From assembly GCA_017502845.1 (NCBI GenBank), contig JAFVUE010000008.1, positions 1 through 64,000 on the forward strand: a stretch of 64,000 nucleotides of DNA. Direction: 5' to 3'. Each line of letters starts with the position of its first letter. Position 1 is the stretch's first letter. The translations under genes were made by a program, and so were the position numbers. The notes under the pieces were generated by a model. It was not told where the DNA came from, did no database searches, and saw only the letters and a program-made list of their open reading frames with translations. This DNA is from Clostridia bacterium. GTDB lineage: Bacteria > Bacillota > Clostridia > UMGS1810. Of this stretch, positions 1 to 64,000 are shown piece by piece.

Positions 1-42
1 AAGCAGTTTTGAAAGAGAAATTTTGTCGTAAATAGGAAAAAG

Positions 43-80
43 AAAAAATCCCGTAATACTGACGTATTTCGGGATTTTTT
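43..80. terminator. Rho-independent terminator hairpin
   Basis: An A-run, a TCCCG/CGGGA stem extended by AATAC/GTATT, and a T-run give a terminator usable on both strands. It lies about 95 bp beyond the end of the kdgK gene on the minus strand and is its likely terminator. A second, weaker GC-rich imperfect hairpin (about 131-156) lies closer to kdgK. I see no gene in 1-173. Confidence 0.75.
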
Positions 81-173
81 ATGAACTATTTGCGGTAAAT
101 TGCCTTTCAAAACCGGTTTCTCCCTATGAAGCACCGCCTTTAGGCATCGCTTTTAATTTCATCAGGCAGAGAA

Positions 174-1196
174 TTATCTCTGAACACGGCCGGAGCCATC
201 GCCCTTCATAAGGTTCTTAACTTCGTCAACTGTAACCAGGTTGAAGTCGCCTTCGATTGAGTGCTTCAGGCAGGATGCAGCAACTGCAAATTCGATTGTA
301 TCCTGCATTGAGTAACCCTCGAGCATAGCGTAGATAAGACCGCCGCCGAAAGAGTCGCCGCCGCCTACACGGTCAACGATATTGATATTGTATTTCTTGG
401 ATTTATAGAAATCCTTACCATCGTAAAGAAGTGCTGCCCAGTTATTAACTGATGCAGAGATGCTCTCACGGAGTGTGATAGCAACATTCTTAAATCCGAA
501 CTTTTCAACGAGCTGTTTGCAAACATCTTTGTAACCCTCGTCAGAAAGTGTTCCGCCTGTGATGTCTGTGCCACTTGCTTTGATACCAAATACTTTTTCA
601 GCATCTTCTTCGTTAGCAATAAGAACATCTACATACTGCATAAGATCGCCCATAACTTTTCCGGCTTTCTCGCTTGTCCAGAGTTTTTTGCGGAAGTTAA
701 GGTCGCAGCTTACTTTAACACCTGCAGCTTTTGCAGCTTTACAAGCAGCAACACATACTGCTGTGCAATCATCAGATACAGCGGGTGTGATACCTGTGAA
801 GTGGAACCACTCGGCTCCTGCAAAAATCTCATCCCAGTTAAAGTCTGTGGGAACTGCTGTTGAAATAGAAGAATGAGCACGGTCATAAACTACGTTTGAC
901 GCTCTCTGTGAAGCACCTTTCTCTACAAAGTAGATACCGAGACGCTCACCTTTTCTGGATATGTAGCCGGTATTTACACTGTGCTTTTTAAGAGTTGCGA
1001 TACAAGCATCGCCGATGGGGTTTGAGGGAATAGCAGATACGAAGTATGCATCGTGGCCGTAGTTAGCCAAAGATACTGCAACGTTTGCTTCACCGCCGCC
1101 GTACTCTACATCAAAACTCTGTGCCTGGATATATCTCTTGAATCCGGGTGTCTGAAGGCGGAGCATAATCTCGCCTAATGTAACAACTTTTGCCAT
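174..1196 (-). CDS. kdgK: 2-keto-3-deoxygluconate kinase (PfkB family)
   Basis: A 340-residue ribokinase/PfkB-type sugar kinase, predicted to phosphorylate 2-keto-3-deoxygluconate (KDG) to KDPG in the cytoplasm. The N-terminal half has the family's GGGEANVA substrate-side motif. The C-terminal ATP/anion-hole motif GGGDSFGGG contains the catalytic Asp at about residue 281. The start is the ATG at 1196, because GGAGG lies 8 nt upstream; a longer reading frame reaching 1211 would run through that SD. It follows the KDPG aldolase gene by 26 bp on the same strand, so the pair converts KDG to pyruvate plus glyceraldehyde-3-phosphate. The pairing supports KDG kinase over other PfkB sugar kinases, though substrate identity is inference. 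Confidence 0.88.
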   Translation of the reverse strand: MAKVVTLGEIMLRLQTPGFKRYIQAQSFDVEYGGGEANVAVSLANYGHDAYFVSAIPSNPIGDACIATLKKHSVNTGYISRKGERLGIYFVEKGASQRASNVVYDRAHSSISTAVPTDFNWDEIFAGAEWFHFTGITPAVSDDCTAVCVAACKAAKAAGVKVSCDLNFRKKLWTSEKAGKVMGDLMQYVDVLIANEEDAEKVFGIKASGTDITGGTLSDEGYKDVCKQLVEKFGFKNVAITLRESISASVNNWAALLYDGKDFYKSKKYNINIVDRVGGGDSFGGGLIYAMLEGYSMQDTIEFAVAASCLKHSIEGDFNLVTVDEVKNLMKGDGSGRVQR

Positions 1197-1222
1197 TTTA
1201 ATTGCCTCCAATTATATTATAA

Positions 1223-1870
1223 TCAGTTATTTCTTGCAGCTTTGATATTAGCAACAAATTTCTTTGCTGTTTCTGTAATCAGTTTATAATCGCCTGTTTT
1301 AGCACCTGCTGTGAGCGCACTGCCTGCACCAACTGCAACTACTCCGGCTTTGAACCACTGATCAACATTATCTACATTCACACCGCCTGTGGGCATAATG
1401 TTTGCCTGAGGAATGGGGCCTTTAATCGCCTTAACCATACCGGGGCCAAATGCTTCACCGGGGAAGAGTTTTATAATATCGCAACCGAGTTCGAGTGCTT
1501 TAATGACATCTTTGAGTGTCATAACGCCGGGCATACATGGAACTGCATAACGGTTACAGAGTTTTACTGTATCTTCATCAAGAGCAGGACTTACAACATA
1601 CTGTGCACCTGAAAGGATTGCAATTCTTGCTGTTTCTGCATCAAGAACTGTACCTGCACCGAGGATGATCTCACCGTTCTTGTAGTAAGATGCAAGTTCC
1701 TCAATAACTCTGTGAGCACCGGGTACTGTGAATGTGATCTCTACAGCAGGCACGCCACCTTCCAAGCATGCATCTGTGATGCGTTTTGCTTTATCTGCAC
1801 TTTCGGCACGAACAACTGCTACGATACCGGTATCGCAGATTTTTGTGATAATCTGTTGCTTATTGCTCAT
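1223..1870 (-). CDS. eda: KDPG / 4-hydroxy-2-oxoglutarate aldolase
   Basis: A 215-residue class I aldolase of the Eda family, full length. It cleaves 2-keto-3-deoxy-6-phosphogluconate to pyruvate and glyceraldehyde-3-phosphate. The Schiff-base lysine is in DIIKLFPGEAFGP (K134) and the catalytic glutamate in AVEITF (E44). The start is the ATG at 1870 (MSNKQQ), preceded by an AGAAGG SD. It is the first gene of an eda-kdgK operon with a strong promoter at 1912-1940. With kdgK it completes the lower part of uronate/pectin catabolism. The upper enzymes (uronate isomerase, mannonate dehydratase and so on) are not in this window. Confidence 0.93.
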   Translation of the reverse strand: MSNKQQIITKICDTGIVAVVRAESADKAKRITDACLEGGVPAVEITFTVPGAHRVIEELASYYKNGEIILGAGTVLDAETARIAILSGAQYVVSPALDEDTVKLCNRYAVPCMPGVMTLKDVIKALELGCDIIKLFPGEAFGPGMVKAIKGPIPQANIMPTGGVNVDNVDQWFKAGVVAVGAGSALTAGAKTGDYKLITETAKKFVANIKAARNN

Positions 1871-1911
1871 TTTTATACCTTCTTTCAAAATAATCAAAAT
1901 TTTACGAATAC

Positions 1912-1940
1912 ATTATAGCACAAGCCCTCCCAATAATCAA
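1912..1940 (-). promoter_or_regulatory. Sigma-A promoter of eda-kdgK
   Basis: On the minus strand: TTGATT, 17-bp spacer, TATAAT, with an extended -10 TGc. It is divergent from the promoter at 1992-2020, and the roughly 50 bp between them is a plausible place for regulator binding. Confidence 0.85.
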
Positions 1941-1991
1941 TACCAAAAGAAGAAATAATTTACATATTAAACTATTTTGCACAAAAACCGA

Positions 1992-2020
1992 TTGACATAG
2001 TAGAAACGCCAATATATAAT
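1992..2020 (+). promoter_or_regulatory. Consensus sigma-A promoter of the esterase gene
   Basis: A perfect TTGACA, 17-bp spacer, perfect TATAAT, ending 38 bp before the esterase start codon. Such a strong core promoter in a catabolic gene usually means control by repression, which is inference here. Confidence 0.9.
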
Positions 2021-2058
2021 TTAATTATACAGTTTATAAAGAGAGGAATGAGTTTTAT

Positions 2059-3030
2059 ATGGCTGCATTTGATATGCCGAAAGATAAACTTTTTACTTAT
2101 ATGGGAATAAGTCCATGTCCCGATGATTTTGATAAATTCTGGGATGATGCACTTGCAGAGCTGGACACTTTTGATCCAAATCCCGAATTCATCCCTGCGG
2201 AGGATTTCTCGTGCAAAAGTGCCGACTGTTATGATCTGTTCTTCACAGGTACAAAGGGTGCACGAATCCACGCAAAATTTATCAAGCCAAAAAACATCGA
2301 AGGCAAAATTCCTGCTGTTATAGCCGGACACGGCGGTTCTTCACAAAGCGGTTCGTGGAACAGAAACCTGAAATTCACAGCCGAGGGTATGGCAATTGCT
2401 CGTCTTGACTGCCGTGGTCAGGGCGGTATTTCAGAAGATACGGGAATCTACAAGGGAAATAACACGTATTATTACTATACACGTGGTCTCGAAGACGAAA
2501 ATTCTCACAACTTATATTACAGAGATGTGTTCCTTGATTCCGTTCTGCTCACGCGAATAATTATGAATCTCCCCTACATTGACAAAGAGAAAATCTCTGT
2601 TATCGGTGGAAGTCAGGCAGGAGCACTGAGCATTGTTACCGCCGCTCTCGTACCCGAAGTTAAACTTGCATTGATACAGTATCCGTATCTCTGCGATTTC
2701 AAAAGGGGCTGGAGCATAGAGCATCCCGAATCTTACTCCGGAATACGTGACTTCTTCAAAGACCGTGATCCTATGCACTTAAAAGAGGACATATACTTTA
2801 ACCGTCTCGGATACATTGATATGCAGAACTTTGCACACAAGATAAACTGCGAAGTGCTGATGGCAACAGGTCTTATGGATGCCACCTGTCCCCCGTCCAC
2901 ACAGTTTGCATTCTACAACAAGTTAAACTGCAAAAAAGACGTTATCTTCTTCCCCGAATACGGACACATTTATCTCCGTGGCTGGGAGGACATTGCATTT
3001 AAGAAACTTATGGAATTCAATAACCGATAA
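2059..3030 (+). CDS. Acetyl-xylan esterase / cephalosporin-C deacetylase-like hydrolase
   Basis: A 323-residue alpha/beta hydrolase of the AXE1 (acetyl xylan esterase, CE7-like) family, predicted to deacetylate xylo-oligosaccharides. There is no signal peptide, so it acts in the cytoplasm on imported sugars. Visible features are the N-terminal family block ending at DKFWDDAL, the oxyanion region GHGGSSQSGSW (90-100), the nucleophile elbow GGSQAG (S185), the acid D274 in MDATCPP and H303 in YGHIYLRGWE, so the triad is complete. The SD is modest (AGAGGAATGAG). The gene stands alone between a consensus promoter and a bidirectional terminator. Its position beside KDG genes and an MFS carrier suggests a hemicellulose/pectin diet. 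Confidence 0.87.
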   Translation: MAAFDMPKDKLFTYMGISPCPDDFDKFWDDALAELDTFDPNPEFIPAEDFSCKSADCYDLFFTGTKGARIHAKFIKPKNIEGKIPAVIAGHGGSSQSGSWNRNLKFTAEGMAIARLDCRGQGGISEDTGIYKGNNTYYYYTRGLEDENSHNLYYRDVFLDSVLLTRIIMNLPYIDKEKISVIGGSQAGALSIVTAALVPEVKLALIQYPYLCDFKRGWSIEHPESYSGIRDFFKDRDPMHLKEDIYFNRLGYIDMQNFAHKINCEVLMATGLMDATCPPSTQFAFYNKLNCKKDVIFFPEYGHIYLRGWEDIAFKKLMEFNNR

Positions 3031-3034
3031 AAGC

Positions 3035-3067
3035 AAAAACCGTAGTGCTGTGCACTACGGTTTTTTT
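3035..3067. terminator. Bidirectional terminator
   Basis: The 9-bp stem CCGTAGTGC/GCACTACGG with a 3-nt loop is flanked by an A-run and a T-run. It sits between the converging esterase and MFS genes and serves both. Confidence 0.9.
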
Positions 3068-3068
3068 A

Positions 3069-4376
3069 TTATTCTTTTTTTGGTTTTCCAATAAGCGTCA
3101 AAGCGGAAAGCATTATAAGTACGGCTGCTGCATAGAGCAACAAACTGAGTACAGAATAATCTATACCAAACACATTAAATGTCATACCGCTGCACACGCC
3201 AATAATAAAAGTAGCAACAAGACTGACAACATAACTTATACTGTGAGTAAAAACAGATATACAGGACATATAGGATGCACGGTTTTCCAAGGGAAGTGAT
3301 TCAAACATATATGCAAAACTTGGTGCACCCAGAGCCGCATCGCCAAAGCAGGAAATTGCTACGGAGATAACTTTGAGAATAAGAACATTGGCAACAGTCA
3401 TATTAGCGTGGATAACATATGCAACCGCTGCAACCATAAGTCCGAATGTCATTACCTTGCGGCAACCAATCTTATCGGAAAGTTTACCTGCAATCGGTGC
3501 AAGAACTATCCTTACAAGCAAACTGATAACACTCAGGTACGAGAGCACCTCTAAGCTCAATCCGAGACGTTGGATACAAAGAATATTTATAATAGGGTTT
3601 GCAAGATTATTTGCCGACGTATGAAGAACACCCTGCCTTATATACCCCATAACGTTACTGTTTGAAAACATTTTCTTGAATGTTTTTACGAACCCTTCGG
3701 TTTCAGGAGCTTTTTTATTGCCCTCTGTATAGGGTTCTTTAACAAAGAAGAAAACAACTGCCTCACACACCAAAAAAGCAAGGGCAATAATTGCAAGATA
3801 CATATATCCGTAAACTTCCCTGTCTCCCGTATGCGCCTTGGCAATCTGTCCTGCGACAAATGCCGCCACACAGCATACCACATTGGAAACAGAAGAACGG
3901 ATGCCGCTGAATTTACCTATTCCACCGCCTTCTGACAGACAGTTCATCAGCATATCCTGATTGGCAGGAGAACCTATCCACCCGATTGAGTATTTTATAA
4001 AAAACAAAATACCCACAACCCACACAAGGGATTGCCAGTTATCAAAAAACATCGGAAGCAAAAACGCCACCGCAGGAAGAAAAATCTCTAAAATCCTTGT
4101 AAAGTAAACAAATGCCTTCTTATGCGTAAGGCAACGGTTGATAATCGGAACCAGAAGTTGAACAAATGATGATGGCAACACAAGAGAAAGTATAAAGTTA
4201 CTCTGCGCTTCCGTAGCACCGAGCATCGAAAGTAACCCTGTGAGATACGCACCGGCAAGGAAACATCCGGCACCGTTAATAAATGCAACATCGGCAATAA
4301 AACCGAATCTTGCATAAGTGTATTCCCTCTCACTCATCTCGTTTTTGTTGGCAAAGTACTTTGATATAATCCCCAT
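3069..4376 (-). CDS. MFS transporter
   Basis: A 435-residue integral membrane protein with about 12 hydrophobic segments and the loop motif GKLSDKIGCRK between segments, typical of the major facilitator superfamily. The SD GAGGGGG is well placed before the ATG at 4376. It begins with a cytoplasmic ISKYFANKNEMSEREYTYAR-type N-terminus, as in sugar or oligosaccharide symporter-like MFS proteins of Clostridia. It is flanked by the esterase and an AraC regulator, so uptake of a plant-derived sugar is a reasonable inference. The substrate cannot be read from the sequence. Confidence 0.82.
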   Translation of the reverse strand: MGIISKYFANKNEMSEREYTYARFGFIADVAFINGAGCFLAGAYLTGLLSMLGATEAQSNFILSLVLPSSFVQLLVPIINRCLTHKKAFVYFTRILEIFLPAVAFLLPMFFDNWQSLVWVVGILFFIKYSIGWIGSPANQDMLMNCLSEGGGIGKFSGIRSSVSNVVCCVAAFVAGQIAKAHTGDREVYGYMYLAIIALAFLVCEAVVFFFVKEPYTEGNKKAPETEGFVKTFKKMFSNSNVMGYIRQGVLHTSANNLANPIINILCIQRLGLSLEVLSYLSVISLLVRIVLAPIAGKLSDKIGCRKVMTFGLMVAAVAYVIHANMTVANVLILKVISVAISCFGDAALGAPSFAYMFESLPLENRASYMSCISVFTHSISYVVSLVATFIIGVCSGMTFNVFGIDYSVLSLLLYAAAVLIMLSALTLIGKPKKE

Positions 4377-4461
4377 ACGAAACGCCCCCTCGTAAGAGTT
4401 GCTTTGAGGTCATAATAACACAAAGAAATAAAAAGTCAATACGTTTTTTTCAATTTGTTTT

Positions 4462-5241
4462 TTACAATTTTGTTACAGAGATTTTGCTTTGTCTGATATA
4501 CTCTGACGGGGATACTCCAAACCGTTTTTTGAACATCTTGGAGAAAGTAAAAACATCAGTATACCCCACAGAATATGCGGCATTTCCAACGTTTTGACCG
4601 TGGTTTGCCATTAAAGATGCCGCAAGGCGCATACGGTAGTCGACTATATACTGTTTGGGCGATATACCCATTTGTTTTTTGAACATAACGGAAAAATAAC
4701 TGCGTTCAAGGCCGATACGGTTGGAAATATCATCTACGCTGATTTCATTCATATATTCTGAATGTATAATATCAACTGCTCTTTCCACAAAACCCTTATC
4801 GTGGATTCCTCTCCGCATAAGAACAGCAAACAAATCCCATATACGGGCAGTTAAGTATGTACCCAGTTCCGAAGTCATATGCTCACACTTTCGCATATCA
4901 TCAAACACTTTCCTTGCCTCGGGACAGTAAATAACATCGTCAAGTTTAAGTGGCAGCACACCATTGCAAGAAAAGCCAATCCACATATACCCCCAGCTGT
5001 CATTCTTGTCATCATAATACTGCATAGGCACATCAGGAGGTATGACGAACAAATCGCCCGGTCCGATTGAGTATTCATTTCCGTGAATTTTGAAACCGCC
5101 ATGCCCTGACACAACATAATGAAGAAGCCAGAAATTCCTGGAGTGCACCCCCATTTCATTTTTCGCACATTCATCCCAACCAAATATAATAGGATGAATT
5201 CCGTAACAGTTCTCATCAGGAACAAGTATATCGTGTTGCAT
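4462..5241 (-). CDS. AraC-family regulator with cupin sensor domain
   Basis: A 259-residue regulator. Residues about 20-140 form an AraC-type cupin sugar-sensing domain (the motif HGGFKIHGNEYSIGPGDLFV is typical), and residues about 160-255 contain the two helix-turn-helix units ending in SVGYTDVFTFSKMFKKRFG. The start is the ATG at 5241, behind GGAGGAGAGG. It is transcribed away from the neighbouring AraC gene from a shared symmetric promoter. It probably controls the MFS carrier and esterase genes. The effector is unknown. Confidence 0.88.
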   Translation of the reverse strand: MQHDILVPDENCYGIHPIIFGWDECAKNEMGVHSRNFWLLHYVVSGHGGFKIHGNEYSIGPGDLFVIPPDVPMQYYDDKNDSWGYMWIGFSCNGVLPLKLDDVIYCPEARKVFDDMRKCEHMTSELGTYLTARIWDLFAVLMRRGIHDKGFVERAVDIIHSEYMNEISVDDISNRIGLERSYFSVMFKKQMGISPKQYIVDYRMRLAASLMANHGQNVGNAAYSVGYTDVFTFSKMFKKRFGVSPSEYIRQSKISVTKL

Positions 5242-5283
5242 ATCCTCTCCTCCAAAAACAACAAAATGACATATAATACTCAT

Positions 5284-5322
5284 ATTATATCATTGAAACC
5301 CTATTTTCGTCAATGATATAAT
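5284..5322. promoter_or_regulatory. Mirror-symmetric divergent promoter with 13-bp inverted repeat
   Basis: Arms ATTATATCATTGA (5284-5296) and TCAATGATATAAT (5310-5322) are perfect inverted repeats around a 13-nt centre. Each strand reads a full promoter: plus TTGAAA (5293-5298), 18 bp, TATAAT (5317-5322); minus TTGACG (5313-5308), 18 bp, TATAAT (5289-5284). The two promoters overlap completely, so polymerase binding should be mutually exclusive. They drive the two AraC genes. The inverted repeat may also be an operator. Confidence 0.8.
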
Positions 5323-5389
5323 CGTAATTGGGTATAAGCTTTAACAAACAAAAAGACATTGAAATCATATTTTACAGGAGTCGTATACT

Positions 5390-5884
5390 ATGAGCGATTT
5401 GTCAGAATTAAAAGATTATATTGATATGCTTAAAAAGGAACACAACCTGTCTGTATCTTTCAGCATAGATGAGGGAAACATCTCATCAGAAAAAGCAAAG
5501 GCACTTATTACTCTGCTCCGCAATTCTCTCGGACTCAATATTGCAGGTGGCAAAGAAAACGAAAGCGGCGACCTGATTGACAGAGTTAAAAATTATATAA
5601 ATATAAACCGTAATTCAACCATTACATCGGAACACATATGCAAACACATCGGCTGCAGCAGATCTCTCATAAGCCATCAGTTCAAAGATAAGACAGGCAT
5701 GAGTTTGAGAGAATACATAACGTCCCTCCGTCTGGAAGATGCAAAAGTGTTACTTGCAAATTCTGATCTGTCTGTTACGGAAGTTGCATTTGCAGTGGGA
5801 TTTTCAAGTTCCAATTATTTTGCAAACGTGTTTAAGAGAGACATCGGTATGTCCCCCGGAGAATACAGAAAGAAAAACAAATAA
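5390..5884 (+). CDS. Short AraC-family transcriptional regulator
   Basis: A 164-residue protein. The C-terminal 100 residues are a complete AraC/HTH_18 DNA-binding domain (SRSLISHQFK in the first HTH; AFAVGFSSSNYFANVFKRD and MSPGEYRK in the second). The first 60 residues are a short acidic region rather than a full sensor domain, so the protein may respond through oligomerisation or a partner. The SD AGGAG lies before the ATG at 5390. It is divergent from the cupin AraC gene. A truncated origin from a PocR-type regulator is possible but not shown. Confidence 0.82.
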   Translation: MSDLSELKDYIDMLKKEHNLSVSFSIDEGNISSEKAKALITLLRNSLGLNIAGGKENESGDLIDRVKNYININRNSTITSEHICKHIGCSRSLISHQFKDKTGMSLREYITSLRLEDAKVLLANSDLSVTEVAFAVGFSSSNYFANVFKRDIGMSPGEYRKKNK

Positions 5885-5900
5885 GAGTAATCTGTTTAAG

Positions 5901-5938
5901 AAAAAACTGCAGTTCGCAATTGCGAACTGCAGTTTTAA
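5901..5938. terminator. Perfect-palindrome bidirectional terminator
   Basis: A 34-bp uninterrupted perfect palindrome (5903-5936, centred on AATT) with A/T flanks lies between the short AraC gene and the convergent SPFH gene. It can terminate both. With no unpaired centre it is also a potential cruciform. Confidence 0.8.
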
Positions 5939-5941
5939 TTC

Positions 5942-6847
5942 TTACTCTTTCTTATCTTCTGCCATAAGTTCTTTTATTGATGTGGCAAGACCCGCAAGTC
6001 CCTGAATCTCACTGGGAATAATTATTTTGGTGGCTTTGCCGTCTGCCACCTTTTCAAATGCTTCAAGGCCTTTAAGTGCGACAACTGCCTGAGACGGATT
6101 TGCTTCATTGAGAAGTTTAAGGCCTTCAGCAATGGCTCTCTGCACATCCAAAATCGCCTGTGCTTCACCTTCGGCTTCTCTTATATGCGCTTCTTTCTTT
6201 GCTTCTGCACGAAGAATTGCTGCTTCTTTTTCTCCCTCTGCAACAAGTACCGCTGATTTTTTCTCGCCCTCCGCACGGAGAATGAGTTCACGGCGTTCAC
6301 GTTCTGCTTTCATCTGCCGTTCCATCGCATCCTGAATTTCTGAGGGGGGCAGAATGTTTTTGAGTTCTACTCGATTTACCTTAATTCCCCAAGGATCAGT
6401 TGCTTCATCAAGAATTGCACGCATCTTAGTATTAACAGTATCACGACTTGTAAGAGTTTCGTCAAGTTCCAGATCACCAATAATATTTCTCAGTGTTGTC
6501 GCAGTAAGATTTTCAATAGCCATAAGAGGTCTTTCAACACCGTATGCATACAGTTTGGGATCTGTTATCTGAAAATACACAACCGTATCAATCTGCATAG
6601 TAACATTATCCTTAGTAATAACGGGCTGTGGTGCAAAATCAACCACCTGCTCTTTCAAACTTATTTGTCTGCCTGTTTTCTCAATAAACGGGATTTTGAA
6701 ATGCAAACCAACATCCCATGTTGCCTGATATGCTCCCAATCTTTCCAGTATAACAGCATAAGACTGGGGAACAATTTTGATGTTTGAAATAACGATGATT
6801 GCAATAACCGCAATAACGATTATAATACCAACAACTTCAATTCCCAT
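5942..6847 (-). CDS. SPFH/band 7 membrane-scaffold protein (stomatin-like)
   Basis: A 301-residue protein with one N-terminal transmembrane helix (about 3-22). A band 7/SPFH domain follows (about 25-185, containing VPQSYAVILERLGAY and DPWGIKVNRVELKNI), then an Ala/Glu-rich coiled coil (about 180-240) and a C-terminal segment. Families of this kind form membrane rafts and quality-control scaffolds. The SD GGAGG is strong. It lies 12 bp downstream of an NfeD gene, the classic slipin-NfeD operon partnership. Confidence 0.93.
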   Translation of the reverse strand: MGIEVVGIIIVIAVIAIIVISNIKIVPQSYAVILERLGAYQATWDVGLHFKIPFIEKTGRQISLKEQVVDFAPQPVITKDNVTMQIDTVVYFQITDPKLYAYGVERPLMAIENLTATTLRNIIGDLELDETLTSRDTVNTKMRAILDEATDPWGIKVNRVELKNILPPSEIQDAMERQMKAERERRELILRAEGEKKSAVLVAEGEKEAAILRAEAKKEAHIREAEGEAQAILDVQRAIAEGLKLLNEANPSQAVVALKGLEAFEKVADGKATKIIIPSEIQGLAGLATSIKELMAEDKKE

Positions 6848-6859
6848 AATTTTTCCTCC

Positions 6860-7300
6860 TTAAATATTTACTTTATTTTTACTCTTAACAACAAGTTTTA
6901 CTCCCTCAATTGACTCCACGGTTACCTCTTCTCCCTCTTCAATGGGAGAACCGTCTGAGGACACGGCTGACCATATTTTTCCCTGAACAGTTACTGTTCC
7001 GGCAAATTTATCTGCTGTAATGCTTTCTTTCACAATTGCTGTTTTTCCTATTACCCTGTCGGCATTGGTTTTTTCTATATTAGCAGAGAGTTTCTTTTTC
7101 ACAAGAGGTCTGGTTAATGCAAGCAAAACAGTTGATGATAAGACAAATACAACTATCTGCGTATACAATGTTGCTCCCAGTGCTGCCGGTATCAATGTAA
7201 TAAGTGAACCAATAGCAAACCATATTGTAACAAGATTTGACGTGTTCGCTTCAATGATACACAGAACGGCAAATATTACTGTCCAAAACATATAATCCAC
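6860..7300 (-). CDS. NfeD-family membrane protein
   Basis: A 146-residue protein with about three transmembrane segments in residues 1-75 and a C-terminal OB-fold domain (residues 80-145, including GKTAIVKE and GKIWSAVSSDGSPIEEGEEV). It is a short NfeD without the serine-protease domain. The start is GTG at 7300: AAGGAGG precedes it by 7 nt. It forms an operon with the SPFH gene, in which NfeD proteins are thought to partner the SPFH scaffold. Confidence 0.9.
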   Translation of the reverse strand: MDYMFWTVIFAVLCIIEANTSNLVTIWFAIGSLITLIPAALGATLYTQIVVFVLSSTVLLALTRPLVKKKLSANIEKTNADRVIGKTAIVKESITADKFAGTVTVQGKIWSAVSSDGSPIEEGEEVTVESIEGVKLVVKSKNKVNI

Positions 7301-7323
7301 AGTTTAACCTCCTTTTTAATAGG

Positions 7324-8565
7324 TTATCTCACCTGACCATTACCTGTAACAATATATTTAACTGACGTCAGTTCTGCAAGTCCCATAGGGCCACGGGCGT
7401 GCATCTTCTGGGTGCTGATGCCAATCTCCGCACCGAATCCGAATTCAAATCCATCGGTAAAACGTGTTGATGCATTCACGTACACAGCGGCTGCATCCAC
7501 CTTATCGAGAAATTCGTTTGCAGTTGTATAGTTTTCTGTTACGATACATTCGGAATGGCCTGTGCCGTACTTTGTGATATGTGCAATTGCTTCATCTGTG
7601 CTATCCACTACTTTAACTGCAAGAATCAGATCGCCAAACTCTGTAGCGTAATCTTCTTCAGTTGCAGGAACTGCATTTGGAATTTTTTCAAGTGTTCTCT
7701 CACAACCGCGAATTTCAACATTTTTCTCTTTAAGGGCCTCCGATGCAAGTGCATAAAATTCATCAGCAACATCTTTATGGATAAGCAGAGTTTCTGCGGC
7801 GTTGCACACAGACGGTCTGCTGGTCTTTGCATTTACAAGAATATCCACAGCCATTTTGGGATTACAATCCTTATCGGCATAGATATGGCAGTTTCCCACG
7901 CCTGTCTGTATAACAGGAACAGTTGCAGTATTCACAACCGCATTGATAAGTCCTGCACCTCCACGGGGAATGAGAACATCTATATATTCATTGAGTTTCA
8001 TCATCTCCGATGCAGTTTCACGGGATGTATCACGGATAAGTTCAACAGTTCCATCAGGAAGTCCTGCCCTCTTTACTGCATCTATCATAATATCCGCTAT
8101 GGCAGAATTGGAGTTTATTGCTTCTTTACCGCCACGGAGAATACATGCATTCGATGACTTCAAGCAAAGAACGGCAGTATCTGCAGTTACATTGGGGCGT
8201 GATTCGTATATAATACCAATAACGCCAAGGGGAACACGGCGTTTTGCTATCTGCAATCCGTTAGGACGTTTAACCGCACCAAGGACTTCTCCCACAGGAT
8301 CCGGCAAATCCCTTACCTGACGTACACCCTCGGCAACACCTGATATACGCTCTTTAGTCAGGCGGAGTCGGTCAACCATTGATGCTTTCATACCGTTTGC
8401 TTCGGCATTTGCAAGGTCAATAGCGTTTGCCTCAAGTATCTTATCAGCATATTTTTCAAGGTCATCCGCAATGTATGTGAGTGCCTTATTCTTATCAGCA
8501 GAACTTATTGTCGCAAGAATTCTTGATGCACTTTTTGCTTTGATTCCTATTTCATTGAGTGTCAT
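7324..8565 (-). CDS. proA: Gamma-glutamyl phosphate reductase
   Basis: A 413-residue aldehyde-dehydrogenase-fold enzyme that reduces gamma-glutamyl phosphate to glutamate semialdehyde with NADPH, the second step of proline synthesis. The catalytic Cys is C254 in SRPSVCNAAETLL, and YESRPNVT (120-127) and GGAGLI are conserved ProA blocks. Length is normal. The SD AAGGAG is good. The usual partner proB (glutamate 5-kinase) is not adjacent. Instead mltG lies 11 bp upstream and the NfeD-SPFH pair downstream, so the four genes may be co-transcribed. Confidence 0.95.
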   Translation of the reverse strand: MTLNEIGIKAKSASRILATISSADKNKALTYIADDLEKYADKILEANAIDLANAEANGMKASMVDRLRLTKERISGVAEGVRQVRDLPDPVGEVLGAVKRPNGLQIAKRRVPLGVIGIIYESRPNVTADTAVLCLKSSNACILRGGKEAINSNSAIADIMIDAVKRAGLPDGTVELIRDTSRETASEMMKLNEYIDVLIPRGGAGLINAVVNTATVPVIQTGVGNCHIYADKDCNPKMAVDILVNAKTSRPSVCNAAETLLIHKDVADEFYALASEALKEKNVEIRGCERTLEKIPNAVPATEEDYATEFGDLILAVKVVDSTDEAIAHITKYGTGHSECIVTENYTTANEFLDKVDAAAVYVNASTRFTDGFEFGFGAEIGISTQKMHARGPMGLAELTSVKYIVTGNGQVR

Positions 8566-8576
8566 ATTATTTCTCC

Positions 8577-9563
8577 TTATCTCGTCGCTGTAAGATGTTC
8601 TTCGTATGTTTTTGAAAATGTGTGTTTACCCTCTTTATTAACACCAAAATACAGATAATCTGTTTCATCGGGATTTAGTGCCGCCTCTATTGATGCCTCG
8701 CCCGGGTTTGCTATAGGGCCTATGGGAAGTCCCTCGTACATATATGTGTTATAGGGAGAGTCTATCCTTGTATCTGCTTCGGAGAGAACGTCTTTTCTCT
8801 CGCCCAGAATATACTGCACCGTTGCGCATGACTGCAATTTTGTAAGTCCGCCTTTGCCGTTAAGTCGGTTATGGAAAACTGACGAAACAAGATGTCTGTC
8901 TTCATCGCCCAGCGCCTCTCTCTCAATAATCGAAGCGAGTATAACCGTCTTATCAATATGGGCTACATCATATTTTGAAATGACTTTTTCAAAGGTAGAA
9001 AGCATTGTAACGACAACTTCCTTGGCAGTAACACCTTTTTTGAAAGTATACGTCTCGGGAAAAAGATAACCCTCAAGAGCATATTTGCGGGATGAAAAGT
9101 CAACATCTTTCAGAAATTCAAAATCATAATCGGTTCTGGATGCGGCCGCAAGGAAATCCGCCTTACTGCAAACTCCCGCTTTTTCCATAGCAGCGGCAAT
9201 CTGCTCCACTTCAAAACCCTCGGGGATGGTAATCTTAATCTCATCCGAATTACTGTTGGGGTCTCCTGTCAAAGTTTCTAAAATCTGCTTATATGAATAT
9301 CCTGTATTAACAGTAAAGCTACCACTTCTGTATTTAGAAGTAAGCCCTGTTGAAGATGCATACAGTCTGAAAACAAGAGGGTGATCAACAATACCGTTGG
9401 ATTCTAAAATATCGAGAATCTCTGCTCCATTGGCACCTTCAGGAATAGTTATCTCCACATCGGTACCTGCACCGCCATTGAAATCGCCGTACACATTGAT
9501 TCCGTATATTATAACACAAAGGCACAGTAGTGCCACTATTACAGTATAAACAGTTTTCTTCAT
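8577..9563 (-). CDS. mltG: Endolytic transglycosylase MltG
   Basis: A 328-residue membrane-anchored lytic transglycosylase that cuts nascent peptidoglycan strands. It has an N-terminal transmembrane anchor (about 5-22) and then a YceG domain with LEGYLFPETY, ASIIEREAL (catalytic Glu) and the C-terminal DSPYNTYMYEGLPIGPIANPG block cited here only in part: YEGLPIGPIANPG. The start is the ATG at 9563 (MKKTVYTV) with GAGGTG upstream. An ATG at 9584 also exists but would add hydrophilic residues before the anchor. It sits directly before proA. Confidence 0.93.
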   Translation of the reverse strand: MKKTVYTVIVALLCLCVIIYGINVYGDFNGGAGTDVEITIPEGANGAEILDILESNGIVDHPLVFRLYASSTGLTSKYRSGSFTVNTGYSYKQILETLTGDPNSNSDEIKITIPEGFEVEQIAAAMEKAGVCSKADFLAAASRTDYDFEFLKDVDFSSRKYALEGYLFPETYTFKKGVTAKEVVVTMLSTFEKVISKYDVAHIDKTVILASIIEREALGDEDRHLVSSVFHNRLNGKGGLTKLQSCATVQYILGERKDVLSEADTRIDSPYNTYMYEGLPIGPIANPGEASIEAALNPDETDYLYFGVNKEGKHTFSKTYEEHLTATR

Positions 9564-9651
9564 AAGTAACACCTCATTTTTCATTTTACAACATACATCC
9601 TTAATTGTCAAATAAGAATGTTTCTGCAAGAAACAAATGCCCAATTCTGCA

Positions 9652-9680
9652 TTGATATTTTTTTGAAATCAATGTACAAT
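9652..9680 (+). promoter_or_regulatory. Sigma-A promoter of the aldo/keto reductase
   Basis: TTGATA, 17-bp spacer, TACAAT with TG directly before the -10. The transcription start is predicted near 9687, giving a short leader to the ATG at 9711. Confidence 0.8.
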
Positions 9681-9710
9681 ATATGCATAGCATTATTCGG
9701 AGGAATTAAT

Positions 9711-10664
9711 ATGGATTACATAACTCTTAACGGAACAGACATGAAAGTAAGCAAGGTTGCTCTCGGCACAGCCACATTTGGCAAAGATGCTGACGAGGCA
9801 ACAAGTTTTGCCGTTATGGACAGATTTTTAGCCAATGGCGGCAATCTGATTGACACAGCCGTTATGTATGCGGACTGGCTTCCCGGAGAAAAAAGTTCAA
9901 GCGAAAAAACTATCGGCAAATGGATGAAATCAAGAGGAAACCGCAAAGATGTAATCATTTCCACAAAGGGCGGTCATCCCCAATGGGACAAGATGGAGAT
10001 TTCACGCCTTTCTGAAGCAGATATCATGAGCGATATCCAAAAGAGTCTTGCTAATCTGCAGACAGATTATATTGATATATATTTTCTTCACAGAGATGAT
10101 AAAAGTATTCCTGTCGGGGACATAATGGATGTTCTCCACAAGATTGTTTCTTCAGGCAAGGCACGTAGCATCGGATTATCCAACTGGTGCACAGAAAGAA
10201 TTGCCCAAGCAAACGAATACTGCAAATCAAAGGGCATTACCCCCATAACATCCAGCCAGATACAGTTCGGAATTGCACATCCAAACCCTGACAAGATCGA
10301 CCCTACAACGGAATTTATGAGCAAGGATGCTTTTGAATATTACAAGAGTGCAGGTCTTAATCTGCTTTCGTTCTCATCACAGTCAGGCGGATATTTCTTT
10401 ATGCAGAACGAAGACGGTTCTCCAAAGAACAATCCATTCTATGACAACAAAAAGAGCCGTGAAATGTTCTACAAAGTAAAAGAAATGAGCAAGAAATATT
10501 CCTGTTCCGTTGGTGCGGTAATAGTTTCTGCGCTGTCATCGAATCCATACTTCAATACTATACCGATCATCGGTTGTATGACTGAAGGTCAGGTTGACGA
10601 TTCTATGGCAGGTCTCAACATCGAAATGTGCGAAGAAGATGTAAAAGCACTTATATTGAGATAA
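9711..10664 (+). CDS. Aldo/keto reductase
   Basis: A 317-residue (beta/alpha)8 NAD(P)H-dependent oxidoreductase. The tetrad is visible: Asp and Tyr in NLIDTAVMYADW, Lys in STKGGHP, His in YFLHRDD. C-terminal cofactor-binding residues lie in IPIIGCMTEGQVDDSM. The start is the ATG at 9711 with GGAGG 7 nt upstream. It is monocistronic, between its own promoter and a bidirectional terminator. The substrate is unknown; the sequence resembles sugar- or oxidised-aldehyde-reducing members of the family. Confidence 0.88.
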   Translation: MDYITLNGTDMKVSKVALGTATFGKDADEATSFAVMDRFLANGGNLIDTAVMYADWLPGEKSSSEKTIGKWMKSRGNRKDVIISTKGGHPQWDKMEISRLSEADIMSDIQKSLANLQTDYIDIYFLHRDDKSIPVGDIMDVLHKIVSSGKARSIGLSNWCTERIAQANEYCKSKGITPITSSQIQFGIAHPNPDKIDPTTEFMSKDAFEYYKSAGLNLLSFSSQSGGYFFMQNEDGSPKNNPFYDNKKSREMFYKVKEMSKKYSCSVGAVIVSALSSNPYFNTIPIIGCMTEGQVDDSMAGLNIEMCEEDVKALILR

Positions 10665-10667
10665 GAT

Positions 10668-10700
10668 AAATCCCCTATGCCGTTGGCATAGGGGATTTGT
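10668..10700. terminator. Bidirectional terminator
   Basis: A 14-bp stem AAATCCCCTATGCC/GGCATAGGGGATTT with a 3-nt loop lies between the aldo/keto reductase and the convergent mscL. Confidence 0.9.
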
Positions 10701-10707
10701 TATGTAA

Positions 10708-11169
10708 TTATTTCTTGAGCAAATCACGGATTTCTGTAAGGAGTACTACTTCCTCGGAAGGAGCAGGTTCTTCTACAGGTTCCTCTGCAACTTCTTCTAC
10801 CTTCTTACGTTTGAAAGAATTGAGAATCTTAACGACTGTAAACACTACAAATGCAAGAATGAAGAAGTTAATCACATTGTTGATGAAGTTTCCGTAAAGA
10901 ATTGCAACCTCGGGAGTTTCGCCTTCAGCAGCTTTGAGCACTAATTTGAAGTTAGAGAAATCCATACCACCAATAAGCCAACCTACGAATGGCATAATAA
11001 TTTCTTTTACAAGTGAATTTACGATTGCGGTAAACGCAGTACCTACAACAACACCGACTGCCATGTCGACTACGTTTCCTCTGGAAACGAACTCTTTGAA
11101 TTCACCAATAAATCCCTTTGCTTTAGCTTTAGCTTTCTTGCTGTTTTCTGCAATCAAACTCTTTTGCAT
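10708..11169 (-). CDS. mscL: Large-conductance mechanosensitive channel
   Basis: A 153-residue homopentameric channel that opens under membrane tension to release solutes in hypo-osmotic shock. It has the family signature RGNVVDMAVGVVVGTAFTAI in TM1, TM2 around FINNVINFFILAFVVFTVVK, and a C-terminal acidic/coil tail with VEEPAPSEEVVLLTEIRDLL. The N-terminus carries about 13 extra lysine/alanine-rich residues compared with typical MscL. AAAGGTGA precedes the ATG at 11169. The gene follows the M23 peptidase gene by 25 bp, and may share its transcript. Confidence 0.95.
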   Translation of the reverse strand: MQKSLIAENSKKAKAKAKGFIGEFKEFVSRGNVVDMAVGVVVGTAFTAIVNSLVKEIIMPFVGWLIGGMDFSNFKLVLKAAEGETPEVAILYGNFINNVINFFILAFVVFTVVKILNSFKRKKVEEVAEEPVEEPAPSEEVVLLTEIRDLLKK

Positions 11170-11194
11170 CTTTTATCACCTTTCTTTTGTATAT

Positions 11195-12700
11195 TTAATT
11201 AATATAATTCATTGGATTGAGAGGTTCGTCATTATAACGAATCTCGAAATGCAGGTGCGGACCGGAACTGTTTCCGGTGCTTCCCACAGCCGCAATCACC
11301 TGACCTCTTGTTACCGTATCGCCAACATTGACTTTAAGTTCACTGCAATGAGCATAGTATGTTACATAACCGTTGCCATGGTCTACCTTAACAATCTTAC
11401 CATAACCACCACTCCATCCGGAAAATACAACCTTTCCGCTGTCTGCGGCTTTGATAGGATCTCCTGTGCTTCCGCACAAATCAACACCGGAATGATAATC
11501 CGACGACCTTGAACCGAAACGCGAACTTACCTGACCGTAATAAGGACGGATAAATGAACCTGTACCCATATCGTTGGGGCGTGGTTTGGTTCCTACTGCA
11601 CGAAGTTGCATAACAGGTTGACTGACTACCTCGGTATGAATTATTGTCTGATTCACAATATCGCCATTGGAACGGACTATCTTCTCCGTAACAGTATTAA
11701 CACCGTCTACACCACGCTGTATCACACGTTCTGTACCTTCATACATCATAGCATCATCTGTTACCTGCTCCTCATAAGGAACAGACATATCATAAGTAAC
11801 TGTATCACAAGTCATAACCGTTACCACAGGTTTACTCTGGGGAACGAACACCTCTTCATCAGGGTCGATCTCTTCCCCTACATCAGGATTGAGATATGAA
11901 AAGTAATCCACATCCATACCATTATTTGCAGCAAATTCTTCTGCAGAAACTACTGCATCCACAGTAACTGTATGATGCAATGTGGTATAACCCATAAGGC
12001 GTGTGAATGCGCCGTCGCTGTCTGTAAGAACTGCCATTGGAACGAATTCGTATACTATATTGACATCTTCTTGAAAATACACTTCGGTTGTTTCAGAATA
12101 TTTATACGACGACAAAACCCTCGCAAGAACCGATTTCGCAGATTCCTCATCGGAAAGTGCTGTCTGCACAGTTCCGTTTACCTCAACGGCATATGCCTGA
12201 ATCATTATGGGAGAAGTGGCTTTGATATTCTCTGCAAGTTGCGCAGCATCGGTATATGCCCCCCGGCGGATAACCGTTGGAACACATACAACATCGCCAA
12301 GAACAACATTCTGTCCGCTGACGTATTGTGAAAATTCGGAATTAACGCTGTCAACAGTGCTCTGCACGTATGCTTTATTGGGAACAGAGCCAACCTCTAC
12401 ACCGTCAACAAACGCAGTATATGCGAATGTAAAATTCACATTGAAAATAAGAAGCGCCACAAGTGCTGCAACAACAGTCGCTGAAAGGGTGGCTCTTTTC
12501 TTATCCATACCTTCGGTAAATGATGATACTTTATTCTTTACGTATTCAACAATCTTCTCAAATGAGAATCTGAATTTATTAAGTGATAGCTTATTATCTG
12601 TCTTTTCACATCTGTCAATCTCCGGTTTTGCGGTGGCAATGGAATTTCGTTTACAATCTTTACTTTTTCCGCCATTACGGTTGATTCTGACAAATCGCAT
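11195..12700 (-). CDS. Membrane-anchored M23 peptidoglycan endopeptidase with G5 domain
   Basis: A 501-residue cell-wall hydrolase. There is a basic cytoplasmic N-terminus of about 75 residues, one transmembrane helix (about 76-95), an extracellular linker and a LysM-like stretch (about 250-295). A G5 domain follows (about 305-375, ERVIQRGVDGVNTVTEKI), and a C-terminal LytM/M23 zinc peptidase domain has H403 and D407 (HSGVD), H451 (YAH) and H482/H484 (HLHFE), all intact. Predicted to cleave peptide cross-links during growth or sporulation. SD AGAGGTG. It has a long leader with a hairpin (12761-12791). Confidence 0.92.
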   Translation of the reverse strand: MRFVRINRNGGKSKDCKRNSIATAKPEIDRCEKTDNKLSLNKFRFSFEKIVEYVKNKVSSFTEGMDKKRATLSATVVAALVALLIFNVNFTFAYTAFVDGVEVGSVPNKAYVQSTVDSVNSEFSQYVSGQNVVLGDVVCVPTVIRRGAYTDAAQLAENIKATSPIMIQAYAVEVNGTVQTALSDEESAKSVLARVLSSYKYSETTEVYFQEDVNIVYEFVPMAVLTDSDGAFTRLMGYTTLHHTVTVDAVVSAEEFAANNGMDVDYFSYLNPDVGEEIDPDEEVFVPQSKPVVTVMTCDTVTYDMSVPYEEQVTDDAMMYEGTERVIQRGVDGVNTVTEKIVRSNGDIVNQTIIHTEVVSQPVMQLRAVGTKPRPNDMGTGSFIRPYYGQVSSRFGSRSSDYHSGVDLCGSTGDPIKAADSGKVVFSGWSGGYGKIVKVDHGNGYVTYYAHCSELKVNVGDTVTRGQVIAAVGSTGNSSGPHLHFEIRYNDEPLNPMNYIN

Positions 12701-12760
12701 CCTCTCACCTCTTCTTTCGTTATATTCTATATCTCATAATCTTAAAATATGTAACATTCG

Positions 12761-12791
12761 TAATAGTTTCTTAACAATTTTGTAACTATTA
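12761..12791 (-). other. Leader hairpin of the M23 peptidase gene
   Basis: TAATAGTT and AACTATTA form an 8-bp perfect stem with a 15-nt loop, within the roughly 100-nt leader between the predicted promoter and the start at 12700. There is no T-run, so it is not a terminator. Function unknown. Confidence 0.45.
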
Positions 12792-12809
12792 AATCGCAAT
12801 ACAGAAGAA

Positions 12810-12838
12810 ATTATATCACAATAATTACAAAAATGCAA
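12810..12838 (-). promoter_or_regulatory. Sigma-A promoter of the M23 peptidase gene
   Basis: On the minus strand TTGCAT, 17 bp, TATAAT with an extended TGa before the -10. It lies just beyond the yunB stop codon. Confidence 0.7.
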
Positions 12839-12871
12839 CCTTTTGAATGGATTTTTTGGTTTTTCTCCATT

Positions 12872-13546
12872 TTATCTCTGTGCAACAACCTGCGGAACAT
12901 CCCCTACTATAACTGTTTCCGCGGCTAGAATCGATGTGCTGACATTGGTCTTTATCTGCGACACAACAGAAACGGCATGAAGGTTCATATTTACATCTAT
13001 ATAGATGCGATGAAGCGTCTGGTTAATTCCCGCATCTGTAAACTCACTCCGAAAATCCACCTTTACACTTCCGTATGGGATTACACGGAAGGGTATTCGG
13101 GGGCCTACTCCCGAAAGAAGCACAAGATCCGTAAGGTTGCCGAGAGGAACTGCGAAACCGTCAATTCCAAATTGCTCGATGCCGTTTAATATATCGAGAG
13201 CAACGGTGGATTTAAGTTTATTTATTTCGGTGCTGTTTGTGGTAAGAGATGTTATATTTCCTGATTCGTCATAAGTGATATTTACAAGGTCATTATATAT
13301 ATCTTTATCCTCTATACTGCGGAGAACAGAAGTATTTATTATTTCTGTGGAGTTGGAACGGAGAAGTTCACCGGAAACATCCTCTATAACAGGATATACC
13401 TTACTCATCGCAGAAAAGATACAGTACGTTACTGCTGATACTATAAGTATAACAAGTGCTATACGGCTGTACCGCCGCCTGTCTTTTCTTCGGATATACG
13501 CTCTGTATGGTCTGCCAAATTTCATATTTCCGAATTTTTTTCTCAT
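12872..13546 (-). CDS. yunB: Sporulation protein YunB
   Basis: A 224-residue protein with a basic N-terminus, one transmembrane helix (about 25-45) and a long extracytoplasmic domain. The blocks LLSGVGPRIPFRVIPYGSV and LHRIYIDVNMNLHAV are characteristic of YunB, a protein needed for efficient sporulation in Bacillus (member of the sigma-E regulon there). SD AAAGGAG. It is divergent from a small class B PBP gene, which fits a sporulation-related pair. I cannot identify a convincing sigma-E promoter. Confidence 0.88.
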   Translation of the reverse strand: MRKKFGNMKFGRPYRAYIRRKDRRRYSRIALVILIVSAVTYCIFSAMSKVYPVIEDVSGELLRSNSTEIINTSVLRSIEDKDIYNDLVNITYDESGNITSLTTNSTEINKLKSTVALDILNGIEQFGIDGFAVPLGNLTDLVLLSGVGPRIPFRVIPYGSVKVDFRSEFTDAGINQTLHRIYIDVNMNLHAVSVVSQIKTNVSTSILAAETVIVGDVPQVVAQR

Positions 13547-13605
13547 AATGGCACTCCTTTAGAAAACATAATTTTTCTTGATTTTGCAAATCATACTACA
13601 AAGGG

Positions 13606-15012
13606 GTGATTATTATAAATAGATACAAAATATTTCTGTTCATCACGGTGTTACTGCTCCTTACTATGAGCTGTTCGGTACTGAATATCGCAGTTTTCAA
13701 AGGGGACACATACACTAAAATGGCAGTAACGCAGAGAACAGGCAAAAACGATAAAGAAAGAATCATTATTACTGACAGAAACCTTATACCGCTTACGGGA
13801 ACTGATGAACGTTACGGTGTTTCACATCCTGCGGAGCACCTTATCGGATACACAGACGGTACGGGGAAAGGTGTAAGCGGTATAGAAGCATATATTGATG
13901 AAAACATGACACACCTGCTATATACAAAAAGTGCCGGATTAAAAGATGCAAAAGGCAACCACATACCCAACACAAACGAAGAAAACAAAAAGAGATATGT
14001 AAAACTCACTCTTGATTATCATATTCAGAAGATCGGGGAAAATGTGCTTGACGAATCAGGTATTACGGGAGCGCTTGTAGTAATGGATGTTGAAAGCGGC
14101 GATATACTCGCCATGGTGAGCCGTCCCGGTTTTGACAGAAACAAGGTTGGAGAATATATCGAGCAAGGGGGAACGGAACTTATGAACAGGGCAGTTGCTC
14201 CCTACAACGCAGGAAGCATATTCAAAATAATAACCGCATCTGCCGCACTGGAAGAAGAATCCGTGTACAACGATACATTATTCTTCTGTGGCGGGAGTAC
14301 TCCGATAGACGGAATAGACTTTATATGCCACCATCGGCAGGGACATGGATTTTTAACATTGGAAGATGCTTTTGCATCCTCGTGCAATTGCAGTTTTTAC
14401 AATATCGGTGCAGGTGTCGGATGCGATAAGATATGCTCATATGCAAGAAAATTCGGTTTGGGCGAAGTTGTGCTTGACAAAGTTATTTCCGAAAGCAAAG
14501 GCAACATTCCCACAGACACAAAAGGTACGGCATCGGAAACCGCCAATATATCAATTGGTCAGGGAGAAATACTCATAACTCCTGTTCAGGCGGCACAGGC
14601 GGTTTGCATAATCGCATCCGGAGGGAAGAAACGGGACGTTAATATTATAGAGGGAATCGCCGACGAAAACGGTAATATAATTCATTCTGCCAGGAAAAAC
14701 GGAGAAACAAAAATCTTATCCGAATCAACAGCCAACAAAATCGGTGCAATGATGAGAATGACTACAGAAAGCGGAACAGGTACAGGCGCAGAAAGTGATG
14801 TAGTAGCAATAGCAGGAAAAACAGGAAGTGCAGAAACAGGTTGGCAGACAGGAAACGGATATATGGTGCAAGGGTGGTATGTAGGTTATTTCCCTTATGA
14901 AAAGCCAAAATATGCATTAGTTGTTATGACCGAAAACGGCAGACAGGGAAATGCATCCTGCGGACCTATATTTAAGAAGACAGCAGAAGAAATAATGAAG
15001 TTGAATTACTAA
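13606..15012 (+). CDS. Class B penicillin-binding protein, short form
   Basis: About 468 residues: an N-terminal transmembrane anchor (about 7-28), a reduced non-penicillin-binding region (about 45-130) and a transpeptidase domain with SIFK (nucleophile S204), SCN (S259-N261) and KTG (405-407), all intact. It lacks PASTA domains and most of the usual dimerisation module, so it is shorter than PBP2 or SpoVD. It resembles PBPs found in elongation or sporulation loci, and the neighbour is yunB. The start is uncertain: GTG at 13606 is the last in-frame canonical codon but lies inside the SD AAGGGGTGA (13601-13609). The SD would place initiation at ATT/ATA at 13612-13615. Confidence 0.85.
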   Translation: MIIINRYKIFLFITVLLLLTMSCSVLNIAVFKGDTYTKMAVTQRTGKNDKERIIITDRNLIPLTGTDERYGVSHPAEHLIGYTDGTGKGVSGIEAYIDENMTHLLYTKSAGLKDAKGNHIPNTNEENKKRYVKLTLDYHIQKIGENVLDESGITGALVVMDVESGDILAMVSRPGFDRNKVGEYIEQGGTELMNRAVAPYNAGSIFKIITASAALEEESVYNDTLFFCGGSTPIDGIDFICHHRQGHGFLTLEDAFASSCNCSFYNIGAGVGCDKICSYARKFGLGEVVLDKVISESKGNIPTDTKGTASETANISIGQGEILITPVQAAQAVCIIASGGKKRDVNIIEGIADENGNIIHSARKNGETKILSESTANKIGAMMRMTTESGTGTGAESDVVAIAGKTGSAETGWQTGNGYMVQGWYVGYFPYEKPKYALVVMTENGRQGNASCGPIFKKTAEEIMKLNY

Positions 15013-15048
15013 AAAAAGAAACCGAGAAAATTCTCGGTTTCTTTTTTT
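15011..15048. terminator. Bidirectional terminator
   Basis: A long perfect stem (core GAAACCGAGAA/TTCTCGGTTTC) with A7 and T7 tails lies between the PBP gene and the convergent ABC permease. It overlaps the permease stop codon region. Confidence 0.93.
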
Positions 15049-15877
15049 AGCCCTTTACAGCACCGTCGGATATACCGCGGACAATATGCTTCTGTAATAT
15101 AAGGAATACTATTATTATGGGGATTATTGATACGAACACCGCAGGGAAAATAAGTTCCCAGGGATTACCAAACTGTCCCGATGTCATCTTGGCAAAATAA
15201 AGTTCCAGCGTCAGCGTTCTCGCCGGTGCATTACCAATTACAAGAAATGGCAAGAGATAGTCGTTCCATATCCACAGAGCATTTAAGATTACAACTGTTG
15301 CAGTGGTGGATTTCATAAGTGGAAACACCACGGAGAAGAATGTTTTAAGCATTCCAGCTCCGTCGATTAGTGCCGCCTCTTCAATTGAAGCGGGAATGCT
15401 TTTTACAAAGCCATGATAGAGAAACACCGACAAGCTCAATCCAAAACCGCCATACATAATAATAAGTCCCGGTATATTCTTAAGGCCCACGCCCTCAAAC
15501 AAGCTGAGCAACGGGTACATTACCGCCTGAAAAGGTATGAGCATGGCGGCGGTAAACATATAGAGCATCACAGATGCAAGACGGTTCTTCGCCCTTGCTA
15601 TCATCCAACCTGCAAGTGATGATGCCAGAACTATAAGCACAACAGAAAGTAGTGTAATAATAAAAGTTATGGCAAGAGAACCAAAGAAATTAATCTGCTC
15701 TGCGGCAGTTAACACATACCCGGAATTCCATTCCGTCGGAAGAGCAATGGGCGATGCAACAATCTCTGACTGGGATTTGAATGAATTGATAACAAGAAAT
15801 CCTACGGGAGAAAGTGTTATAACAGCCAGTACCGTCAACACTATGAAAATCAGTACACGAAAAAGCCGTTTCCTCAA
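15047..15877 (-). CDS. Carbohydrate ABC transporter permease (MalG type)
   Basis: A 276-residue inner-membrane permease with six hydrophobic segments. The EAA-type loop that docks the ATPase is EEAALIDGAGMLKTFFSVVFP. It belongs to the CUT1 family for oligosaccharides. It overlaps the upstream permease gene by 4 bp (ATGA), so translation is coupled. The operon has two permeases and a binding protein but no ATPase. CUT1 systems in this group usually share a common MsmX/MalK-type ATPase encoded elsewhere. Confidence 0.92.
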   Translation of the reverse strand: MRKRLFRVLIFIVLTVLAVITLSPVGFLVINSFKSQSEIVASPIALPTEWNSGYVLTAAEQINFFGSLAITFIITLLSVVLIVLASSLAGWMIARAKNRLASVMLYMFTAAMLIPFQAVMYPLLSLFEGVGLKNIPGLIIMYGGFGLSLSVFLYHGFVKSIPASIEEAALIDGAGMLKTFFSVVFPLMKSTTATVVILNALWIWNDYLLPFLVIGNAPARTLTLELYFAKMTSGQFGNPWELIFPAVFVSIIPIIIVFLILQKHIVRGISDGAVKG

Positions 15878-16773
15878 TGGAGTTCCACCTCCCGACGTTT
15901 TGTGAGAGATAGTTGGATTAGTGTTACGGCTGCAATAAGCACAAAGAATATTACCGCCTGTGCCTGTGCAAGTCCGTAATCGGGGGGCGCAGTATCCCGG
16001 GTTGTACGAAGTATCTGTGTGGCAAGGAGTCGCGTATTGAAATTACCGTCAGTAAGTGCAATATTCTGATCAAGCAATTTGAAGCAATTCGCCAAAGTTA
16101 AGAAAAACACAATCGTTATGGCGGGCATAAGCATTGGGATTGTTATAACCCTGAATTGCTGAAAACTACTTGCTCCGTCTATCTGCGCCGCCTCGTACAA
16201 ATCCTGAGGAATATTATTAAGTCCCGTGATATAGATTATCATCATATACCCAGCCATCTGCCACGTTACGAGTATCACAAGAGCAAAGAGCGCCTTTGTA
16301 TTATCCTGAAGCATATTTGTAAGGAACGGTATATGAATCAGCCCATTTGCACCGAAAAGCACCTCAGAAAAAACATTCTGGAATATAAACTGCCATATAA
16401 ATCCCAGTGCAAGACCGCCCAGAAGATTTGGCAAAAAGAAAATTGTCCTGAATATCCCTCCTCCGCGTTTTAAGGAGGTTATCATCATTGCAAGTCCCAA
16501 GGCAACAATATTGATGGCGACGACGGCTACAACAGTAAACTTTATGGTGTAGCCAAATGCATTTAAGAATTTTTCGTTTTTGAAAGCGTTGATATAATTA
16601 TCAAAACCTACAAAAGAGTCAAGCACCCCTTCTCCACCTGCAAAATATGTGCCTCTCCACGAAGTAAATGAATATATTACTCCTGTGATAAAAGGCAGCA
16701 CAATCACAGCAAAGAACAGTATAAGTGCAGGAATTGACATTGGAATCAACCACCGCTTATAATACTTATCCAT
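15874..16773 (-). CDS. Carbohydrate ABC transporter permease (MalF type)
   Basis: A 299-residue permease with about six transmembrane helices and the ATPase-docking loop YEAAQIDGASSFQQFRVITIP. It pairs with the MalG-type permease as the transmembrane heterodimer of a CUT1 importer. SD AAGGATAGG lies before the ATG at 16773. The binding protein gene is 16 bp upstream. Confidence 0.92.
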   Translation of the reverse strand: MDKYYKRWLIPMSIPALILFFAVIVLPFITGVIYSFTSWRGTYFAGGEGVLDSFVGFDNYINAFKNEKFLNAFGYTIKFTVVAVVAINIVALGLAMMITSLKRGGGIFRTIFFLPNLLGGLALGFIWQFIFQNVFSEVLFGANGLIHIPFLTNMLQDNTKALFALVILVTWQMAGYMMIIYITGLNNIPQDLYEAAQIDGASSFQQFRVITIPMLMPAITIVFFLTLANCFKLLDQNIALTDGNFNTRLLATQILRTTRDTAPPDYGLAQAQAVIFFVLIAAVTLIQLSLTKRREVELH

Positions 16774-16789
16774 TAAGCCACACCTATCC

Positions 16790-18268
16790 TTATTTCATCT
16801 CTTTCCACTTGGCAATACCGTAATCGGCAATGGCATTATAGTCATCTGCCGTCCATTCAGATTTAGTTAAATATTTTTCCATAATCTCAAGTCCGAGGGT
16901 ATCGCCTGACCATCCCACCGGTGCGCCACCATAAGGATTGGAAAGAACGTCTCCCTCTTTCATATATCTTATAATGGAATTACTTAAGGAATTATCTGTA
17001 ATTATATTTGTATGATCAGCATTATAGGGTACGAAAGCCATATCTTCCGTAACAAATTTCTGTCCGCTTTCCGAAGTGTTAAGCCACACAAGAAAATCCA
17101 TTGCCGCCTGTTTCTGTTCATCGGTGGCTTTGGCATTTATAGCATAATAGTTGGGCACGTATACAGATATAGAACGGTTGAGTTTATCTGCTGTTTTAAC
17201 ATCGGATACAACGTCCCCATCTTCCAAAGGTAATTTCACAGGAATGAACTCAAGCGTTTTTACAATCTCACCGTTAAATTTCTGTATATTGGTATACGCC
17301 CAGTTACCCTGCTTGATAAAGAGGGCTTTACTCTCGGCAAAAATCTGAACAGCGGAGTCGTAGTTTGCCGTAGTTGTATTGATAAAATCCGCACCTCTTG
17401 ACACTTTACCGTCTCTACCCGCGGCGTAGGATGTTTTCATATCAAGCACACGGGCGTATGCTCTCAAGGGTCCTTTGAGTGCAGAAATCTGTCCGTCGGT
17501 AGCTGCTGCCGCATCAGCAGGATTATCAAAAACGGCATTGAGGGCAACGTTTACAAGATGGTCGCCATATGTCCATTTCTCTGAACCTGCAACTGCAAAA
17601 ACGCCTGTGAGTTTTGAGGAAAGGTCTGTCTTTGCACTCTGAAACGTATACGGTTTGCCTCCAAGAGTTACCGTGGCTACTGTTCCGCTTTTTATATAAC
17701 TGTCTACAGCAGTAACCAATGATACGAACTCTGCATAAGTCGCATTCTTCGCATCAGTAACGAAGGTCTGTGATGCACCGTTCCCAAAAAGAGCATCAAC
17801 CATACGGGTATCTACTATATAGCCGTAACCCTCTACGTTATAGGGTATACCATAACTGTTTGTGCCATTTGAAGTAAGGCGCATATTTTCAGGAATTTCA
17901 TCTGCAAGTTGTTTGAACGCGCCATCAGGTGCAGTTGTCAGATCCATTACGAATCCGCCCTCTTCCCATTCCTTTAATTCCTGAATATTCACAATAGAAA
18001 ATATAGTGGGCATATTTTTTGAATTCATTTCTGCCCGAAGGGTATCTATACTGCTTGTACCGCTACCCAGAGAGAAGGTTTTAACTTTCTTGCCCGTTTC
18101 CCTACTATATGCTTCTGCGGCATCCTTGAGTGCCTGTGCACTCTCTCCTTTTCCGTTGAAAATATAGAGGTCATACCCGGTGCTCATCATATTGCCGCAA
18201 CCTGAAAGCATTGCTGACAGCATTACCGCAACAAGGCACACCGAGAAAACTTTTAACATCTTTCTCAT
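16790..18268 (-). CDS. Sugar ABC transporter substrate-binding lipoprotein
   Basis: A 492-residue extracellular solute-binding protein (family 1). It has a lipoprotein signal peptide with lipobox LSGC at about residues 22-25, so it would be lipid-anchored on the outer membrane face. The mature part begins in a glycine/serine-rich stretch and has typical CUT1 blocks such as MDFLVWLNTSESGQKFV. The start is the ATG at 18268 (MRKMLKVF) behind AAAGGAG. It is first in the operon with the two permeases. The sugar is unknown, and no glycosidase sits beside it. Confidence 0.92.
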   Translation of the reverse strand: MRKMLKVFSVCLVAVMLSAMLSGCGNMMSTGYDLYIFNGKGESAQALKDAAEAYSRETGKKVKTFSLGSGTSSIDTLRAEMNSKNMPTIFSIVNIQELKEWEEGGFVMDLTTAPDGAFKQLADEIPENMRLTSNGTNSYGIPYNVEGYGYIVDTRMVDALFGNGASQTFVTDAKNATYAEFVSLVTAVDSYIKSGTVATVTLGGKPYTFQSAKTDLSSKLTGVFAVAGSEKWTYGDHLVNVALNAVFDNPADAAAATDGQISALKGPLRAYARVLDMKTSYAAGRDGKVSRGADFINTTTANYDSAVQIFAESKALFIKQGNWAYTNIQKFNGEIVKTLEFIPVKLPLEDGDVVSDVKTADKLNRSISVYVPNYYAINAKATDEQKQAAMDFLVWLNTSESGQKFVTEDMAFVPYNADHTNIITDNSLSNSIIRYMKEGDVLSNPYGGAPVGWSGDTLGLEIMEKYLTKSEWTADDYNAIADYGIAKWKEMK

Positions 18269-18290
18269 ATTTTTTCTCCTTTCAATGTAA

Positions 18291-18325
18291 ATAAAAAACC
18301 GTACGAGATAATATCTCATACGGTT
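18291..18325 (-). terminator. Terminator of the DUF4364-like gene
   Basis: A 14-bp imperfect stem (AACCGTATGAGAT on the minus strand pairing with its complement) is followed by a T-run. It separates the DUF4364-like gene from the ABC operon. Confidence 0.85.
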
Positions 18326-18360
18326 ATTTTTGATTATTTATGTTGTTTTATGCACCAAAG

Positions 18361-18951
18361 TCAATCTTCGATATCGCCTAATTCTTCCATATTTTCCAGA
18401 TCAAGTTTATCGTAATCAAAGTCAATGGCTTTAACGACCTGAAGATACATCAGGGATGTGTGCTCTTTGAAATTGCGGACAATCTTCTTGGCACGTTCCT
18501 TATCGCCCACGTACATTTCAAATTTGAGAACAGGAACCTTATCTTCAGTTATCTCTGCACTCACAAGATATTCCGATTCGTTAATCGGAACTATCGACGC
18601 GTCGAGTTTATTGCCGCCTAAAACTTCCTTATTGATCTTATCAATCTCATCCTGCATACGGAGGCGCACACTGCGGAGAATTCTGTCCTCAAAGAACATA
18701 AGCGTTTCACTTCCGCGTTTCGTAAGTGAGAACACGGGCTGATCCTCATAATGCAGTTCTTCAATATTTCCGCTTCGTATAAGGTCGGATATTGGCACGG
18801 TCAAAAGACAGTAACTCACATCCGCTGCCGCACTTAACACATGGAATATCCGTGTGTATGTGGCACTCACCTTAAGACGCGCCACAGCGAAAAGCACCAT
18901 GAGTTTTATATCTTCATCATTTTCCGCAGGTCTGTATTTCAAAGGTTCCAT
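18361..18951 (-). CDS. DUF4364-like winged-helix protein
   Basis: A 196-residue soluble protein. Residues about 15-75 look like a winged helix (VARLKVSATYTRIFHVLS ... LIRSGNIEELHYEDQPVFSL, TKRG wing). The remainder is an alpha/beta region with ELVS-type strands, as in DUF4364 proteins of Clostridia, which are putative transcription factors of unknown target. SD AAGGAG. It is downstream of the HPr-like gene but separated from it by a terminator hairpin. The assignment rests on overall resemblance and is moderate. Confidence 0.65.
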   Translation of the reverse strand: MEPLKYRPAENDEDIKLMVLFAVARLKVSATYTRIFHVLSAAADVSYCLLTVPISDLIRSGNIEELHYEDQPVFSLTKRGSETLMFFEDRILRSVRLRMQDEIDKINKEVLGGNKLDASIVPINESEYLVSAEITEDKVPVLKFEMYVGDKERAKKIVRNFKEHTSLMYLQVVKAIDFDYDKLDLENMEELGDIED

Positions 18952-18968
18952 TTATATCTCCTTAAAAA

Positions 18969-18994
18969 ACAAAAGCGTGGTTAACCCACGCTTT
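18969..18994 (-). terminator. Terminator of the HPr-like gene
   Basis: The 9-bp stem AAAGCGTGG/CCACGCTTT with a 5-nt loop is followed on the minus strand by TTGTTTTTT. It lies between the HPr-like gene and the DUF4364-like gene. Confidence 0.85.
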
Positions 18995-19003
18995 ATTCAC
19001 ATA

Positions 19004-19234
19004 TTATTCTGTGATGTACGGTGCGAGTTCGCCCATAATCTTATCAGTATCGTCTGTGTGGATTTCAACCTTGATAGGTTTTGCAAGATCAAGACTGAAT
19101 ATACCCATAATGGATTTAGCATCTACAACATATCTGCCTGATGCCAGATCAATGTCAAAATCGTACTTGCTCACGATATTAACGAAATTCTTTACATCAT
19201 TGATTGAACTGAGTAATACATTTACTGCTACCAT
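19004..19234 (-). CDS. HPr-family protein lacking the phosphoacceptor histidine
   Basis: A 76-residue HPr-fold protein. The region around the regulatory serine is conserved (AKSIMGIFSL, S41, equivalent to Ser46 of HPr). The GLHARPA block with the phosphoryl-accepting His15 is absent: the corresponding stretch reads SSINDVKNF. It therefore cannot relay phosphate in the PTS by the classical route. It may act as a regulatory HPr homologue in the manner of Crh (which keeps Ser46 and lacks His15). SD AAGGAGG. Monocistronic, with its own promoter and terminator. Confidence 0.83.
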   Translation of the reverse strand: MVAVNVLLSSINDVKNFVNIVSKYDFDIDLASGRYVVDAKSIMGIFSLDLAKPIKVEIHTDDTDKIMGELAPYITE

Positions 19235-19250
19235 ATCAAATTTCCTCCTT

Positions 19251-19280
19251 AATAGTTACTACCTAAATAGTTATTACCTA
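19251..19280 (-). repeat. Tandem 15-bp direct repeat in the HPr-like leader
   Basis: Two adjacent units, AATAGTTACTACCTA (19251-19265) and AATAGTTATTACCTA (19266-19280), differ at one base. They occupy almost the whole leader between the -10 box and the SD of the HPr-like gene. Confidence 0.75.
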
Positions 19281-19281
19281 T

Positions 19282-19310
19282 ATTTTACATCTTTTTATAC
19301 AAAAAGTCAA
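19282..19310 (-). promoter_or_regulatory. Sigma-A promoter of the HPr-like gene
   Basis: On the minus strand TTGACT, 17 bp, TAAAAT. The tandem repeat begins immediately after the -10. Confidence 0.8.
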
Positions 19311-19323
19311 TTCGTTTTTTCTA

Positions 19324-19352
19324 TTGAAATATTTTTGTAATTGTTATACAAT
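19324..19352 (+). promoter_or_regulatory. Sigma-A promoter of mtaB
   Basis: TTGAAA, 17 bp, TACAAT. The transcription start is predicted near 19359, giving a leader of about 100 nt that includes the hairpin element at 19392-19445. Confidence 0.75.
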
Positions 19353-19391
19353 ATATATGAATTTCTAAAACAACAAAAATTATTCCATTAT

Positions 19392-19445
19392 CCGAAAGCG
19401 AAAATCCGCCACTCAAAAATCGTGGTTCGGATTATTCTCTTTCGG
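19392..19445 (+). repeat. Palindromic hairpin element, copy A (mtaB leader)
   Basis: A three-tier stem: CCGAAAG/CTTTCGG outside, AATCCG/CGGATT in the middle, CCAC/GTGG inside, with a 9-nt loop. The 3' internal loop is TTATTCT. A second copy at 23718-23772 shares a 23-nt block (19424-19446 with 23751-23773) with one mismatch and has the same architecture with different inner pairs. It is followed at once by CCTAGGAG, the mtaB SD. Confidence 0.7.
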
Positions 19446-19459
19446 CCTAGGAGTTTCAG

Positions 19460-20761
19460 ATGAAAAAAACTGTTGCTTTTCACACCTTGGGTTGCAAGGT
19501 GAATCAATATGAAACAGAAGCCATGGCAGAACTTTTCAAAAATGACGGCTATGTGATAGGCGATTTCGAAGAGGTTTGTGATGTGTATGTGATAAACACC
19601 TGCACCGTTACAGGTACAGGGGACAAAAAATCACGTCAGATGATCCGCAGGGCACAGGCACTTAATCCCAATGGCGTGATTGCGGTAACTGGTTGTTACA
19701 GTCAGGTGGCACCTGAAGAAATATCTGCTATGGGTGTTGACGTTATCCTCGGTTCAAAGGACAAATCAAAAATTACGGAGTTGGTTTCCGATGCAATCGA
19801 GGGAAAGAAAGTAAACGCCGTCAGCGACATTATGAAAAGCCGTGTTTTTGAGGATATGAAGATTTCTTCATTCAGCGAAAAGACAAGGGCATTTGTTAAA
19901 ATCGAAGACGGTTGCAATTCGTTCTGCACATATTGCATCATCCCCTATGCAAGAGGACCTGTCCGTAGTCGTGATTTAGATGACATTATTTCCGAAGTAA
20001 AAGGACTTGCGGAAAACGGTTTTTCCGAAGTGGTGCTTACAGGAATACACATTGCATCATACGGGCTAGACATCAAAGACAAAGACATAACTCTCGGTGA
20101 TGTAATTGCCGCAATACACGAAATTGACGGTATCCGCAGAATCCGTCTCGGTTCCATTGAGCCGAGGATTCTCACAGAAGATTTTGTGAAACGACTTTCC
20201 GAAATGCCAAAAGTGTGCAATCACTACCACATATCACTTCAAAGCGGTTGCGACGAAACACTCAAACGTATGAACAGAAAATACAATACTGCAGAGTATA
20301 GAGAAGTAGTTAATAATTTAAGAAAATACATCCCCGATTGCGCAATAACTACCGACATTATGGTCGGATTTGCAGGGGAAACAGAAGAGGAATTTGAAAA
20401 GTCAGTTTCATTCTTAAAAGAAATCTGCTTTGCAGAATCTCACGTATTTGCATATTCAAACAGAAAAGGCACAAAGGCGGATAAATTCCCGAATCAGGTT
20501 CGTCGTGCCGAGAAAAGCCGACGAGCAACGATTATGGCTCAGGCGGCGGAAGAATGCAGACAGAAATTCCTCAAAGGATTTATCGGCAGGGAAATCGAAG
20601 TCCTTGCAGAACGTGAAATCGGAAATGGCGTTTATGAGGGTTATACCTCGAACTACATCAAAGTACACTTCCCATCGGATACGGATGTGTCAAAGCAGTT
20701 TATTACTGTTAAGATTGACGATGTCGGGGAAGATTATGTAACAGGAAATATTTTGAGATAA
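19460..20761 (+). CDS. mtaB: tRNA (t6A37) methylthiotransferase MtaB
   Basis: A 433-residue radical-SAM enzyme that adds a methylthio group to t6A at tRNA position 37. The N-terminal MTTase domain has its three cluster cysteines (C12 in TLGCKVNQYE, C48, C79). The radical-SAM motif is GCNSFCTYCIIPYARG (C152, C156, C159). A C-terminal TRAM domain (about 370-430) binds tRNA. The LGCKVNQYET signature marks MtaB rather than MiaB or RimO. SD TAGGAG directly follows a structured leader element. The gene is monocistronic. Confidence 0.94.
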   Translation: MKKTVAFHTLGCKVNQYETEAMAELFKNDGYVIGDFEEVCDVYVINTCTVTGTGDKKSRQMIRRAQALNPNGVIAVTGCYSQVAPEEISAMGVDVILGSKDKSKITELVSDAIEGKKVNAVSDIMKSRVFEDMKISSFSEKTRAFVKIEDGCNSFCTYCIIPYARGPVRSRDLDDIISEVKGLAENGFSEVVLTGIHIASYGLDIKDKDITLGDVIAAIHEIDGIRRIRLGSIEPRILTEDFVKRLSEMPKVCNHYHISLQSGCDETLKRMNRKYNTAEYREVVNNLRKYIPDCAITTDIMVGFAGETEEEFEKSVSFLKEICFAESHVFAYSNRKGTKADKFPNQVRRAEKSRRATIMAQAAEECRQKFLKGFIGREIEVLAEREIGNGVYEGYTSNYIKVHFPSDTDVSKQFITVKIDDVGEDYVTGNILR

Positions 20762-20764
20762 GCG

Positions 20765-20797
20765 AAAGACGGAAACCGAAGTTTCCGTCTTTTTTCA
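20765..20797. terminator. Bidirectional terminator
   Basis: The stem AAGACGGAAAC/GTTTCCGTCTT with a CGAA loop and T-run lies between mtaB and the convergent putative glycosidase gene, reaching the latter's stop codon. Confidence 0.92.
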
Positions 20798-22735
20798 TTT
20801 TATAAAGAGTATTATGGGATTAAGGGTATAACAGGGCGTTTCAAGAACATATTCATTGTCGTTCTTTGTAAAATCAATTTCTTCTCTTGTGCCGTCGGGC
20901 ATAAGTTTTGTGATTGATTTAATATCCCTTGAGCACACAAGATGCACCTTATCAATCGGATCAAGTCCTAAATTGAACATTGCGCAGAAAAGTCCGCCAT
21001 CTCCCATTTCTGCCACACGGAGATAAACTTCCTCATCGTCGGGATAGTAAAGGGGCATCTCCTCCGTCTGATTTGCAAGGCGGATAAGTTGTTGTTTTCT
21101 TGAGTAATTGAGAAACGCAAACGCCTGTGTAAGCGTATACTCTGCTCTCGGCGTACCGCAGAAAGTACACACTCTACCGCCAAGTTCATTATTATAAACA
21201 GTAGTTCCGGGGAAAAGGTCTTCAAAATTAACCTTATCCACCGTATTATAAACCATTGAGTCGCAGATTGTCCCTTCCGCAGGAACTAGTTCTTTAATAT
21301 TTACCTGGACATTCGTTCTGTTACCGTTGACAAACAATTTCTCGCCCATTGGCTGTTTACCGTTCCATTCACGGACATCAACGCCTAAATATTTACCGAA
21401 TCCGCGTTTCACAAGATTCTGTGCTGTATCCGATGCGATAAACACATCTCCACCGAGAATTCTCATAATCTCGTCATCGGTATACCATGTATCCATATCT
21501 CCCTCAAGGCAGGTTATACCGCCATCTTCCGCAGAAAAATACACAGGAAGTCCGAATCGCTCAAGAACACATGTACACCACGCATTATCGCTATCCGACT
21601 GAGCACCGGCGAATCTGCCGTTAAAATCAAATCTCGGATTCTTCTGCATAGGAATTCTAAAGCCGTGCCATTTAAGGTGCGGCACAATATTGGCAAGTTC
21701 TTCGTAAAAACGGCTATGCTTACCTAAAATTTTTCTGTATGCCTTACCGCTTTCCGGCTCATATGCGCCAAGTCGGGTAATCCAATGCTTAGCACCCGAG
21801 GCACCCTCTAAAATTGTACCTGTAAAATGTGTATGCAAGGACATTGCGCCTGTGCTGTATCTGTTCTGCGGGCAGGTATCCGTTTCAGCCAGGATAACAT
21901 CTGCTCTGTCGCCAATCTTAGCTATCTGCGATGCGGCACGGGAAAATGCAATACTGAAATACCTTGCACCCGGGGCAGTATAGTTACCGTTATTTATACG
22001 GATAACAACGGGATTACCCTCCCCTGCAAGGATTGAGGAAATTTCGTGGGCAAACTCCACATTAGTACCTACACAACAGAATGAAACGGGCATTTTGGGG
22101 TTAACGCTGTCAATGGCATTTCTCATAACCTTTGCAGTTTCAACAAGTGATATTCTCTGGGTTTCAACAAATGCAGACTTTATCTCCTCATCATCTGCGG
22201 CAAGTGCTTCCCAGAGCTTTTCACGGGTAATTTCTTTGCCTGTGAGTTCTTTATACTTTTTAAGATGCAATGGGCAGGCACAACCAAGAGTACTCCTTGT
22301 AATAAGGCGGAAATCGTCATCTACCATTATACAATCGGGTTCCGCCTTGGTAATCTTTTGCATTACATCGTATATATAATCCCTGAACCCATCATCAAAG
22401 GGGCAGGCAACATTTTGGGGTTCTCCCGTTTTAACACTTACATACTGCTGATAAGGGAACATCTCCCCCAATTTCCAGCCGTGGCCGATACTTGCCTGAA
22501 CGAGTATACCGCTGGGGACATTCATTGCATCCAGTTTTTCTTTGAAGAGTTTATATTTATTGCACATAATACCCGCTTTATCAGATGGCGGATTCCCCTC
22601 GGGAACAAGCGTCATACTGAAAAGGGCACAGGTTGAAACACCGGTTTCGTATTGATTGCGGATATCTTCGCATATCTCGTCTATATGCTCCGTATCCAAG
22701 GGCATTATGGAATAAAGATGGAGTTTATTATTCAT
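20795..22735 (-). CDS. Putative TIM-barrel glycoside hydrolase, unrecognised family
   Basis: A 646-residue cytoplasmic protein (no signal peptide) that I do not recognise with certainty. The N-terminal 350 residues alternate strands and helices like a clan GH-A or GH42-type barrel, with acidic clusters MVDDDF (D139-D141) and ILAETDT (E284). These two sites are about 145 residues apart, as expected for acid/base and nucleophile on strands 4 and 7. The C-terminal 250 residues are beta-rich, with a Rossmann-like GGDVFIASDTAQNLV segment as in beta-galactosidase trimerisation domains. The start codon lies 3 bp after the LacI stop. The MFS-LacI-hydrolase operon argues for breakdown of an imported oligosaccharide. 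Confidence 0.6.
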   Translation of the reverse strand: MNNKLHLYSIMPLDTEHIDEICEDIRNQYETGVSTCALFSMTLVPEGNPPSDKAGIMCNKYKLFKEKLDAMNVPSGILVQASIGHGWKLGEMFPYQQYVSVKTGEPQNVACPFDDGFRDYIYDVMQKITKAEPDCIMVDDDFRLITRSTLGCACPLHLKKYKELTGKEITREKLWEALAADDEEIKSAFVETQRISLVETAKVMRNAIDSVNPKMPVSFCCVGTNVEFAHEISSILAGEGNPVVIRINNGNYTAPGARYFSIAFSRAASQIAKIGDRADVILAETDTCPQNRYSTGAMSLHTHFTGTILEGASGAKHWITRLGAYEPESGKAYRKILGKHSRFYEELANIVPHLKWHGFRIPMQKNPRFDFNGRFAGAQSDSDNAWCTCVLERFGLPVYFSAEDGGITCLEGDMDTWYTDDEIMRILGGDVFIASDTAQNLVKRGFGKYLGVDVREWNGKQPMGEKLFVNGNRTNVQVNIKELVPAEGTICDSMVYNTVDKVNFEDLFPGTTVYNNELGGRVCTFCGTPRAEYTLTQAFAFLNYSRKQQLIRLANQTEEMPLYYPDDEEVYLRVAEMGDGGLFCAMFNLGLDPIDKVHLVCSRDIKSITKLMPDGTREEIDFTKNDNEYVLETPCYTLNPIILFIK

Positions 22736-22738
22736 TTA

Positions 22739-23701
22739 TCATTCCCCTTTCACAGGACCTACGGAACCACGTTTCACAAGTTCTGTGGAAATATTTATCT
22801 TCTTATGTATATTACCTGCAGGGGAGCTAATCTGCTCAAACACAAGATCAACTACCACCTGACAAAAATCTTCGTTATAGGATGTAACAGTCGTAAGTGG
22901 CACATCGAGGTAAGGCGTTTCCTTAATATCATTATAACCAATAAGGGAAATGTCGTCAGGAACTTTCTTTCCGCGGTCGCGTATACATTTCATTGCACCT
23001 ATGGCAATATCATCATATGCCGCAATTACCGCAGTTGGAGGTTTCGGGAGTGAAAGCAATCTCTCCATTGCCTCATAACCGGCAAGTTCAAATCTGTGTT
23101 TACTGCTTGTCATATACTCTTCTTTTATAGGCAAGTTACACTCTTTCATAATCTCCGCAAAACGTTCCAGAGACCCTGAAGTATGGGGTTCACTTATAAA
23201 GGCAATATCCCTGTGGCCGTATTCCTTAAAATGCTGTATCGCCTCGTATGTAGCTTTCTTGTTCGATAGAGTTACACAACTGTAAACATCGTGTTCGCCT
23301 ATAGAAACTATGGGAACAGAATATTTTTTATCAGTTACGGGAGAATACATTATAATCCCATCCACTTTGGAATATTCTGTAAAAAACGTAAGGAGTTCTT
23401 CCTGTCTGTCTTTATCAAAATCAGTACACGCCACTATAGCCGTACCACCGTGGTTTCTGATTTCTGATTCAAGCAGGGATAGTTGCTCCGAATAATATCT
23501 GCTCTTGAATTCAGGGCATATGATTGCTATAACAGGCGCTGTATAGAGCGCTTTGCAATATTTATCATAACACCCCTCTTCACGTGCTACAGAAAAAATC
23601 TTTTCACGGGTTATATCACTGATTTCCTTACTTCCCGAAAAGGCCTTGGAAACAGTTGCAACAGACACGCCCACAAGTCGGGCGAGTTTTGACATATTCA
23701 T
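22739..23701 (-). CDS. LacI-family transcriptional regulator
   Basis: A 320-residue regulator. The N-terminal LacI helix-turn-helix is MSKLARLVGVSVATVSKAFSG with the DNA-hinge region following. A periplasmic-binding-protein-like sensor domain (about 60-318) includes IIMYSPVTDKKYSVPIVSIG and PTAVIAAYDDIAIGAMK. It likely represses the MFS-LacI-hydrolase operon until the sugar appears. SD GGAGG lies 8 nt before the ATG at 23701, directly after palindromic element copy B. Confidence 0.93.
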   Translation of the reverse strand: MNMSKLARLVGVSVATVSKAFSGSKEISDITREKIFSVAREEGCYDKYCKALYTAPVIAIICPEFKSRYYSEQLSLLESEIRNHGGTAIVACTDFDKDRQEELLTFFTEYSKVDGIIMYSPVTDKKYSVPIVSIGEHDVYSCVTLSNKKATYEAIQHFKEYGHRDIAFISEPHTSGSLERFAEIMKECNLPIKEEYMTSSKHRFELAGYEAMERLLSLPKPPTAVIAAYDDIAIGAMKCIRDRGKKVPDDISLIGYNDIKETPYLDVPLTTVTSYNEDFCQVVVDLVFEQISSPAGNIHKKINISTELVKRGSVGPVKGE

Positions 23702-23714
23702 AAGGAAAACCTCC

Positions 23715-23775
23715 TAGCCGAAATATACCGAAATTACGCCGTTTAAGGCGGGTTCGGGTTATTCTCTTTCGGCTA
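23715..23775. repeat. Palindromic hairpin element, copy B (MFS-lacI spacer)
   Basis: Outer arms TAGCCGAAA (23715-23723) and TTTCGGCTA (23767-23775), middle CCGAA/TTCGG, inner CGCC/GGCG, loop GTTTAA. The same layout as copy A with compensatory inner changes. One end supplies the MFS stop codon (TAG, complement of 23773-23775) and the other runs into the lacI SD. Relative to the downstream gene it is inverted compared with copy A. Confidence 0.7.
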
Positions 23776-25053
23776 CTGAACCATAACTTTCTGCTTTTCG
23801 ATTACATTCTTAAGAAACAGGATAGCAACTACCGTAAGAACAAATGAAATACCGCTGAGTAATTGCTGACCGTATATATGAATTCCAAATATCATATTCC
23901 CGTTTGCCTGAACGATTGAAAGTATTTTACCTGCTATGAGGGATGTTCCGAATCCGCATATTCCTCCGATACTGTTCTTTATAGCCATTGCCTGTGATAT
24001 GTATTTCTCGTCCACATAACTGTAGGCAATATTATATGAATTCTGATTAGTACCTGCCATAGAACAGTTATACAAAACAGTATAGATTATAATAAAGAAC
24101 CACGTAGAACGACTTGTAAACATATTTATGAAAAAACCGCCCGATGCAAGGCACAATGCTACACGGAAACCCTTGGCAAAGGAATGTTTATCAGAATATC
24201 TTCCGAACGGTTTCGATACGATCATACGGGCAAAATTTGCCGCCACATTTACAACCTGTATAGTAAGAACAGAAAGCAGAAGGTCGTTGGTTTTGAACAC
24301 ACCGAGAAAACCTATGGTAAAATATCTTGCCATATCCCAGAGAACAGTAAGGATGATAACATTGCGGAAGCCCTTATTTTTAACGGTGTTTTTCCACACA
24401 TCAGAAAATGCAGGTGTGTCTTCAGCAGTTTTTTCATCTTCTTTCTTTATCATCGAAATGCAGATAAAGTTTGAAATATTGAGTATAAGAAGAGCAATCG
24501 CAAGGAATAGGAATGCACCTTTTAGATTACCGATGCTCTCATACTTGTCAATTATGTAGCCAATAACGGTTGTGAAACCCATGCCAGTAAAGAGAGATAT
24601 CATTTCCTTGGTGGCTGAATACTGTGCACGGTGTTTCGGCTCGACATAGGAATTTGCCCATTTGAAGTAAATTGAGATTACAAGGTATTTGCCAAAGTAG
24701 GCACCGATTATCCCAAGAACTATAAGACGGATCCGCCACTCCGTCGATATTGGTATAAACGGCACAAAATAAAGCATCATAAAGAAGCAAATGCTCAAAG
24801 TATCAAACACAAGTACAAGTGTTTTGGCATTGAATTTTGTGCGGACAAGGGGAATCGCCATAAGTTGGATGATAAATGCAAGTGATGTGAAAGAGGCAAT
24901 TATACCCGACAAACTATCGCTGAATCCCACAGATGTAAGGAGTTTTGCAAGGAATGCGTCAGTTACGAGCAAACTTATAAAATACTCCACCGTGCACTGT
25001 GTTATATAAGCTTTGCGGGAACGCTTATATTCAGGTGAGTTAAAATCTTTCAT
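23773..25053 (-). CDS. MFS transporter of the LacI-glycosidase operon
   Basis: A 426-residue protein with about 12 hydrophobic segments, an N-terminal cytoplasmic NSPEYKRSRKAYITQ stretch and a central loop KPFGRYSDKHSFAKGF. It is distinct from the MFS gene at 3069 but of a similar, probably sugar-type, subfamily. It heads an operon with a LacI regulator and a putative glycosidase, which makes an oligosaccharide or glycoside the likely cargo. The SD before the ATG at 25053 is weak (TTGGTG), in contrast to its consensus promoter. Confidence 0.82.
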   Translation of the reverse strand: MKDFNSPEYKRSRKAYITQCTVEYFISLLVTDAFLAKLLTSVGFSDSLSGIIASFTSLAFIIQLMAIPLVRTKFNAKTLVLVFDTLSICFFMMLYFVPFIPISTEWRIRLIVLGIIGAYFGKYLVISIYFKWANSYVEPKHRAQYSATKEMISLFTGMGFTTVIGYIIDKYESIGNLKGAFLFLAIALLILNISNFICISMIKKEDEKTAEDTPAFSDVWKNTVKNKGFRNVIILTVLWDMARYFTIGFLGVFKTNDLLLSVLTIQVVNVAANFARMIVSKPFGRYSDKHSFAKGFRVALCLASGGFFINMFTSRSTWFFIIIYTVLYNCSMAGTNQNSYNIAYSYVDEKYISQAMAIKNSIGGICGFGTSLIAGKILSIVQANGNMIFGIHIYGQQLLSGISFVLTVVAILFLKNVIEKQKVMVQ

Positions 25054-25094
25054 ATTAAATACACCAATTCTTTCTATTTATAATCTCCACTTGA

Positions 25095-25123
25095 ATTATA
25101 AACCACTGCACATTCACTGTCAA
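25095..25123 (-). promoter_or_regulatory. Consensus sigma-A promoter of the MFS-lacI operon
   Basis: On the minus strand a perfect TTGACA, 17 bp, TATAAT. No clear LacI-type palindromic operator is visible beside it, although CACTG occurs twice within 25104-25119. Confidence 0.88.
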
Positions 25124-25158
25124 CCACACCACTGACGAAACTTTTTCGTATATACAAC

Positions 25159-25192
25159 AAACGGCAACATCCGATTACGAATATTGCCGTTA
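25159..25192 (-). terminator. Probable terminator of the MATE gene
   Basis: The stem AACGGCAA/TTGCCGTT with a partly paired 15-nt inner loop is followed on the minus strand by a broken T-run (TTTGTTGT). Confidence 0.6.
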
Positions 25193-25196
25193 AATT

Positions 25197-26600
25197 TTAC
25201 TGTTTTATTGCCTTTGTCTTCCACTTGCCACGGGCATAGAACAAAGCGGTGAGTACCGCACCTATAACCCACGAAGAAACAAGTGATATCTGGATACATT
25301 CTTTTATACCGTAAGGAAGTTCGGGTGTTCTTGTGAGGAACGATATTCCATATGCAAGAGGAACACGGACTGCCACGGTAGTTATAAGCGAAATCCACAT
25401 AGGAGTCATTGTATCTCCTGCACCGCGCATTATACCCGAAAGGGACTGGGTTACCGCCATTGCGATATAACCCACTGCAAGATAAAGCATAAGTTGATAA
25501 CTCATATCAACAAGTTCAGGTGTTTTTGTAAATATTCCCATAAGCCATTTACCGAATATCAGGATTACAACAGTAATTGCCGCAGAACAGCCGACTGCAA
25601 GGAGTGTACCCTGCTTTGCACCTTTTGATACTCTGTCGTAAAGACCTGCACCAACATTCTGACCTGCATAGGTGGTAAGAGCCATACCGAATGAGAAGTT
25701 AGGCATCATAGCAAAGCCGTCTACTCGCATAATAATTACGTTAGCTGCAATAAACTGAGGACCGAAGCAGTTTGTAAGAGACTGCACAACTATCATAGCT
25801 GATGACATTATCGCCTGAGTAAGCCCCGAGGGAAGACCAAGCTTGATAACAGTCTTTACATAAGAGGACTTAGGCTTGAGATCTTTCAGTCGGAAATCAA
25901 AGAATTCACGCATCTTTGAAAGTTTTATCAGACAGAGAATTGATGAAATAACCTGTGCTATAACAGTAGCAAGTGCAACACCTGCAACGCCCATCTTCAC
26001 ATACGCCACAAAGAATATATCCAGAAAGATATTTACAACGGTAGCAACAATCAGATACACAAGGGCAGAGAAAGAATCACCCAAACCACGGATAATACCG
26101 CTCAAAATATTATAATAACCCATACCCGCCATACCAACGAGAGATATAAGCAGATACTCCGCACAAGCATCAAGAATTGTTTTGGTTGAGCCCTCTGTTA
26201 TTGGAACCTCGGGAGTGTTAAGCATCTTCAGAATTGGTCGTATAAACGGTGCGGCAACGATTATCATTCCGACACATACTATGGCTGTTACTGTAATACA
26301 GTTGCCAATAGTTGCAGAAAGTGCCTCACGGTTTTTCGCACCGAAATACTGTGCAACCATTATACTCGCACCTGCGGATATACCGATAAACAGTACAAGA
26401 AGCAGGTTCAGGATAGGCATTGAACTGCCTACGGCAGTAAGAGCATTATCTCCTATATATCTTCCAACAACAATACTGTCAACAGTACTGTAAAGCTGCT
26501 GTGCAATATTTCCGATAAGCATAGGCAAAGTAAACGCCACTATGCCTTTCCACGGTGTCCCCTGTGTCATATCTATCGGGGAGTTTAATCTTTTGAACAA
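25197..26600 (-). CDS. MATE-family multidrug efflux transporter
   Basis: A 467-residue protein with 12 predicted transmembrane segments in two homologous halves (GNIAQQLYSTVDSIVVGRYIG near the N-terminus and FGMALTTYAGQNVGAG in the second half). MATE proteins export cationic drugs or metabolites with Na+ or H+. The start is best placed at TTG 26600, because GAGGT lies 7 nt upstream. The reading frame upstream of that contains no SD and runs through the promoter region. It is monocistronic. Confidence 0.92.
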   Translation of the reverse strand: MFKRLNSPIDMTQGTPWKGIVAFTLPMLIGNIAQQLYSTVDSIVVGRYIGDNALTAVGSSMPILNLLLVLFIGISAGASIMVAQYFGAKNREALSATIGNCITVTAIVCVGMIIVAAPFIRPILKMLNTPEVPITEGSTKTILDACAEYLLISLVGMAGMGYYNILSGIIRGLGDSFSALVYLIVATVVNIFLDIFFVAYVKMGVAGVALATVIAQVISSILCLIKLSKMREFFDFRLKDLKPKSSYVKTVIKLGLPSGLTQAIMSSAMIVVQSLTNCFGPQFIAANVIIMRVDGFAMMPNFSFGMALTTYAGQNVGAGLYDRVSKGAKQGTLLAVGCSAAITVVILIFGKWLMGIFTKTPELVDMSYQLMLYLAVGYIAMAVTQSLSGIMRGAGDTMTPMWISLITTVAVRVPLAYGISFLTRTPELPYGIKECIQISLVSSWVIGAVLTALFYARGKWKTKAIKQ

Positions 26601-26646
26601 TTGTCTTACCTCGATTCTACAAAAGTCGCAAATTTTTCTATTATAA

Positions 26647-26675
26647 AGTATAACACAAGCAACCTGGCATTTCAA
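26647..26675 (-). promoter_or_regulatory. Sigma-A promoter of the MATE gene
   Basis: On the minus strand TTGAAA, 17 bp, TATACT. It lies 28 bp from the alkD stop codon and supports the TTG start at 26600. Confidence 0.78.
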
Positions 26676-26702
26676 TAGATATTTTGTTAACAAATATCAT
26701 AA

Positions 26703-27383
26703 TTACCTTTTAAGTTTTTTAAGATAGTTCTTGTGTTCTTCTGTAATTCTGAAACTCTCGATTGATTTCTGTATTGTTTTATTATGGGTCCATTCATCAA
26801 GAACATTATTTTCCATATAAGGTACTGTGGCATTATACTGCTTTGCAAGTGCAGTTGCAAAATACCAGGCACGCATCATATTGATATAATACTCTTCGAT
26901 CTTCACGTCTGCAACGAGATCAAGATAATCCGAATCAAAATTTTCATCAAGATAAAAACTCATAAACAGATTGATTGCATATCTTACGGTATAGACATCT
27001 TTTGATTTTATCCACCTTTTAATATGCACTAAAAGTTTTTCGGGTTCTTTTTTCAGAACTTTCGGTTTCATACTGTCGCAGGTCGCCCAGTTATCTACAA
27101 AGGGGAGAAATGTATCAAGCATTTCGATACACTTTTCAAAATCCCGTTCCCGTTCAATAAGAAATGCGTGGAGATTATCTTCCTCAAAATATTTATGGGG
27201 CAAATCCGTTAAAAACTCATCATAGTTCTCAAGGTCTTTTGCATATTTGCGCAAAATGGGAGTACGTATGCCTATAACCTTGTCCTTACTAACCGTAGGC
27301 ATAAGTTTTGAGCTGAACTCTCTGTACTTCTCTTCGCCCATTGAGATGAGCGTTTTTCGTATAATTGATTTTATAGAAATCAC
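26703..27383 (-). CDS. DNA alkylation repair protein (AlkD-like)
   Basis: A 226-residue all-helical HEAT-like-repeat DNA glycosylase of the AlkD family, removing alkylated bases. Conserved active-site positions are present: W99 and D103 in VDNWATCD and W173 in MRAWYFATAL. The start is unclear. The frame opens with GTG at 27383, but this codon is the end of the SD GAGGTG; 8 nt after GAGG stands ATA (27374-27372). The next ATG (MGEEKYREF) would remove the first helix. It lies 17 bp after the iron-sulfur aldo/keto reductase gene, probably co-transcribed. Confidence 0.86.
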   Translation of the reverse strand: MISIKSIIRKTLISMGEEKYREFSSKLMPTVSKDKVIGIRTPILRKYAKDLENYDEFLTDLPHKYFEEDNLHAFLIERERDFEKCIEMLDTFLPFVDNWATCDSMKPKVLKKEPEKLLVHIKRWIKSKDVYTVRYAINLFMSFYLDENFDSDYLDLVADVKIEEYYINMMRAWYFATALAKQYNATVPYMENNVLDEWTHNKTIQKSIESFRITEEHKNYLKKLKR

Positions 27384-27400
27384 CTCATAACAGGGCGGAA

Positions 27401-28507
27401 TTAGTCGTTAATCATCTTTTTGATTCTTTCAAGTTCATCTCTGATTTTTATTCCCTGCGGACAGTTGGATTCACATTTTCCGCATTTAATGCAGCTATCA
27501 ACCTTTTCGCTGTATGGCAAAAGTTTTTCCTTTGTGTCGTCATAAGATGACTTGGCTCCAATGAATTTATTATATATGTCAAAAAGTTCGGATATTGGGA
27601 TATTTTCAGGGCAAACATCGGCACAGTAATTACACTTTGTGCAGGGGATCTGCTTTACCTTTCGGATTATTTCACGGACTTTATCGTATATTTTTATTTC
27701 TTCATCGGTTACGGGAGTGAGATTTTTGAATGTATTTATATTATCGTTCATCATATCCATATTACCCATACCCGAAAGTGTCATAAACACCTCCGGAAAA
27801 CTTGCGGCAAAACGGAGAGCATGAGATGCCTGGCTTCCTTCACCCAAACATTCAAGAACTTTTGCAGCTTCTTCAGGTACATCCGCAAGAGCACCGCCTT
27901 TGACGGGCTCCATTACGATGACTTTTTTACCGTGTTTTACGGCAACATCATAACACGCTTTGCTCTGCACCGTGGGATCGTCATAGTCAAGATAATTGAT
28001 CTGCAACTGAACCACTTCTATATAAGGTTGTTCTGTAAGTATCTTATCAAGCATAGCAGGAGAATCGTGGAATGATATTCCTATATGCTTTATCTTGCCC
28101 TGTTCTTTCAGGTTTTTCACAATTTCAAAAGAATTGCATCTTATATGCTTTTCGTATCCTTTACTGTTAAGAGCGTGGAAAAGGTAATAATCAAAATACT
28201 CTACTCCGCAGAGCTTAAGTTGGTTTTCAAAGAATGGAAGCACATCCTCTTCCTTATCAAAGCACCAGAAAGAAAGTTTATTTGTAAGAACAAAATCCTC
28301 TCTGTCATATCTTGCAGAAAGACAATCACGGATTGCTTTCTCGCTTTTACCCCCAATATAGCCGTGAGCAGTATCAAAATAATTGAATCCCGCCTCAATA
28401 AATGCATCTATCATACGATTGAATTCTGCTTTGTCAACTTCATTGTCAATCATAGAAAGACGCATACAACCAAATCCGAGATTTCCTTTAATTTTATCAT
28501 TAAACAT
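27401..28507 (-). CDS. Aldo/keto reductase with C-terminal ferredoxin domain
   Basis: A 368-residue protein: an aldo/keto reductase barrel (FDTAHGY with Asp and Tyr, TNKLSF with Lys, FHAL with His) followed by two [4Fe-4S] motifs, CTKCNYCADVCPENIPI and CIKCGKCESNCPQGIKI. Such fusions are common in anaerobes and are thought to couple the barrel to ferredoxin-type electron transfer; the substrate is unknown. The start is the ATG at 28507 with GGAAAGG upstream. I see no promoter between it and the terminator hairpin at 28533-28564, so it may depend on read-through from the tRNA operon. Confidence 0.9.
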   Translation of the reverse strand: MFNDKIKGNLGFGCMRLSMIDNEVDKAEFNRMIDAFIEAGFNYFDTAHGYIGGKSEKAIRDCLSARYDREDFVLTNKLSFWCFDKEEDVLPFFENQLKLCGVEYFDYYLFHALNSKGYEKHIRCNSFEIVKNLKEQGKIKHIGISFHDSPAMLDKILTEQPYIEVVQLQINYLDYDDPTVQSKACYDVAVKHGKKVIVMEPVKGGALADVPEEAAKVLECLGEGSQASHALRFAASFPEVFMTLSGMGNMDMMNDNINTFKNLTPVTDEEIKIYDKVREIIRKVKQIPCTKCNYCADVCPENIPISELFDIYNKFIGAKSSYDDTKEKLLPYSEKVDSCIKCGKCESNCPQGIKIRDELERIKKMIND

Positions 28508-28531
28508 AATATTTTCCTTTCCTTTGTATAC

Positions 28532-28582
28532 TAAAATATCCACCGCTAATACGGTGGATATTTTTATGGGAGCAACAGGGCT
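28532..28582 (-). repeat. Duplicated tRNA-Val 3' end plus terminator, copy 1
   Basis: A 51-bp stretch, matching 28731-28781 at 50 of 51 positions. It comprises a 13-bp terminator stem (28533-28545 with 28552-28564) and the last 16 nt of the tRNA-Val acceptor/T-arm. It is not a complete tRNA. The sequence beyond 28582 diverges from the tRNA. Confidence 0.88.
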
Positions 28583-28715
28583 TCTCGTATGCTTCGCATC
28601 CGATTCGCTTGACGACCGTGCTTAAAAGCACAGTACCCGTCTGCGCACACTCGCTTCAAAACAATCCACCGATTGTTTTGTCCTTTCGCTCGTGCCTTCT
28701 CAGGTTCGAGCCCTG
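28583..28715. repeat. Hairpin-rich tRNA-derived segment
   Basis: About 130 bp with no credible gene. It has hairpins ATGC-TTC-GCAT (about 28589-28599), GTGCTT/AAGCAC (28618-28631) and AAAACAATC/GATTGTTTT (28658-28679). It ends in CAGGTTCGAGCCCTG (28701-28715), an exact inverted copy of the tRNA-Val T-arm. CAGGGCT (28576-28582) and AGCCCTG (28709-28715) bound it as inverted ends. It could be a small non-autonomous repeat or a structured RNA. Confidence 0.6.
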
Positions 28716-28730
28716 GACATTCCTATATAT

Positions 28731-28764
28731 TAAAATATCCACCGCTAATACGGTGGATACTTTT
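28731..28764 (-). terminator. Terminator of the tRNA operon (within repeat copy 2)
   Basis: The stem AAAATATCCACCG with its partner is followed by T's. Relative to copy 1 a single change makes a G-U pair in the minus-strand RNA but an A-C mismatch on the plus strand, consistent with function on the minus strand. The 51-bp repeat copy 2 spans 28731-28781. Confidence 0.85.
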
Positions 28765-28765
28765 A

Positions 28766-28838
28766 TGGGAGCAACAGGGCTCGAACCTGTGACCCTCTGC
28801 TTGTAAGGCAGATGCTCTCCCAGCTGAGCTATGCTCCC
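28766..28838 (-). tRNA. tRNA-Val (anticodon TAC)
   Basis: 73 nt. The acceptor GGGAGCA pairs with TGCTCCC, the D-arm has AGCTCAGCTGGGAGAGC, the anticodon loop is CTTACAA, and the T-arm is ACAGG-TTCGAGC-CCTGT. Discriminator A; CCA is not encoded. It is the last tRNA of the Met-Glu-Val operon. Confidence 0.97.
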
Positions 28839-28842
28839 AAAA

Positions 28843-28914
28843 TGACCCGTAGGGGAGTCGAACCCCTGTTATCGCCGTGAAAGGGCGGTGTCTTAACCAC
28901 TTGACCAACGGGCC
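28843..28914 (-). tRNA. tRNA-Glu (anticodon TTC)
   Basis: 72 nt. The acceptor GGCCCGT pairs with ACGGGTC (one G-U), the anticodon loop is CTTTCAC with stem CCGCC/GGCGA-type pairing, and the T-arm is AGGGG-TTCGACT-CCCCT. No encoded CCA. It lies 4 nt before tRNA-Val. Confidence 0.97.
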
Positions 28915-28969
28915 ATATATATTATCCGGCTTGAACTATAGTTGGCTCTCACCGGTTATTTTACGAAAG

Positions 28970-29043
28970 TAGCGGCAGACGGATTTGAACCATCGACACT
29001 ACGGGTATGAACCGTATGCTCTAGCCAACTGAGCTATGCCGCC
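28970..29043 (-). tRNA. tRNA-Met (anticodon CAT, elongator)
   Basis: 74 nt. Acceptor GGCGGCA with TGCCGCT (G-U first pair), anticodon stem TACGG/CCGTA with loop TTCATAC. It lacks the three G-C pairs and the 1-72 mismatch of an initiator, so it is the elongator form. First in the operon. The 55-nt spacer to tRNA-Glu holds no further tRNA. Confidence 0.96.
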
Positions 29044-29060
29044 ATACACAAACAATAGAC

Positions 29061-29089
29061 ATTATAATATAGAAATCTTTGGTTGTCAA
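29061..29089 (-). promoter_or_regulatory. Consensus promoter of the tRNA operon
   Basis: On the minus strand a perfect TTGACA, 17 bp, TATAAT, 18 bp before tRNA-Met. Directly upstream lie four T-tracts in helical phase (29093-29129), an UP-element-like arrangement. Confidence 0.92.
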
Positions 29090-29130
29090 TACTTTTTTTG
29101 AAGTTTTTTTGATTTTTTTGAACTTTTTTA

Positions 29131-29916
29131 TCAGCATATTTCGCAGATGCCGTCTTTCGGGGCAACCTGAAGATTAACATCTGTACCTATACATATATCG
29201 TTATTTGCAAAGCATTCTGCAGTTGCTTTATATGCGACCTCTTCGGTATTATTCTTCTCGCTTAAATGACCGAGAGCAATACTCTTTGTCCCCCACTTCA
29301 CAAGCTGTGCCGCAAGATGTGCCGCATTCTCATTGCTCAGGTGTCCTCTGTCGCTCAATATCCTTTTCTTAAGCGGATAAGGATAAGGACCGCATTTTAG
29401 CATATCAACATCGTGATTTGATTCTATAAGCACTGCCTTACTTTTGCAAAGGTGCTTCAATATATTATCAGTAATATATCCGATATCTGTCGCTACGGAG
29501 TAGTATTCCCCGTCAAACCGGAATGTATACCCTACAGGATCAACTGTATCGTGGGGAATAGAAAAAGGGAAAACTTCAATATCGCCGATAGAGAATTTTT
29601 CATTCGTACGGAATGTATGGATATAATCATCAAATATCCAACCGATGGTTGAAAGAGTTTTCTCCATTGTGCCTGAATTCGCATAAACGGGGATGGAAAA
29701 ATTCCTGCTCATAACATTCACGCCCGAAACATGGTCCCGGTGTTCGTGAGTGAGCAGTATGCCGTCAATATCATAAGGTGTATAACCTATCTCAGCAAGT
29801 GCCGCACAAATCCTTGTTGCACTCACTCCCGCATCAACCAGAAGATTGGTTCTGCCGTCGGAGATAAATGTACAGTTTCCGCTGCTGCCGCTGAAAAGTG
29901 TGCAAAACTTTGGCAT
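29131..29916 (-). CDS. walJ: MBL-fold metallohydrolase (WalJ/YycJ-like)
   Basis: A 261-residue metallo-beta-lactamase-fold hydrolase with the di-metal motif THEHRDH (H57, H59, D61, H62) and the N-terminal LFSGSSGNCTFI block typical of WalJ (YycJ), a nuclease-like protein linked to cell division and DNA replication coordination in Bacillus and Streptococcus. In those species it is in the walRK operon; here it follows murA, whose stop codon TAA abuts the ATG (TAAATG), so translation is coupled. Confidence 0.87.
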   Translation of the reverse strand: MPKFCTLFSGSSGNCTFISDGRTNLLVDAGVSATRICAALAEIGYTPYDIDGILLTHEHRDHVSGVNVMSRNFSIPVYANSGTMEKTLSTIGWIFDDYIHTFRTNEKFSIGDIEVFPFSIPHDTVDPVGYTFRFDGEYYSVATDIGYITDNILKHLCKSKAVLIESNHDVDMLKCGPYPYPLKKRILSDRGHLSNENAAHLAAQLVKWGTKSIALGHLSEKNNTEEVAYKATAECFANNDICIGTDVNLQVAPKDGICEIC

Positions 29917-31173
29917 TTATTCGTCTACTCTCTTAATATCCGCACCAAGTGCAGAAAGTTTTTCTACTATTCTTTCATATCCCCTGTCTATATGACGGAG
30001 TTCTGTTATTTCTGTAATACCACTTGCCGCAAGTGCCGCAATTACCATACATGCACCTGCACGAAGGTCAGTGGCTTTAACCTGCGCGCCCTGTAATTGT
30101 CTGCCACCCTCTATTACCGCAACTCTGCCATCAACGGTAATACGGCAACCCATCTTATCAAGTTCTGCAGTATACTGATAACGGTTATCCCAAACGCCTT
30201 CTGTAACAATGCTTGTCCCGTCGACCGTTGCAAGGAGTGCAACCATTGGCGGCTGAAGGTCTGTGGGGAAACCGGGGTAAGGCAATGTTTTAACATTTAC
30301 CTTATTAAGGGGCTTATTGGCAACGACTCTTATCTCATCATCGCCCTCCCATACTTCGATGCCCATTTCAACGAATTTTGATGAAACGGCTTCCATATGC
30401 TTGGGGATAACGTTCTTGATAAGAACATCGCCTCGTGTTGCTGCTGCAGCGAACATATATGTTCCTGCTTCTATCTGGTCGGGGATTACGGTATACACAC
30501 CGCCGTGGAGTTTTTCCACACCCTTGATTTTAATAACATCTGTACCCGCACCACGGATATTGGCACCCATTGAGTTTAAGAAGTTTGCCACGTCAACTAC
30601 GTGGGGTTCTTTCGCAGCGTTCTCCATAACAGTATTACCGGGAGCGAGTGCTGCAGCCAACATAATATTGATAGTTGCACCTACACTGACAACGTCAAGG
30701 TATACGTGCCCACCTTTGAGATTTCCACCGTCTGCTTCAATGATACCGTTTCTGATATTAATGTCGCAGCCTAAAGATTCAAAACCCTTGATATGCTGGT
30801 CAATAGGACGTGTGCCGAAATTACAGCCACCCGGTGGGGGCACGTGTGCCTTGCCCATTCTGCCCAAAAGCGCACCGATAAGATAGTATGATGCACGCAT
30901 CTTCTTACTCTTCTCCACATCTGCAATATATGTAGATATGCCTGAGCAGTCAATCTTATAAGTGCCTACGTCAAGACGCTCTGTCTTAGCACCGAGGGAT
31001 TCTATCATATCTATAAGAACACGGACATCGCTGATGTCGGGAATGTTCTCCAATGTAACTTCTCCGTCCACCAAAAGAGCCGCACAAAGAATCGCAACTA
31101 CTGCATTCTTGGCACCGCTGATAACCACTTCGCCGTGGAGAGGTTGTCCGCCTTTGATTATCAATTTTTCCAA
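29917..31173 (-). CDS. murA: UDP-N-acetylglucosamine 1-carboxyvinyltransferase
   Basis: A 418-residue enolpyruvyl transferase that makes the first committed precursor of peptidoglycan from UDP-GlcNAc and phosphoenolpyruvate. K22/N23 in SGAKNA and the active-site Cys C116 in PPGGCNFGTRP are present, so it would be fosfomycin-sensitive by the usual rule. The start is TTG at 31173, with GGGGGTG 5 nt upstream. A TATAAT -10 (minus strand, about 31240-31246) with a poor -35 precedes it. It forms an operon with walJ. Confidence 0.95.
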   Translation of the reverse strand: MEKLIIKGGQPLHGEVVISGAKNAVVAILCAALLVDGEVTLENIPDISDVRVLIDMIESLGAKTERLDVGTYKIDCSGISTYIADVEKSKKMRASYYLIGALLGRMGKAHVPPPGGCNFGTRPIDQHIKGFESLGCDINIRNGIIEADGGNLKGGHVYLDVVSVGATINIMLAAALAPGNTVMENAAKEPHVVDVANFLNSMGANIRGAGTDVIKIKGVEKLHGGVYTVIPDQIEAGTYMFAAAATRGDVLIKNVIPKHMEAVSSKFVEMGIEVWEGDDEIRVVANKPLNKVNVKTLPYPGFPTDLQPPMVALLATVDGTSIVTEGVWDNRYQYTAELDKMGCRITVDGRVAVIEGGRQLQGAQVKATDLRAGACMVIAALAASGITEITELRHIDRGYERIVEKLSALGADIKRVDE

Positions 31174-31276
31174 AACTACACCCCCGTGTATATTCTACGG
31201 AAATCGAGTTGCGGGTAAATTTCTTACCCAATCAAATATTATATCATAATTTGTGTTGTTTGAAAAGAAAAATTTT

Positions 31277-32518
31277 TCAGTAATTTTCTTTAATATGGAG
31301 TCGCGCCGTATTAAGAGCGTGTTTTACGGTGATTCTGCGGATTCTCTCTCTGCTTCCTGCAAGGTGGAGTTCCTTATGAATCACATTGCCCTTACTGTCT
31401 GCAAGGCCCACGTACACAAGGCCTACAGGTTTCTCTTGAGTTCCGCCACCGGGACCTGCGATACCTGTGATACCGATACCTATATCTGCACCTGAATTTT
31501 CAAGTATTCCCTTTGCCATTTCCTTTGCAGTAAATTCACTTACTGCACCGTACTTTACGAGTGTATCATGAGAAACACCAAGAAGTTTCTCCTTTACATC
31601 GTTACTGTAAGTAACTGCGCCCATCTCATAATAATCGGATATACCGGGAACAGAGGTAAGAAATTCCCCAAGCATACCGCCTGTGCAGGATTCTGCAGTG
31701 GCAATTTTGAGATTCTTCTCTTTCAGCAGTTTATAAACTGCATCCTGAAGTTGTTCCTCTCCGTATCCGAAGATAATATCTCCCGCAAGTTCCTTAATCT
31801 TCTCCTCAACGGGATTGAACTTTTCGTCTGCCTCTTCCTTGGTATGTGCCATAGTTGTAAGGCGGAGCATAACGCCCGACTCCTTGGCATAGGGTGCGAT
31901 GGTAGGATCTGTCTGATTCTTCATAATCGGCATAAGCATATCTTCAAGTCGTGATTCGCCTATACCGAATGTCTGTATCTCTCTTGAATAAAGCTGACCG
32001 TCGCAACGTGCACGTAAGAAAGGATAAACGCTTTCCTCATACATTGCTTTCATTTCAAAGGGAGGCCCGGGGAGAAATACAGCAATCTTACCGTCTTTTT
32101 CTATAATACCGCCGGGCGCAGTTCCGTTATTATTATCAAGGATAATGCAACCCTCAGGCATATCTGCCTGTTTGTAGTTGGAGGGCACGGTCTTTGCCTG
32201 AATACGGGCAAAATAATCGTTTATACGCTGTTCACTTCGTTCATCGCGTACAAGTTTCAAACCGAAATATTCCGCAACGGTTTCCTTTGTAAGGTCATCC
32301 GCCGTAGGACCAAGTCCGCCTGTGAGTATTACCATATCACTACGGTCAAGGGCTATCCTTACCGCCTCTGTAAGACGGGTTGGGTTATCCCCTACTGTAG
32401 TCTGATAATATACGCTTATTCCAAGTTTGGCAAGTTCTGTAGACAAATACTGTGCATTGGTATTGAGTATTTCGCCAAGCAACAGTTCTGTTCCTACGGA
32501 AAGTAATTCTGCATTCAT
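31277..32518 (-). CDS. cinA: CinA, nicotinamide-nucleotide/competence-damage protein
   Basis: A 413-residue two-domain protein. The N-terminal molybdopterin-binding-like (COG1058) domain (about 1-170) starts with MNAELLSVGTELLLGEI. The C-terminal PncC-type nicotinamide-mononucleotide amidohydrolase domain (about 255-410) has TAESCTGGMLGEFLT and GITGIAGPGGGT. It recycles NMN to nicotinate mononucleotide. It is last in the run metG, cysteine desulfurase, thiI, cinA, with an 11-bp gap to thiI. SD GAGG. Confidence 0.94.
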   Translation of the reverse strand: MNAELLSVGTELLLGEILNTNAQYLSTELAKLGISVYYQTTVGDNPTRLTEAVRIALDRSDMVILTGGLGPTADDLTKETVAEYFGLKLVRDERSEQRINDYFARIQAKTVPSNYKQADMPEGCIILDNNNGTAPGGIIEKDGKIAVFLPGPPFEMKAMYEESVYPFLRARCDGQLYSREIQTFGIGESRLEDMLMPIMKNQTDPTIAPYAKESGVMLRLTTMAHTKEEADEKFNPVEEKIKELAGDIIFGYGEEQLQDAVYKLLKEKNLKIATAESCTGGMLGEFLTSVPGISDYYEMGAVTYSNDVKEKLLGVSHDTLVKYGAVSEFTAKEMAKGILENSGADIGIGITGIAGPGGGTQEKPVGLVYVGLADSKGNVIHKELHLAGSRERIRRITVKHALNTARLHIKENY

Positions 32519-32528
32519 AAAATTTTCC

Positions 32529-33695
32529 TCACACTATGATTGTTTCCACTCCTGCAACTGCTTCTTCAATAAGTTTTTCGCAATCAAGAAGTTGCTGATA
32601 TTTAACTACCTTTTCGAGGCGTGGTTTCGTTGCGGGACGTTTAGGGGTGAACACAGTGCAGCAATCTTCATAGGGAAGAATTGATGTATCAAATGTTCCG
32701 ATATCCCTTGCCATCTCAACAATATCGTTCTTATCAAGTCCTATCAGAGGACGGAAAACGGGCATATCAACCGCATCGTTTGTAACACCTAATGCAAGCA
32801 TTGTCTGACTTGCAACCTGACCAAGGTTTTCCCCGGTAACTAACGCATCACAACCGTTTTCTCTTGCGATACGTTCCGATATTGCCATCATAAATCTTCG
32901 CATAATAAGAGTTAAATATTCCTCGGGGCACTTATCGCGTATCTGCACCTGTATCTCCGTAAAAGGAACTACGTGTACTTTAATTTTACCCACATATTCG
33001 GAAACAATCCCTGCAAGTTTCAATACTTTGTCTTTTGCACGGTCGCTTGTGTAGGGATAACTGAAAAAGTGGACTGCCTCTAATGCAACACCGCGTTTGG
33101 CAATCATATACCCTGCAACGGGACTGTCGATACCGCCCGAAAGAAGAAGTGCTGCCTTACCGCCTGTACCTACGGGCATACCGCCGATACCTTTTTCCCT
33201 GCCTGTATGAACGAAAGCGTTATCATCACGGATTTCGGCGTGGACAACAACTTCGGGATTATGAACATCAACAGTAAGGTTCGGGTAATTATCAAGGATG
33301 AATCCGCCAACTTCCTCACAGATCTGTGGGGATTTCAAGGGGAATTTCTTATCGGAACGCTTTGCCTCTACCTTGAATGTTTTCGCATTCTTCAATACAT
33401 CGCCGATTGAGTCCGGGATTATATTATATATCCCCTCCATACTCTTTTCGGTTTTATAAGCAACAACGATTGACACTATACCGAAAATCTTTTTCAGTTT
33501 CTCGTGGATACGGTCTGTCTGGTCATCGCCCTCGGCAGGTTCTATATAGATAGTCGCCTGTGATTTATAAATCTTATACTTTCCTTCGTTACGCAGACGG
33601 TGGCGGATATTGCGCATAAGCGCATCCTCAAATATAGGACGGTTAAGACCTTTAAGTATTATCTCACCGTAGCGGACAAGTAAAACTCTTTCCAT
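32529..33695 (-). CDS. thiI: tRNA 4-thiouridine synthase ThiI
   Basis: A 388-residue enzyme that adenylates and thiolates U8 of tRNA. It has an NFLD/THUMP N-terminal half and a PP-loop ATPase domain with LSGGIDSPVAG (about 185-194). It lacks the C-terminal rhodanese domain of E. coli ThiI. The short form is normal in Gram-positive bacteria, where sulfur is delivered by a dedicated cysteine desulfurase, and such a gene lies 6 bp upstream. Confidence 0.96.
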   Translation of the reverse strand: MERVLLVRYGEIILKGLNRPIFEDALMRNIRHRLRNEGKYKIYKSQATIYIEPAEGDDQTDRIHEKLKKIFGIVSIVVAYKTEKSMEGIYNIIPDSIGDVLKNAKTFKVEAKRSDKKFPLKSPQICEEVGGFILDNYPNLTVDVHNPEVVVHAEIRDDNAFVHTGREKGIGGMPVGTGGKAALLLSGGIDSPVAGYMIAKRGVALEAVHFFSYPYTSDRAKDKVLKLAGIVSEYVGKIKVHVVPFTEIQVQIRDKCPEEYLTLIMRRFMMAISERIARENGCDALVTGENLGQVASQTMLALGVTNDAVDMPVFRPLIGLDKNDIVEMARDIGTFDTSILPYEDCCTVFTPKRPATKPRLEKVVKYQQLLDCEKLIEEAVAGVETIIV

Positions 33696-33700
33696 TATAA

Positions 33701-34843
33701 TTACCTCATAATTCTTCTTAAAATCGGCACCTGCTCCGAAAGTACATCAACTGCATATGATGCTTCTTCCAAAGTGTTGGCTCCGCAAAAACTGAAACGG
33801 AGTGAACTGTCTATAATATTATCTCTCTTTCCCATAGCGGTAAGCACATGGCTTCTGCCTTTCTTATGGGAAGAACACGCCGAACCCGATGAAACATAAA
33901 TCCCCTTATCCTCAAGGACGTGGAGCAAAACCTCGGATCGGATGCCTGTGAACGACACATTCAACACAGAGCAAACGCTGTCTTCAGGCGTATTTACGGT
34001 TATATTCGGGAGGGTTGAAGTGAGTTTATCCTTAAGATAATTCTTCACTCCACACATAGCGGAAACACTCTTATCAAAATTCTCCGTCATAATATCCGCC
34101 GCTTTGGCAAAACCCGCAATTGCAGGAAGATTCTCCGTAGAGGAACGAAGCCCTCTCTCCTGACCGCCGCCATGGATAATGGGAGATATACGGACACCCT
34201 TTCGGATATAAAGTGCACCAACCCCCTTGGGACCGTGGGCTTTATGAGCAGAAACCGTAATCATATCTGCACCAAGTTTCTTGACATCAATCTTTATCTT
34301 ACCGTAGGACTGAACCGCATCTACATGGAAAATCGCCCCCACAGCATGAACTGCGGAAGCAATATCCTCTATGGGCTGTATTGTGCCCGTTTCATTATTA
34401 ACGTGCATAACACTGACGAGCAGAGTATCATCTGTAAGTTCTCTTGCAAGATGATCCATATCAACTCTGCCGTTCTCATCAACATCAAGGTAAACCGCTT
34501 CAAAACCCGAATGTTCTAAAAACTTGAATGCTTCAAGCACTGCAGGATGCTCCACCTTTGATGTGATAATCTTATTACCTTTGCGCTTATTTGCCGTGCA
34601 ATAGCCGATTATGGCAGTATTATCGCTCTCTGTTCCGCCTGATGTGAAGATTATCTCCTCGGCAGTTGCGCCAATACTTTTAGCCACACGGGCACGGCAA
34701 TCTGTCATAAAATCCTCTGCCGTCTTACCCATCCTGTGCAGGGAAGAGGGATTGCCGTAGACATTGCTCATTGCATCTGCCACCGCATCACAAACAAGTG
34801 GATTTGGTGCGGTGGTTGCGCTGTTATCAAAATATATATTCAT
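33701..34843 (-). CDS. Cysteine desulfurase (NifS/IscS family)
   Basis: A 380-residue PLP enzyme. The PLP lysine is K201 in SAHKAHGPKG, the substrate-binding His is in VEHPA, and the catalytic persulfide Cys is C323 in SSGSACSSHKKG. The short active-site loop resembles NifZ/IscS-type enzymes that pair with ThiI in Firmicutes. The gene order desulfurase-thiI supports a role in tRNA 4-thiouridine. The start lies 3 bp after the metG stop with almost no SD, so it is probably translated by coupling. Confidence 0.93.
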   Translation of the reverse strand: MNIYFDNSATTAPNPLVCDAVADAMSNVYGNPSSLHRMGKTAEDFMTDCRARVAKSIGATAEEIIFTSGGTESDNTAIIGYCTANKRKGNKIITSKVEHPAVLEAFKFLEHSGFEAVYLDVDENGRVDMDHLARELTDDTLLVSVMHVNNETGTIQPIEDIASAVHAVGAIFHVDAVQSYGKIKIDVKKLGADMITVSAHKAHGPKGVGALYIRKGVRISPIIHGGGQERGLRSSTENLPAIAGFAKAADIMTENFDKSVSAMCGVKNYLKDKLTSTLPNITVNTPEDSVCSVLNVSFTGIRSEVLLHVLEDKGIYVSSGSACSSHKKGRSHVLTAMGKRDNIIDSSLRFSFCGANTLEEASYAVDVLSEQVPILRRIMR

Positions 34844-34846
34844 ATC

Positions 34847-36793
34847 TTATTTAACTATTGCACCGTCGGGAATCTCATCGTCAACTGTGAGTGCGGCAAG
34901 TTTTCCGCCCTTGGATGCGGCAAGAATCATTCCCTCGGAAAGAACGCCACGGAGTTTTACAGGTTTGAGGTTAGTTACAACTGCAACCTTTTTGCCAACG
35001 AATTCTTCAGGTGTATAGTATTTTGCAATACCTGATACTATCTGGCGCACTTCATCGCCGATCTTAATCTTGGAAACGAGAAGTTTATCAGCGCCCTCTA
35101 CTCTGTCGCATTCAAGTACTTTACCGATCTTGAGTTCAACCTTGGCAAAATCGTCTATTGAAATCTCGTTTGTTTCGGGTTCTTCTTTCTTCTCCTCTGC
35201 CTTATTTGCAGCAGCGGCTGCTGCCATTGATGCTTCCATCTCTGCAGCAAGTTCAGCGAGTTTTTTCTTCTCGTCTATTCTTGCAAAGAGCATCTCTGCT
35301 TTGCCTACTGTGATGCTGCCGTTATCTGCAAAAGATTCAAGAGATGCAACATCACTTGCCTTTGCACCGCACTGTGCAATAATCTTCTCGGCTGTATCGG
35401 GCAGGAAAGGAGTGATAAGCACACCGATAAAGCGGATTGCCTCCAAAAGATTGAAGAGGACTGTCTGCAATCTGTCGGACTTTGATTCATCCTTTGCAAG
35501 TGCCCATGGCTCTGTTTCGTCAATATATTTATTACTGCGACGCGCAAGAGCGATAATCTCCTCAAGTGCATCTGCCACACGGTATTCTTCCATCTTTGCG
35601 GCAACTGCATCACGTGTTTTGATTGCTGCATCGATAAGCTCAGCATCAACAGGTTCAACAGCACCTTTATGTGCAACTGTTCCGCCAAAATATTTATCAG
35701 CCATTGCAACGGTACGGTTTACAAGGTTTCCGAGAGTGTTGGCAAGGTCTGCATTGAATCTTGCGATAATTGTTTCGTATGTGATAGTTCCGTCCTGTGC
35801 AAAAGGCATCTCACGGAGAACATAATAACGGACTGCATCCACACCGAAATGGCGTACAAGGTCATCGGCATAAATGACGTTACCCTTGGATTTACTCATC
35901 TTATCTGCACCAAAGAGGAGCCAGGGATGACCGAACACTTTCTTGGGAAGGGGTTCTCCCAGAGCCATAAGCATAATTGGCCAGTAAATAGTGTGGAATC
36001 TTAAGATATCCTTTCCGATGATATGAACATCAGCAGGCCAGTATTTATTATAGAGTTCGCCCGAACCGTCGGGAGAATAGCCAAGTGCTGTTATATAGTT
36101 TGAAAGTGCATCAATCCACACATAGATAACGTGTTTATCGTCAAATGTTACGGGGATACCCCATTTGAACGAAGAACGTGATACACAAAGATCCTGAAGT
36201 CCTGGTTTTAAGAAGTTATTAACCATTTCCTTTTTACGGGATTCGGGCTGAATGAAATCGGGATTCTCCTCGATATGTTTCATAAGGGCATCCTGATATT
36301 TGCTCATCTTGAAGAAATATGCTTCTTCGTTTGTCTTCTTAACAGGTCTGCCGCAATCAGGACATACTCCGCCCTCTATCTGTGTATCTGTAAAGAAAGA
36401 TTCACAGGGAACGCAGTACCATCCCTCGTACTCGCCTTTATAAATATCCCCCTGATCATAGAGTTTCTTGAAAATCTTCTGTACAGTTTCAACGTGCTCT
36501 TTATCAGTGGTGCGGATGAATTTATTATAACTGGAATTCATAAGATCCCAGATATCTTTAATCTCACCTGCTACGCCGTCAACGTACGCCTTAGGTGTAA
36601 CGCCCTGTTCCTTTGCGATATCCTCTATCTTCTGACCGTGTTCATCTGTACCGGTCAAGAAGAATACGTCGTATCCCATCTGGCGTTTGAACCTTGCAAT
36701 AGCATCAGTAAGAACTATCTCATAAGTGTTGCCGATATGGGGCTTACGCGATGTGTAAGCTATGGCGGTTGTGATATAAAATTTCTCGCTCAA
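34847..36793 (-). CDS. metG: Methionyl-tRNA synthetase
   Basis: A 648-residue class I synthetase with HIGN (about 19-22) and KMSKS (298-302). A zinc knuckle holds four cysteines (CVPC and CPDC, about 127-147), and a fused C-terminal tRNA-binding EMAP/Arc1-like domain (about 545-648, FAKVELKIGKV) gives the dimeric form. The start is best taken as TTG at 36793 (then SEKFYITTAIAYTS), with TAGGA about 10 nt upstream. The in-frame GTG at 36802 is embedded in that SD. It is first in a four-gene run. No T-box leader is visible. Confidence 0.96.
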   Translation of the reverse strand: MSEKFYITTAIAYTSRKPHIGNTYEIVLTDAIARFKRQMGYDVFFLTGTDEHGQKIEDIAKEQGVTPKAYVDGVAGEIKDIWDLMNSSYNKFIRTTDKEHVETVQKIFKKLYDQGDIYKGEYEGWYCVPCESFFTDTQIEGGVCPDCGRPVKKTNEEAYFFKMSKYQDALMKHIEENPDFIQPESRKKEMVNNFLKPGLQDLCVSRSSFKWGIPVTFDDKHVIYVWIDALSNYITALGYSPDGSGELYNKYWPADVHIIGKDILRFHTIYWPIMLMALGEPLPKKVFGHPWLLFGADKMSKSKGNVIYADDLVRHFGVDAVRYYVLREMPFAQDGTITYETIIARFNADLANTLGNLVNRTVAMADKYFGGTVAHKGAVEPVDAELIDAAIKTRDAVAAKMEEYRVADALEEIIALARRSNKYIDETEPWALAKDESKSDRLQTVLFNLLEAIRFIGVLITPFLPDTAEKIIAQCGAKASDVASLESFADNGSITVGKAEMLFARIDEKKKLAELAAEMEASMAAAAAANKAEEKKEEPETNEISIDDFAKVELKIGKVLECDRVEGADKLLVSKIKIGDEVRQIVSGIAKYYTPEEFVGKKVAVVTNLKPVKLRGVLSEGMILAASKGGKLAALTVDDEIPDGAIVK

Positions 36794-36875
36794 TATGTTC
36801 ACTTCCTAAAATAAAATAATTATTAAATATTTTACCACTAAAAGGCAGATTTTTCAAGTGTTTTGCCTTTTTATT

Positions 36876-36904
36876 TTGACATTGGATGCAAAATATTTTA
36901 TAAT
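36876..36904 (+). promoter_or_regulatory. Consensus sigma-A promoter
   Basis: A perfect TTGACA, 17 bp, TATAAT, about 106 bp upstream of the YcdB-like gene. It implies a long leader unless the second, ECF-like promoter at 36947-36974 is also used. Confidence 0.85.
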
Positions 36905-36946
36905 TTGATTATAGCAATCAGAAATTTTCCGATTTTTTATATTTTT

Positions 36947-36974
36947 GGGAACTTTTTGAAATCTCATACGTCTA
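36947..36974 (+). promoter_or_regulatory. Candidate ECF sigma-factor promoter
   Basis: GGGAAC (36947-36952), 16-bp spacer, CGTCTA (36969-36974) matches the general -35 GGAAC / -10 CGTC layout of extracytoplasmic-function sigma factors. No ECF gene lies in the window. Confidence 0.5.
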
Positions 36975-37010
36975 AAAAGTATAAAAGTTTTTACGAAAGG
37001 ATGATCCATT

Positions 37011-39035
37011 ATGAAAAAAATTATTTCCATCCTACTAATAGCAATTATCTGTGTTACATCGCTGACACCCGTATTCGCTGACGACAGCAGTACTGTTTCG
37101 GCGTTGATACTCAAGATGAAGAACATTTTTGCTATCAGCGACGAAGAATTTGTATTTGAAAATTTCAGTAAAAACGATTACAGCGGCAATGTTTCATACT
37201 CCCTCAACTGGAAAAGCAGAGCCGACGATACTTATGAAAGAAAACCCTATATCTCAATAGAAGTTGAAGCAGATGGCGATGTTACTTATTATCGCAAAGG
37301 TTACACATCATATCAGACACCCTCTCTTCCGAAATTCACAGAAGGTGAAGTAATTGCAAAAGCAAAAGGTTATATTGAATCAATCGCACCTGACAGAGCT
37401 CTTTGCGTAAACGACGGCAAGTTGTATGAAGGTTCACAGTATATGGTGGAATTTGAAAGAATCGAAAACGGAATCCCCGTACACGGCAACGGAATATCAA
37501 TAGATTTGAATCCCGAAACGTTGGAACTTGTATCCTATAGTGCCAACTGGTCGGAAGTAGAATTCCCATCCCTTGAAAGTGCCATAAACAGAGAAGATGC
37601 AATAAAGGCCTATGCCGACAATCTTGGCTACGAAGTTGTATACAACATATCCACAGAGGGCAACAAGATAAGAGAAATATACACATCTTATATCCCCAAA
37701 GCGCCAAATGCATTCATCGATCCTTTCACAGGAAAAGCAACAGCACATGCAGAACTCATATACGCAGTACACTCAATGGGTGCTGTAAACGACAAAGCCA
37801 CAGAAGAGTCTATGGCAAGATTATCCCCCGAAGAAATACAGATGCTTGAAGAAATCAAGCAGATGATTTCCAAAGAAGATGCAGAAAAACTTGCACGTGG
37901 TATTCCTGAATTTGACATCCGCAAGGATGCAGTTGTTGAGAATTTCAGTATATCTAAAAATCAATACGGCGAGTACATTGCGCACATCACTTTCCGTGCT
38001 GAAGTAAAGGACGGTTATTACTCTGTTAATCTCGGCATTAACGCCAAAACAAAAGAAATCATCACATTCGGCAAATCACAGAATTACGATCCCAATGATG
38101 CAAAATACGATGCTGAGAAAGCAGAAAAAAAGGCAATAGCATTCATAGAAAAGTACTATGGCGAAAAATTTGCAAAAACAAAGCCGCAATTTTCAATCGG
38201 CAATAACGACGGTTATTCATTTACATTTGACAGATATGAAAACGGTATTAGAGTCAAAGGAAATGCGATCAGCGTTCGTGTAAACCAATATACAGGCGAG
38301 ATAATCAATGTAAGTTGTACCTGGGCTGATACGGAATTCCCCGAACCCGATATCAAGGTTGCAAAAGAGGATATTTACACCCGTATACTTACCGAAGACA
38401 ATTACAGATTGCAATACAATGTAATAACAGATTATATTTATGACACCAAAACAGGAAAAGAGAGCAGAACAACTACAGTACATCCCGTTTATGCAGTTAT
38501 AGATTCTCCGTTATTTGCTACAGACGTGCTCCGCGAAATTGATTACAGCGGCAAACCCGTTGCAGAAGCGTTTACAGGTTACGCCGACACAGAAGGTCAT
38601 TACTGCCACGACGCGGCATCAGCACTCGGAAAGCTCGACATCTACTTCCAGGGCGAAAATCTTATGCCCGACAAAGTTGTAACGCAGGAAGAATTCCTTA
38701 CCCTTATGTACATAGCAATTTACGGTTGGCGCAACGACAATGTATACAAAGCACTGATACTCGATGGTATCCTCACAGAAGATGAGATTGCAGAGGATAT
38801 CACAAGAATGGATGCGATAAGATTTACAGTAAACGCTATGGGTTATAAAGACGTTTCCGGGCTGGACGGCATCTTCAACTGTTCTTTTACAGATGTTGAA
38901 GAAAATATGAAAGGGTATGCTGCAATTGCAGGTGGTTTCGGGCTTGTAAATACAGGTACAGATACTCTCCGTTCAAACGATCTTATGACAAGAGCTGAAT
39001 GTATAATGATTCTCTATAATTACCTGAAAAGATAA
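37011..39035 (+). CDS. Secreted YcdB/YcdC (PepSY-like) repeat protein with SLH-like C-terminus
   Basis: A 674-residue exported protein with signal peptide 1-23 (cleavage after VFA). Two YcdB/YcdC-type repeats are recognisable by the recurring pattern FERIENGIPVHGNGISIDLN (about 147-166) and FDRYENGIRVKGNAISVRVN (about 404-423), each followed by a tryptophan-containing strand (SANWSEVEFP, SCTWADTEFP). The last 140 residues (about 530-674) look like degenerate S-layer homology motifs (TQEEFLTLMYIAIYG, TDVEENMKGYAAIAGGFGLV, TRAECIMILYNYL) that could anchor it to the wall. Function unknown. SD AAAGGATGAT. Confidence 0.78.
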   Translation: MKKIISILLIAIICVTSLTPVFADDSSTVSALILKMKNIFAISDEEFVFENFSKNDYSGNVSYSLNWKSRADDTYERKPYISIEVEADGDVTYYRKGYTSYQTPSLPKFTEGEVIAKAKGYIESIAPDRALCVNDGKLYEGSQYMVEFERIENGIPVHGNGISIDLNPETLELVSYSANWSEVEFPSLESAINREDAIKAYADNLGYEVVYNISTEGNKIREIYTSYIPKAPNAFIDPFTGKATAHAELIYAVHSMGAVNDKATEESMARLSPEEIQMLEEIKQMISKEDAEKLARGIPEFDIRKDAVVENFSISKNQYGEYIAHITFRAEVKDGYYSVNLGINAKTKEIITFGKSQNYDPNDAKYDAEKAEKKAIAFIEKYYGEKFAKTKPQFSIGNNDGYSFTFDRYENGIRVKGNAISVRVNQYTGEIINVSCTWADTEFPEPDIKVAKEDIYTRILTEDNYRLQYNVITDYIYDTKTGKESRTTTVHPVYAVIDSPLFATDVLREIDYSGKPVAEAFTGYADTEGHYCHDAASALGKLDIYFQGENLMPDKVVTQEEFLTLMYIAIYGWRNDNVYKALILDGILTEDEIAEDITRMDAIRFTVNAMGYKDVSGLDGIFNCSFTDVEENMKGYAAIAGGFGLVNTGTDTLRSNDLMTRAECIMILYNYLKR

Positions 39036-39040
39036 AAAAC

Positions 39041-39075
39041 AAAAGGACTTGATTATCAAAATCAAGTCCTTTTTT
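39041..39075. terminator. Bidirectional terminator
   Basis: The 14-bp stem AAAAGGACTTGATT/AATCAAGTCCTTTT is followed by a T-run. It serves the YcdB-like gene and, from the other side, the gerA operon. Its T-run runs into the stop codon of the small protein at 39075. Confidence 0.92.
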
Positions 39076-39233
39076 TACATGAGTATATTTATAGCGGGAA
39101 TAAGCACCGCCACCAGAGAAAATGCACAAGCCGCAATACAGGCAGGTTTATTCTTCCGTTTCCATTCCCACACGCCGTAGGAAACTGTATAAATACACAT
39201 ATAAATTGATACTGCAAGAACAAGATACCACAT
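39075..39233 (-). CDS. Small membrane protein, fourth gene of the gerA operon
   Basis: A 52-residue protein beginning MWYLVLAVSIYMCIYTVSYG. Two hydrophobic helices (about 2-19 and 32-51) are separated by the charged loop WEWKRKNKP; it ends INILM. Its ATG (39233) overlaps the gerAC stop (TAATG), and the SD AAAGGAG lies within the last gerAC codons, so translation is coupled to gerAC. The four genes end at one shared terminator. I know no family assignment. Small accessory proteins of germinant receptors exist in Bacillus (GerD, 2TM subunits), and the 2-TM topology is suggestive, but any role is inference. Confidence 0.72.
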   Translation of the reverse strand: MWYLVLAVSIYMCIYTVSYGVWEWKRKNKPACIAACAFSLVAVLIPAINILM

Positions 39234-40303
39234 TACGATTCTCCTTTCACAAGTCCGGTTTTTTGCGGGATAAGTTTTACTTCAAGATTAAACTGTGCTA
39301 TGCCATAACGGTTACACCATTCGTATTCTTTCCAATCATCCCACGTATAGAAATTTTTCCTTGCATATCGTTCAAACCCAAGTATGTCTACACCAGCATC
39401 TATACTCGTAAATTCAAGTAATTCAAGCATTCTCGCCCTGAGCACATTCTCCGCCGTCAGATACAGATCATCTTTTGAGATATCGGGATTACGAGTGTTG
39501 ACAGAGGCATCGAGAATAACGGTAATATCTATCTTTGGAACATCTTCGCACCTGACACGGATATTAGGTGGAACACGCTGATTAAGATGCATCGATCCCA
39601 AACCATTTACATCACAATTCATCTGCTCCCCCATGCCTGAAAGAAGTTTATAAGATGACAAGTCCTTAAATTCGCCAATCATTCGATCCCCATAAAAGAC
39701 TGCCATAGATGTTGCTGTTGTACCGTCATCTGAAGTTATCTTGGGAAGTGCTGTTCCTGTATTAATATTTTTTGTCCTACATAAAAAATCGCGACTGTCA
39801 ATCCCTGTAGAAACGGGTGATGCAGAATATTCAAAAATTTTCTTAAGATACTTTTCGGGATTTCCCTCGAACTGCGAATTCACGCCCTGAAGCGTTTCTT
39901 TTGCAGAACCTGATGCTACGGCAGGAATAAGCTTGGGACGTTGATCGAGATTTCTCGTAAGTTCATCGAGAAATGTATTCACGCCACCTAAAGCAATCTC
40001 TTTAGAAAACACAAGCAATTCCGCATGGGAGAAATTCACTTCCTGGCCGACACGGGCACTGATTTCATCCCCGGCGGTAAATATATCTCCCGATACGGCA
40101 CTTTCAAAAACAAGTGGATCTTCACCTTCGCCGTTTATACTGTCGGGATTGCCTATTGCAAAAGTAAATTCGTAATTTCCGTCCATCCTATCAATACCAA
40201 TTGCCACAACATAAGCCACATCGTCTATCTCTCTCCCACCGCAACCGCAAAGCATTAGTATACCCAAAACCGATAAAAGCAACATGAATTTTCGCATCAT
40301 CAT
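39233..40303 (-). CDS. gerAC: Ger(x)C-family spore germination lipoprotein
   Basis: A 356-residue germinant-receptor C subunit. A lipoprotein signal with LMLCGCGG (Cys about 19/21) precedes the typical block REIDDVAYVVAIGIDRMDGN, and the C-terminal domain ends near WKEYEWCNRYGIAQFNLEV. It sits on the outer face of the spore inner membrane. The start is the ATG at 40303 overlapping the gerAB stop (TGATG), with GAGG 6 nt upstream; further ATGs follow in frame at 40300 and 40297. Confidence 0.93.
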   Translation of the reverse strand: MMMRKFMLLLSVLGILMLCGCGGREIDDVAYVVAIGIDRMDGNYEFTFAIGNPDSINGEGEDPLVFESAVSGDIFTAGDEISARVGQEVNFSHAELLVFSKEIALGGVNTFLDELTRNLDQRPKLIPAVASGSAKETLQGVNSQFEGNPEKYLKKIFEYSASPVSTGIDSRDFLCRTKNINTGTALPKITSDDGTTATSMAVFYGDRMIGEFKDLSSYKLLSGMGEQMNCDVNGLGSMHLNQRVPPNIRVRCEDVPKIDITVILDASVNTRNPDISKDDLYLTAENVLRARMLELLEFTSIDAGVDILGFERYARKNFYTWDDWKEYEWCNRYGIAQFNLEVKLIPQKTGLVKGES

Positions 40304-41373
40304 CACCTGCCTCGTAATTTCCTTATACCGAACACCGCCAACGGCAAACCGTATGAAACAGCGGTAAATGCCATATAGAACGCTGCATACAAATCCCTCT
40401 GCAGAGAAACGGATTCCATACTCATTGCAACGCCAAGACCTATCAGTAGAAATACACCTATGACTCCGCGTCTATCGGACAGATTGAACGACCTCTCAAA
40501 CGAAAGAATCGAAAAGCATATATATGCGCCGATTACTATAAAACCTGAAAATATCCATAGGAAAAGGAACAACCCCTCTGCTCTCTGAAAGATTACATCA
40601 AGATTTACGTCAAAGGCAATTTCAAGAATCGGGAGAGAAAATTCCGTTGCCGCAGGGTACGGCACCGTAAGTATATAAAGAAATGTGGTGGCGGTTATAA
40701 CAACACCTGAAATAATAATGGCACGAAGACCCGCTTTTTTTGCAGAAGTTCCTTTTGAAAAATGAGTAGCCATAAGGAAAACAAGAAACACATCCGCGTA
40801 CACACTTAACCCGTCAACTCCCGAAAGAATGCTCCCGATACCGTTGCCAAGTACAGGATAGATATTGGATAAATCGTAGTTGGGAATATTCAATATCAGT
40901 ATTGCACTAAGGGTTGCCACAAGGACTATTCCTGCCGCAAATGAATATGCACCAAGTGTTCCTATACCCGAAAAGGCGGCAAATGCGGCTGCGATAACAA
41001 GTGCAACAAGTATAAAAAATTCCGAGGCATCGGGAAGAGCAATTGAAGATATTATCTCTGCATATACCCTCATCATAACACCCGCATTGAGAAGCAACAT
41101 AAGCGATATGATAATTCCGACAATCTTCATACCAACATTACCCAAAGCTAAATACGATGCCTGAAATATATCATGTTCTCCCGAAAGAGTTGCCGTAACA
41201 ATAAAAATCACAGCAGCAAGAAAAGCGCACCATATCGTCTGAATATAGGCGGCTGTACCCGATTGGCCAACATAACGGTTGATATCGGCAAAGAGTATCT
41301 TTGACACGAAAAGTATAACGAGAAACCAGATCGCCTCTTTATTGCCGATCTTACGGACATTTGTGTAGGACAA
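40303..41373 (-). CDS. gerAB: GerAB-type germinant receptor permease subunit
   Basis: A 356-residue protein with about ten transmembrane helices of the amino-acid/polyamine permease-like spore germination family (GerAB/YndE). It probably binds the germinant within the spore inner membrane. The start is TTG at 41373: AGGTGA lies 6 nt upstream, overlapping the gerAA stop. It is between gerAA and gerAC, with overlapping reading frames. Confidence 0.93.
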   Translation of the reverse strand: MSYTNVRKIGNKEAIWFLVILFVSKILFADINRYVGQSGTAAYIQTIWCAFLAAVIFIVTATLSGEHDIFQASYLALGNVGMKIVGIIISLMLLLNAGVMMRVYAEIISSIALPDASEFFILVALVIAAAFAAFSGIGTLGAYSFAAGIVLVATLSAILILNIPNYDLSNIYPVLGNGIGSILSGVDGLSVYADVFLVFLMATHFSKGTSAKKAGLRAIIISGVVITATTFLYILTVPYPAATEFSLPILEIAFDVNLDVIFQRAEGLFLFLWIFSGFIVIGAYICFSILSFERSFNLSDRRGVIGVFLLIGLGVAMSMESVSLQRDLYAAFYMAFTAVSYGLPLAVFGIRKLRGR

Positions 41374-41379
41374 ATATTA

Positions 41380-42984
41380 TCACCTCTTTTTGTATTTCCA
41401 CTTACGGCTAATACGGGGGCTGTCCCTGTCATCTTTTGGCTCAAGGTAATCAGGGCGTTTGCCGCCTTTCCAGATTGGTTCTGTGAAGAATATATTGGAT
41501 ATTCGGCTCCTTGTCCGCGGTGCAAGAGGAACTGCGTAGGGAGCACCGAAGGATTTTGTATTCACTATAAGAAGTGTATCTACGAACATCACGGCAAATA
41601 TTCCGAAGAACCCCGCAAGAGCTGCGGCAAAGGTATACACAAACCTCATAAATCTGAAAGAGAATGACAGTTGATAACTGGGGATGGCAAAGGACGCGAT
41701 GCCTGTGATAGCCACTACGATTATCATGATGGGACTTACAATATTGGCAGACACCGCCGCCTGTCCGAGAATAAGACCGCCCACAATACCAAGAGTTGAA
41801 CCCACGGGCCCTGGAACACGGATTCCTGCCTCTTTTATAAGTTCAAATGACAGTTCCATTAAAAGCAACTCCACAAGCGACGAAAAAGGTACTGCGGAAC
41901 GGGCTTTTGACAGAGCAAAAAGAATATCCGTAAGGATAAGTTCCTGATGAAAATTCATTATTGCGATAAATACGGCAGGTGCAAGAAGCGACAAAATTAT
42001 CGCCGCTATACGTACTATCCTCACAAGAAGTGAATAGGGAAACCTTAAATACATATCCTCAGGGGATGTTGCCATATCAAATATTGTAGTGGGTACTATA
42101 AGCACCTGCGGACTACCGTTTACAACGATTGCAACTCTACCCTCTACAAGAGCATTACACACACGGTCGGGACGTTCCGTTGCCACCATCTGAGGAATCG
42201 AAAGGTATGTGGATTCCTCAATATACTGCATAAGGTTAAGGGATGAGAGCATATACTCCACATCTATATTTTTAAGGCGATACATAACCTCATCCACAAG
42301 AGAAGAATTTGCCACGTTTTTAAGATAACAAACTGCGCTGTACGTCTTACTTGTCTTGCCTAGTGTAACATTTTCCATAACGAGATTGGATGTATTGAGC
42401 GTTTTACGGATAAGGGCGGTATTATTACGAATCATCTCATTAAAACCCTCATGTGGCCCCTGAATAACAGTTTCGTTCTGTGGTTCTCCGATACTTCGAT
42501 GCGCCCATGCTTTTACATCCATTCCAAATCCCACAGAAAGTGTGTCTATAAAAACTGCACAATCTCCAAAGTTAACCGCTTCAAGCAGTGCATTTATATC
42601 CGTTTTTTTGTTAAGACGAACATGGGGAATAAGGCGGCGGCAGATATAATCCTCTGTGCTCTCCCCATGGTTTCGTTCCAAATCAGACAAGCACATAAGG
42701 GGCATAAGAACATTGTCGTTGATCATTGCGCTTCCCGAAAGTCCATCAGCGCAAACCACAAAGCCCCGGAGTGTATCCTCTTCCACCACCACGTTAAATT
42801 CACGGATAACAATATCTCCGTTTTTAGGATAGGACAAAAGTGCCTTTGCATAGGCGAGGTTCTCATCAATTTTTGTACTTACTTCTGTCATAGAAGGCAA
42901 AGTGCCGTTCTCTGCTCTTTCGGTTTTAATATCAAAACTGTAACTCTCATTGGGTTCTTTATACAAAAACAAATCGCGAATCAT
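41380..42984 (-). CDS. gerAA: GerAA-type germinant receptor subunit
   Basis: A 534-residue protein. The N-terminal soluble domain (about 1-230) is followed by a conserved ANSSLVDEV...NIDVEYMLSS region and about five transmembrane helices in the C-terminal half (PGPVGSTLGIVGGLILGQAA is the family hallmark). The C-terminus is basic. With gerAB and gerAC it forms the receptor that triggers spore germination. The start is the ATG at 42984 behind TAGGGGG. The operon is expected to be forespore-expressed (sigma-G), but I could not find a convincing sigma-G promoter in 42985-43041. Confidence 0.94.
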   Translation of the reverse strand: MIRDLFLYKEPNESYSFDIKTERAENGTLPSMTEVSTKIDENLAYAKALLSYPKNGDIVIREFNVVVEEDTLRGFVVCADGLSGSAMINDNVLMPLMCLSDLERNHGESTEDYICRRLIPHVRLNKKTDINALLEAVNFGDCAVFIDTLSVGFGMDVKAWAHRSIGEPQNETVIQGPHEGFNEMIRNNTALIRKTLNTSNLVMENVTLGKTSKTYSAVCYLKNVANSSLVDEVMYRLKNIDVEYMLSSLNLMQYIEESTYLSIPQMVATERPDRVCNALVEGRVAIVVNGSPQVLIVPTTIFDMATSPEDMYLRFPYSLLVRIVRIAAIILSLLAPAVFIAIMNFHQELILTDILFALSKARSAVPFSSLVELLLMELSFELIKEAGIRVPGPVGSTLGIVGGLILGQAAVSANIVSPIMIIVVAITGIASFAIPSYQLSFSFRFMRFVYTFAAALAGFFGIFAVMFVDTLLIVNTKSFGAPYAVPLAPRTRSRISNIFFTEPIWKGGKRPDYLEPKDDRDSPRISRKWKYKKR

Positions 42985-43041
42985 GAAAATCCCCCTATCA
43001 TATATGATTATTCTTGCCATAATGGTAGAAAAAATACATTA

Positions 43042-43070
43042 TTGATTTATAGAGAATTTGATGTTATAAT
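43042..43070 (+). promoter_or_regulatory. Sigma-A promoter of mnmE-mnmG
   Basis: TTGATT, 17 bp, TATAAT with TGt before the -10, ending 43 bp before the mnmE start. Confidence 0.85.
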
Positions 43071-43113
43071 ATAATGTAACGTTTTTATGCAACGATTTTT
43101 TGTGAGGTTTATT

Positions 43114-44460
43114 ATGAGTTTCCATACAATAGCCGCCGTTTCTACTCCATACGGCAGAGGCGGTATTTCAATTATCCGTATAAGCGGCGAAGATGCCATT
43201 AATATTGCAGACAAGGTCTTCCGTTCCAAAAGCGGCAGATCTCTTGCTGATGCGCAAAACCGCACCATAAACTACGGACACATTGTGGCAAATAACGAGG
43301 TTATTGACGAGGTACTCGTAAGCGTTATGAGAGGTCCTCACACATTCACAGCAGAAGATGTTGTGGAAATCAATTGCCACGGCGGTCTTTATGTTACAAA
43401 AGCGGTTCTCCGTGCAGTTTACGATGCAGGGGCTTATCCTGCAGAAGCGGGAGAATTTACAAAAAGAGCATTCTTAAACGGCAGAGTTGACTTGACTTAC
43501 GCAAGTTCTGTTATGGATATGATAAACGCCAAAACAAAGTTACAGCACAAGATGGCACTCAACCACTTAAACGGCAACCTTGCTAAACGAATAAGAGAAA
43601 TAAGAGAAGCAATTACTGAAGTTTCTGCATACATTCAGGCATCACTTGACTTCCCTGAAGAAATTGAAGAAACTGATGACGGAGTTATTGAGGTTTCACT
43701 TACAAAAGCCATAAATATGATGGACAAACTCCTTGAAAATGCTGACAAGGGCATTGTTGCAAAAGAGGGAATCCCCACTGTTATAGTGGGCAAACCGAAT
43801 GTAGGAAAATCCTCACTTATGAATTTACTTGCACAATGCGAAAGGGCAATTGTTACGGATATTCCCGGAACTACGAGGGACAGCATTGAGGAAGTGATCA
43901 CAGTCGGTAATCTTATGCTCAAACTTACCGATACAGCAGGTATTCGTGAAACAGGAGATACTGTAGAGAGCATAGGCGTTGAGAGAGCAAAACATCTCGC
44001 TGAAGCGGCTGAACTTGTAATATTTGTTGTTGATGCATCATCCCCTCTTGACCAGTCGGATATGCAGATATATGAAATGGTTAAGGACAAGAATGTCGTT
44101 ATCCTCGCAAACAAGAACGACAAAGGTACTACCAAACTTCCCTTTGATGCAATTCCTTTCTGTGCAAAAACGGGAGACGGTCTTGAAAAATTAACAGAGA
44201 AAATCGAAGAAATATATATAAGCGGCATTGAAGAATTTACAGAGTCTGACACTCTGCTTTCAGGAGAAAGAGAGAAAAACGCCGTTAAAAGGGCAAGAGA
44301 ACTTACGGCAAGTGCACTCAATACCGCAAGAGCACTCACTCCCGACCTTGCAATGGACGACATAATGGAAGCGGCAAAGTGCTTAAACTTAATTGACGGT
44401 GCGGAAATAACAGAAGATATAATAGAAACTATTTTTGAAACATACTGCGTAGGTAAGTAA
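43114..44460 (+). CDS. mnmE: tRNA-modifying GTPase MnmE
   Basis: A 448-residue GTPase that works with MnmG to place carboxymethylaminomethyl groups on U34 of tRNAs. It has the N-terminal tetrahydrofolate-binding domain ([15 protein letters not shown]), the G domain with GKPNVGKSS (about 226-234), [13 protein letters not shown] and NKND, and the C-terminal CVGK with the conserved Cys. The start is the ATG at 43114 with GTGAGG upstream. mnmG follows 20 bp later. Confidence 0.97.
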
Positions 44461-44480
44461 GAAAGAAGGAACACCAACTG

Positions 44481-46379
44481 ATGAGAGAATTTCACATGGG
44501 AACATACGATGTAGCCGTAATCGGCGGCGGTCATGCAGGTTGCGAGGCAGCATTTGCATCCGCACGTCTCGGTTGCAGTACAATAATGTTTGCCACAAAT
44601 CTTGACTTCATCGCCAATATGGCTTGTAACCCCTGTATAGGCGGCACTGCAAAAGGTCAACTTGTAAGAGAGATTGACGCCCTCGGCGGAGAAATGGGAA
44701 AGGTGGCGGACTTTGCGGCGATACAGTCAAGAATATTAAACCGTGGCAAAGGTCCTGCCGTATATTCTCCACGTGCACAGGCAGACAGACGTGCCTACAC
44801 CGATGAAATGAAAAAACGCATCGAGCGTCAGCCAAACCTTGAACTGAAACAGGCAGAGGTTGTGAATATCGGTTTTGACGAAAACGGCAGTGTTTGTTCC
44901 GTAACCACCCATCTTGGTGCGAAATTTGACGTGAAAGCCGTTATAATCGCAACAGGAACATTCCTTAAAGGGAAGATAATCGTCGGCGATGTAGCATACG
45001 AAAGCGGCCCTGACGGGGTATTTCCTGCAAACACGCTTTCATCATGCCTTAAAGAAAACGGCATCAAGCTTATGCGATTCAAGACAGGAACTCCTGCACG
45101 AGTTGCGAAGAGCAGTCTTGATTTTTCTAAAATGGAAGTGCAGAAAGGCGACGAGGTTGTTACGCCATTTTCCTTTGAAACGAAAAACCCCAACCCCAAT
45201 GCGGCAGATTGCTATATAACATATACAAACGAAGAAACACACAGGATCATTCAGGAAAATATCCATCGTTCTCCTCTCTTCAATGGTTTGATTGAGGGCA
45301 TCGGTCCCAGATACTGTCCGTCTATTGAGGACAAGATCAGACGTTTCCCCGACAAAGAACGGCATCAGTTATTCATCGAGCCGTTGGGACTTAACACAGA
45401 CGAGATGTACATTCAGGGATTTTCCACATCACTCCCCGAGGATGTTCAGGTTAAGATGATACACTCTCTCCCCGGACTTGAAAACGCTATTATAACAAGA
45501 ACTGCATATGCTATTGAATACGATTGTTGCGACAGCACCATGCTCTACCCAACATTGGAATTCAAAGACCACAGCGGACTCTACGGAGCAGGTCAGTTCA
45601 ACGGAAGTTCCGGTTATGAGGAAGCGGCAGGTCAGGGCCTTATGGCAGGTATAAACGCCGCCCGTAAGATTCAGGGGAAAGATCCGGTAATACTTGACCG
45701 TTCACAAGGTTACATCGGCACACTTATTGATGACCTTACATCAAAGGGAACTAACGAACCATACAGAATGATGACATCAAGAAGTGAATACCGACTTCTC
45801 CTCCGTCAGGACAATGCTGACCTGCGACTTACGGAGATTGGACATGATATTGGTCTTATAAGCGATGAGAGATATGCTGATTTCTTAACCAAGAAATCAC
45901 TTATCGAGAACGAAATCGAACGTGTAAATTCAATTAATGTAGGTCCAAGCGAAAAGGTCAATGAACTCCTTACAAGAAACGGTACTACACCGATTACAAC
46001 AGGAGTTAAGTTTGCAGACCTTATCCGCCGTCCTGAACTTGACTATTTCGCACTTGAAGAAATCGACAGCCAACGAGAGCCACTTCCGAGAGATGTTGCG
46101 GAGCAGGTTAATATTCAGATAAAGTACGAGGGATATATTCAAAAGCAGGAAGCACAGGCAAAGAAAGCCGAAAAAACCGAGAAGATAAAGATTCCTGAAG
46201 GAATGGATTTCCTCGCAATTGACGGTTTGCGCCTTGAGGCAAGGCAGAAACTTGATGCCATTAAGCCATTAACTCTCGGTCAGGCATCAAGAATATCAGG
46301 TGTGTCCCCGGCGGATATTGATGTTCTCTTTATTCATCTTGCAAAAAAATCAAGAGAAGAGAATATTAAAAATATTTGA
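44481..46379 (+). CDS. mnmG: tRNA uridine-5-carboxymethylaminomethyl enzyme MnmG
   Basis: A 632-residue FAD enzyme, partner of MnmE. FAD-binding [17 protein letters not shown], the TKGQ-like block [20 protein letters not shown] (seen here as [12 protein letters not shown]), the SCLKENG and [15 protein letters not shown] regions and the C-terminal helical tRNA-binding domain are all present, full length. The start is the ATG at 44481 with AAGAAGG upstream; MGTYDV at 44496 is an alternative. Unusually for Firmicutes the pair is not beside rnpA/yidC at the origin in this window. Confidence 0.97.
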
Positions 46380-46388
46380 AATTACATC

Positions 46389-46417
46389 TTGCAAAATGGA
46401 AATATATATGATATGAT
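46389..46417 (+). promoter_or_regulatory. Sigma-A promoter of secG
   Basis: TTGCAA, 17 bp, TATGAT, immediately after mnmG and 26 bp before the secG start. Confidence 0.7.
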
Positions 46418-46443
46418 ATAGATTAGTATTGGAGGTGCTTAAT

Positions 46444-46683
46444 ATGTGGTGGGTTATGCCATTAACAATTGTTCATGTTATTCTTGCTATTATTCTGATC
46501 GCAGTTGTTCTGCTTCAGTCTGGTAAAAACGCAGGTCTTTCCGGTAGCATCGGCGGCGGTGCTGAAACATTCTTCGGCAAGAACAAAGCAAGAACTTTAG
46601 ACGGTATGTTATCAAAGGCAACAAGCGTTGTTGCAGTACTTTTTATCATTACATCAATTGTATTATCATTGTTTGCTAAATAA
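46444..46683 (+). CDS. secG: Protein translocase subunit SecG
   Basis: A 79-residue protein with two transmembrane helices (about 5-24 and 58-78) around the conserved loop QSGKNAGLSGSIGGGAETFFG and KARTLDGMLSKAT. It assists SecYE in export. The start is the ATG at 46444 with a strong GGAGGTG; an in-frame TTG at 46429 is upstream of this SD and is not used. Terminated by the hairpin at 46702-46733. Confidence 0.96.
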   Translation: MWWVMPLTIVHVILAIILIAVVLLQSGKNAGLSGSIGGGAETFFGKNKARTLDGMLSKATSVVAVLFIITSIVLSLFAK

Positions 46684-46701
46684 TAATTGATACAAAGCAT
46701 C

Positions 46702-46733
46702 AAAGCCGAGTGGACAAATCCACTCGGCTTTTT
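46702..46733 (+). terminator. Terminator of secG
   Basis: The 13-bp stem AAAGCCGAGTGGA/TCCACTCGGCTTT with a 4-nt loop and T-run. Confidence 0.92.
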
Positions 46734-46750
46734 AATTTTATTGCATATAG

Positions 46751-46782
46751 AAAATCCCACCTGTCGGGAAACAGGTGGGATT
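46751..46782 (-). terminator. Terminator of the SLH protein gene
   Basis: The 12-bp stem AATCCCACCTGT/ACAGGTGGGATT with TTTTC after it on the minus strand, just past the SLH gene's stop. Confidence 0.85.
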
Positions 46783-46790
46783 ATTAATTA

Positions 46791-49625
46791 TTAGTATTCT
46801 ATATCATATATAATGATAACTTTTGCAGTAGTTTCATTATAACGGATAACGAGAACTTTAGATGGATCATCAAGTGCGATATCGTGGATATCTCCTGTTG
46901 TTACACTGAAATCAAACAGTTCTCTTCCTTCGCCGGTATACTTAATAACAATGGTGTTATTATTTACCTTAAATGCCTGTTCATTTTCAGGATCGCCATC
47001 AACAGATACATAGATCTTGTCATCGCCATAACCCTCTCCGGGGCGCATTGTAACTGTACCGTACATCGCTTCGTATGTCTGGCTGCCTGTGGACTGCTCG
47101 AATATTCCTGTTTCTTCATTATAACCATAGTTTTCTTCGCCACCAAGAATATCGGAAGAACCTGTAATCAATCCATCTTCTACAGAATAAACGTGATGTA
47201 CTTCATCAACAACAGAACCATTCATAAGTACTCTTACAACATCACCTGCGGCAATGCCATCGAATGTATCACTTTCCATACTGTAAAGGGGCTCGTCCTC
47301 CACTTCAGTATTACCCAATTTATAGTATGTCATACCCTGAATCGGTTCGCCGGATTTATCTTCTGTATCAAACACTTCGTCAACAATAAATGTCTCTGCA
47401 TTTGCTTTAATAACTTTGGTTACACCATAAACTACAACTGCTTTGACACTGTTACCACTTACGTCGAATGCGTCGATCATGTAAGTGTTACCGTTTGTGA
47501 AGTAACCTGTACCTGTAGATACTCTGTAATCTGTCTGATCACGGTTGAGCGGAACAACGAATACTTTTGTGCTGGAAGAGATAGTGAACTGTTTTTCTCC
47601 GCCCAGGGTGAATGAGTTAGAACTTGATTTGTATGTGAGCGCCTGTGTGCCCTCGGAAATGAATTCCGGCTGGATAGCATCGTCATCGCTCTCATCTACA
47701 GTATAAACTGATTTAAGTTTATTGCTGCTGATTTCATACTTAACAAGAACTGCATTTTCAGCATTTACAATCTTGGTTTCGTCTTTATCCTGGTTTACAT
47801 AATCAGCTGAATCTTCAATTACATCAATAAGGTCAGCAGGTTCAGATCTTGTACCGTTGATTTTTATTTTTTCATCAACTTCGAGTTTGGAGTACAGTTT
47901 GCCGTTTGCATCGTACATACGAACGTATATAGTCTGGTCTTCCTCAAAACCACCGGATGTTGCACCGCCAACAAGAGTGATATAACCGTAAGAAGATGAT
48001 GTTTCTTTCTTATCAACTGCTGCAATCTTACCCGTGAAGTCAAGATATACCGCGCATGTGTCGCCTACAGAAAGTTCCTGGGGATATGCCTCTGAATCAA
48101 GGTTGCCAAGATAGTAGTTGCTGGGCTCAAATGTGTTGTTACCAAGTTTAATCTTTGTGTAGTCATTGCTGATTGACTTAACTTCAACAGATGAAGAACT
48201 GCCCGATGCAGTTTTCTTGGAAACGATAATTTCTTTTACAGAGGGATCTTCTACAGATACTGCAAGTGAAACAACACTTGACTGTGTAATATTTGAAAGT
48301 GTGCCCTTTGTAAGTGAGTTAGAACCGTTTGCAGCAACTTTTACTGTGATTTCGTCGTTGTTGTCATCGAGTTCAAATTTTCTTGAAGGATCGAATTTGT
48401 CATATACTTTGTAAACGCCATCATTGTTTGTAACACGACCTACGAACATTGTTTCGTAGCTCTTAACAAATGCTACATCCATTCTGCCGTTGCCGTCATA
48501 ATCGATGAATGTAATTGAACCGCAATCGATATCCATTGCCTCTTCGATATCTCCATCCACATAGCCGCCATTTACCATAACAACCATATCGGATGAAAAC
48601 TTAATCTCTTCAAGACCTGTTCTTGAATCTTCATCGTAGTATTCGAGATAGTCAGCTGTGATATCGCTGATATCAATATCGCTGATTTCATATACTTCGT
48701 TGGAATCTGTTTTTGTAATTCTCTCGATTGTGTAGTCGCCTGAATTATCCTCTGAATAAGAAATCTTAACTTCGTAACCGAGAAGTTCTGCAATTTCCTC
48801 TACAGAGTAGCTTCCAATAAGGAATACTTCCTCGTCATTCTTAACCTGAACGAGTGCTTCTCTCTTATTAAGACCTTCACTCTGACCTGTGATTGTCTTA
48901 TCAAACACGCCGAGGAGCTGACCTTCTACAGTCTTTGTTCCTTTGGAATCTTCTTCGAATGTTCCCTTACCTGCTTCGTAGATGGGGTTACCGTTTTTGT
49001 CAGTACCTGTCTGTACTGCAGGAGCAGTGTTGTTCATGTTATAAACGAGCTGTGCTACAAGACCGCGGATTGCAGGTGCATCGGGTGAACCCATAGCGTT
49101 CTTGGTGAGGTTAAGCTGACCTGCAATATTGATATATGTCTGGTACCAGGGTGTTGTGCTCTCTGCAGCAAAACCGTAGTTAAGTGTGCAAACAATCATC
49201 TTGATTGCCTGTGCATATGTAACGGGGTCGTTGGGAGCAAATCTTCCGTCGCCCATACCGTTAACGATACCGCGTCTTACAGCGTACTCAATATAACCAC
49301 AAGACCAGTCTGTAGTTGCAACGTCTGTAAAACTTGAAGTTGCGGATGTGAAAACGTAACCGTCAGGAGCATCCGCTCTTGCGATAATAGCACAGAACTC
49401 AGCTCTTGTAATATTGCCGTCGGGCTTGAAGCTGAATGTGCCATCTCCGTTATCATAACCATTAATAATGCCTTTGTCTACCAGATCGCCAATTGCTTTG
49501 TAGTAAATGTTGTCTGCGTTAACATCATTGAAGTTATCAGCAGCAAATGCCACATTGCAAACCGCACATGACATTACCATTGCCAAAGCAATCACGATAG
49601 CAGAAAATTTCTTAAATGCTTTCAT
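46791..49625 (-). CDS. Large secreted protein with three N-terminal SLH domains
   Basis: A 944-residue exported protein with signal peptide 1-28 (cleavage after VAFA). Three S-layer homology domains follow (about 30-75 with GYDNGDGTFSFKPDGNITRAEF; about 92-137 with GMGDGRFAPNDPVTYAQAI; about 150-195, degenerate), which anchor it to pyruvylated wall polymer. The remaining 750 residues are acidic, threonine/valine-rich and beta-strand-rich without a recognisable enzyme motif, as in clostridial surface-layer proteins. SD GGAGG. Very strong promoter and private terminator suggest an abundant surface protein. Confidence 0.88.
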   Translation of the reverse strand: MKAFKKFSAIVIALAMVMSCAVCNVAFAADNFNDVNADNIYYKAIGDLVDKGIINGYDNGDGTFSFKPDGNITRAEFCAIIARADAPDGYVFTSATSSFTDVATTDWSCGYIEYAVRRGIVNGMGDGRFAPNDPVTYAQAIKMIVCTLNYGFAAESTTPWYQTYINIAGQLNLTKNAMGSPDAPAIRGLVAQLVYNMNNTAPAVQTGTDKNGNPIYEAGKGTFEEDSKGTKTVEGQLLGVFDKTITGQSEGLNKREALVQVKNDEEVFLIGSYSVEEIAELLGYEVKISYSEDNSGDYTIERITKTDSNEVYEISDIDISDITADYLEYYDEDSRTGLEEIKFSSDMVVMVNGGYVDGDIEEAMDIDCGSITFIDYDGNGRMDVAFVKSYETMFVGRVTNNDGVYKVYDKFDPSRKFELDDNNDEITVKVAANGSNSLTKGTLSNITQSSVVSLAVSVEDPSVKEIIVSKKTASGSSSSVEVKSISNDYTKIKLGNNTFEPSNYYLGNLDSEAYPQELSVGDTCAVYLDFTGKIAAVDKKETSSSYGYITLVGGATSGGFEEDQTIYVRMYDANGKLYSKLEVDEKIKINGTRSEPADLIDVIEDSADYVNQDKDETKIVNAENAVLVKYEISSNKLKSVYTVDESDDDAIQPEFISEGTQALTYKSSSNSFTLGGEKQFTISSSTKVFVVPLNRDQTDYRVSTGTGYFTNGNTYMIDAFDVSGNSVKAVVVYGVTKVIKANAETFIVDEVFDTEDKSGEPIQGMTYYKLGNTEVEDEPLYSMESDTFDGIAAGDVVRVLMNGSVVDEVHHVYSVEDGLITGSSDILGGEENYGYNEETGIFEQSTGSQTYEAMYGTVTMRPGEGYGDDKIYVSVDGDPENEQAFKVNNNTIVIKYTGEGRELFDFSVTTGDIHDIALDDPSKVLVIRYNETTAKVIIIYDIEY

Positions 49626-49665
49626 GTATGTATCCTCCTAAAAATTAGTATACTTGCATAGTATA

Positions 49666-49694
49666 ATTTTATCATTTAACGATATTTTAGTCAA
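49666..49694 (-). promoter_or_regulatory. Sigma-A promoter of the SLH protein gene
   Basis: On the minus strand TTGACT, 17 bp, TAAAAT, about 41 bp before the start. TAGTATA occurs twice at 13-bp spacing (49646 and 49659) just downstream. Confidence 0.78.
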
Positions 49695-49766
49695 TAGAAA
49701 TAATTGTATAAGCACTTTTTTGCGACAATTTGTAATCTCGCAGTAACATTACTGAAATATTAAGTA

Positions 49767-49798
49767 AAAACCCTCATTCCTGAAAAGGAATGAGGGCT
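49767..49798 (-). terminator. Terminator of the hydrogenase operon
   Basis: The 10-bp stem CCCTCATTCC/GGAATGAGGG with a 6-nt loop, followed on the minus strand by TTTTTAC. Confidence 0.92.
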
Positions 49799-49813
49799 TA
49801 GTATCAGTTATAA

Positions 49814-51553
49814 TTACACGTCTGATCTGTCTACATAGTGTGTGTGGAGCAGGTCATGTGATTTATGTCCGCAGGGTTCGCCGAGGTACTGGGCATAGAG
49901 TTCTTTGATTGCAGGGTTCTCGTGAGATTTACGGAATGTTGAAGCTCTGTCTTCATCATAGAGTGCCTTTGCACGGAGTGCTTTAACATCTACCTGTGCC
50001 TGAACTCTTGCAGATACGATGGGCTGTCCGCCACCTGTTACGCAACCGCCGGGGCATCCCATAATCTCGATGAATTCATAGTTCTTCTCGCCTGATTTGA
50101 TGCTGTCAAGAAGTTTACGTGCATTGCCAAGGCCGTGTGCAACTGCAACACGAACTTTCTTACCTGCAACTTCAACTTCTGCTTCTTTAATGCCTTCTGT
50201 ACCACGAACTGCATCGAATTCGATGTTTGCCATGGGTTTGCCTTCGAGAATTTCATAAACTGTTCTGAGGGCTGCTTCCATAACACCGCCTGTAGCACCG
50301 AAGATAACACCTGCACCTGTTGCAGGACCGAAGGGATTATCAAACTCTTCGTCAGCAAGTTTTGCAAAGTCGATACCGCATTCTTTGATCATCTTTGCAA
50401 GTTCTCTTGTTGTGATAACTGCATCAACATCAGCATAGCCGGTGCCTTTAAGCTCGTCTCTCTGTGCCTCGAACTTCTTAGCAGTACAGGGCATTACAGA
50501 TACTACATAGATATCAGCGGGGTTAATACCCATCTTCTCTGCGTAGTAAGACTTAATAATTGCACCAAACATCTCATGGGGAGATTTGCAAGTTGAAAGA
50601 TTATCAAGGAAATCAGGGTAGTTGTGTTCGCAGAACTTAATCCAGCCGGGGCTACATGATGTAATCATTGGGAGTTTACCGCCATTTTTGATTCTATCGA
50701 TAAACTCTGTGCCCTCTTCCATAATTGTAAGGTCAGCCGCTGTATCTGTATCAAACACTTTATCAGCACCCAATCTCTTGATTGCTGCAACCATCTTACC
50801 TGTTGCACGTGTGCCGATTTCCATACCGAACTCTTCGCCGATTGCTGCTCTTACTGCAGGAGCAACCTGGATAACAACGTGTTTGGTTTCGTCATGGATA
50901 GCATTCCAAACGTCTTTTGTAGAATCTTTTTCGCTGAGTGCACCAACGGGACAAGCCGCGATACACTGACCGCACATTACGCAGGATACTTCATTGAGAG
51001 ATTTCTCGAAGATACTGCCGATGTGGGTATTGATACCTCTGTCAATAGCGCCGATAGCATTAACTGTCTGCACCTTTGAGCAAACTGCTGTACAACGTCT
51101 GCAGAGTATACATTTATTATTATCACGAACGATTGAGGGTGAGAAACTATCAATAGCATAAACTTTGTTCTCACCGTCATAACGGATCTCGTCTACACCG
51201 AGTTCTTCACACATTGTCTGAAGTTCACAGTTTCTGTTTCTTACGCAAGTGAGACACTTACGGTCGTGATTTGAAAGGATAAGCTCCAGGTTTGCCTTTC
51301 TTGCTTTGCGAACTTTGGGAGAGTTTGTGAAAACTTCCATACCCTCGGATACAGGGTATACACAAGCCGCCTGAAGTGCTCTTGCACCTTTGATCTCAAC
51401 GAGACACATTCTGCAGGCACCGATTTCGTTTACATCCTTGAGGTAGCAAAGAGTAGGGATATGAATATTCGCATCTCTTGCAGCATCAAGAACTGTATAT
51501 GTTGACGGTACGCTGTATGCATTACCGTTAATTTTAATATTTACAGTATTCAT
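49814..51553 (-). CDS. NADH-linked [FeFe]-hydrogenase catalytic subunit (HydA/HndD, group A multimeric type)
   Basis: A 579-residue catalytic subunit. N-terminal [2Fe-2S] domain (C36, C47, C50, C64), a His-Cys3 [4Fe-4S] site (H96, C100, C103, C109), two further [4Fe-4S] motifs (C148-C158 and C191-C201), then the H-cluster domain: L1 TSCSPGW (298-304), L2 MPCTAKKFE (354-362), L3 EIMGCPGGCVTGGGQP (C500, C504). It makes or takes up H2 together with the NuoF-like and NuoE-like subunits, probably by electron bifurcation between NADH and ferredoxin. L1 has Ser where single-subunit enzymes have a second Cys. Last gene of the operon, 17 bp after the NuoF-like gene. Confidence 0.94.
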   Translation of the reverse strand: MNTVNIKINGNAYSVPSTYTVLDAARDANIHIPTLCYLKDVNEIGACRMCLVEIKGARALQAACVYPVSEGMEVFTNSPKVRKARKANLELILSNHDRKCLTCVRNRNCELQTMCEELGVDEIRYDGENKVYAIDSFSPSIVRDNNKCILCRRCTAVCSKVQTVNAIGAIDRGINTHIGSIFEKSLNEVSCVMCGQCIAACPVGALSEKDSTKDVWNAIHDETKHVVIQVAPAVRAAIGEEFGMEIGTRATGKMVAAIKRLGADKVFDTDTAADLTIMEEGTEFIDRIKNGGKLPMITSCSPGWIKFCEHNYPDFLDNLSTCKSPHEMFGAIIKSYYAEKMGINPADIYVVSVMPCTAKKFEAQRDELKGTGYADVDAVITTRELAKMIKECGIDFAKLADEEFDNPFGPATGAGVIFGATGGVMEAALRTVYEILEGKPMANIEFDAVRGTEGIKEAEVEVAGKKVRVAVAHGLGNARKLLDSIKSGEKNYEFIEIMGCPGGCVTGGGQPIVSARVQAQVDVKALRAKALYDEDRASTFRKSHENPAIKELYAQYLGEPCGHKSHDLLHTHYVDRSDV

Positions 51554-51570
51554 TTTTATCTCCTCCCTAC

Positions 51571-53364
51571 TTATTTAGAAATTGCATTGAACTTACATGC
51601 ACTAGCACATACGCCACACTTGATACATTTATCTGTGTCGATTACATATGGCTCTTTAATCTTACCGGAAATAGCGCCAACAGGACAATTTCTTGCACAT
51701 AAGCTACATCCCTTACATTTCTCGGGATCAATCTTATAAGAAACAAGTGCTTTACATACGCCAGCGGGACATTTCTTGTCTACAACGTGAGCAATATACT
51801 CGTCTCTGAAGTATTTGAGTGTGCTGAGGATGGGGTTAGGAGCTGTCTGTCCGAGACCGCAGAATGCAGAATCTTTAATTGCATAGCAAAGTTCTTCCAG
51901 CTTGTCGATATCTTCCAGAGTACCTTTACCCTCTGTGATCTTTGTAAGGATTTCGAGCAATCTCTTTGTACCTACACGGCAGGGTGTACATTTACCGCAG
52001 GATTCATCTACTGTGAATTCCAGGAAGAATTTTGCGATATCTACCATACAGGTGTCTTCGTCCATAACGATAAGACCGCCTGAACCCATCATTGAACCGA
52101 TTGCTGTAAGGTTATCGTAGTCAATGGGAGTGTCAATAAGGTGAGCAGGGATACATCCGCCTGAAGGGCCACCTGTCTGTGCTGCCTTGAACTTCTTACC
52201 GTTGGGGATACCGCCACCGATATCATAAACAACTTCACGGAGTGTTGTACCCATAGGTACTTCCACAAGACCTGTGTTGTTGATCTTACCACCAACTGCG
52301 AATACCTTTGTACCTTTGCTCTTCTCTGTACCGATTGTATTGAACCAGTCAGCACCTTTATTAATGATTGCTGTGATATTAGCATATGTTTCAACGTTAT
52401 TGAGAAGTGTAGGTTTCTGCCAGAGACCTTTGATAGCAGGGAACGGAGGACGGGGACGGGGTTCGCCACGGTGTCCTTCGATACTTGTCATAAGAGCTGT
52501 TTCCTCACCGCAAACGAATGCACCGGCACCAAGACGAAGTTCCATGTCGAAGCAGAAATCTGTTCCGAAAATGTTATTGCCGAGGAGTCCGTATTCTCTT
52601 GCCTGTTCGATAGCGATATTAAGACGTTTAACAGCGATGGGGTACTCTGCACGGATATATACGAAACCGCGGTCAGCACCTACAGCGTAAGCTGCGATTG
52701 CCATTGCTTCAATAAGTGAGTGGGGATCGCCCTCGAGAACTGATCTGTCCATGAATGCACCGGGGTCGCCCTCGTCCGCATTACATGCAACAAATTTCTT
52801 ATCGCCGGGAGCGTCAGCTGTGAACTGCCATTTCATACCTGTTGAGAAACCTGCACCACCACGGCCACGGAGACCTGACTTCTTAATCTCGTCGATTACT
52901 TCCTGAGGTTTCATCTCTGTGAGAACTTTACCTAATGCCTTGTAACCGTCGTATGCGATATATTCATCAATATCTTCAGGGTTGATAACACCGCAGTTAC
53001 GGAGTGCTATACGCATCTGGTTCTTATAGAAGTCAACTTCATTAAGTGATTTAACGCTGTCGCCCTCTGTAAGAGTTTCTTTATAAACAAGGCGTTTTAC
53101 AACTCTACCCTTAAGGAAGTACTCCTCAACGATCTCGGGGATATCCTCGGGAGTTACCATACTGTAGAATACGCCCTCGGGGTATACGATCATAATCGGT
53201 CCCAAAGCACACAGACCGAAACAACCTGTTTTAACTACTTTGATTTCATTTTCAAGATTTTTTTCTTTAAGTGCTGACTCAAGCGCATTGATGATCTTCT
53301 CACTGCCGGAGGAAGTACATCCGGTACCGCCGCAGACAAGCACATGTGCTCTTGCTAATTCCAT
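51571..53364 (-). CDS. NuoF-like NADH-binding subunit of the hydrogenase (HydB/HndC)
   Basis: A 597-residue flavoprotein. There is an N-terminal thioredoxin-like [2Fe-2S] domain (about 5-95, GGTGCTSSGS and TGCFGLC). The NADH/FMN-binding NuoF core has GRGGAGFSTGMKW, an SLBB domain and a [4Fe-4S] motif ESCGKCTPCRVGTKR. The C-terminus has two ferredoxin motifs, CKGCSLCARNCPVGAI and CIKCGVCASACKFNAI. It oxidises or reduces NAD(H) and exchanges electrons with the catalytic subunit. This domain layout is that of bifurcating hydrogenases rather than respiratory complex I. Confidence 0.95.
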   Translation of the reverse strand: MELARAHVLVCGGTGCTSSGSEKIINALESALKEKNLENEIKVVKTGCFGLCALGPIMIVYPEGVFYSMVTPEDIPEIVEEYFLKGRVVKRLVYKETLTEGDSVKSLNEVDFYKNQMRIALRNCGVINPEDIDEYIAYDGYKALGKVLTEMKPQEVIDEIKKSGLRGRGGAGFSTGMKWQFTADAPGDKKFVACNADEGDPGAFMDRSVLEGDPHSLIEAMAIAAYAVGADRGFVYIRAEYPIAVKRLNIAIEQAREYGLLGNNIFGTDFCFDMELRLGAGAFVCGEETALMTSIEGHRGEPRPRPPFPAIKGLWQKPTLLNNVETYANITAIINKGADWFNTIGTEKSKGTKVFAVGGKINNTGLVEVPMGTTLREVVYDIGGGIPNGKKFKAAQTGGPSGGCIPAHLIDTPIDYDNLTAIGSMMGSGGLIVMDEDTCMVDIAKFFLEFTVDESCGKCTPCRVGTKRLLEILTKITEGKGTLEDIDKLEELCYAIKDSAFCGLGQTAPNPILSTLKYFRDEYIAHVVDKKCPAGVCKALVSYKIDPEKCKGCSLCARNCPVGAISGKIKEPYVIDTDKCIKCGVCASACKFNAISK

Positions 53365-53382
53365 TTCGTAATCCTCCTTATA

Positions 53383-53751
53383 TTAGTTAGCAGCGCCAAT
53401 TGTAAACTCTGACACAACATTACCGTTTACTACATGTTCATTGATAACACGAACTGCCTTTGCAGCATCCATCTTGATGTATGTGGTTTTTGTGCCGTCT
53501 GCATCATAAACCTCTACGATGGGTTCGTATTTGCACATACCTACACATCCGGTCTGTGTAACGTATGCATTTGTAAGGCCACGTTTTTCAATCTCTTCCA
53601 TCATAGCGGCGAGAACGGGACGTGCACCTGCTGCAATACCGCAAGTAGCCATACCTACCACGATTCTGATATCGCCATCTGTTTCGCTTCTGACATTTAT
53701 CTTCGCAGCCATTTTGTTTCTGATCTGTTCAAGTTCTGCTAAGCTTTTCAT
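53383..53751 (-). CDS. Small [2Fe-2S] thioredoxin-like hydrogenase subunit (HndB-like)
   Basis: A 122-residue protein with a thioredoxin-like ferredoxin fold. Cluster cysteines lie in MATCGIAAG and TQTGCVGMCKYEP. Equivalent to HndB of tetrameric NADP-reducing hydrogenases and to the N-terminal domain of the NuoF-like subunit. SD AGGAA. It lies 18 bp before the NuoF-like gene and 15 bp after an ATPase-domain gene. Confidence 0.9.
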   Translation of the reverse strand: MKSLAELEQIRNKMAAKINVRSETDGDIRIVVGMATCGIAAGARPVLAAMMEEIEKRGLTNAYVTQTGCVGMCKYEPIVEVYDADGTKTTYIKMDAAKAVRVINEHVVNGNVVSEFTIGAAN

Positions 53752-53766
53752 ATCAATTCCTCCAAA

Positions 53767-54309
53767 TTATTCATATAATTCTCCGAGACCTTCGCTGATA
53801 TATCCGTTTATCCAGGAAAGTATCTCGGGCGATACTACGGAAACACCATCCAAAATCTTCTTAACCTCTACGGTAGAAAACTCAAACTCTTTTCCGTCAA
53901 AATTATGCCTGTACACAAAATCCGTACTCTCGCTGCCGCCTATAAGGGTTACCATGGTGGACGCCATATCGCCCAGGGGCTGACGGTCAATACTGTCGTG
54001 AACGAATGTTGCCGTAACCTGCGTTCCTTTACCCAGTTCGGAAGTTATACCAAAACTTCCGCCGGTAAGTTCCGCCGCATTCTTAAAAAGTGAAAGCCCC
54101 ATACCAACCTTACGGGTTGTGCGGGTGGTTTTGAAAGGATCTGTAACCTTACTTAAAAAATCCTCATCCATACCGCAACCGTTATCGGTGATGGTTATTT
54201 TAAGTTCGTTGCGGATAACACTCTCGTCTATATCCACCTGAACAAGAGTTGCTCCTGCTTTGGTGGAGTTATTGACAATATCTAAAATGTGCAGGGATAA
54301 TTCTGTCAT
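53767..54309 (-). CDS. Histidine-kinase-type ATPase domain protein in the hydrogenase operon
   Basis: A 180-residue stand-alone GHKL ATPase domain: N-box HILDIVNNSTKAGA, G1 DNGCGMDE, and F/G2 region KVGMGLSLFKNAAELTGGSF, GKGTQVT. There is no dimerisation/histidine domain and no sensor, so it is not a conventional kinase. It resembles anti-sigma-factor or partner-switching kinases. The start is the ATG at 54309, 1 bp after the NuoE-like stop, without a strong SD, so translation is coupled. Genes of this kind sit in the same place in other clostridial hydrogenase operons, with unknown function. Confidence 0.85.
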   Translation of the reverse strand: MTELSLHILDIVNNSTKAGATLVQVDIDESVIRNELKITITDNGCGMDEDFLSKVTDPFKTTRTTRKVGMGLSLFKNAAELTGGSFGITSELGKGTQVTATFVHDSIDRQPLGDMASTMVTLIGGSESTDFVYRHNFDGKEFEFSTVEVKKILDGVSVVSPEILSWINGYISEGLGELYE

Positions 54310-54310
54310 A

Positions 54311-54805
54311 TCAGTCCATATACTTGGCAAGTATGCCCTCAACGTCGTCTACAACCAGACGGCCGTAAACATCGTCATTTACTGTAAATACGGGAGCGAG
54401 ACCGCAAGCACCGATACAACGTGTTGCCTCAAGTGAGAACTTACCGTCCTCTGTGCACTCGCCTACATCAATGCCGAGAATCTGCTTAATCTTCTCAAGG
54501 ATATCGCCGGAGCCCTTAACATAACAAGCTGTACCTAAGCACACACCGATCTTATACTTACCCTTGGGATTGATAGAAAACTGTGTGTAGAATGTAACTA
54601 CACCGTAGATTTCAGACATAGGAACATCAATGCCCTCTGAAATAACTTTCTGCACTTCGATGGGCAGATAGCCGATAATCTCCTGTACTTCGTGGAGAAC
54701 AGGTATCAATGCGCCGTCAGTACCTTTGTACTTTGCAATGACCTGCTGTACCTTTTCTTCCTGCTCTTTTGTCATTACAAAAGCAGGAGTTGCTTTTTCG
54801 CTCAT
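54311..54805 (-). CDS. NuoE-like [2Fe-2S] subunit of the hydrogenase (HydC/HndA)
   Basis: A 164-residue 24-kDa-subunit homologue. The helical N-terminal domain is followed by a thioredoxin-like domain with cluster ligands in CLGTACYVKG and RCIGACGLAPV. It completes the NADH-binding module of the hydrogenase. SD AGGAGG. First gene after the promoter at 54865-54893. Confidence 0.95.
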   Translation of the reverse strand: MSEKATPAFVMTKEQEEKVQQVIAKYKGTDGALIPVLHEVQEIIGYLPIEVQKVISEGIDVPMSEIYGVVTFYTQFSINPKGKYKIGVCLGTACYVKGSGDILEKIKQILGIDVGECTEDGKFSLEATRCIGACGLAPVFTVNDDVYGRLVVDDVEGILAKYMD

Positions 54806-54864
54806 TTGTCATCCTCCTAATTTATTTTGATTGTTACTTTTTTAACAATATTTCAAACATATTA

Positions 54865-54893
54865 ATTATAACACATATTTCGCGGTATTTCCA
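54865..54893 (-). promoter_or_regulatory. Promoter of the hydrogenase structural operon
   Basis: On the minus strand TGGAAA, 17 bp, TATAAT with an extended TGt. The -35 is weak and the -10 perfect. It separates the structural genes from the upstream PHP/DRTGG module. No terminator is visible in 54806-54947, so read-through from upstream genes is also likely. Confidence 0.6.
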
Positions 54894-54947
54894 CTAATTT
54901 TTTATTTTTTTACTGCTTAAATTATTTTTTATACATTATGTACAATT

Positions 54948-55655
54948 TTATCGCAAAAGAGTATTAATTATTGCCTCGGGTGTTAATGATTCCACATCCA
55001 AAAAATATTCCCTCTCCGAAATATCCCACAGGTAATGAGCATCAGAGGAGTGAATCACTCTAAAACGGTCTGTCCCATTATTCTCCTGTAGTGATTTTTC
55101 TTTTGAAAGGTCTTTGATTTCAACGGTTGTAAATCCCCACGCATCATCTATGATACCAAGGTTGGAAATAACGCTGTATGAGGATTTATCTATATGTGCA
55201 GGAATTGCTACACCGCCAAAGGACCTTGCAAGGGACGAAACCTTATCAACCGAAAGAGATGTTGCCGTTACAAGCATATTCTCCTCATAGCCGATGATTT
55301 CATCATTTTCATCAAGGTATACCTGTTCGCCGAATATATCAGTTCTGTTTCTAATCTTCGGAAGCGCATCACGGACTTTTTCTTCCATTTCACGTGCACT
55401 TTTAAGATTGGGAAAAAGGCATACAATATGACATTCCTCTGCCGTTTCCACTTCCATACCGGGGAGAACAAGAAGTTCCCCACCCTCGGCACATTTCATA
55501 CACGCTTCCGCATTGCCGCAGGTGTTATGGTCAGTAATAGCGATAACGTCCAAACCTTTAAGAGTTGCCATATTAACTATGTTATTGGGTGTCATATCCC
55601 CGTCGCCACAGGGAGAAAGTGCAGTATGTATATGAAAATCGTAGGCAATCCTCAT
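54948..55655 (-). CDS. PHP-domain metal-dependent phosphoesterase-like protein
   Basis: A 235-residue polymerase/histidinol-phosphatase (PHP) domain. Metal ligands are visible in DFHIHTALSP (near the N-terminus), ITDHNT, an EVE/H region, IPAHID and SSDAHYL near the end. Likely a small phosphoesterase or cyclic-nucleotide hydrolase with unknown substrate. It overlaps the DRTGG gene by 4 bp (ATGA), so the two are translated together. Consistently placed with hydrogenase-like proteins in Clostridia. Confidence 0.88.
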   Translation of the reverse strand: MRIAYDFHIHTALSPCGDGDMTPNNIVNMATLKGLDVIAITDHNTCGNAEACMKCAEGGELLVLPGMEVETAEECHIVCLFPNLKSAREMEEKVRDALPKIRNRTDIFGEQVYLDENDEIIGYEENMLVTATSLSVDKVSSLARSFGGVAIPAHIDKSSYSVISNLGIIDDAWGFTTVEIKDLSKEKSLQENNGTDRFRVIHSSDAHYLWDISEREYFLDVESLTPEAIINTLLR

Positions 55656-55981
55656 AATGATTTACCGATTGCCATAGCACATTCAAAGGCGTTTTTTTCT
55701 GTGCGGATAATAATCACGCCCTCGTTATTTGCCTTTGCAATAACGCTGTCCTCTATATTCATACCCTCTGCAATAAGCACACACGCCGCCTCTGTAAGAA
55801 CGGCAACTGCGGCTATATTGACATTTGCCTGAACTGTAATCCACACATCCCCTGCGCTGACCTTTGACATAGCCAAACTCAGAAGATCGCACACGTAACA
55901 GCCCTTTGCATCAACGCCGTCAATGGGTGTGGTGGTAAGCATCTCTCCGCCTACGGCGGTTATAATATCTTTTATTGTCAT
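55652..55981 (-). CDS. DRTGG-domain protein 1
   Basis: A 109-residue protein covering a single DRTGG domain (Rossmann-like, normally a ligand- or nucleotide-sensing module; blocks VKGCYVCDLLSLAMSKV and VIIIRTEKNAFECAMAI). SD AGGAG. It is flanked by the sensory hydrogenase-like protein (10 bp upstream) and the PHP protein (overlap). A paralogue lies at 58863. Confidence 0.82.
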   Translation of the reverse strand: MTIKDIITAVGGEMLTTTPIDGVDAKGCYVCDLLSLAMSKVSAGDVWITVQANVNIAAVAVLTEAACVLIAEGMNIEDSVIAKANNEGVIIIRTEKNAFECAMAIGKSL

Positions 55982-55991
55982 AACATTTCTC

Positions 55992-57260
55992 CTAATGTTT
56001 ATCCATATTCATCATTTCCTGTGCAAGTTCGGAAATCTTCTCTCTTAATTTGAATATGCAGTCTGTCTCCTTGGCAAATCCACGGACAATATCTTCGGAA
56101 AGTGTTTTGCACGACGGAGAACCGCATGAACCGCAATCAAGTTTCGGCAGAGAGTCGTGAATCTTTGACATCTGCTCCATCTTCTGCATTGCGACGATCA
56201 TATCATCGTCAAGGTTCATTGCAGTATTATGCTCAAGGGGAATATCCCACGAAACATCCACACTGTCGGGAATAGTGGCTTTCTTCGTAAATGTGGAGGA
56301 CAGTTTCTTTATCCTGCCCTTGGCAACAAAGTTATTCTCCACATTAAGGGGGCCACCTACACAACCGCCAACACAGGCAAGTCCTTCAACGAAATCAATA
56401 TCCTCCATCTTCCCGTCCTCTATGGCTTCCATAACCTCTATTACATTATGTATGCCGTCAACGGCTATATAATTCTCTGTAGCAAGTCCCCTTGCTTCGC
56501 CGCCGCTGACTGCCCAGCAAACTCCGTCAAAATCGGCTCTGGCAAGTTCTTCACAGGATTCCTTGCTGTTTAAGTACGGCAGCACTTTAAGATACATATC
56601 TTTAATGGAAAATGTTCCGTTGATATAGGATTTTGCCGCACCGATGGGAATCTTTGCACAGGTTGCCTTTGCTGCACAGGGTGTTATGAAAAATACACCT
56701 ATATCAGAATCAGGAAGTCCTGTATGCTCTGCGGCAACCTTTCTTGCAAGTCGTGCCGCAAGATTCATAGGCGATATTACGGGAAGTATATGGTCAATCA
56801 AGCTTGGGAATCTTGCGCAGATAAGTTTTACAACAGTAGGACACGCAGAACTTATAACGGGCTTTTCGATTTGCATATTATCCAGCATTTTTCTGGTTTC
56901 GTTTGTTATAATCTGCGCTGCATACGCCACTTCAAACACATCGTCAAAACCCACTTTCTTCAACGCATTGAGAAGCGAATTGATATCAGTTAGTTTCGGA
57001 AACTGACCGTAAAAAGTCGGTGCAGGAAGTGCTATATTGTATTTATAATTTTTTAATATATCAATTTTATCTGTTATTGCCTTTTTCGCGTGATAAGGAC
57101 AAACCCTTATACACTCTCCGCAATCTATACAGCGTTCTTTTATAATCTTCGCCTTGCCGTCGCGAACACGTATTGCCTGTGTGGGGCAACGCTTGATACA
57201 GTTCGTACAGCCGTGGCATTTCTCTTTATCCAGAGTTACCGAATGAAATATATCACTCAT
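55992..57260 (-). CDS. Hydrogenase-like protein with altered H-cluster motifs (putative H2 sensor)
   Basis: A 422-residue protein. Two N-terminal [4Fe-4S] motifs (C15-C25, C44-C54) precede an [FeFe]-hydrogenase large-subunit fold (about 65-315) and a C-terminal [4Fe-4S] domain (C376, C379, C384, C401). The H-cluster ligands C140, C195, C296 and C300 are kept, but L1 reads SSACPTVV (Ala in place of the proton-relay Cys), L2 TPCAAKATC (Cys where Glu is usual) and L3 ACVGGCVGGPLN. This fits the group of putative sensory hydrogenases, here without a PAS domain. It is preceded by ATPase and DRTGG genes and followed by DRTGG and PHP genes, suggesting signalling rather than catalysis. Confidence 0.87.
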   Translation of the reverse strand: MSDIFHSVTLDKEKCHGCTNCIKRCPTQAIRVRDGKAKIIKERCIDCGECIRVCPYHAKKAITDKIDILKNYKYNIALPAPTFYGQFPKLTDINSLLNALKKVGFDDVFEVAYAAQIITNETRKMLDNMQIEKPVISSACPTVVKLICARFPSLIDHILPVISPMNLAARLARKVAAEHTGLPDSDIGVFFITPCAAKATCAKIPIGAAKSYINGTFSIKDMYLKVLPYLNSKESCEELARADFDGVCWAVSGGEARGLATENYIAVDGIHNVIEVMEAIEDGKMEDIDFVEGLACVGGCVGGPLNVENNFVAKGRIKKLSSTFTKKATIPDSVDVSWDIPLEHNTAMNLDDDMIVAMQKMEQMSKIHDSLPKLDCGSCGSPSCKTLSEDIVRGFAKETDCIFKLREKISELAQEMMNMDKH

Positions 57261-57308
57261 CAGTTATCACTCCTTCATTTATCAATGATACGGTTTACCG
57301 CAGTCATT

Positions 57309-58394
57309 TTATTTTACAGCTAACAATTCATCTAATGCTGAAAGAAAATCTTCTTTGGTTGTGCCGATAATCCCATAACTTTTCCTATCTGATTCAGCGA
57401 CCTCACATAGCATATAACATTCTTTGCCCAAAATTTCTTTTGCATAGGCATCTGTTTCTGCAGTTATATATCTGATACCATCATCCGTCAGAACAATAGC
57501 TATATACTTACACTGAATAGAATACAACGCATCTTTGCTATTGGCGTCCCTGAATGTCACTAGTAAAACATTATTACCGTCTTTGGTGGTTTCATATGTA
57601 ACATCAAATGTGTTTTCCGCATCCATTCCGTTTTGTTTCAGAATATTTGTATGAGAATCCAGAAGCAACTCTTCTGTGATTTCTTCTCCCTCGTCAAAAA
57701 CATAAACGGTTTCCGAATCTATCTGAATCTGCAAAACAAGTTCTATTCCGAAACCGTCCCACAGTGCTTCTACATATTGAATAACTTTAGGATTCTTTTT
57801 CTTCAATTCCGTCAAAATTACTTCGGAAGATTCATAAAAATTCTGAGGCAAGATCATTTGTTCAAAAGTGTATCTGAATTCATTTTTCATCGAAAGAAGT
57901 TTTTCTGTATCGGCATGACTGAGTTCTTTATATGTATATTCTCTGTCTGTTTCTGCATCCGTAGTTGTAATATCAACTCTTCGCAAATCGCCATTCCATT
58001 CAACCTTACATCCCAACCCCTCGGATACTGCACGGGCAGGAACTAATGTTCTGCCATCAATGAGTTTGGCCGGAACATCCAGTTCAACTATCTCCTGATT
58101 TTTGAACATTTGATTGCTGTCTATTGTTATTTCGATTTTTAAATCATCTTTAACGGCAACTGCCGTTTTTGTTTCATCTACCCAATCCACTTTGGCACCA
58201 AGTGCTTCAAAAATACGGCGCATTGGTACAAGTGTTCTTCCGCTTTCAATAATCGGTTCAACATCAAAATCTATCTGCACATCGTCAATGAAAACTGTTA
58301 CGGGAGTTTCATTGGCAAATGCCACAGTTGAAAACATAAAAATCATAGCAAATGTGAGTACTAAAAATATAATTGTCTTAACTAAATTCTTCAT
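57309..58394 (-). CDS. Secreted protein with copper-amine-oxidase N-terminal (stalk) domains
   Basis: A 361-residue exported protein with signal peptide (about 1-26). Two stalk-domain repeats follow, recognisable by SGRTLVPMRRIFEALGAKVDW and DGRTLVPARAVSEGLGCKVEW (quoted separately; about 50-135). The rest (about 150-361) is an unrecognised alpha/beta region. Such stalk domains are common in clostridial surface proteins and here no oxidase is present. It sits between the ATPase-domain gene (26 bp) and the hydrogenase-like gene (48 bp) on the same strand, an odd place for a secreted protein. Confidence 0.8.
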   Translation of the reverse strand: MKNLVKTIIFLVLTFAMIFMFSTVAFANETPVTVFIDDVQIDFDVEPIIESGRTLVPMRRIFEALGAKVDWVDETKTAVAVKDDLKIEITIDSNQMFKNQEIVELDVPAKLIDGRTLVPARAVSEGLGCKVEWNGDLRRVDITTTDAETDREYTYKELSHADTEKLLSMKNEFRYTFEQMILPQNFYESSEVILTELKKKNPKVIQYVEALWDGFGIELVLQIQIDSETVYVFDEGEEITEELLLDSHTNILKQNGMDAENTFDVTYETTKDGNNVLLVTFRDANSKDALYSIQCKYIAIVLTDDGIRYITAETDAYAKEILGKECYMLCEVAESDRKSYGIIGTTKEDFLSALDELLAVK

Positions 58395-58420
58395 TATAAA
58401 TTCCTCCGGCATATATCTGT

Positions 58421-58849
58421 TTATTTTATATTAACGTGCATCTCTATAGTAGTACCTACTCCGAGGACAGAATCAACATTCATATAATCAGTATATTTCT
58501 GCATATTGGGCAAGCCCATACCTGCTCCGAAACCGAGGTTTCTGACTTCTTCGGTTGCGGTGGAATAGCCCTCCTGCATTGCCTGTTCTATACTTGCGAT
58601 ACCGGGGCCCTTATCCTTAAGCAGAATCTTCACACACTCGGGTGTTATCTCAACATCAATAGTTCCGCCGTCGGCGTGGATAACCATATTTATCTCGCCC
58701 TCATAAGTTGCAACGGCAACTTTGCGCACAACAGCAGGGGGAACACCGAGTTTACCCAGAACTTTCTTGATATTGCTTGATGCCTCTCCCGCAACGGAAA
58801 AATCTTCGCCGTCTATGTCAAAATGCAATTTGTAAGAATTATCCGACAT
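58421..58849 (-). CDS. Anti-sigma-factor-like ATPase domain protein
   Basis: A 142-residue GHKL ATPase of the RsbW/SpoIIAB kind: ATP-lid motifs DKGPGIASIEQAMQEGYST and FGAGMGLPNMQKY, ending in a short strand. Partner-switching kinases of this type phosphorylate an anti-sigma antagonist or bind a sigma factor. Neither an antagonist nor a sigma gene is beside it. The start is the ATG at 58849 (MSDNSYKL), with GGAGGTG upstream. It overlaps nothing, but lies 13 bp after DRTGG protein 2. Confidence 0.86.
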   Translation of the reverse strand: MSDNSYKLHFDIDGEDFSVAGEASSNIKKVLGKLGVPPAVVRKVAVATYEGEINMVIHADGGTIDVEITPECVKILLKDKGPGIASIEQAMQEGYSTATEEVRNLGFGAGMGLPNMQKYTDYMNVDSVLGVGTTIEMHVNIK

Positions 58850-58862
58850 CAGCGCACCTCCG

Positions 58863-59201
58863 TTACCATTTAAGTCCTGCCTCATACAGTTTGCCACAGG
58901 AAATATACATAGGCAACTGTGTAGACAGAACGGCTATACCTGACTCCTTCGCAAGTTCGATAACTTCTGCTTCCGGCTCTTTGCCACGGACGAATACAAT
59001 TGCTTTCATATCCATCATCTCCGCAGTACGTACAACCTGCGGATTGATAAGACCTGTGATAAGCATACACTGATGCTCAACGAAAGCCAGAACATCGCTC
59101 ATAAGGTCGCATCCATAAGCAGAAAGCACCTCTGTGTCAAGTAAATCTTCTCCGCAAAGAACCTTTGCATCAATTACATCCATAATCTCTCTGAGTTTCA
59201 T
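58863..59201 (-). CDS. DRTGG-domain protein 2
   Basis: A 112-residue single DRTGG domain (MKLREIMDVIDAKVLCGE; SAYGCDLMSDVLAFVE; GIAVLSTQLPMY). The start is the ATG at 59201 with GGAG upstream; the reading frame extends further upstream through the tyrS terminator, which is not plausible coding. It heads the signalling module of the hydrogenase locus. Paralogous to the protein at 55652. Confidence 0.85.
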   Translation of the reverse strand: MKLREIMDVIDAKVLCGEDLLDTEVLSAYGCDLMSDVLAFVEHQCMLITGLINPQVVRTAEMMDMKAIVFVRGKEPEAEVIELAKESGIAVLSTQLPMYISCGKLYEAGLKW

Positions 59202-59233
59202 ATTTTTTCTCCATTCCTCTCGAAAAAAACTCA

Positions 59234-59276
59234 AAGGCACTCCTCCGCAGATATAGTACCTACGGCAAAGTGCCTT
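59234..59276 (-). terminator. tyrS terminator / leader hairpin of the hydrogenase module
   Basis: AAGGCACT/AGTGCCTT outer stem with an inner CCG/CGG pair and a 15-nt loop, then TTTGAG and T7 on the minus strand. It starts 11 bp after tyrS and ends 33 bp before the DRTGG-2 start. It could be a partial attenuator, allowing some read-through into the module, since I see no promoter after it. Confidence 0.7.
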
Positions 59277-59286
59277 AATTTGTGTT

Positions 59287-60510
59287 TTATTTAAGTACCA
59301 CTCTGTGGAATACTTTCTTACCTTTTTTGATGATAATCTCACCGTCATTGAAATCAGATGCTGTAATCATCTTATCAATAGCAGTAACTTTCTCATTGTC
59401 AACGCTTACGCCACCCTGCTGAACAAGACGTCTGCCCTCGCCCTTTGAGGGGATAAGGCCGCAAGAGAGCAACAGGTCAAGGATATTGATACCCTCGCCC
59501 AATTCGTCAGCAGATATTTCTGTGCTCGGCATATTGGCAGAACTTGCTCCGCCGAATGCTGCCTCAGCCGCACTCTTGGACTTTGATGCTTCCTCTTCGC
59601 CGTGAACGAGTTTTGTAACCTCGTAAGCAAGGATTTTCTTTGCTTCGTTTAGTTCTGCACCCTGAAGTTTTTCAAGTTCATGAATCTCCTCCATAGGAAT
59701 AAATGTGAGGAGTTTTAAGCACTTGATAACATCGGCATCGTCAACATTGCGCCAGTACTGATAGAATTCGTAAGGTGTTGTTTTCTTGGGATCAAGCCAA
59801 AGCGCACCGCTCTGTGTTTTACCCATTTTCTTACCCTCGCTGTTTGTGAGCAGAGTAAATGTCATCCCGTAAACCTGCTTCTGGTCTTTTCTTCGGCAGA
59901 GGTCAATACCGCCTAAGATATTTGACCACTGGTCATCGCCGCCAAGTTCAATCTTACAGTCATACTTACGGCTGAGCATAAGGAAGTCGTAACTCTGCAT
60001 AAGCATATAGTTAAATTCTAAGAATGACAAACCTTTTTCCAATCTCTGCTTGAAACATTCTGCCGCAAGCATCTTATTAACAGAGAAACATGAACCGATA
60101 TCTCTCAAAAATTCTACATAGTTAAGATCTAAAAGCCAATCAGCATTATTAACCATAATTGCCTTATCGTCTGAGAAATCAATAACGCTTGAAAGTTGCT
60201 CCTTGAATCTCTCGCAGTTGTAGTCGATGATCTCTTTAGTCATCATCTGGCGCATATCGGTTCTGCCCGAGGGATCACCGATATGACCTGTTCCGCCACC
60301 AACCAATGCAATCGGTCTGTGGCCGTGCATCTGCATATGGCGCATAACTACCATCTGCAGAAAATGACCTACGTGTAAGCTGTCTGCAGTGGGGTCGAAT
60401 CCTATATAAAAGGTAACCTTTTCCTTACCCAGTAATTCTCTTATCTCGTCTTCGTGTGTTACCTGAGCAATAAGTCCTCTCTCACTCAACACATCATAAA
60501 CATTTCTCAT
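59287..60510 (-). CDS. tyrS: Tyrosyl-tRNA synthetase
   Basis: A 407-residue class I synthetase: [16 protein letters not shown] (HIGH-like), the tyrosine site GGDDQW, KMGKT (KMSKS-like) and a C-terminal S4 RNA-binding domain (about 340-405, [18 protein letters not shown]). SD CAGGAGG. The 50 bp upstream is too short for a T-box leader. Confidence 0.97.
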
Positions 60511-60560
60511 TTGATTTTGTCCTCCTGAACAAGTATACTACTATAATTGTATCAGCAAAA

Positions 60561-61637
60561 TCAAATAAATTCAAGTACTTCCTTAACAGTTTTTTCACAT
60601 ATTTCATCTATTTTTCCAAAATCCATTGCGGGGATGTAATATTTCTCAAGTTCATCGTGATATTGCTTTGCTTGTGTGATAGCCGAGATTGCCTGATTTA
60701 TAAGGCGGTCCGTTTCCGCTAAAGCAAATTCACGTTCCGCTTTATGGGTTTCGAGGATGTATTTGCTTGATGAATCAGTAAAGTCCACAACCTCTCCGTT
60801 TTCGTAAGAGTGAAACTTGTTTGACACGGTGAATGCAAGGTTGAGTTTCGGGATGAGAAGATGGTCTATCCTTTTATCGGGCGCAAAAGGACAGTAATAT
60901 GCCTCAACATTAAAGCCGCGGTTTATAGCAATGTCGCATATTCTGTGAAGAGTATCCCCCACATAACCTTTCAGTGTATATGTCTTATAACCCTCAAACA
61001 GAGTTTGGCTGTAATCTACCATACCCTTGGGAGTAATGCCACTTGCGAAAAGTTTTCGGACATTGCCCTTTGCATCGGATATGGGAATCTCCGCAAATTC
61101 ACGGTACAGAATATTCTCCTCAAAAGCAGAATGGGCGTTATTCTTTATACTTTCTCTGCAGATTTTTTCTGCATCATCATGGAGAATCCGTGCTGCAGCA
61201 AGATACACATACGCTCTGCCAAAATGTTCTCTTATTCTCTCGTTCGCCTTCATAATCCCGTCTTTGTGGCGTCGAAGTGCATCTTCGTCCCAAAACGAGC
61301 CGAGATTTAATAGCGTATCAACTGCACCGGGGGTTTTAGGATCAACTATGTGGGGAGAGGTGCCGTCAACAAGGGCGATATTAGCAGGTCTGATTATTAC
61401 TCCGTCAAGGGAATCGGGATCAGACGAGCAGTGGGCAAATTCCACATCCGCACCTTTTTTCTTTGCCGCCTCGGCTACCTTTTTCATAAGAGTTGATTTG
61501 CCAGTACCGGGACCGCCTTTGATACAGTAAATCTTTCGTGCGCTCTCCTGCGGAAGCAGATAATCATAATAGGAGTAAAACCCCTTCGGCGTGTTTCCGC
61601 CTAAAAAGAAATGCTTTTCAGAACCTTTGAATGACAT
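60561..61637 (-). CDS. P-loop ATPase of the PRK06851-like family
   Basis: A 358-residue soluble ATPase. Walker A GGPGTGKST (41-49), a Walker-B-like stretch VIIRPANIALVDGTSPHI (about 78-95), and a second, non-P-loop half with YCPFAPDKRIDHLLIPKLNLA. It resembles uncharacterised Firmicutes proteins of the PRK06851 type; no function is established. The ATG lies directly after a terminator T-run, and its SD AAGGTGG is the 3' arm of that hairpin. Confidence 0.75.
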   Translation of the reverse strand: MSFKGSEKHFFLGGNTPKGFYSYYDYLLPQESARKIYCIKGGPGTGKSTLMKKVAEAAKKKGADVEFAHCSSDPDSLDGVIIRPANIALVDGTSPHIVDPKTPGAVDTLLNLGSFWDEDALRRHKDGIMKANERIREHFGRAYVYLAAARILHDDAEKICRESIKNNAHSAFEENILYREFAEIPISDAKGNVRKLFASGITPKGMVDYSQTLFEGYKTYTLKGYVGDTLHRICDIAINRGFNVEAYYCPFAPDKRIDHLLIPKLNLAFTVSNKFHSYENGEVVDFTDSSSKYILETHKAEREFALAETDRLINQAISAITQAKQYHDELEKYYIPAMDFGKIDEICEKTVKEVLEFI

Positions 61638-61644
61638 AAAAAAC

Positions 61645-61685
61645 CCACCTTTCTCAATTATACATTTTATGATTGAGAAAGGTGG
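61645..61685 (-). terminator. Terminator that also buries the next gene's SD
   Basis: The 14-bp perfect stem CCACCTTTCTCAAT/ATTGAGAAAGGTGG with a 13-nt loop is followed on the minus strand by TTTTTT and then at once by the ATG of the P-loop ATPase (61637). The 3' arm contains AAGGTGG, that gene's only SD. Confidence 0.88.
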
Positions 61686-61700
61686 TGAGTTACAAAAGAT

Positions 61701-62594
61701 TTATTCGTAAATAAATCCCCATGAACCGTCGCTATTCTGTCCACGTTCAAATCTGGTAACACCTTCAAGGCCGTGTCCCGGATGACCTGACGGGTCAGAC
61801 GCTGCACTATAGCCACAATCAGGGCATTTTGGATAAGGGTATTTCTTACCCGATGAACCGGATTTTGTCTTGCCTGTGTATCTTATCTCGTCGGTGGGTT
61901 CGTTGTTTATGTATTTTCTCTCAAGCTCTTTGTAGGGGGCAACATCCTCAAAGCCCTCGACTTGCCATCTTACATATGCTGTGGTGCCAATATAATCTTT
62001 TCTTCCCGTAGGTTTGCCGTCTATGTAAAGTTCTTCGTATTCGCTGTGTGGCTCTGTGGCATCATATTTTTTCACTACACTAAAGTACTGTGCCAGTTCG
62101 GGAATACGCTCCGTAAACATACCTAAATCCCACGAAATATCATCCTCTTCAATATACTCAACCAAATACCATTCCACAAGTTTTTTGAGTTCGGGAATTA
62201 CTGCAGGATCGAGTTCAATCTCATCGTTAAATACCGATTTGGTCAATTCATATATATCGTGGGCAACATTGTTATGATAATTATCATAGAATTCATCATC
62301 CGTTTTTCCCGCTTCTATTTTCAGAATCATATATGCATAAAACCCATCAAACTCTTCTTTTGTAATATATGATTCATCCTCATCGCGTTCACTTATCTTT
62401 TCCTGGTACTTGCATATTTCATCTTCTGCCTTTTCAAATTCGCCCTGTTCGATAAGCTTGTACGCCTTCTCAAGATTACCTTTAGGCCTGTAGTTGGCAG
62501 CATCGTCGTTACCGCAACTGATGAGGACAATGATAATAGCAGCTATTATAACTACAATTGCCAAAACACAGATTATAAGTTTTTTCTTATTCAT
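61701..62594 (-). CDS. Membrane-anchored or lipoprotein-like protein of unknown function
   Basis: A 297-residue protein I do not recognise. A 20-residue hydrophobic N-terminus ends in LISCGND (C27), which could be a lipobox or a simple anchor. An acidic helical region follows (about 35-180), then two related short segments LYIDGKPTGRKDYIG and YINNEPTDEIRYTG (about 202-240). The C-terminus has CPDCGY (C257, C260) and HPGH (H271, H274), a candidate zinc knuckle, and ends WGFIYE. SD AGGAG; own promoter at 62636-62664. Confidence 0.7.
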   Translation of the reverse strand: MNKKKLIICVLAIVVIIAAIIIVLISCGNDDAANYRPKGNLEKAYKLIEQGEFEKAEDEICKYQEKISERDEDESYITKEEFDGFYAYMILKIEAGKTDDEFYDNYHNNVAHDIYELTKSVFNDEIELDPAVIPELKKLVEWYLVEYIEEDDISWDLGMFTERIPELAQYFSVVKKYDATEPHSEYEELYIDGKPTGRKDYIGTTAYVRWQVEGFEDVAPYKELERKYINNEPTDEIRYTGKTKSGSSGKKYPYPKCPDCGYSAASDPSGHPGHGLEGVTRFERGQNSDGSWGFIYE

Positions 62595-62635
62595 ATTTTA
62601 TCTCCTATTGTAAAATTATGTCGCTTCCCAACTTT

Positions 62636-62664
62636 ATAATAACCCGATTACAAACCTGTGTCAA
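62636..62664 (-). promoter_or_regulatory. Sigma-A promoter of the lipoprotein-like gene
   Basis: On the minus strand TTGACA, 17 bp, TATTAT, about 42 bp before the start. Confidence 0.82.
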
Positions 62665-62734
62665 TACATTTATTGGAGATTTTGGTTTCCTGTAATCATC
62701 CAATCACACATACTCCTTTTTAACAGGAAAACAC

Positions 62735-62769
62735 AAAAATCCCCGAGGAAAAATCCTCAGGGATTTTTA
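62735..62769 (-). terminator. Terminator of rpoC
   Basis: The stem AAAAATCC...GGATTTTT with GAGGA/TCCTC above one mismatch and a 4-nt loop lies 13 bp after the rpoC stop. Confidence 0.88.
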
Positions 62770-62782
62770 AGTTTTATGATGA

Positions 62783-64000
62783 TTACATATCGGCTGGGAT
62801 GTCGAACTTATCGTCTGTGTGAACGATAGGTGTAACAACATCAACGTCTGAATAAATCTGCATACCTGTACCTGCAGGGATGAGTTTACCAATGATAACG
62901 TTTTCCTTAAGACCGATAAGGGGATCGACTTTACCCTTTGTTGCTGCATCTGTAAGAACACGTGTTGTTTCCTGGAATGATGCGGCTGACAGGAAGGATT
63001 CTGTAGCAAGAGCTGTCTTGGTGATACCAAGGAGTACAGGTTTGCATGTGGGAGGTGTCTTGCCTTCAGCAACTGCCTCTTCATACACTGCATCGAACTC
63101 TGTCTTATCAACCATCGAGCCAACGAGCAGGTTTGTATCACCCTGATCCTCTACGCGTACCTTACGGAGCATCTGTCGAACGATAACCTCAATATGTTTA
63201 TCGTTGATATCGATACCCTGGAGGCGGTAAACTCTCTGTACTTCCTGAATAAGGTAGTTCTGTACAGAAGTAACGCCCTTGATACGGAGCAGGTCATGGG
63301 GATAAATAGAACCTTCTGTAAGTTCATCACCGGCTTCGAGAACCTGACCGTCTGTAACCTTGATTCTTGAACCGTAAGGAATGAGGTAGGTATTCTTCTC
63401 TCCTGTTTCGTTATTTGTAACAACAACTTCACGTTTCTTATTGGTCTCAACAAGCTCTGCGACACCTGCATTGTCTGTAACAACTGCAAGGCCCTTTGGC
63501 TTACGTGCTTCGAAAAGTTCCTCGACACGGGGGAGACCCTGTGTGATATCTTCACCCGCAACACCACCGGTGTGGAATGTTCTCATTGTAAGCTGTGTAC
63601 CGGGCTCACCGATTGACTGAGCTGCTATGATACCAACTGCTTCACCGGCATTAACAAGTTTGCCGTTTGAAAGGTTGGAACCGTAACATTTAGCACACAC
63701 ACCCACTCTGGAGTGGCAAGTAAGGATACTTCTGATTTTAACAGCTTTGATACCTGCCGCAACAACTCTCTTCGCATCATTTTCTGTCATGAGCTGATCT
63801 GCTGCAACGATAACTTCGCCTGTTTCGGGATGAACAACATCCTCCATTGCAACTCTGCCAACAAGGCGGTCATGCAAGGATTCGATGAGTTCGTTACCGT
63901 CCATAATATCGGTTGCAATGATACCCTCGTGAGTACCGCAATCGTGTTCACGGATAATAACATCCTGTGATACGTCAACAAGACGTCTTGTAAGGTAACC
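62783..64000 (-). CDS. rpoC: RNA polymerase beta' subunit, C-terminal part
   Basis: The last roughly 405 residues of RpoC; the gene continues beyond the right edge. The first visible residues read [20 protein letters not shown]. The zinc-site cysteines (DCG, then [13 protein letters not shown]), the trigger-loop-adjacent [20 protein letters not shown] and the C-terminal [20 protein letters not shown] are intact. The reading frame is open to the window end with no start codon in view, so an internal ATG at 63904 is not the start. Confidence 0.98.

What the first reader, a model, noticed from the sequence alone, without database searches (positions are those of the whole stretch)
28532..28781. 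tRNA-Val 3' end and terminator duplicated around a hairpin-rich tRNA-derived segment
A 51-bp unit (last 16 nt of tRNA-Val plus its terminator) is repeated 199 bp downstream at 50/51 identity. The segment between starts and ends with inverted CAGGGCT/AGCCCTG, contains three hairpins, and ends in an exact 15-nt inverted copy of the tRNA-Val T-arm (28701-28715). This looks like a tRNA-derived, SINE-like or satellite element that used the tRNA 3' end as its target, or a new structured RNA processed from the tRNA transcript.
Basis: partly seen in the sequence, partly recalled or inferred. Interest (0 to 1): 0.68.

Follow-up and report, generated by a model that had tools for sequence, protein, structure and literature searches.

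The report
Guide-bearing RNA element behind tRNA genes
Behind this valine tRNA gene sits one copy of an undescribed family of small structured RNA elements that settle after tRNA genes in gut Clostridia, each carrying a copy of the host tRNA's last 18 bases and a 13-base stretch complementary to that tRNA; how they spread is unknown, but they do not need a reverse transcriptase.

Summary
It is one copy of a family of about 150-nt structured RNA elements, absent from Rfam, found in 63 of 291 sampled genomes of the class (often 5-10 or more copies each) and in one genome of another class. Nearly all sit 40-56 nt behind a tRNA or tmRNA gene, just past its terminator.

Three features recur. (1) A 13-nt guide exactly complementary to nt 51-63 of that tRNA, with sharp edges; even the variable loop bases 57 and 59 match. 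(2) A three-hairpin core with strong covariation, RNA sense equal to tRNA sense. (3) A second copy of tRNA nt 59-76, with identity jumping from 8% at nt 58 to 84% at nt 59, followed by a second terminator. The guide therefore spans the 58|59 joint where the copied tail begins. Nearly identical cores sit behind different tRNAs of one genome with both ends matched to each tRNA, so the element spreads or is copied between tRNA genes.

It is not a SINE: a 100%-complete genome with at least ten copies has no reverse transcriptase. It also has no IS110 recombinase. Best reading: an integrative or intron-like, guide-carrying RNA element aimed at the tRNA T-loop. Mover and chemistry are unknown.

The parts
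28765..28839 (-). tRNA-Val (anticodon tac), host gene of the element
   Evidence: ARAGORN, Rfam RF00005
28729..28764 (-). T1: terminator directly behind tRNA-Val
   Evidence: inverted repeat plus T-run; near-identical to T2
28702..28714 (-). 13-nt guide: exact reverse complement of tRNA-Val nt 51-63 (AGGGCTCGAACCT)
   Evidence: sequence; family-wide rule
28582..28701 (-). structured core of the element (three stem-loops)
   Evidence: R1 covariance model match 28570-28717, 105 bits; covariation
28657..28680 (-). stem-loop 1, distal 10-bp hairpin
28611..28641 (-). stem-loop 2 with conserved GGU bulge (GACGGGTACTG ... CGGTCGTC)
28589..28599 (-). stem-loop 3 (ATGC GAA GCAT)
28567..28581 (-). second copy of the tRNA-Val tail (nt 59-73; CCA not encoded here)
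   Evidence: direct repeat; family-wide 58|59 boundary
28533..28566 (-). T2: second copy of the terminator
   Evidence: direct repeat

Best explanation
One member of a new family of small (about 150 nt), protein-free, structured RNA elements that live at the 3' ends of tRNA and tmRNA genes. Order in the tRNA sense: tRNA 1-76, terminator T1, 13-nt guide (complement of nt 51-63), three-stem core, copy of nt 59-76, terminator T2. SHOWN: the family, its anatomy, the RNA structure and strand, the exact guide and tail boundaries, persistence of tail identity after the terminators have diverged, tandem arrays, and near-identical cores behind different tRNAs of one genome with both ends fitted to each tRNA. 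INFERRED: the guide works as a splint or target reader. It can hold nt 51-58 of the tRNA and nt 59-63 of the second tail side by side on one 13-nt strand. The joint 58|59 would then be the point of insertion and of precise removal (at DNA level, or intron-like at RNA level), and the tRNA stays correct in either state because both tails are identical. The RNA is probably made by read-through of T1. Movement is in trans or RNA-driven. The enzyme, if there is one, is not next to the element and is neither a reverse transcriptase nor an IS110 recombinase.
For: Family and distribution. Position behind tRNAs and tmRNA. Tail boundary at 58|59 (identity 0.08 at nt 58, 0.84 at nt 59, at least 0.90 to nt 76; n=49). 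Tail 94% identical on average, 13 of 23 perfect, where T1 and T2 share <75%. Guide edges 51-63, with loop nt 57 paired in 60/64 (31 expected) and nt 59 in 62/64 (29 expected). nt 57 lies outside the copied tail, so its match must concern the tRNA itself. RNA structure: 92.5% of cells paired against 76.8% shuffled and 35-49% when slid, 23 of 33 pairs with double-sided changes. G.U 158 against A.C 44 cells on the tRNA-sense strand. Spread: cores 95% identical behind Leu and Ser tRNAs on different contigs of G003, 88-92% for Arg; core similarity follows genome (0.64) more than isotype (0.55). No Rfam match.
Against: No excised circle, spliced tRNA or transcript was seen; all data are sequence. 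No pair of near-identical strains with and without a given copy was available, so a clean empty site was not shown. Guides could be re-fitted after arrival by mutation and selection rather than used for arrival. T-arms resemble each other, so some of the guide match is shared by all tRNAs. No mover was found. 39 of 97 last units are followed by a 13-56 nt start of another unit, which a simple single insertion does not explain.
Confidence: 0.45

Rival explanations
1. A DNA satellite moved by tyrosine recombinases of islands or phages: the tail copies are attL/attR left by site-specific integration at the tRNA 3' end, and the RNA fold is secondary.
For: tRNA 3' ends are classic integrase sites. 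Integrases occur in all 24 tested genomes. Islands do sit in these tRNA loci, e.g. integrase next to the G007 array and truncated tRNA-Trp from the anticodon loop.
Against: The identity block starts at nt 59, so it omits nt 54-58 of the T-loop that a T-loop crossover would share. Strand-biased G.U pairs and covariation point to RNA. No integrase or other protein recurs next to the elements. Both ends change with the tRNA while the core stays the same, which a fixed attP cannot give. No copies in phage or plasmid records or exact-motif hits in viral contigs.
Confidence: 0.2
2. A host-useful cis-acting RNA: in read-through transcripts the guide invades the T-arm of the tRNA and the second tail can complete an alternative tRNA, so the element tunes or rescues tRNA production; copies spread by gene conversion.
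For: Guide and tail identity are kept to the element's own tRNA, which favours function in cis. The same tRNA-Val site is occupied in G000 and G001 although the cores are only 76% identical.
Against: Presence is patchy between congeners and isotypes: the tRNA-Trp site is filled in G011 and G015 but free in G013 and G014; most tRNA-Val genes have none. Also behind tmRNA and, in pieces, away from any tRNA. Tandem arrays.
Confidence: 0.17
3. A SINE-like retroposon: tRNA-primed reverse transcription, the 18-nt tail being the plus-strand strong-stop copy of the tRNA end that halts at m1A58, as in retroviruses.
For: The copied stretch is exactly the 18 nt 59-76, the same 18 nt that retroviral reverse transcription copies from its tRNA primer before stopping at m1A58 (PMC13191261).
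Against: No RVT_1 domain in G024 (100% complete, at least 10 copies), G125, G007, G008, G066, G092, G137 or G101. The segment complementary to the tRNA is nt 51-63, not the 3'-terminal 18 nt. Orphan and 5'-truncated cases are better explained by islands or other DNA inserted into tRNA loci or arrays.
Confidence: 0.06
4. Ordinary tandem duplication of a tRNA 3' end and terminator around an unrelated spacer.
For: T1 and T2 are nearly identical in many loci, and arrays with a period of about 200 bp exist.
Against: The same structured core lies between the repeats in dozens of genomes, and tails stay identical where terminators have diverged.
Confidence: 0.02

Closest known systems
Group I introns of bacterial tRNA genes
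   Same: A short guide near the 5' side pairs with the end of the upstream exon (P1) and the start of the downstream exon (P10), placing the two side by side (PMC3984707); here nt 51-58 and 59-63.
   Different: No group I core (no Rfam match); the site is the T-loop 58|59, whereas the cyanobacterial and fMet tRNA introns cited in that review involve the anticodon region; the tRNA is not interrupted because a full tail and terminator come first; no conserved G before the downstream tail.
IS110/IS1111 bridge RNA
   Same: Structured RNA of similar size carrying a guide that straddles an insertion point.
   Different: Bridge RNA has split guides pairing with opposite strands and a cognate recombinase (PMC11208160); here one contiguous 13-nt guide, and no IS110 protein in many carriers.
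tRNA-targeting genomic islands, integrative elements and phage satellites
   Same: Occupy tRNA 3' ends and keep the tRNA whole by supplying a tail copy.
   Different: No genes; about 200 bp; the ends are re-fitted to each of at least 11 isotypes and tmRNA.
SINEs / tRNA-primed retroelements
   Same: Small, protein-free, tied to tRNA; 18-nt tail coincidence.
   Different: Not tRNA-derived in body, and reverse transcriptase is absent from several carriers.
REP/RAYT and other bacterial palindromic repeats
   Same: Small hairpin repeats without genes.
   Different: Fixed position behind tRNAs with a tRNA-specific guide and tail; a Y1 transposase was not found in one carrier (G101, 92% complete) and occurs in many non-carriers.

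Membership tests
SINE / tRNA-derived retroposon | Body derived from a tRNA gene | tested here: not met
   Only the guide (13 nt) and tail (18 nt) are tRNA sequence; core has no RF00005 match
SINE / tRNA-derived retroposon | Reverse transcriptase available in the genome | tested here: not met
   PF00078 absent from G024, G125, G007, G008, G066, G092, G101, G137
Group I intron | Recognisable catalytic core | tested here: not met
   No Rfam intron match at E<=1 in nine loci
Group I intron | Guide pairing with both flanks of the joint (P1/P10-like) | tested here: met
   Guide complements nt 51-58 and 59-63
Group I intron | Conserved terminal G before the downstream exon | tested here: not met
   Nucleotide before the tail: T 32, G 9, A 9, C 6
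Group I intron | Interrupts the gene and is spliced | not testable with these tools
   tRNA is intact in DNA; no transcript data
IS110 bridge-RNA element | Cognate DEDD/serine recombinase present | tested here: not met
   PF01548 absent from G003, G008, G024, G032, G074, G101, G125, G137, G292
IS110 bridge-RNA element | Split guides to opposite target strands | tested here: not met
   Single contiguous 13-nt complement
Tyrosine-recombinase island at tRNA | Integrase gene in or beside the element | tested here: not met
   No recurrent neighbour protein in 53 regions
Tyrosine-recombinase island at tRNA | Duplicated tRNA 3' end flanking the element | tested here: met
   nt 59-76 copied
Any Rfam 15 family | Covariance-model match to the element | tested here: not met
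   Only the flanking tRNAs exceed thresholds
Structured RNA | Covariation beyond shuffled and slid controls | tested here: met

The most novel reading that the evidence does not exclude
A new class of self-acting RNA (ribozyme or RNA-only mobile element) that reads the T-arm of a tRNA with a 13-nt splint, joins or exchanges strands at 58|59, and colonises tRNA genes without any dedicated protein.
Probability: 0.15. Interest if true: 0.97.

Novelty: categorically new. Interest (0 to 1): 0.8.

Why it matters
It would be a protein-free element family with a built-in, tRNA-specific guide, present in many copies in abundant gut Clostridia and absent from Rfam. The exact guide and joint make a mechanism directly testable: RNA-guided insertion, or a new intron-like reaction, at the T-loop of tRNAs. 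It also bears on why tRNA 3' ends are hot spots for mobile DNA, and it affects tRNA annotation and assembly, since copies often lie near contig ends.

Tried and rejected
Rfam at relaxed threshold on nine loci (nothing but tRNAs). Viral contigs (exact motif), phage and plasmid collections (no hits). All-against-all comparison of ORFs around 53 elements for a partner gene (no recurrent family). Reverse transcriptase, IS110, Y1 transposase and tyrosine recombinase as movers: the first two excluded as requirements, the third not found in one carrier and common in non-carriers, the fourth ubiquitous and so uninformative. The idea that the guide is a native feature of tRNA terminators and the core alone inserts: almost every guide-bearing tRNA carries a core, a core variant or a remnant. 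Orphan copies as proof of free transposition: the two near-identical pairs (G024, 3.4 kb apart; G066, 8 kb apart) lie on one contig and strand and look like arrays split by other DNA. 5'-truncated tRNA fragments before some elements as retroposition scars: they match island attachment sites. Clean empty-site comparison within genera: loci too diverged or occupied by islands. Literature searches found no description; subscription papers are not held.

Full report
CHECK OF THE OBSERVATION. The segment between folds with z about -3.5 against dinucleotide shuffles on both strands. Rfam sees only the three tRNAs.

IT IS A FAMILY. A search of the window's own genome and 60 relatives with the segment gave three further matches in the own genome (two of them later confirmed as elements by the covariance model; the third, C1:115151, is partial and lies behind tmRNA), an 82% match at the same tRNA-Val in a congener, and many more distant copies. 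Printing the neighbourhoods showed the same plan behind tRNA-Ser, Leu, Pro, Lys, Trp, Ala, Arg and others, each with that tRNA's own sequences. A covariance model from 20 copies found matches at E<=0.001 in 63 of 291 genomes of the class, often 5-10 per genome, the scoring cap being 10 candidates. A phylum-wide draw of 398 gave one genome outside the class (G566), with the same plan behind tRNA-Met. Named records are uncultured Clostridia and Oscillospiraceae, mostly from ruminant guts. None was found in viral contigs (exact motif), plasmids or phages.

ANATOMY. Of 119 element copies examined, 65 lie within 75 nt behind an intact same-strand tRNA, nearly all at 40-56 nt. Isotypes: Leu 14, Pro 11, Arg 11, Ser 9, Lys 8, Ala 4, Trp 3, Val 2, Glu, Met and Thr 1 each. 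Others follow tmRNA, form the next unit of an array, or are cut by contig ends or separated from their tRNA by other DNA. The tail copy begins at nt 59: per-position identity to the host tRNA is 0.08 at nt 58, 0.84 at 59, 0.90 at 60, at least 0.96 at 61-72 and 0.90 at 76 (n=49). Where the two terminators share under 75% identity, tails still average 94%, 13 of 23 perfect, so the tail is held or refreshed separately from its neighbours. The inverted copy is a 13-nt guide with sharp edges: complement of nt 51-63, nt 50 at 10%. With the guide placed without reference to the tRNA, nt 51, 57, 59 and 63 pair in 62, 60, 62 and 62 of 64 copies against 35, 31, 29 and 32 expected. nt 57 is not in the copied tail and not in a stem, so this match can only concern the tRNA or its gene. 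The guide therefore covers the last 8 nt before the joint 58|59 and the first 5 after it.

RNA. On the MAFFT alignment 92.5% of pair cells are standard (shuffled 76.8%, slid 35-49%); 23 of 33 pairs have changes on both sides. On 122 copies the tRNA-sense strand shows 158 G.U against 44 A.C cells (this alignment is fitted to the model). So the functional form is single-stranded with the sense of the tRNA, most likely RNA. Conserved points are GAAC of the guide, an invariant GGU bulge in stem-loop 2 (GACG-GGU-ACUG / CGGUCGUC) in the 20 seed copies, and a GCGNAGC-type stem-loop 3 just before the tail.

SPREAD. Cores resemble each other more within a genome across isotypes (mean 0.64) than between genomes at the same amino acid (0.55). 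In G003 the Leu(gag) and Ser(gga) elements share 95% of the core on different contigs, with Arg(acg) copies at 88-92%; yet guide, tail and mostly both terminators are those of the resident tRNA. Arrays with a period near 200 bp are common. 39 of 97 last units are followed by the first 13-56 nt of another unit (0 of 97 in shuffles), which suggests insertion from a circular or multimeric form or frequent loss of units. Presence is patchy: tRNA-Trp sites are filled in G011 and G015 and free in G013 and G014; tRNA-Val has a full element only in G000 and G001 and a decayed remnant in G002.

MOVER. RVT_1 is absent from G024 (100% complete, at least ten copies) and from seven other carriers with good completeness; IS110 recombinase is absent from nine carriers. 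Y1 transposase is in 12 of 13 carriers but also in 8 of 11 non-carriers, and was not found in carrier G101 (92% complete). Tyrosine recombinases are everywhere. No protein family recurs beside the elements.

READING. The geometry is that of a splint: one strand can bind tRNA nt 51-58 and the second tail's nt 59-63 end to end, as the internal guide of a group I intron binds both exons (PMC3984707). Excision or insertion at 58|59, at DNA or RNA level, would leave a correct tRNA either way, which would explain why the second tail is kept identical. That step is inference. It is not a group I intron by sequence, not an IS110 bridge RNA, and not a SINE; the coincidence of an 18-nt tail with the retroviral m1A58 stop (PMC13191261) is noted but lacks a reverse transcriptase. 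The label 'categorically new' rests on absence from Rfam and from the open-access papers searched; a description in a paper not held cannot be excluded.

Noticed in passing
L046 (about 840-930) and L047, G015 and G012: After the last terminator at tRNA-Lys(ctt) the sequence continues as a degenerate inverted copy of the whole tRNA-Lys down to the D-arm, in two related genomes.
   Followed up: partly
L057, G011 tmRNA locus: Tandem array of larger (about 170 nt) element variants behind ssrA, ending in a guide joined directly to a tail and terminator without core, as if the core had been precisely lost.
   Followed up: partly
L204, L207, L283, L023 (complete genome G039): Core variants behind tRNA-Thr and tRNA-Pro lacking the GGUAC stem-loop 2 motif; the family is broader than the model R1.
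   Followed up: no
L267, L268, L269, L270 (contig ends of G008, G006, G007, G005): An odd truncated tRNA-Trp-like sequence (GGTCTCCAAAGCCGTGTTCCTATGTTGCAAATACTGCATAATAAAA), identical in three genomes of different genera and similar in a fourth; looks like a mobile or shared element carrying tRNA pieces.
   Followed up: no
L290 (G230), L295 (G210): Islands of about 4 kb and 1 kb inserted inside or just before the element array at tRNA-Arg(acg) upstream of a recD2-like gene.
   Followed up: partly
L180, G137: Whole tRNA-Leu(aag) duplicated on either side of an element, rather than only its 18-nt tail.
   Followed up: no
window 28765-28839; G000-G002, G015 loci: Several tRNA genes in these genomes do not encode CCA (tRNA-Val, Ser, Pro, Trp), and the element's tail copy likewise stops at about nt 73; where CCA is encoded, the tail includes it.
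   Followed up: partly
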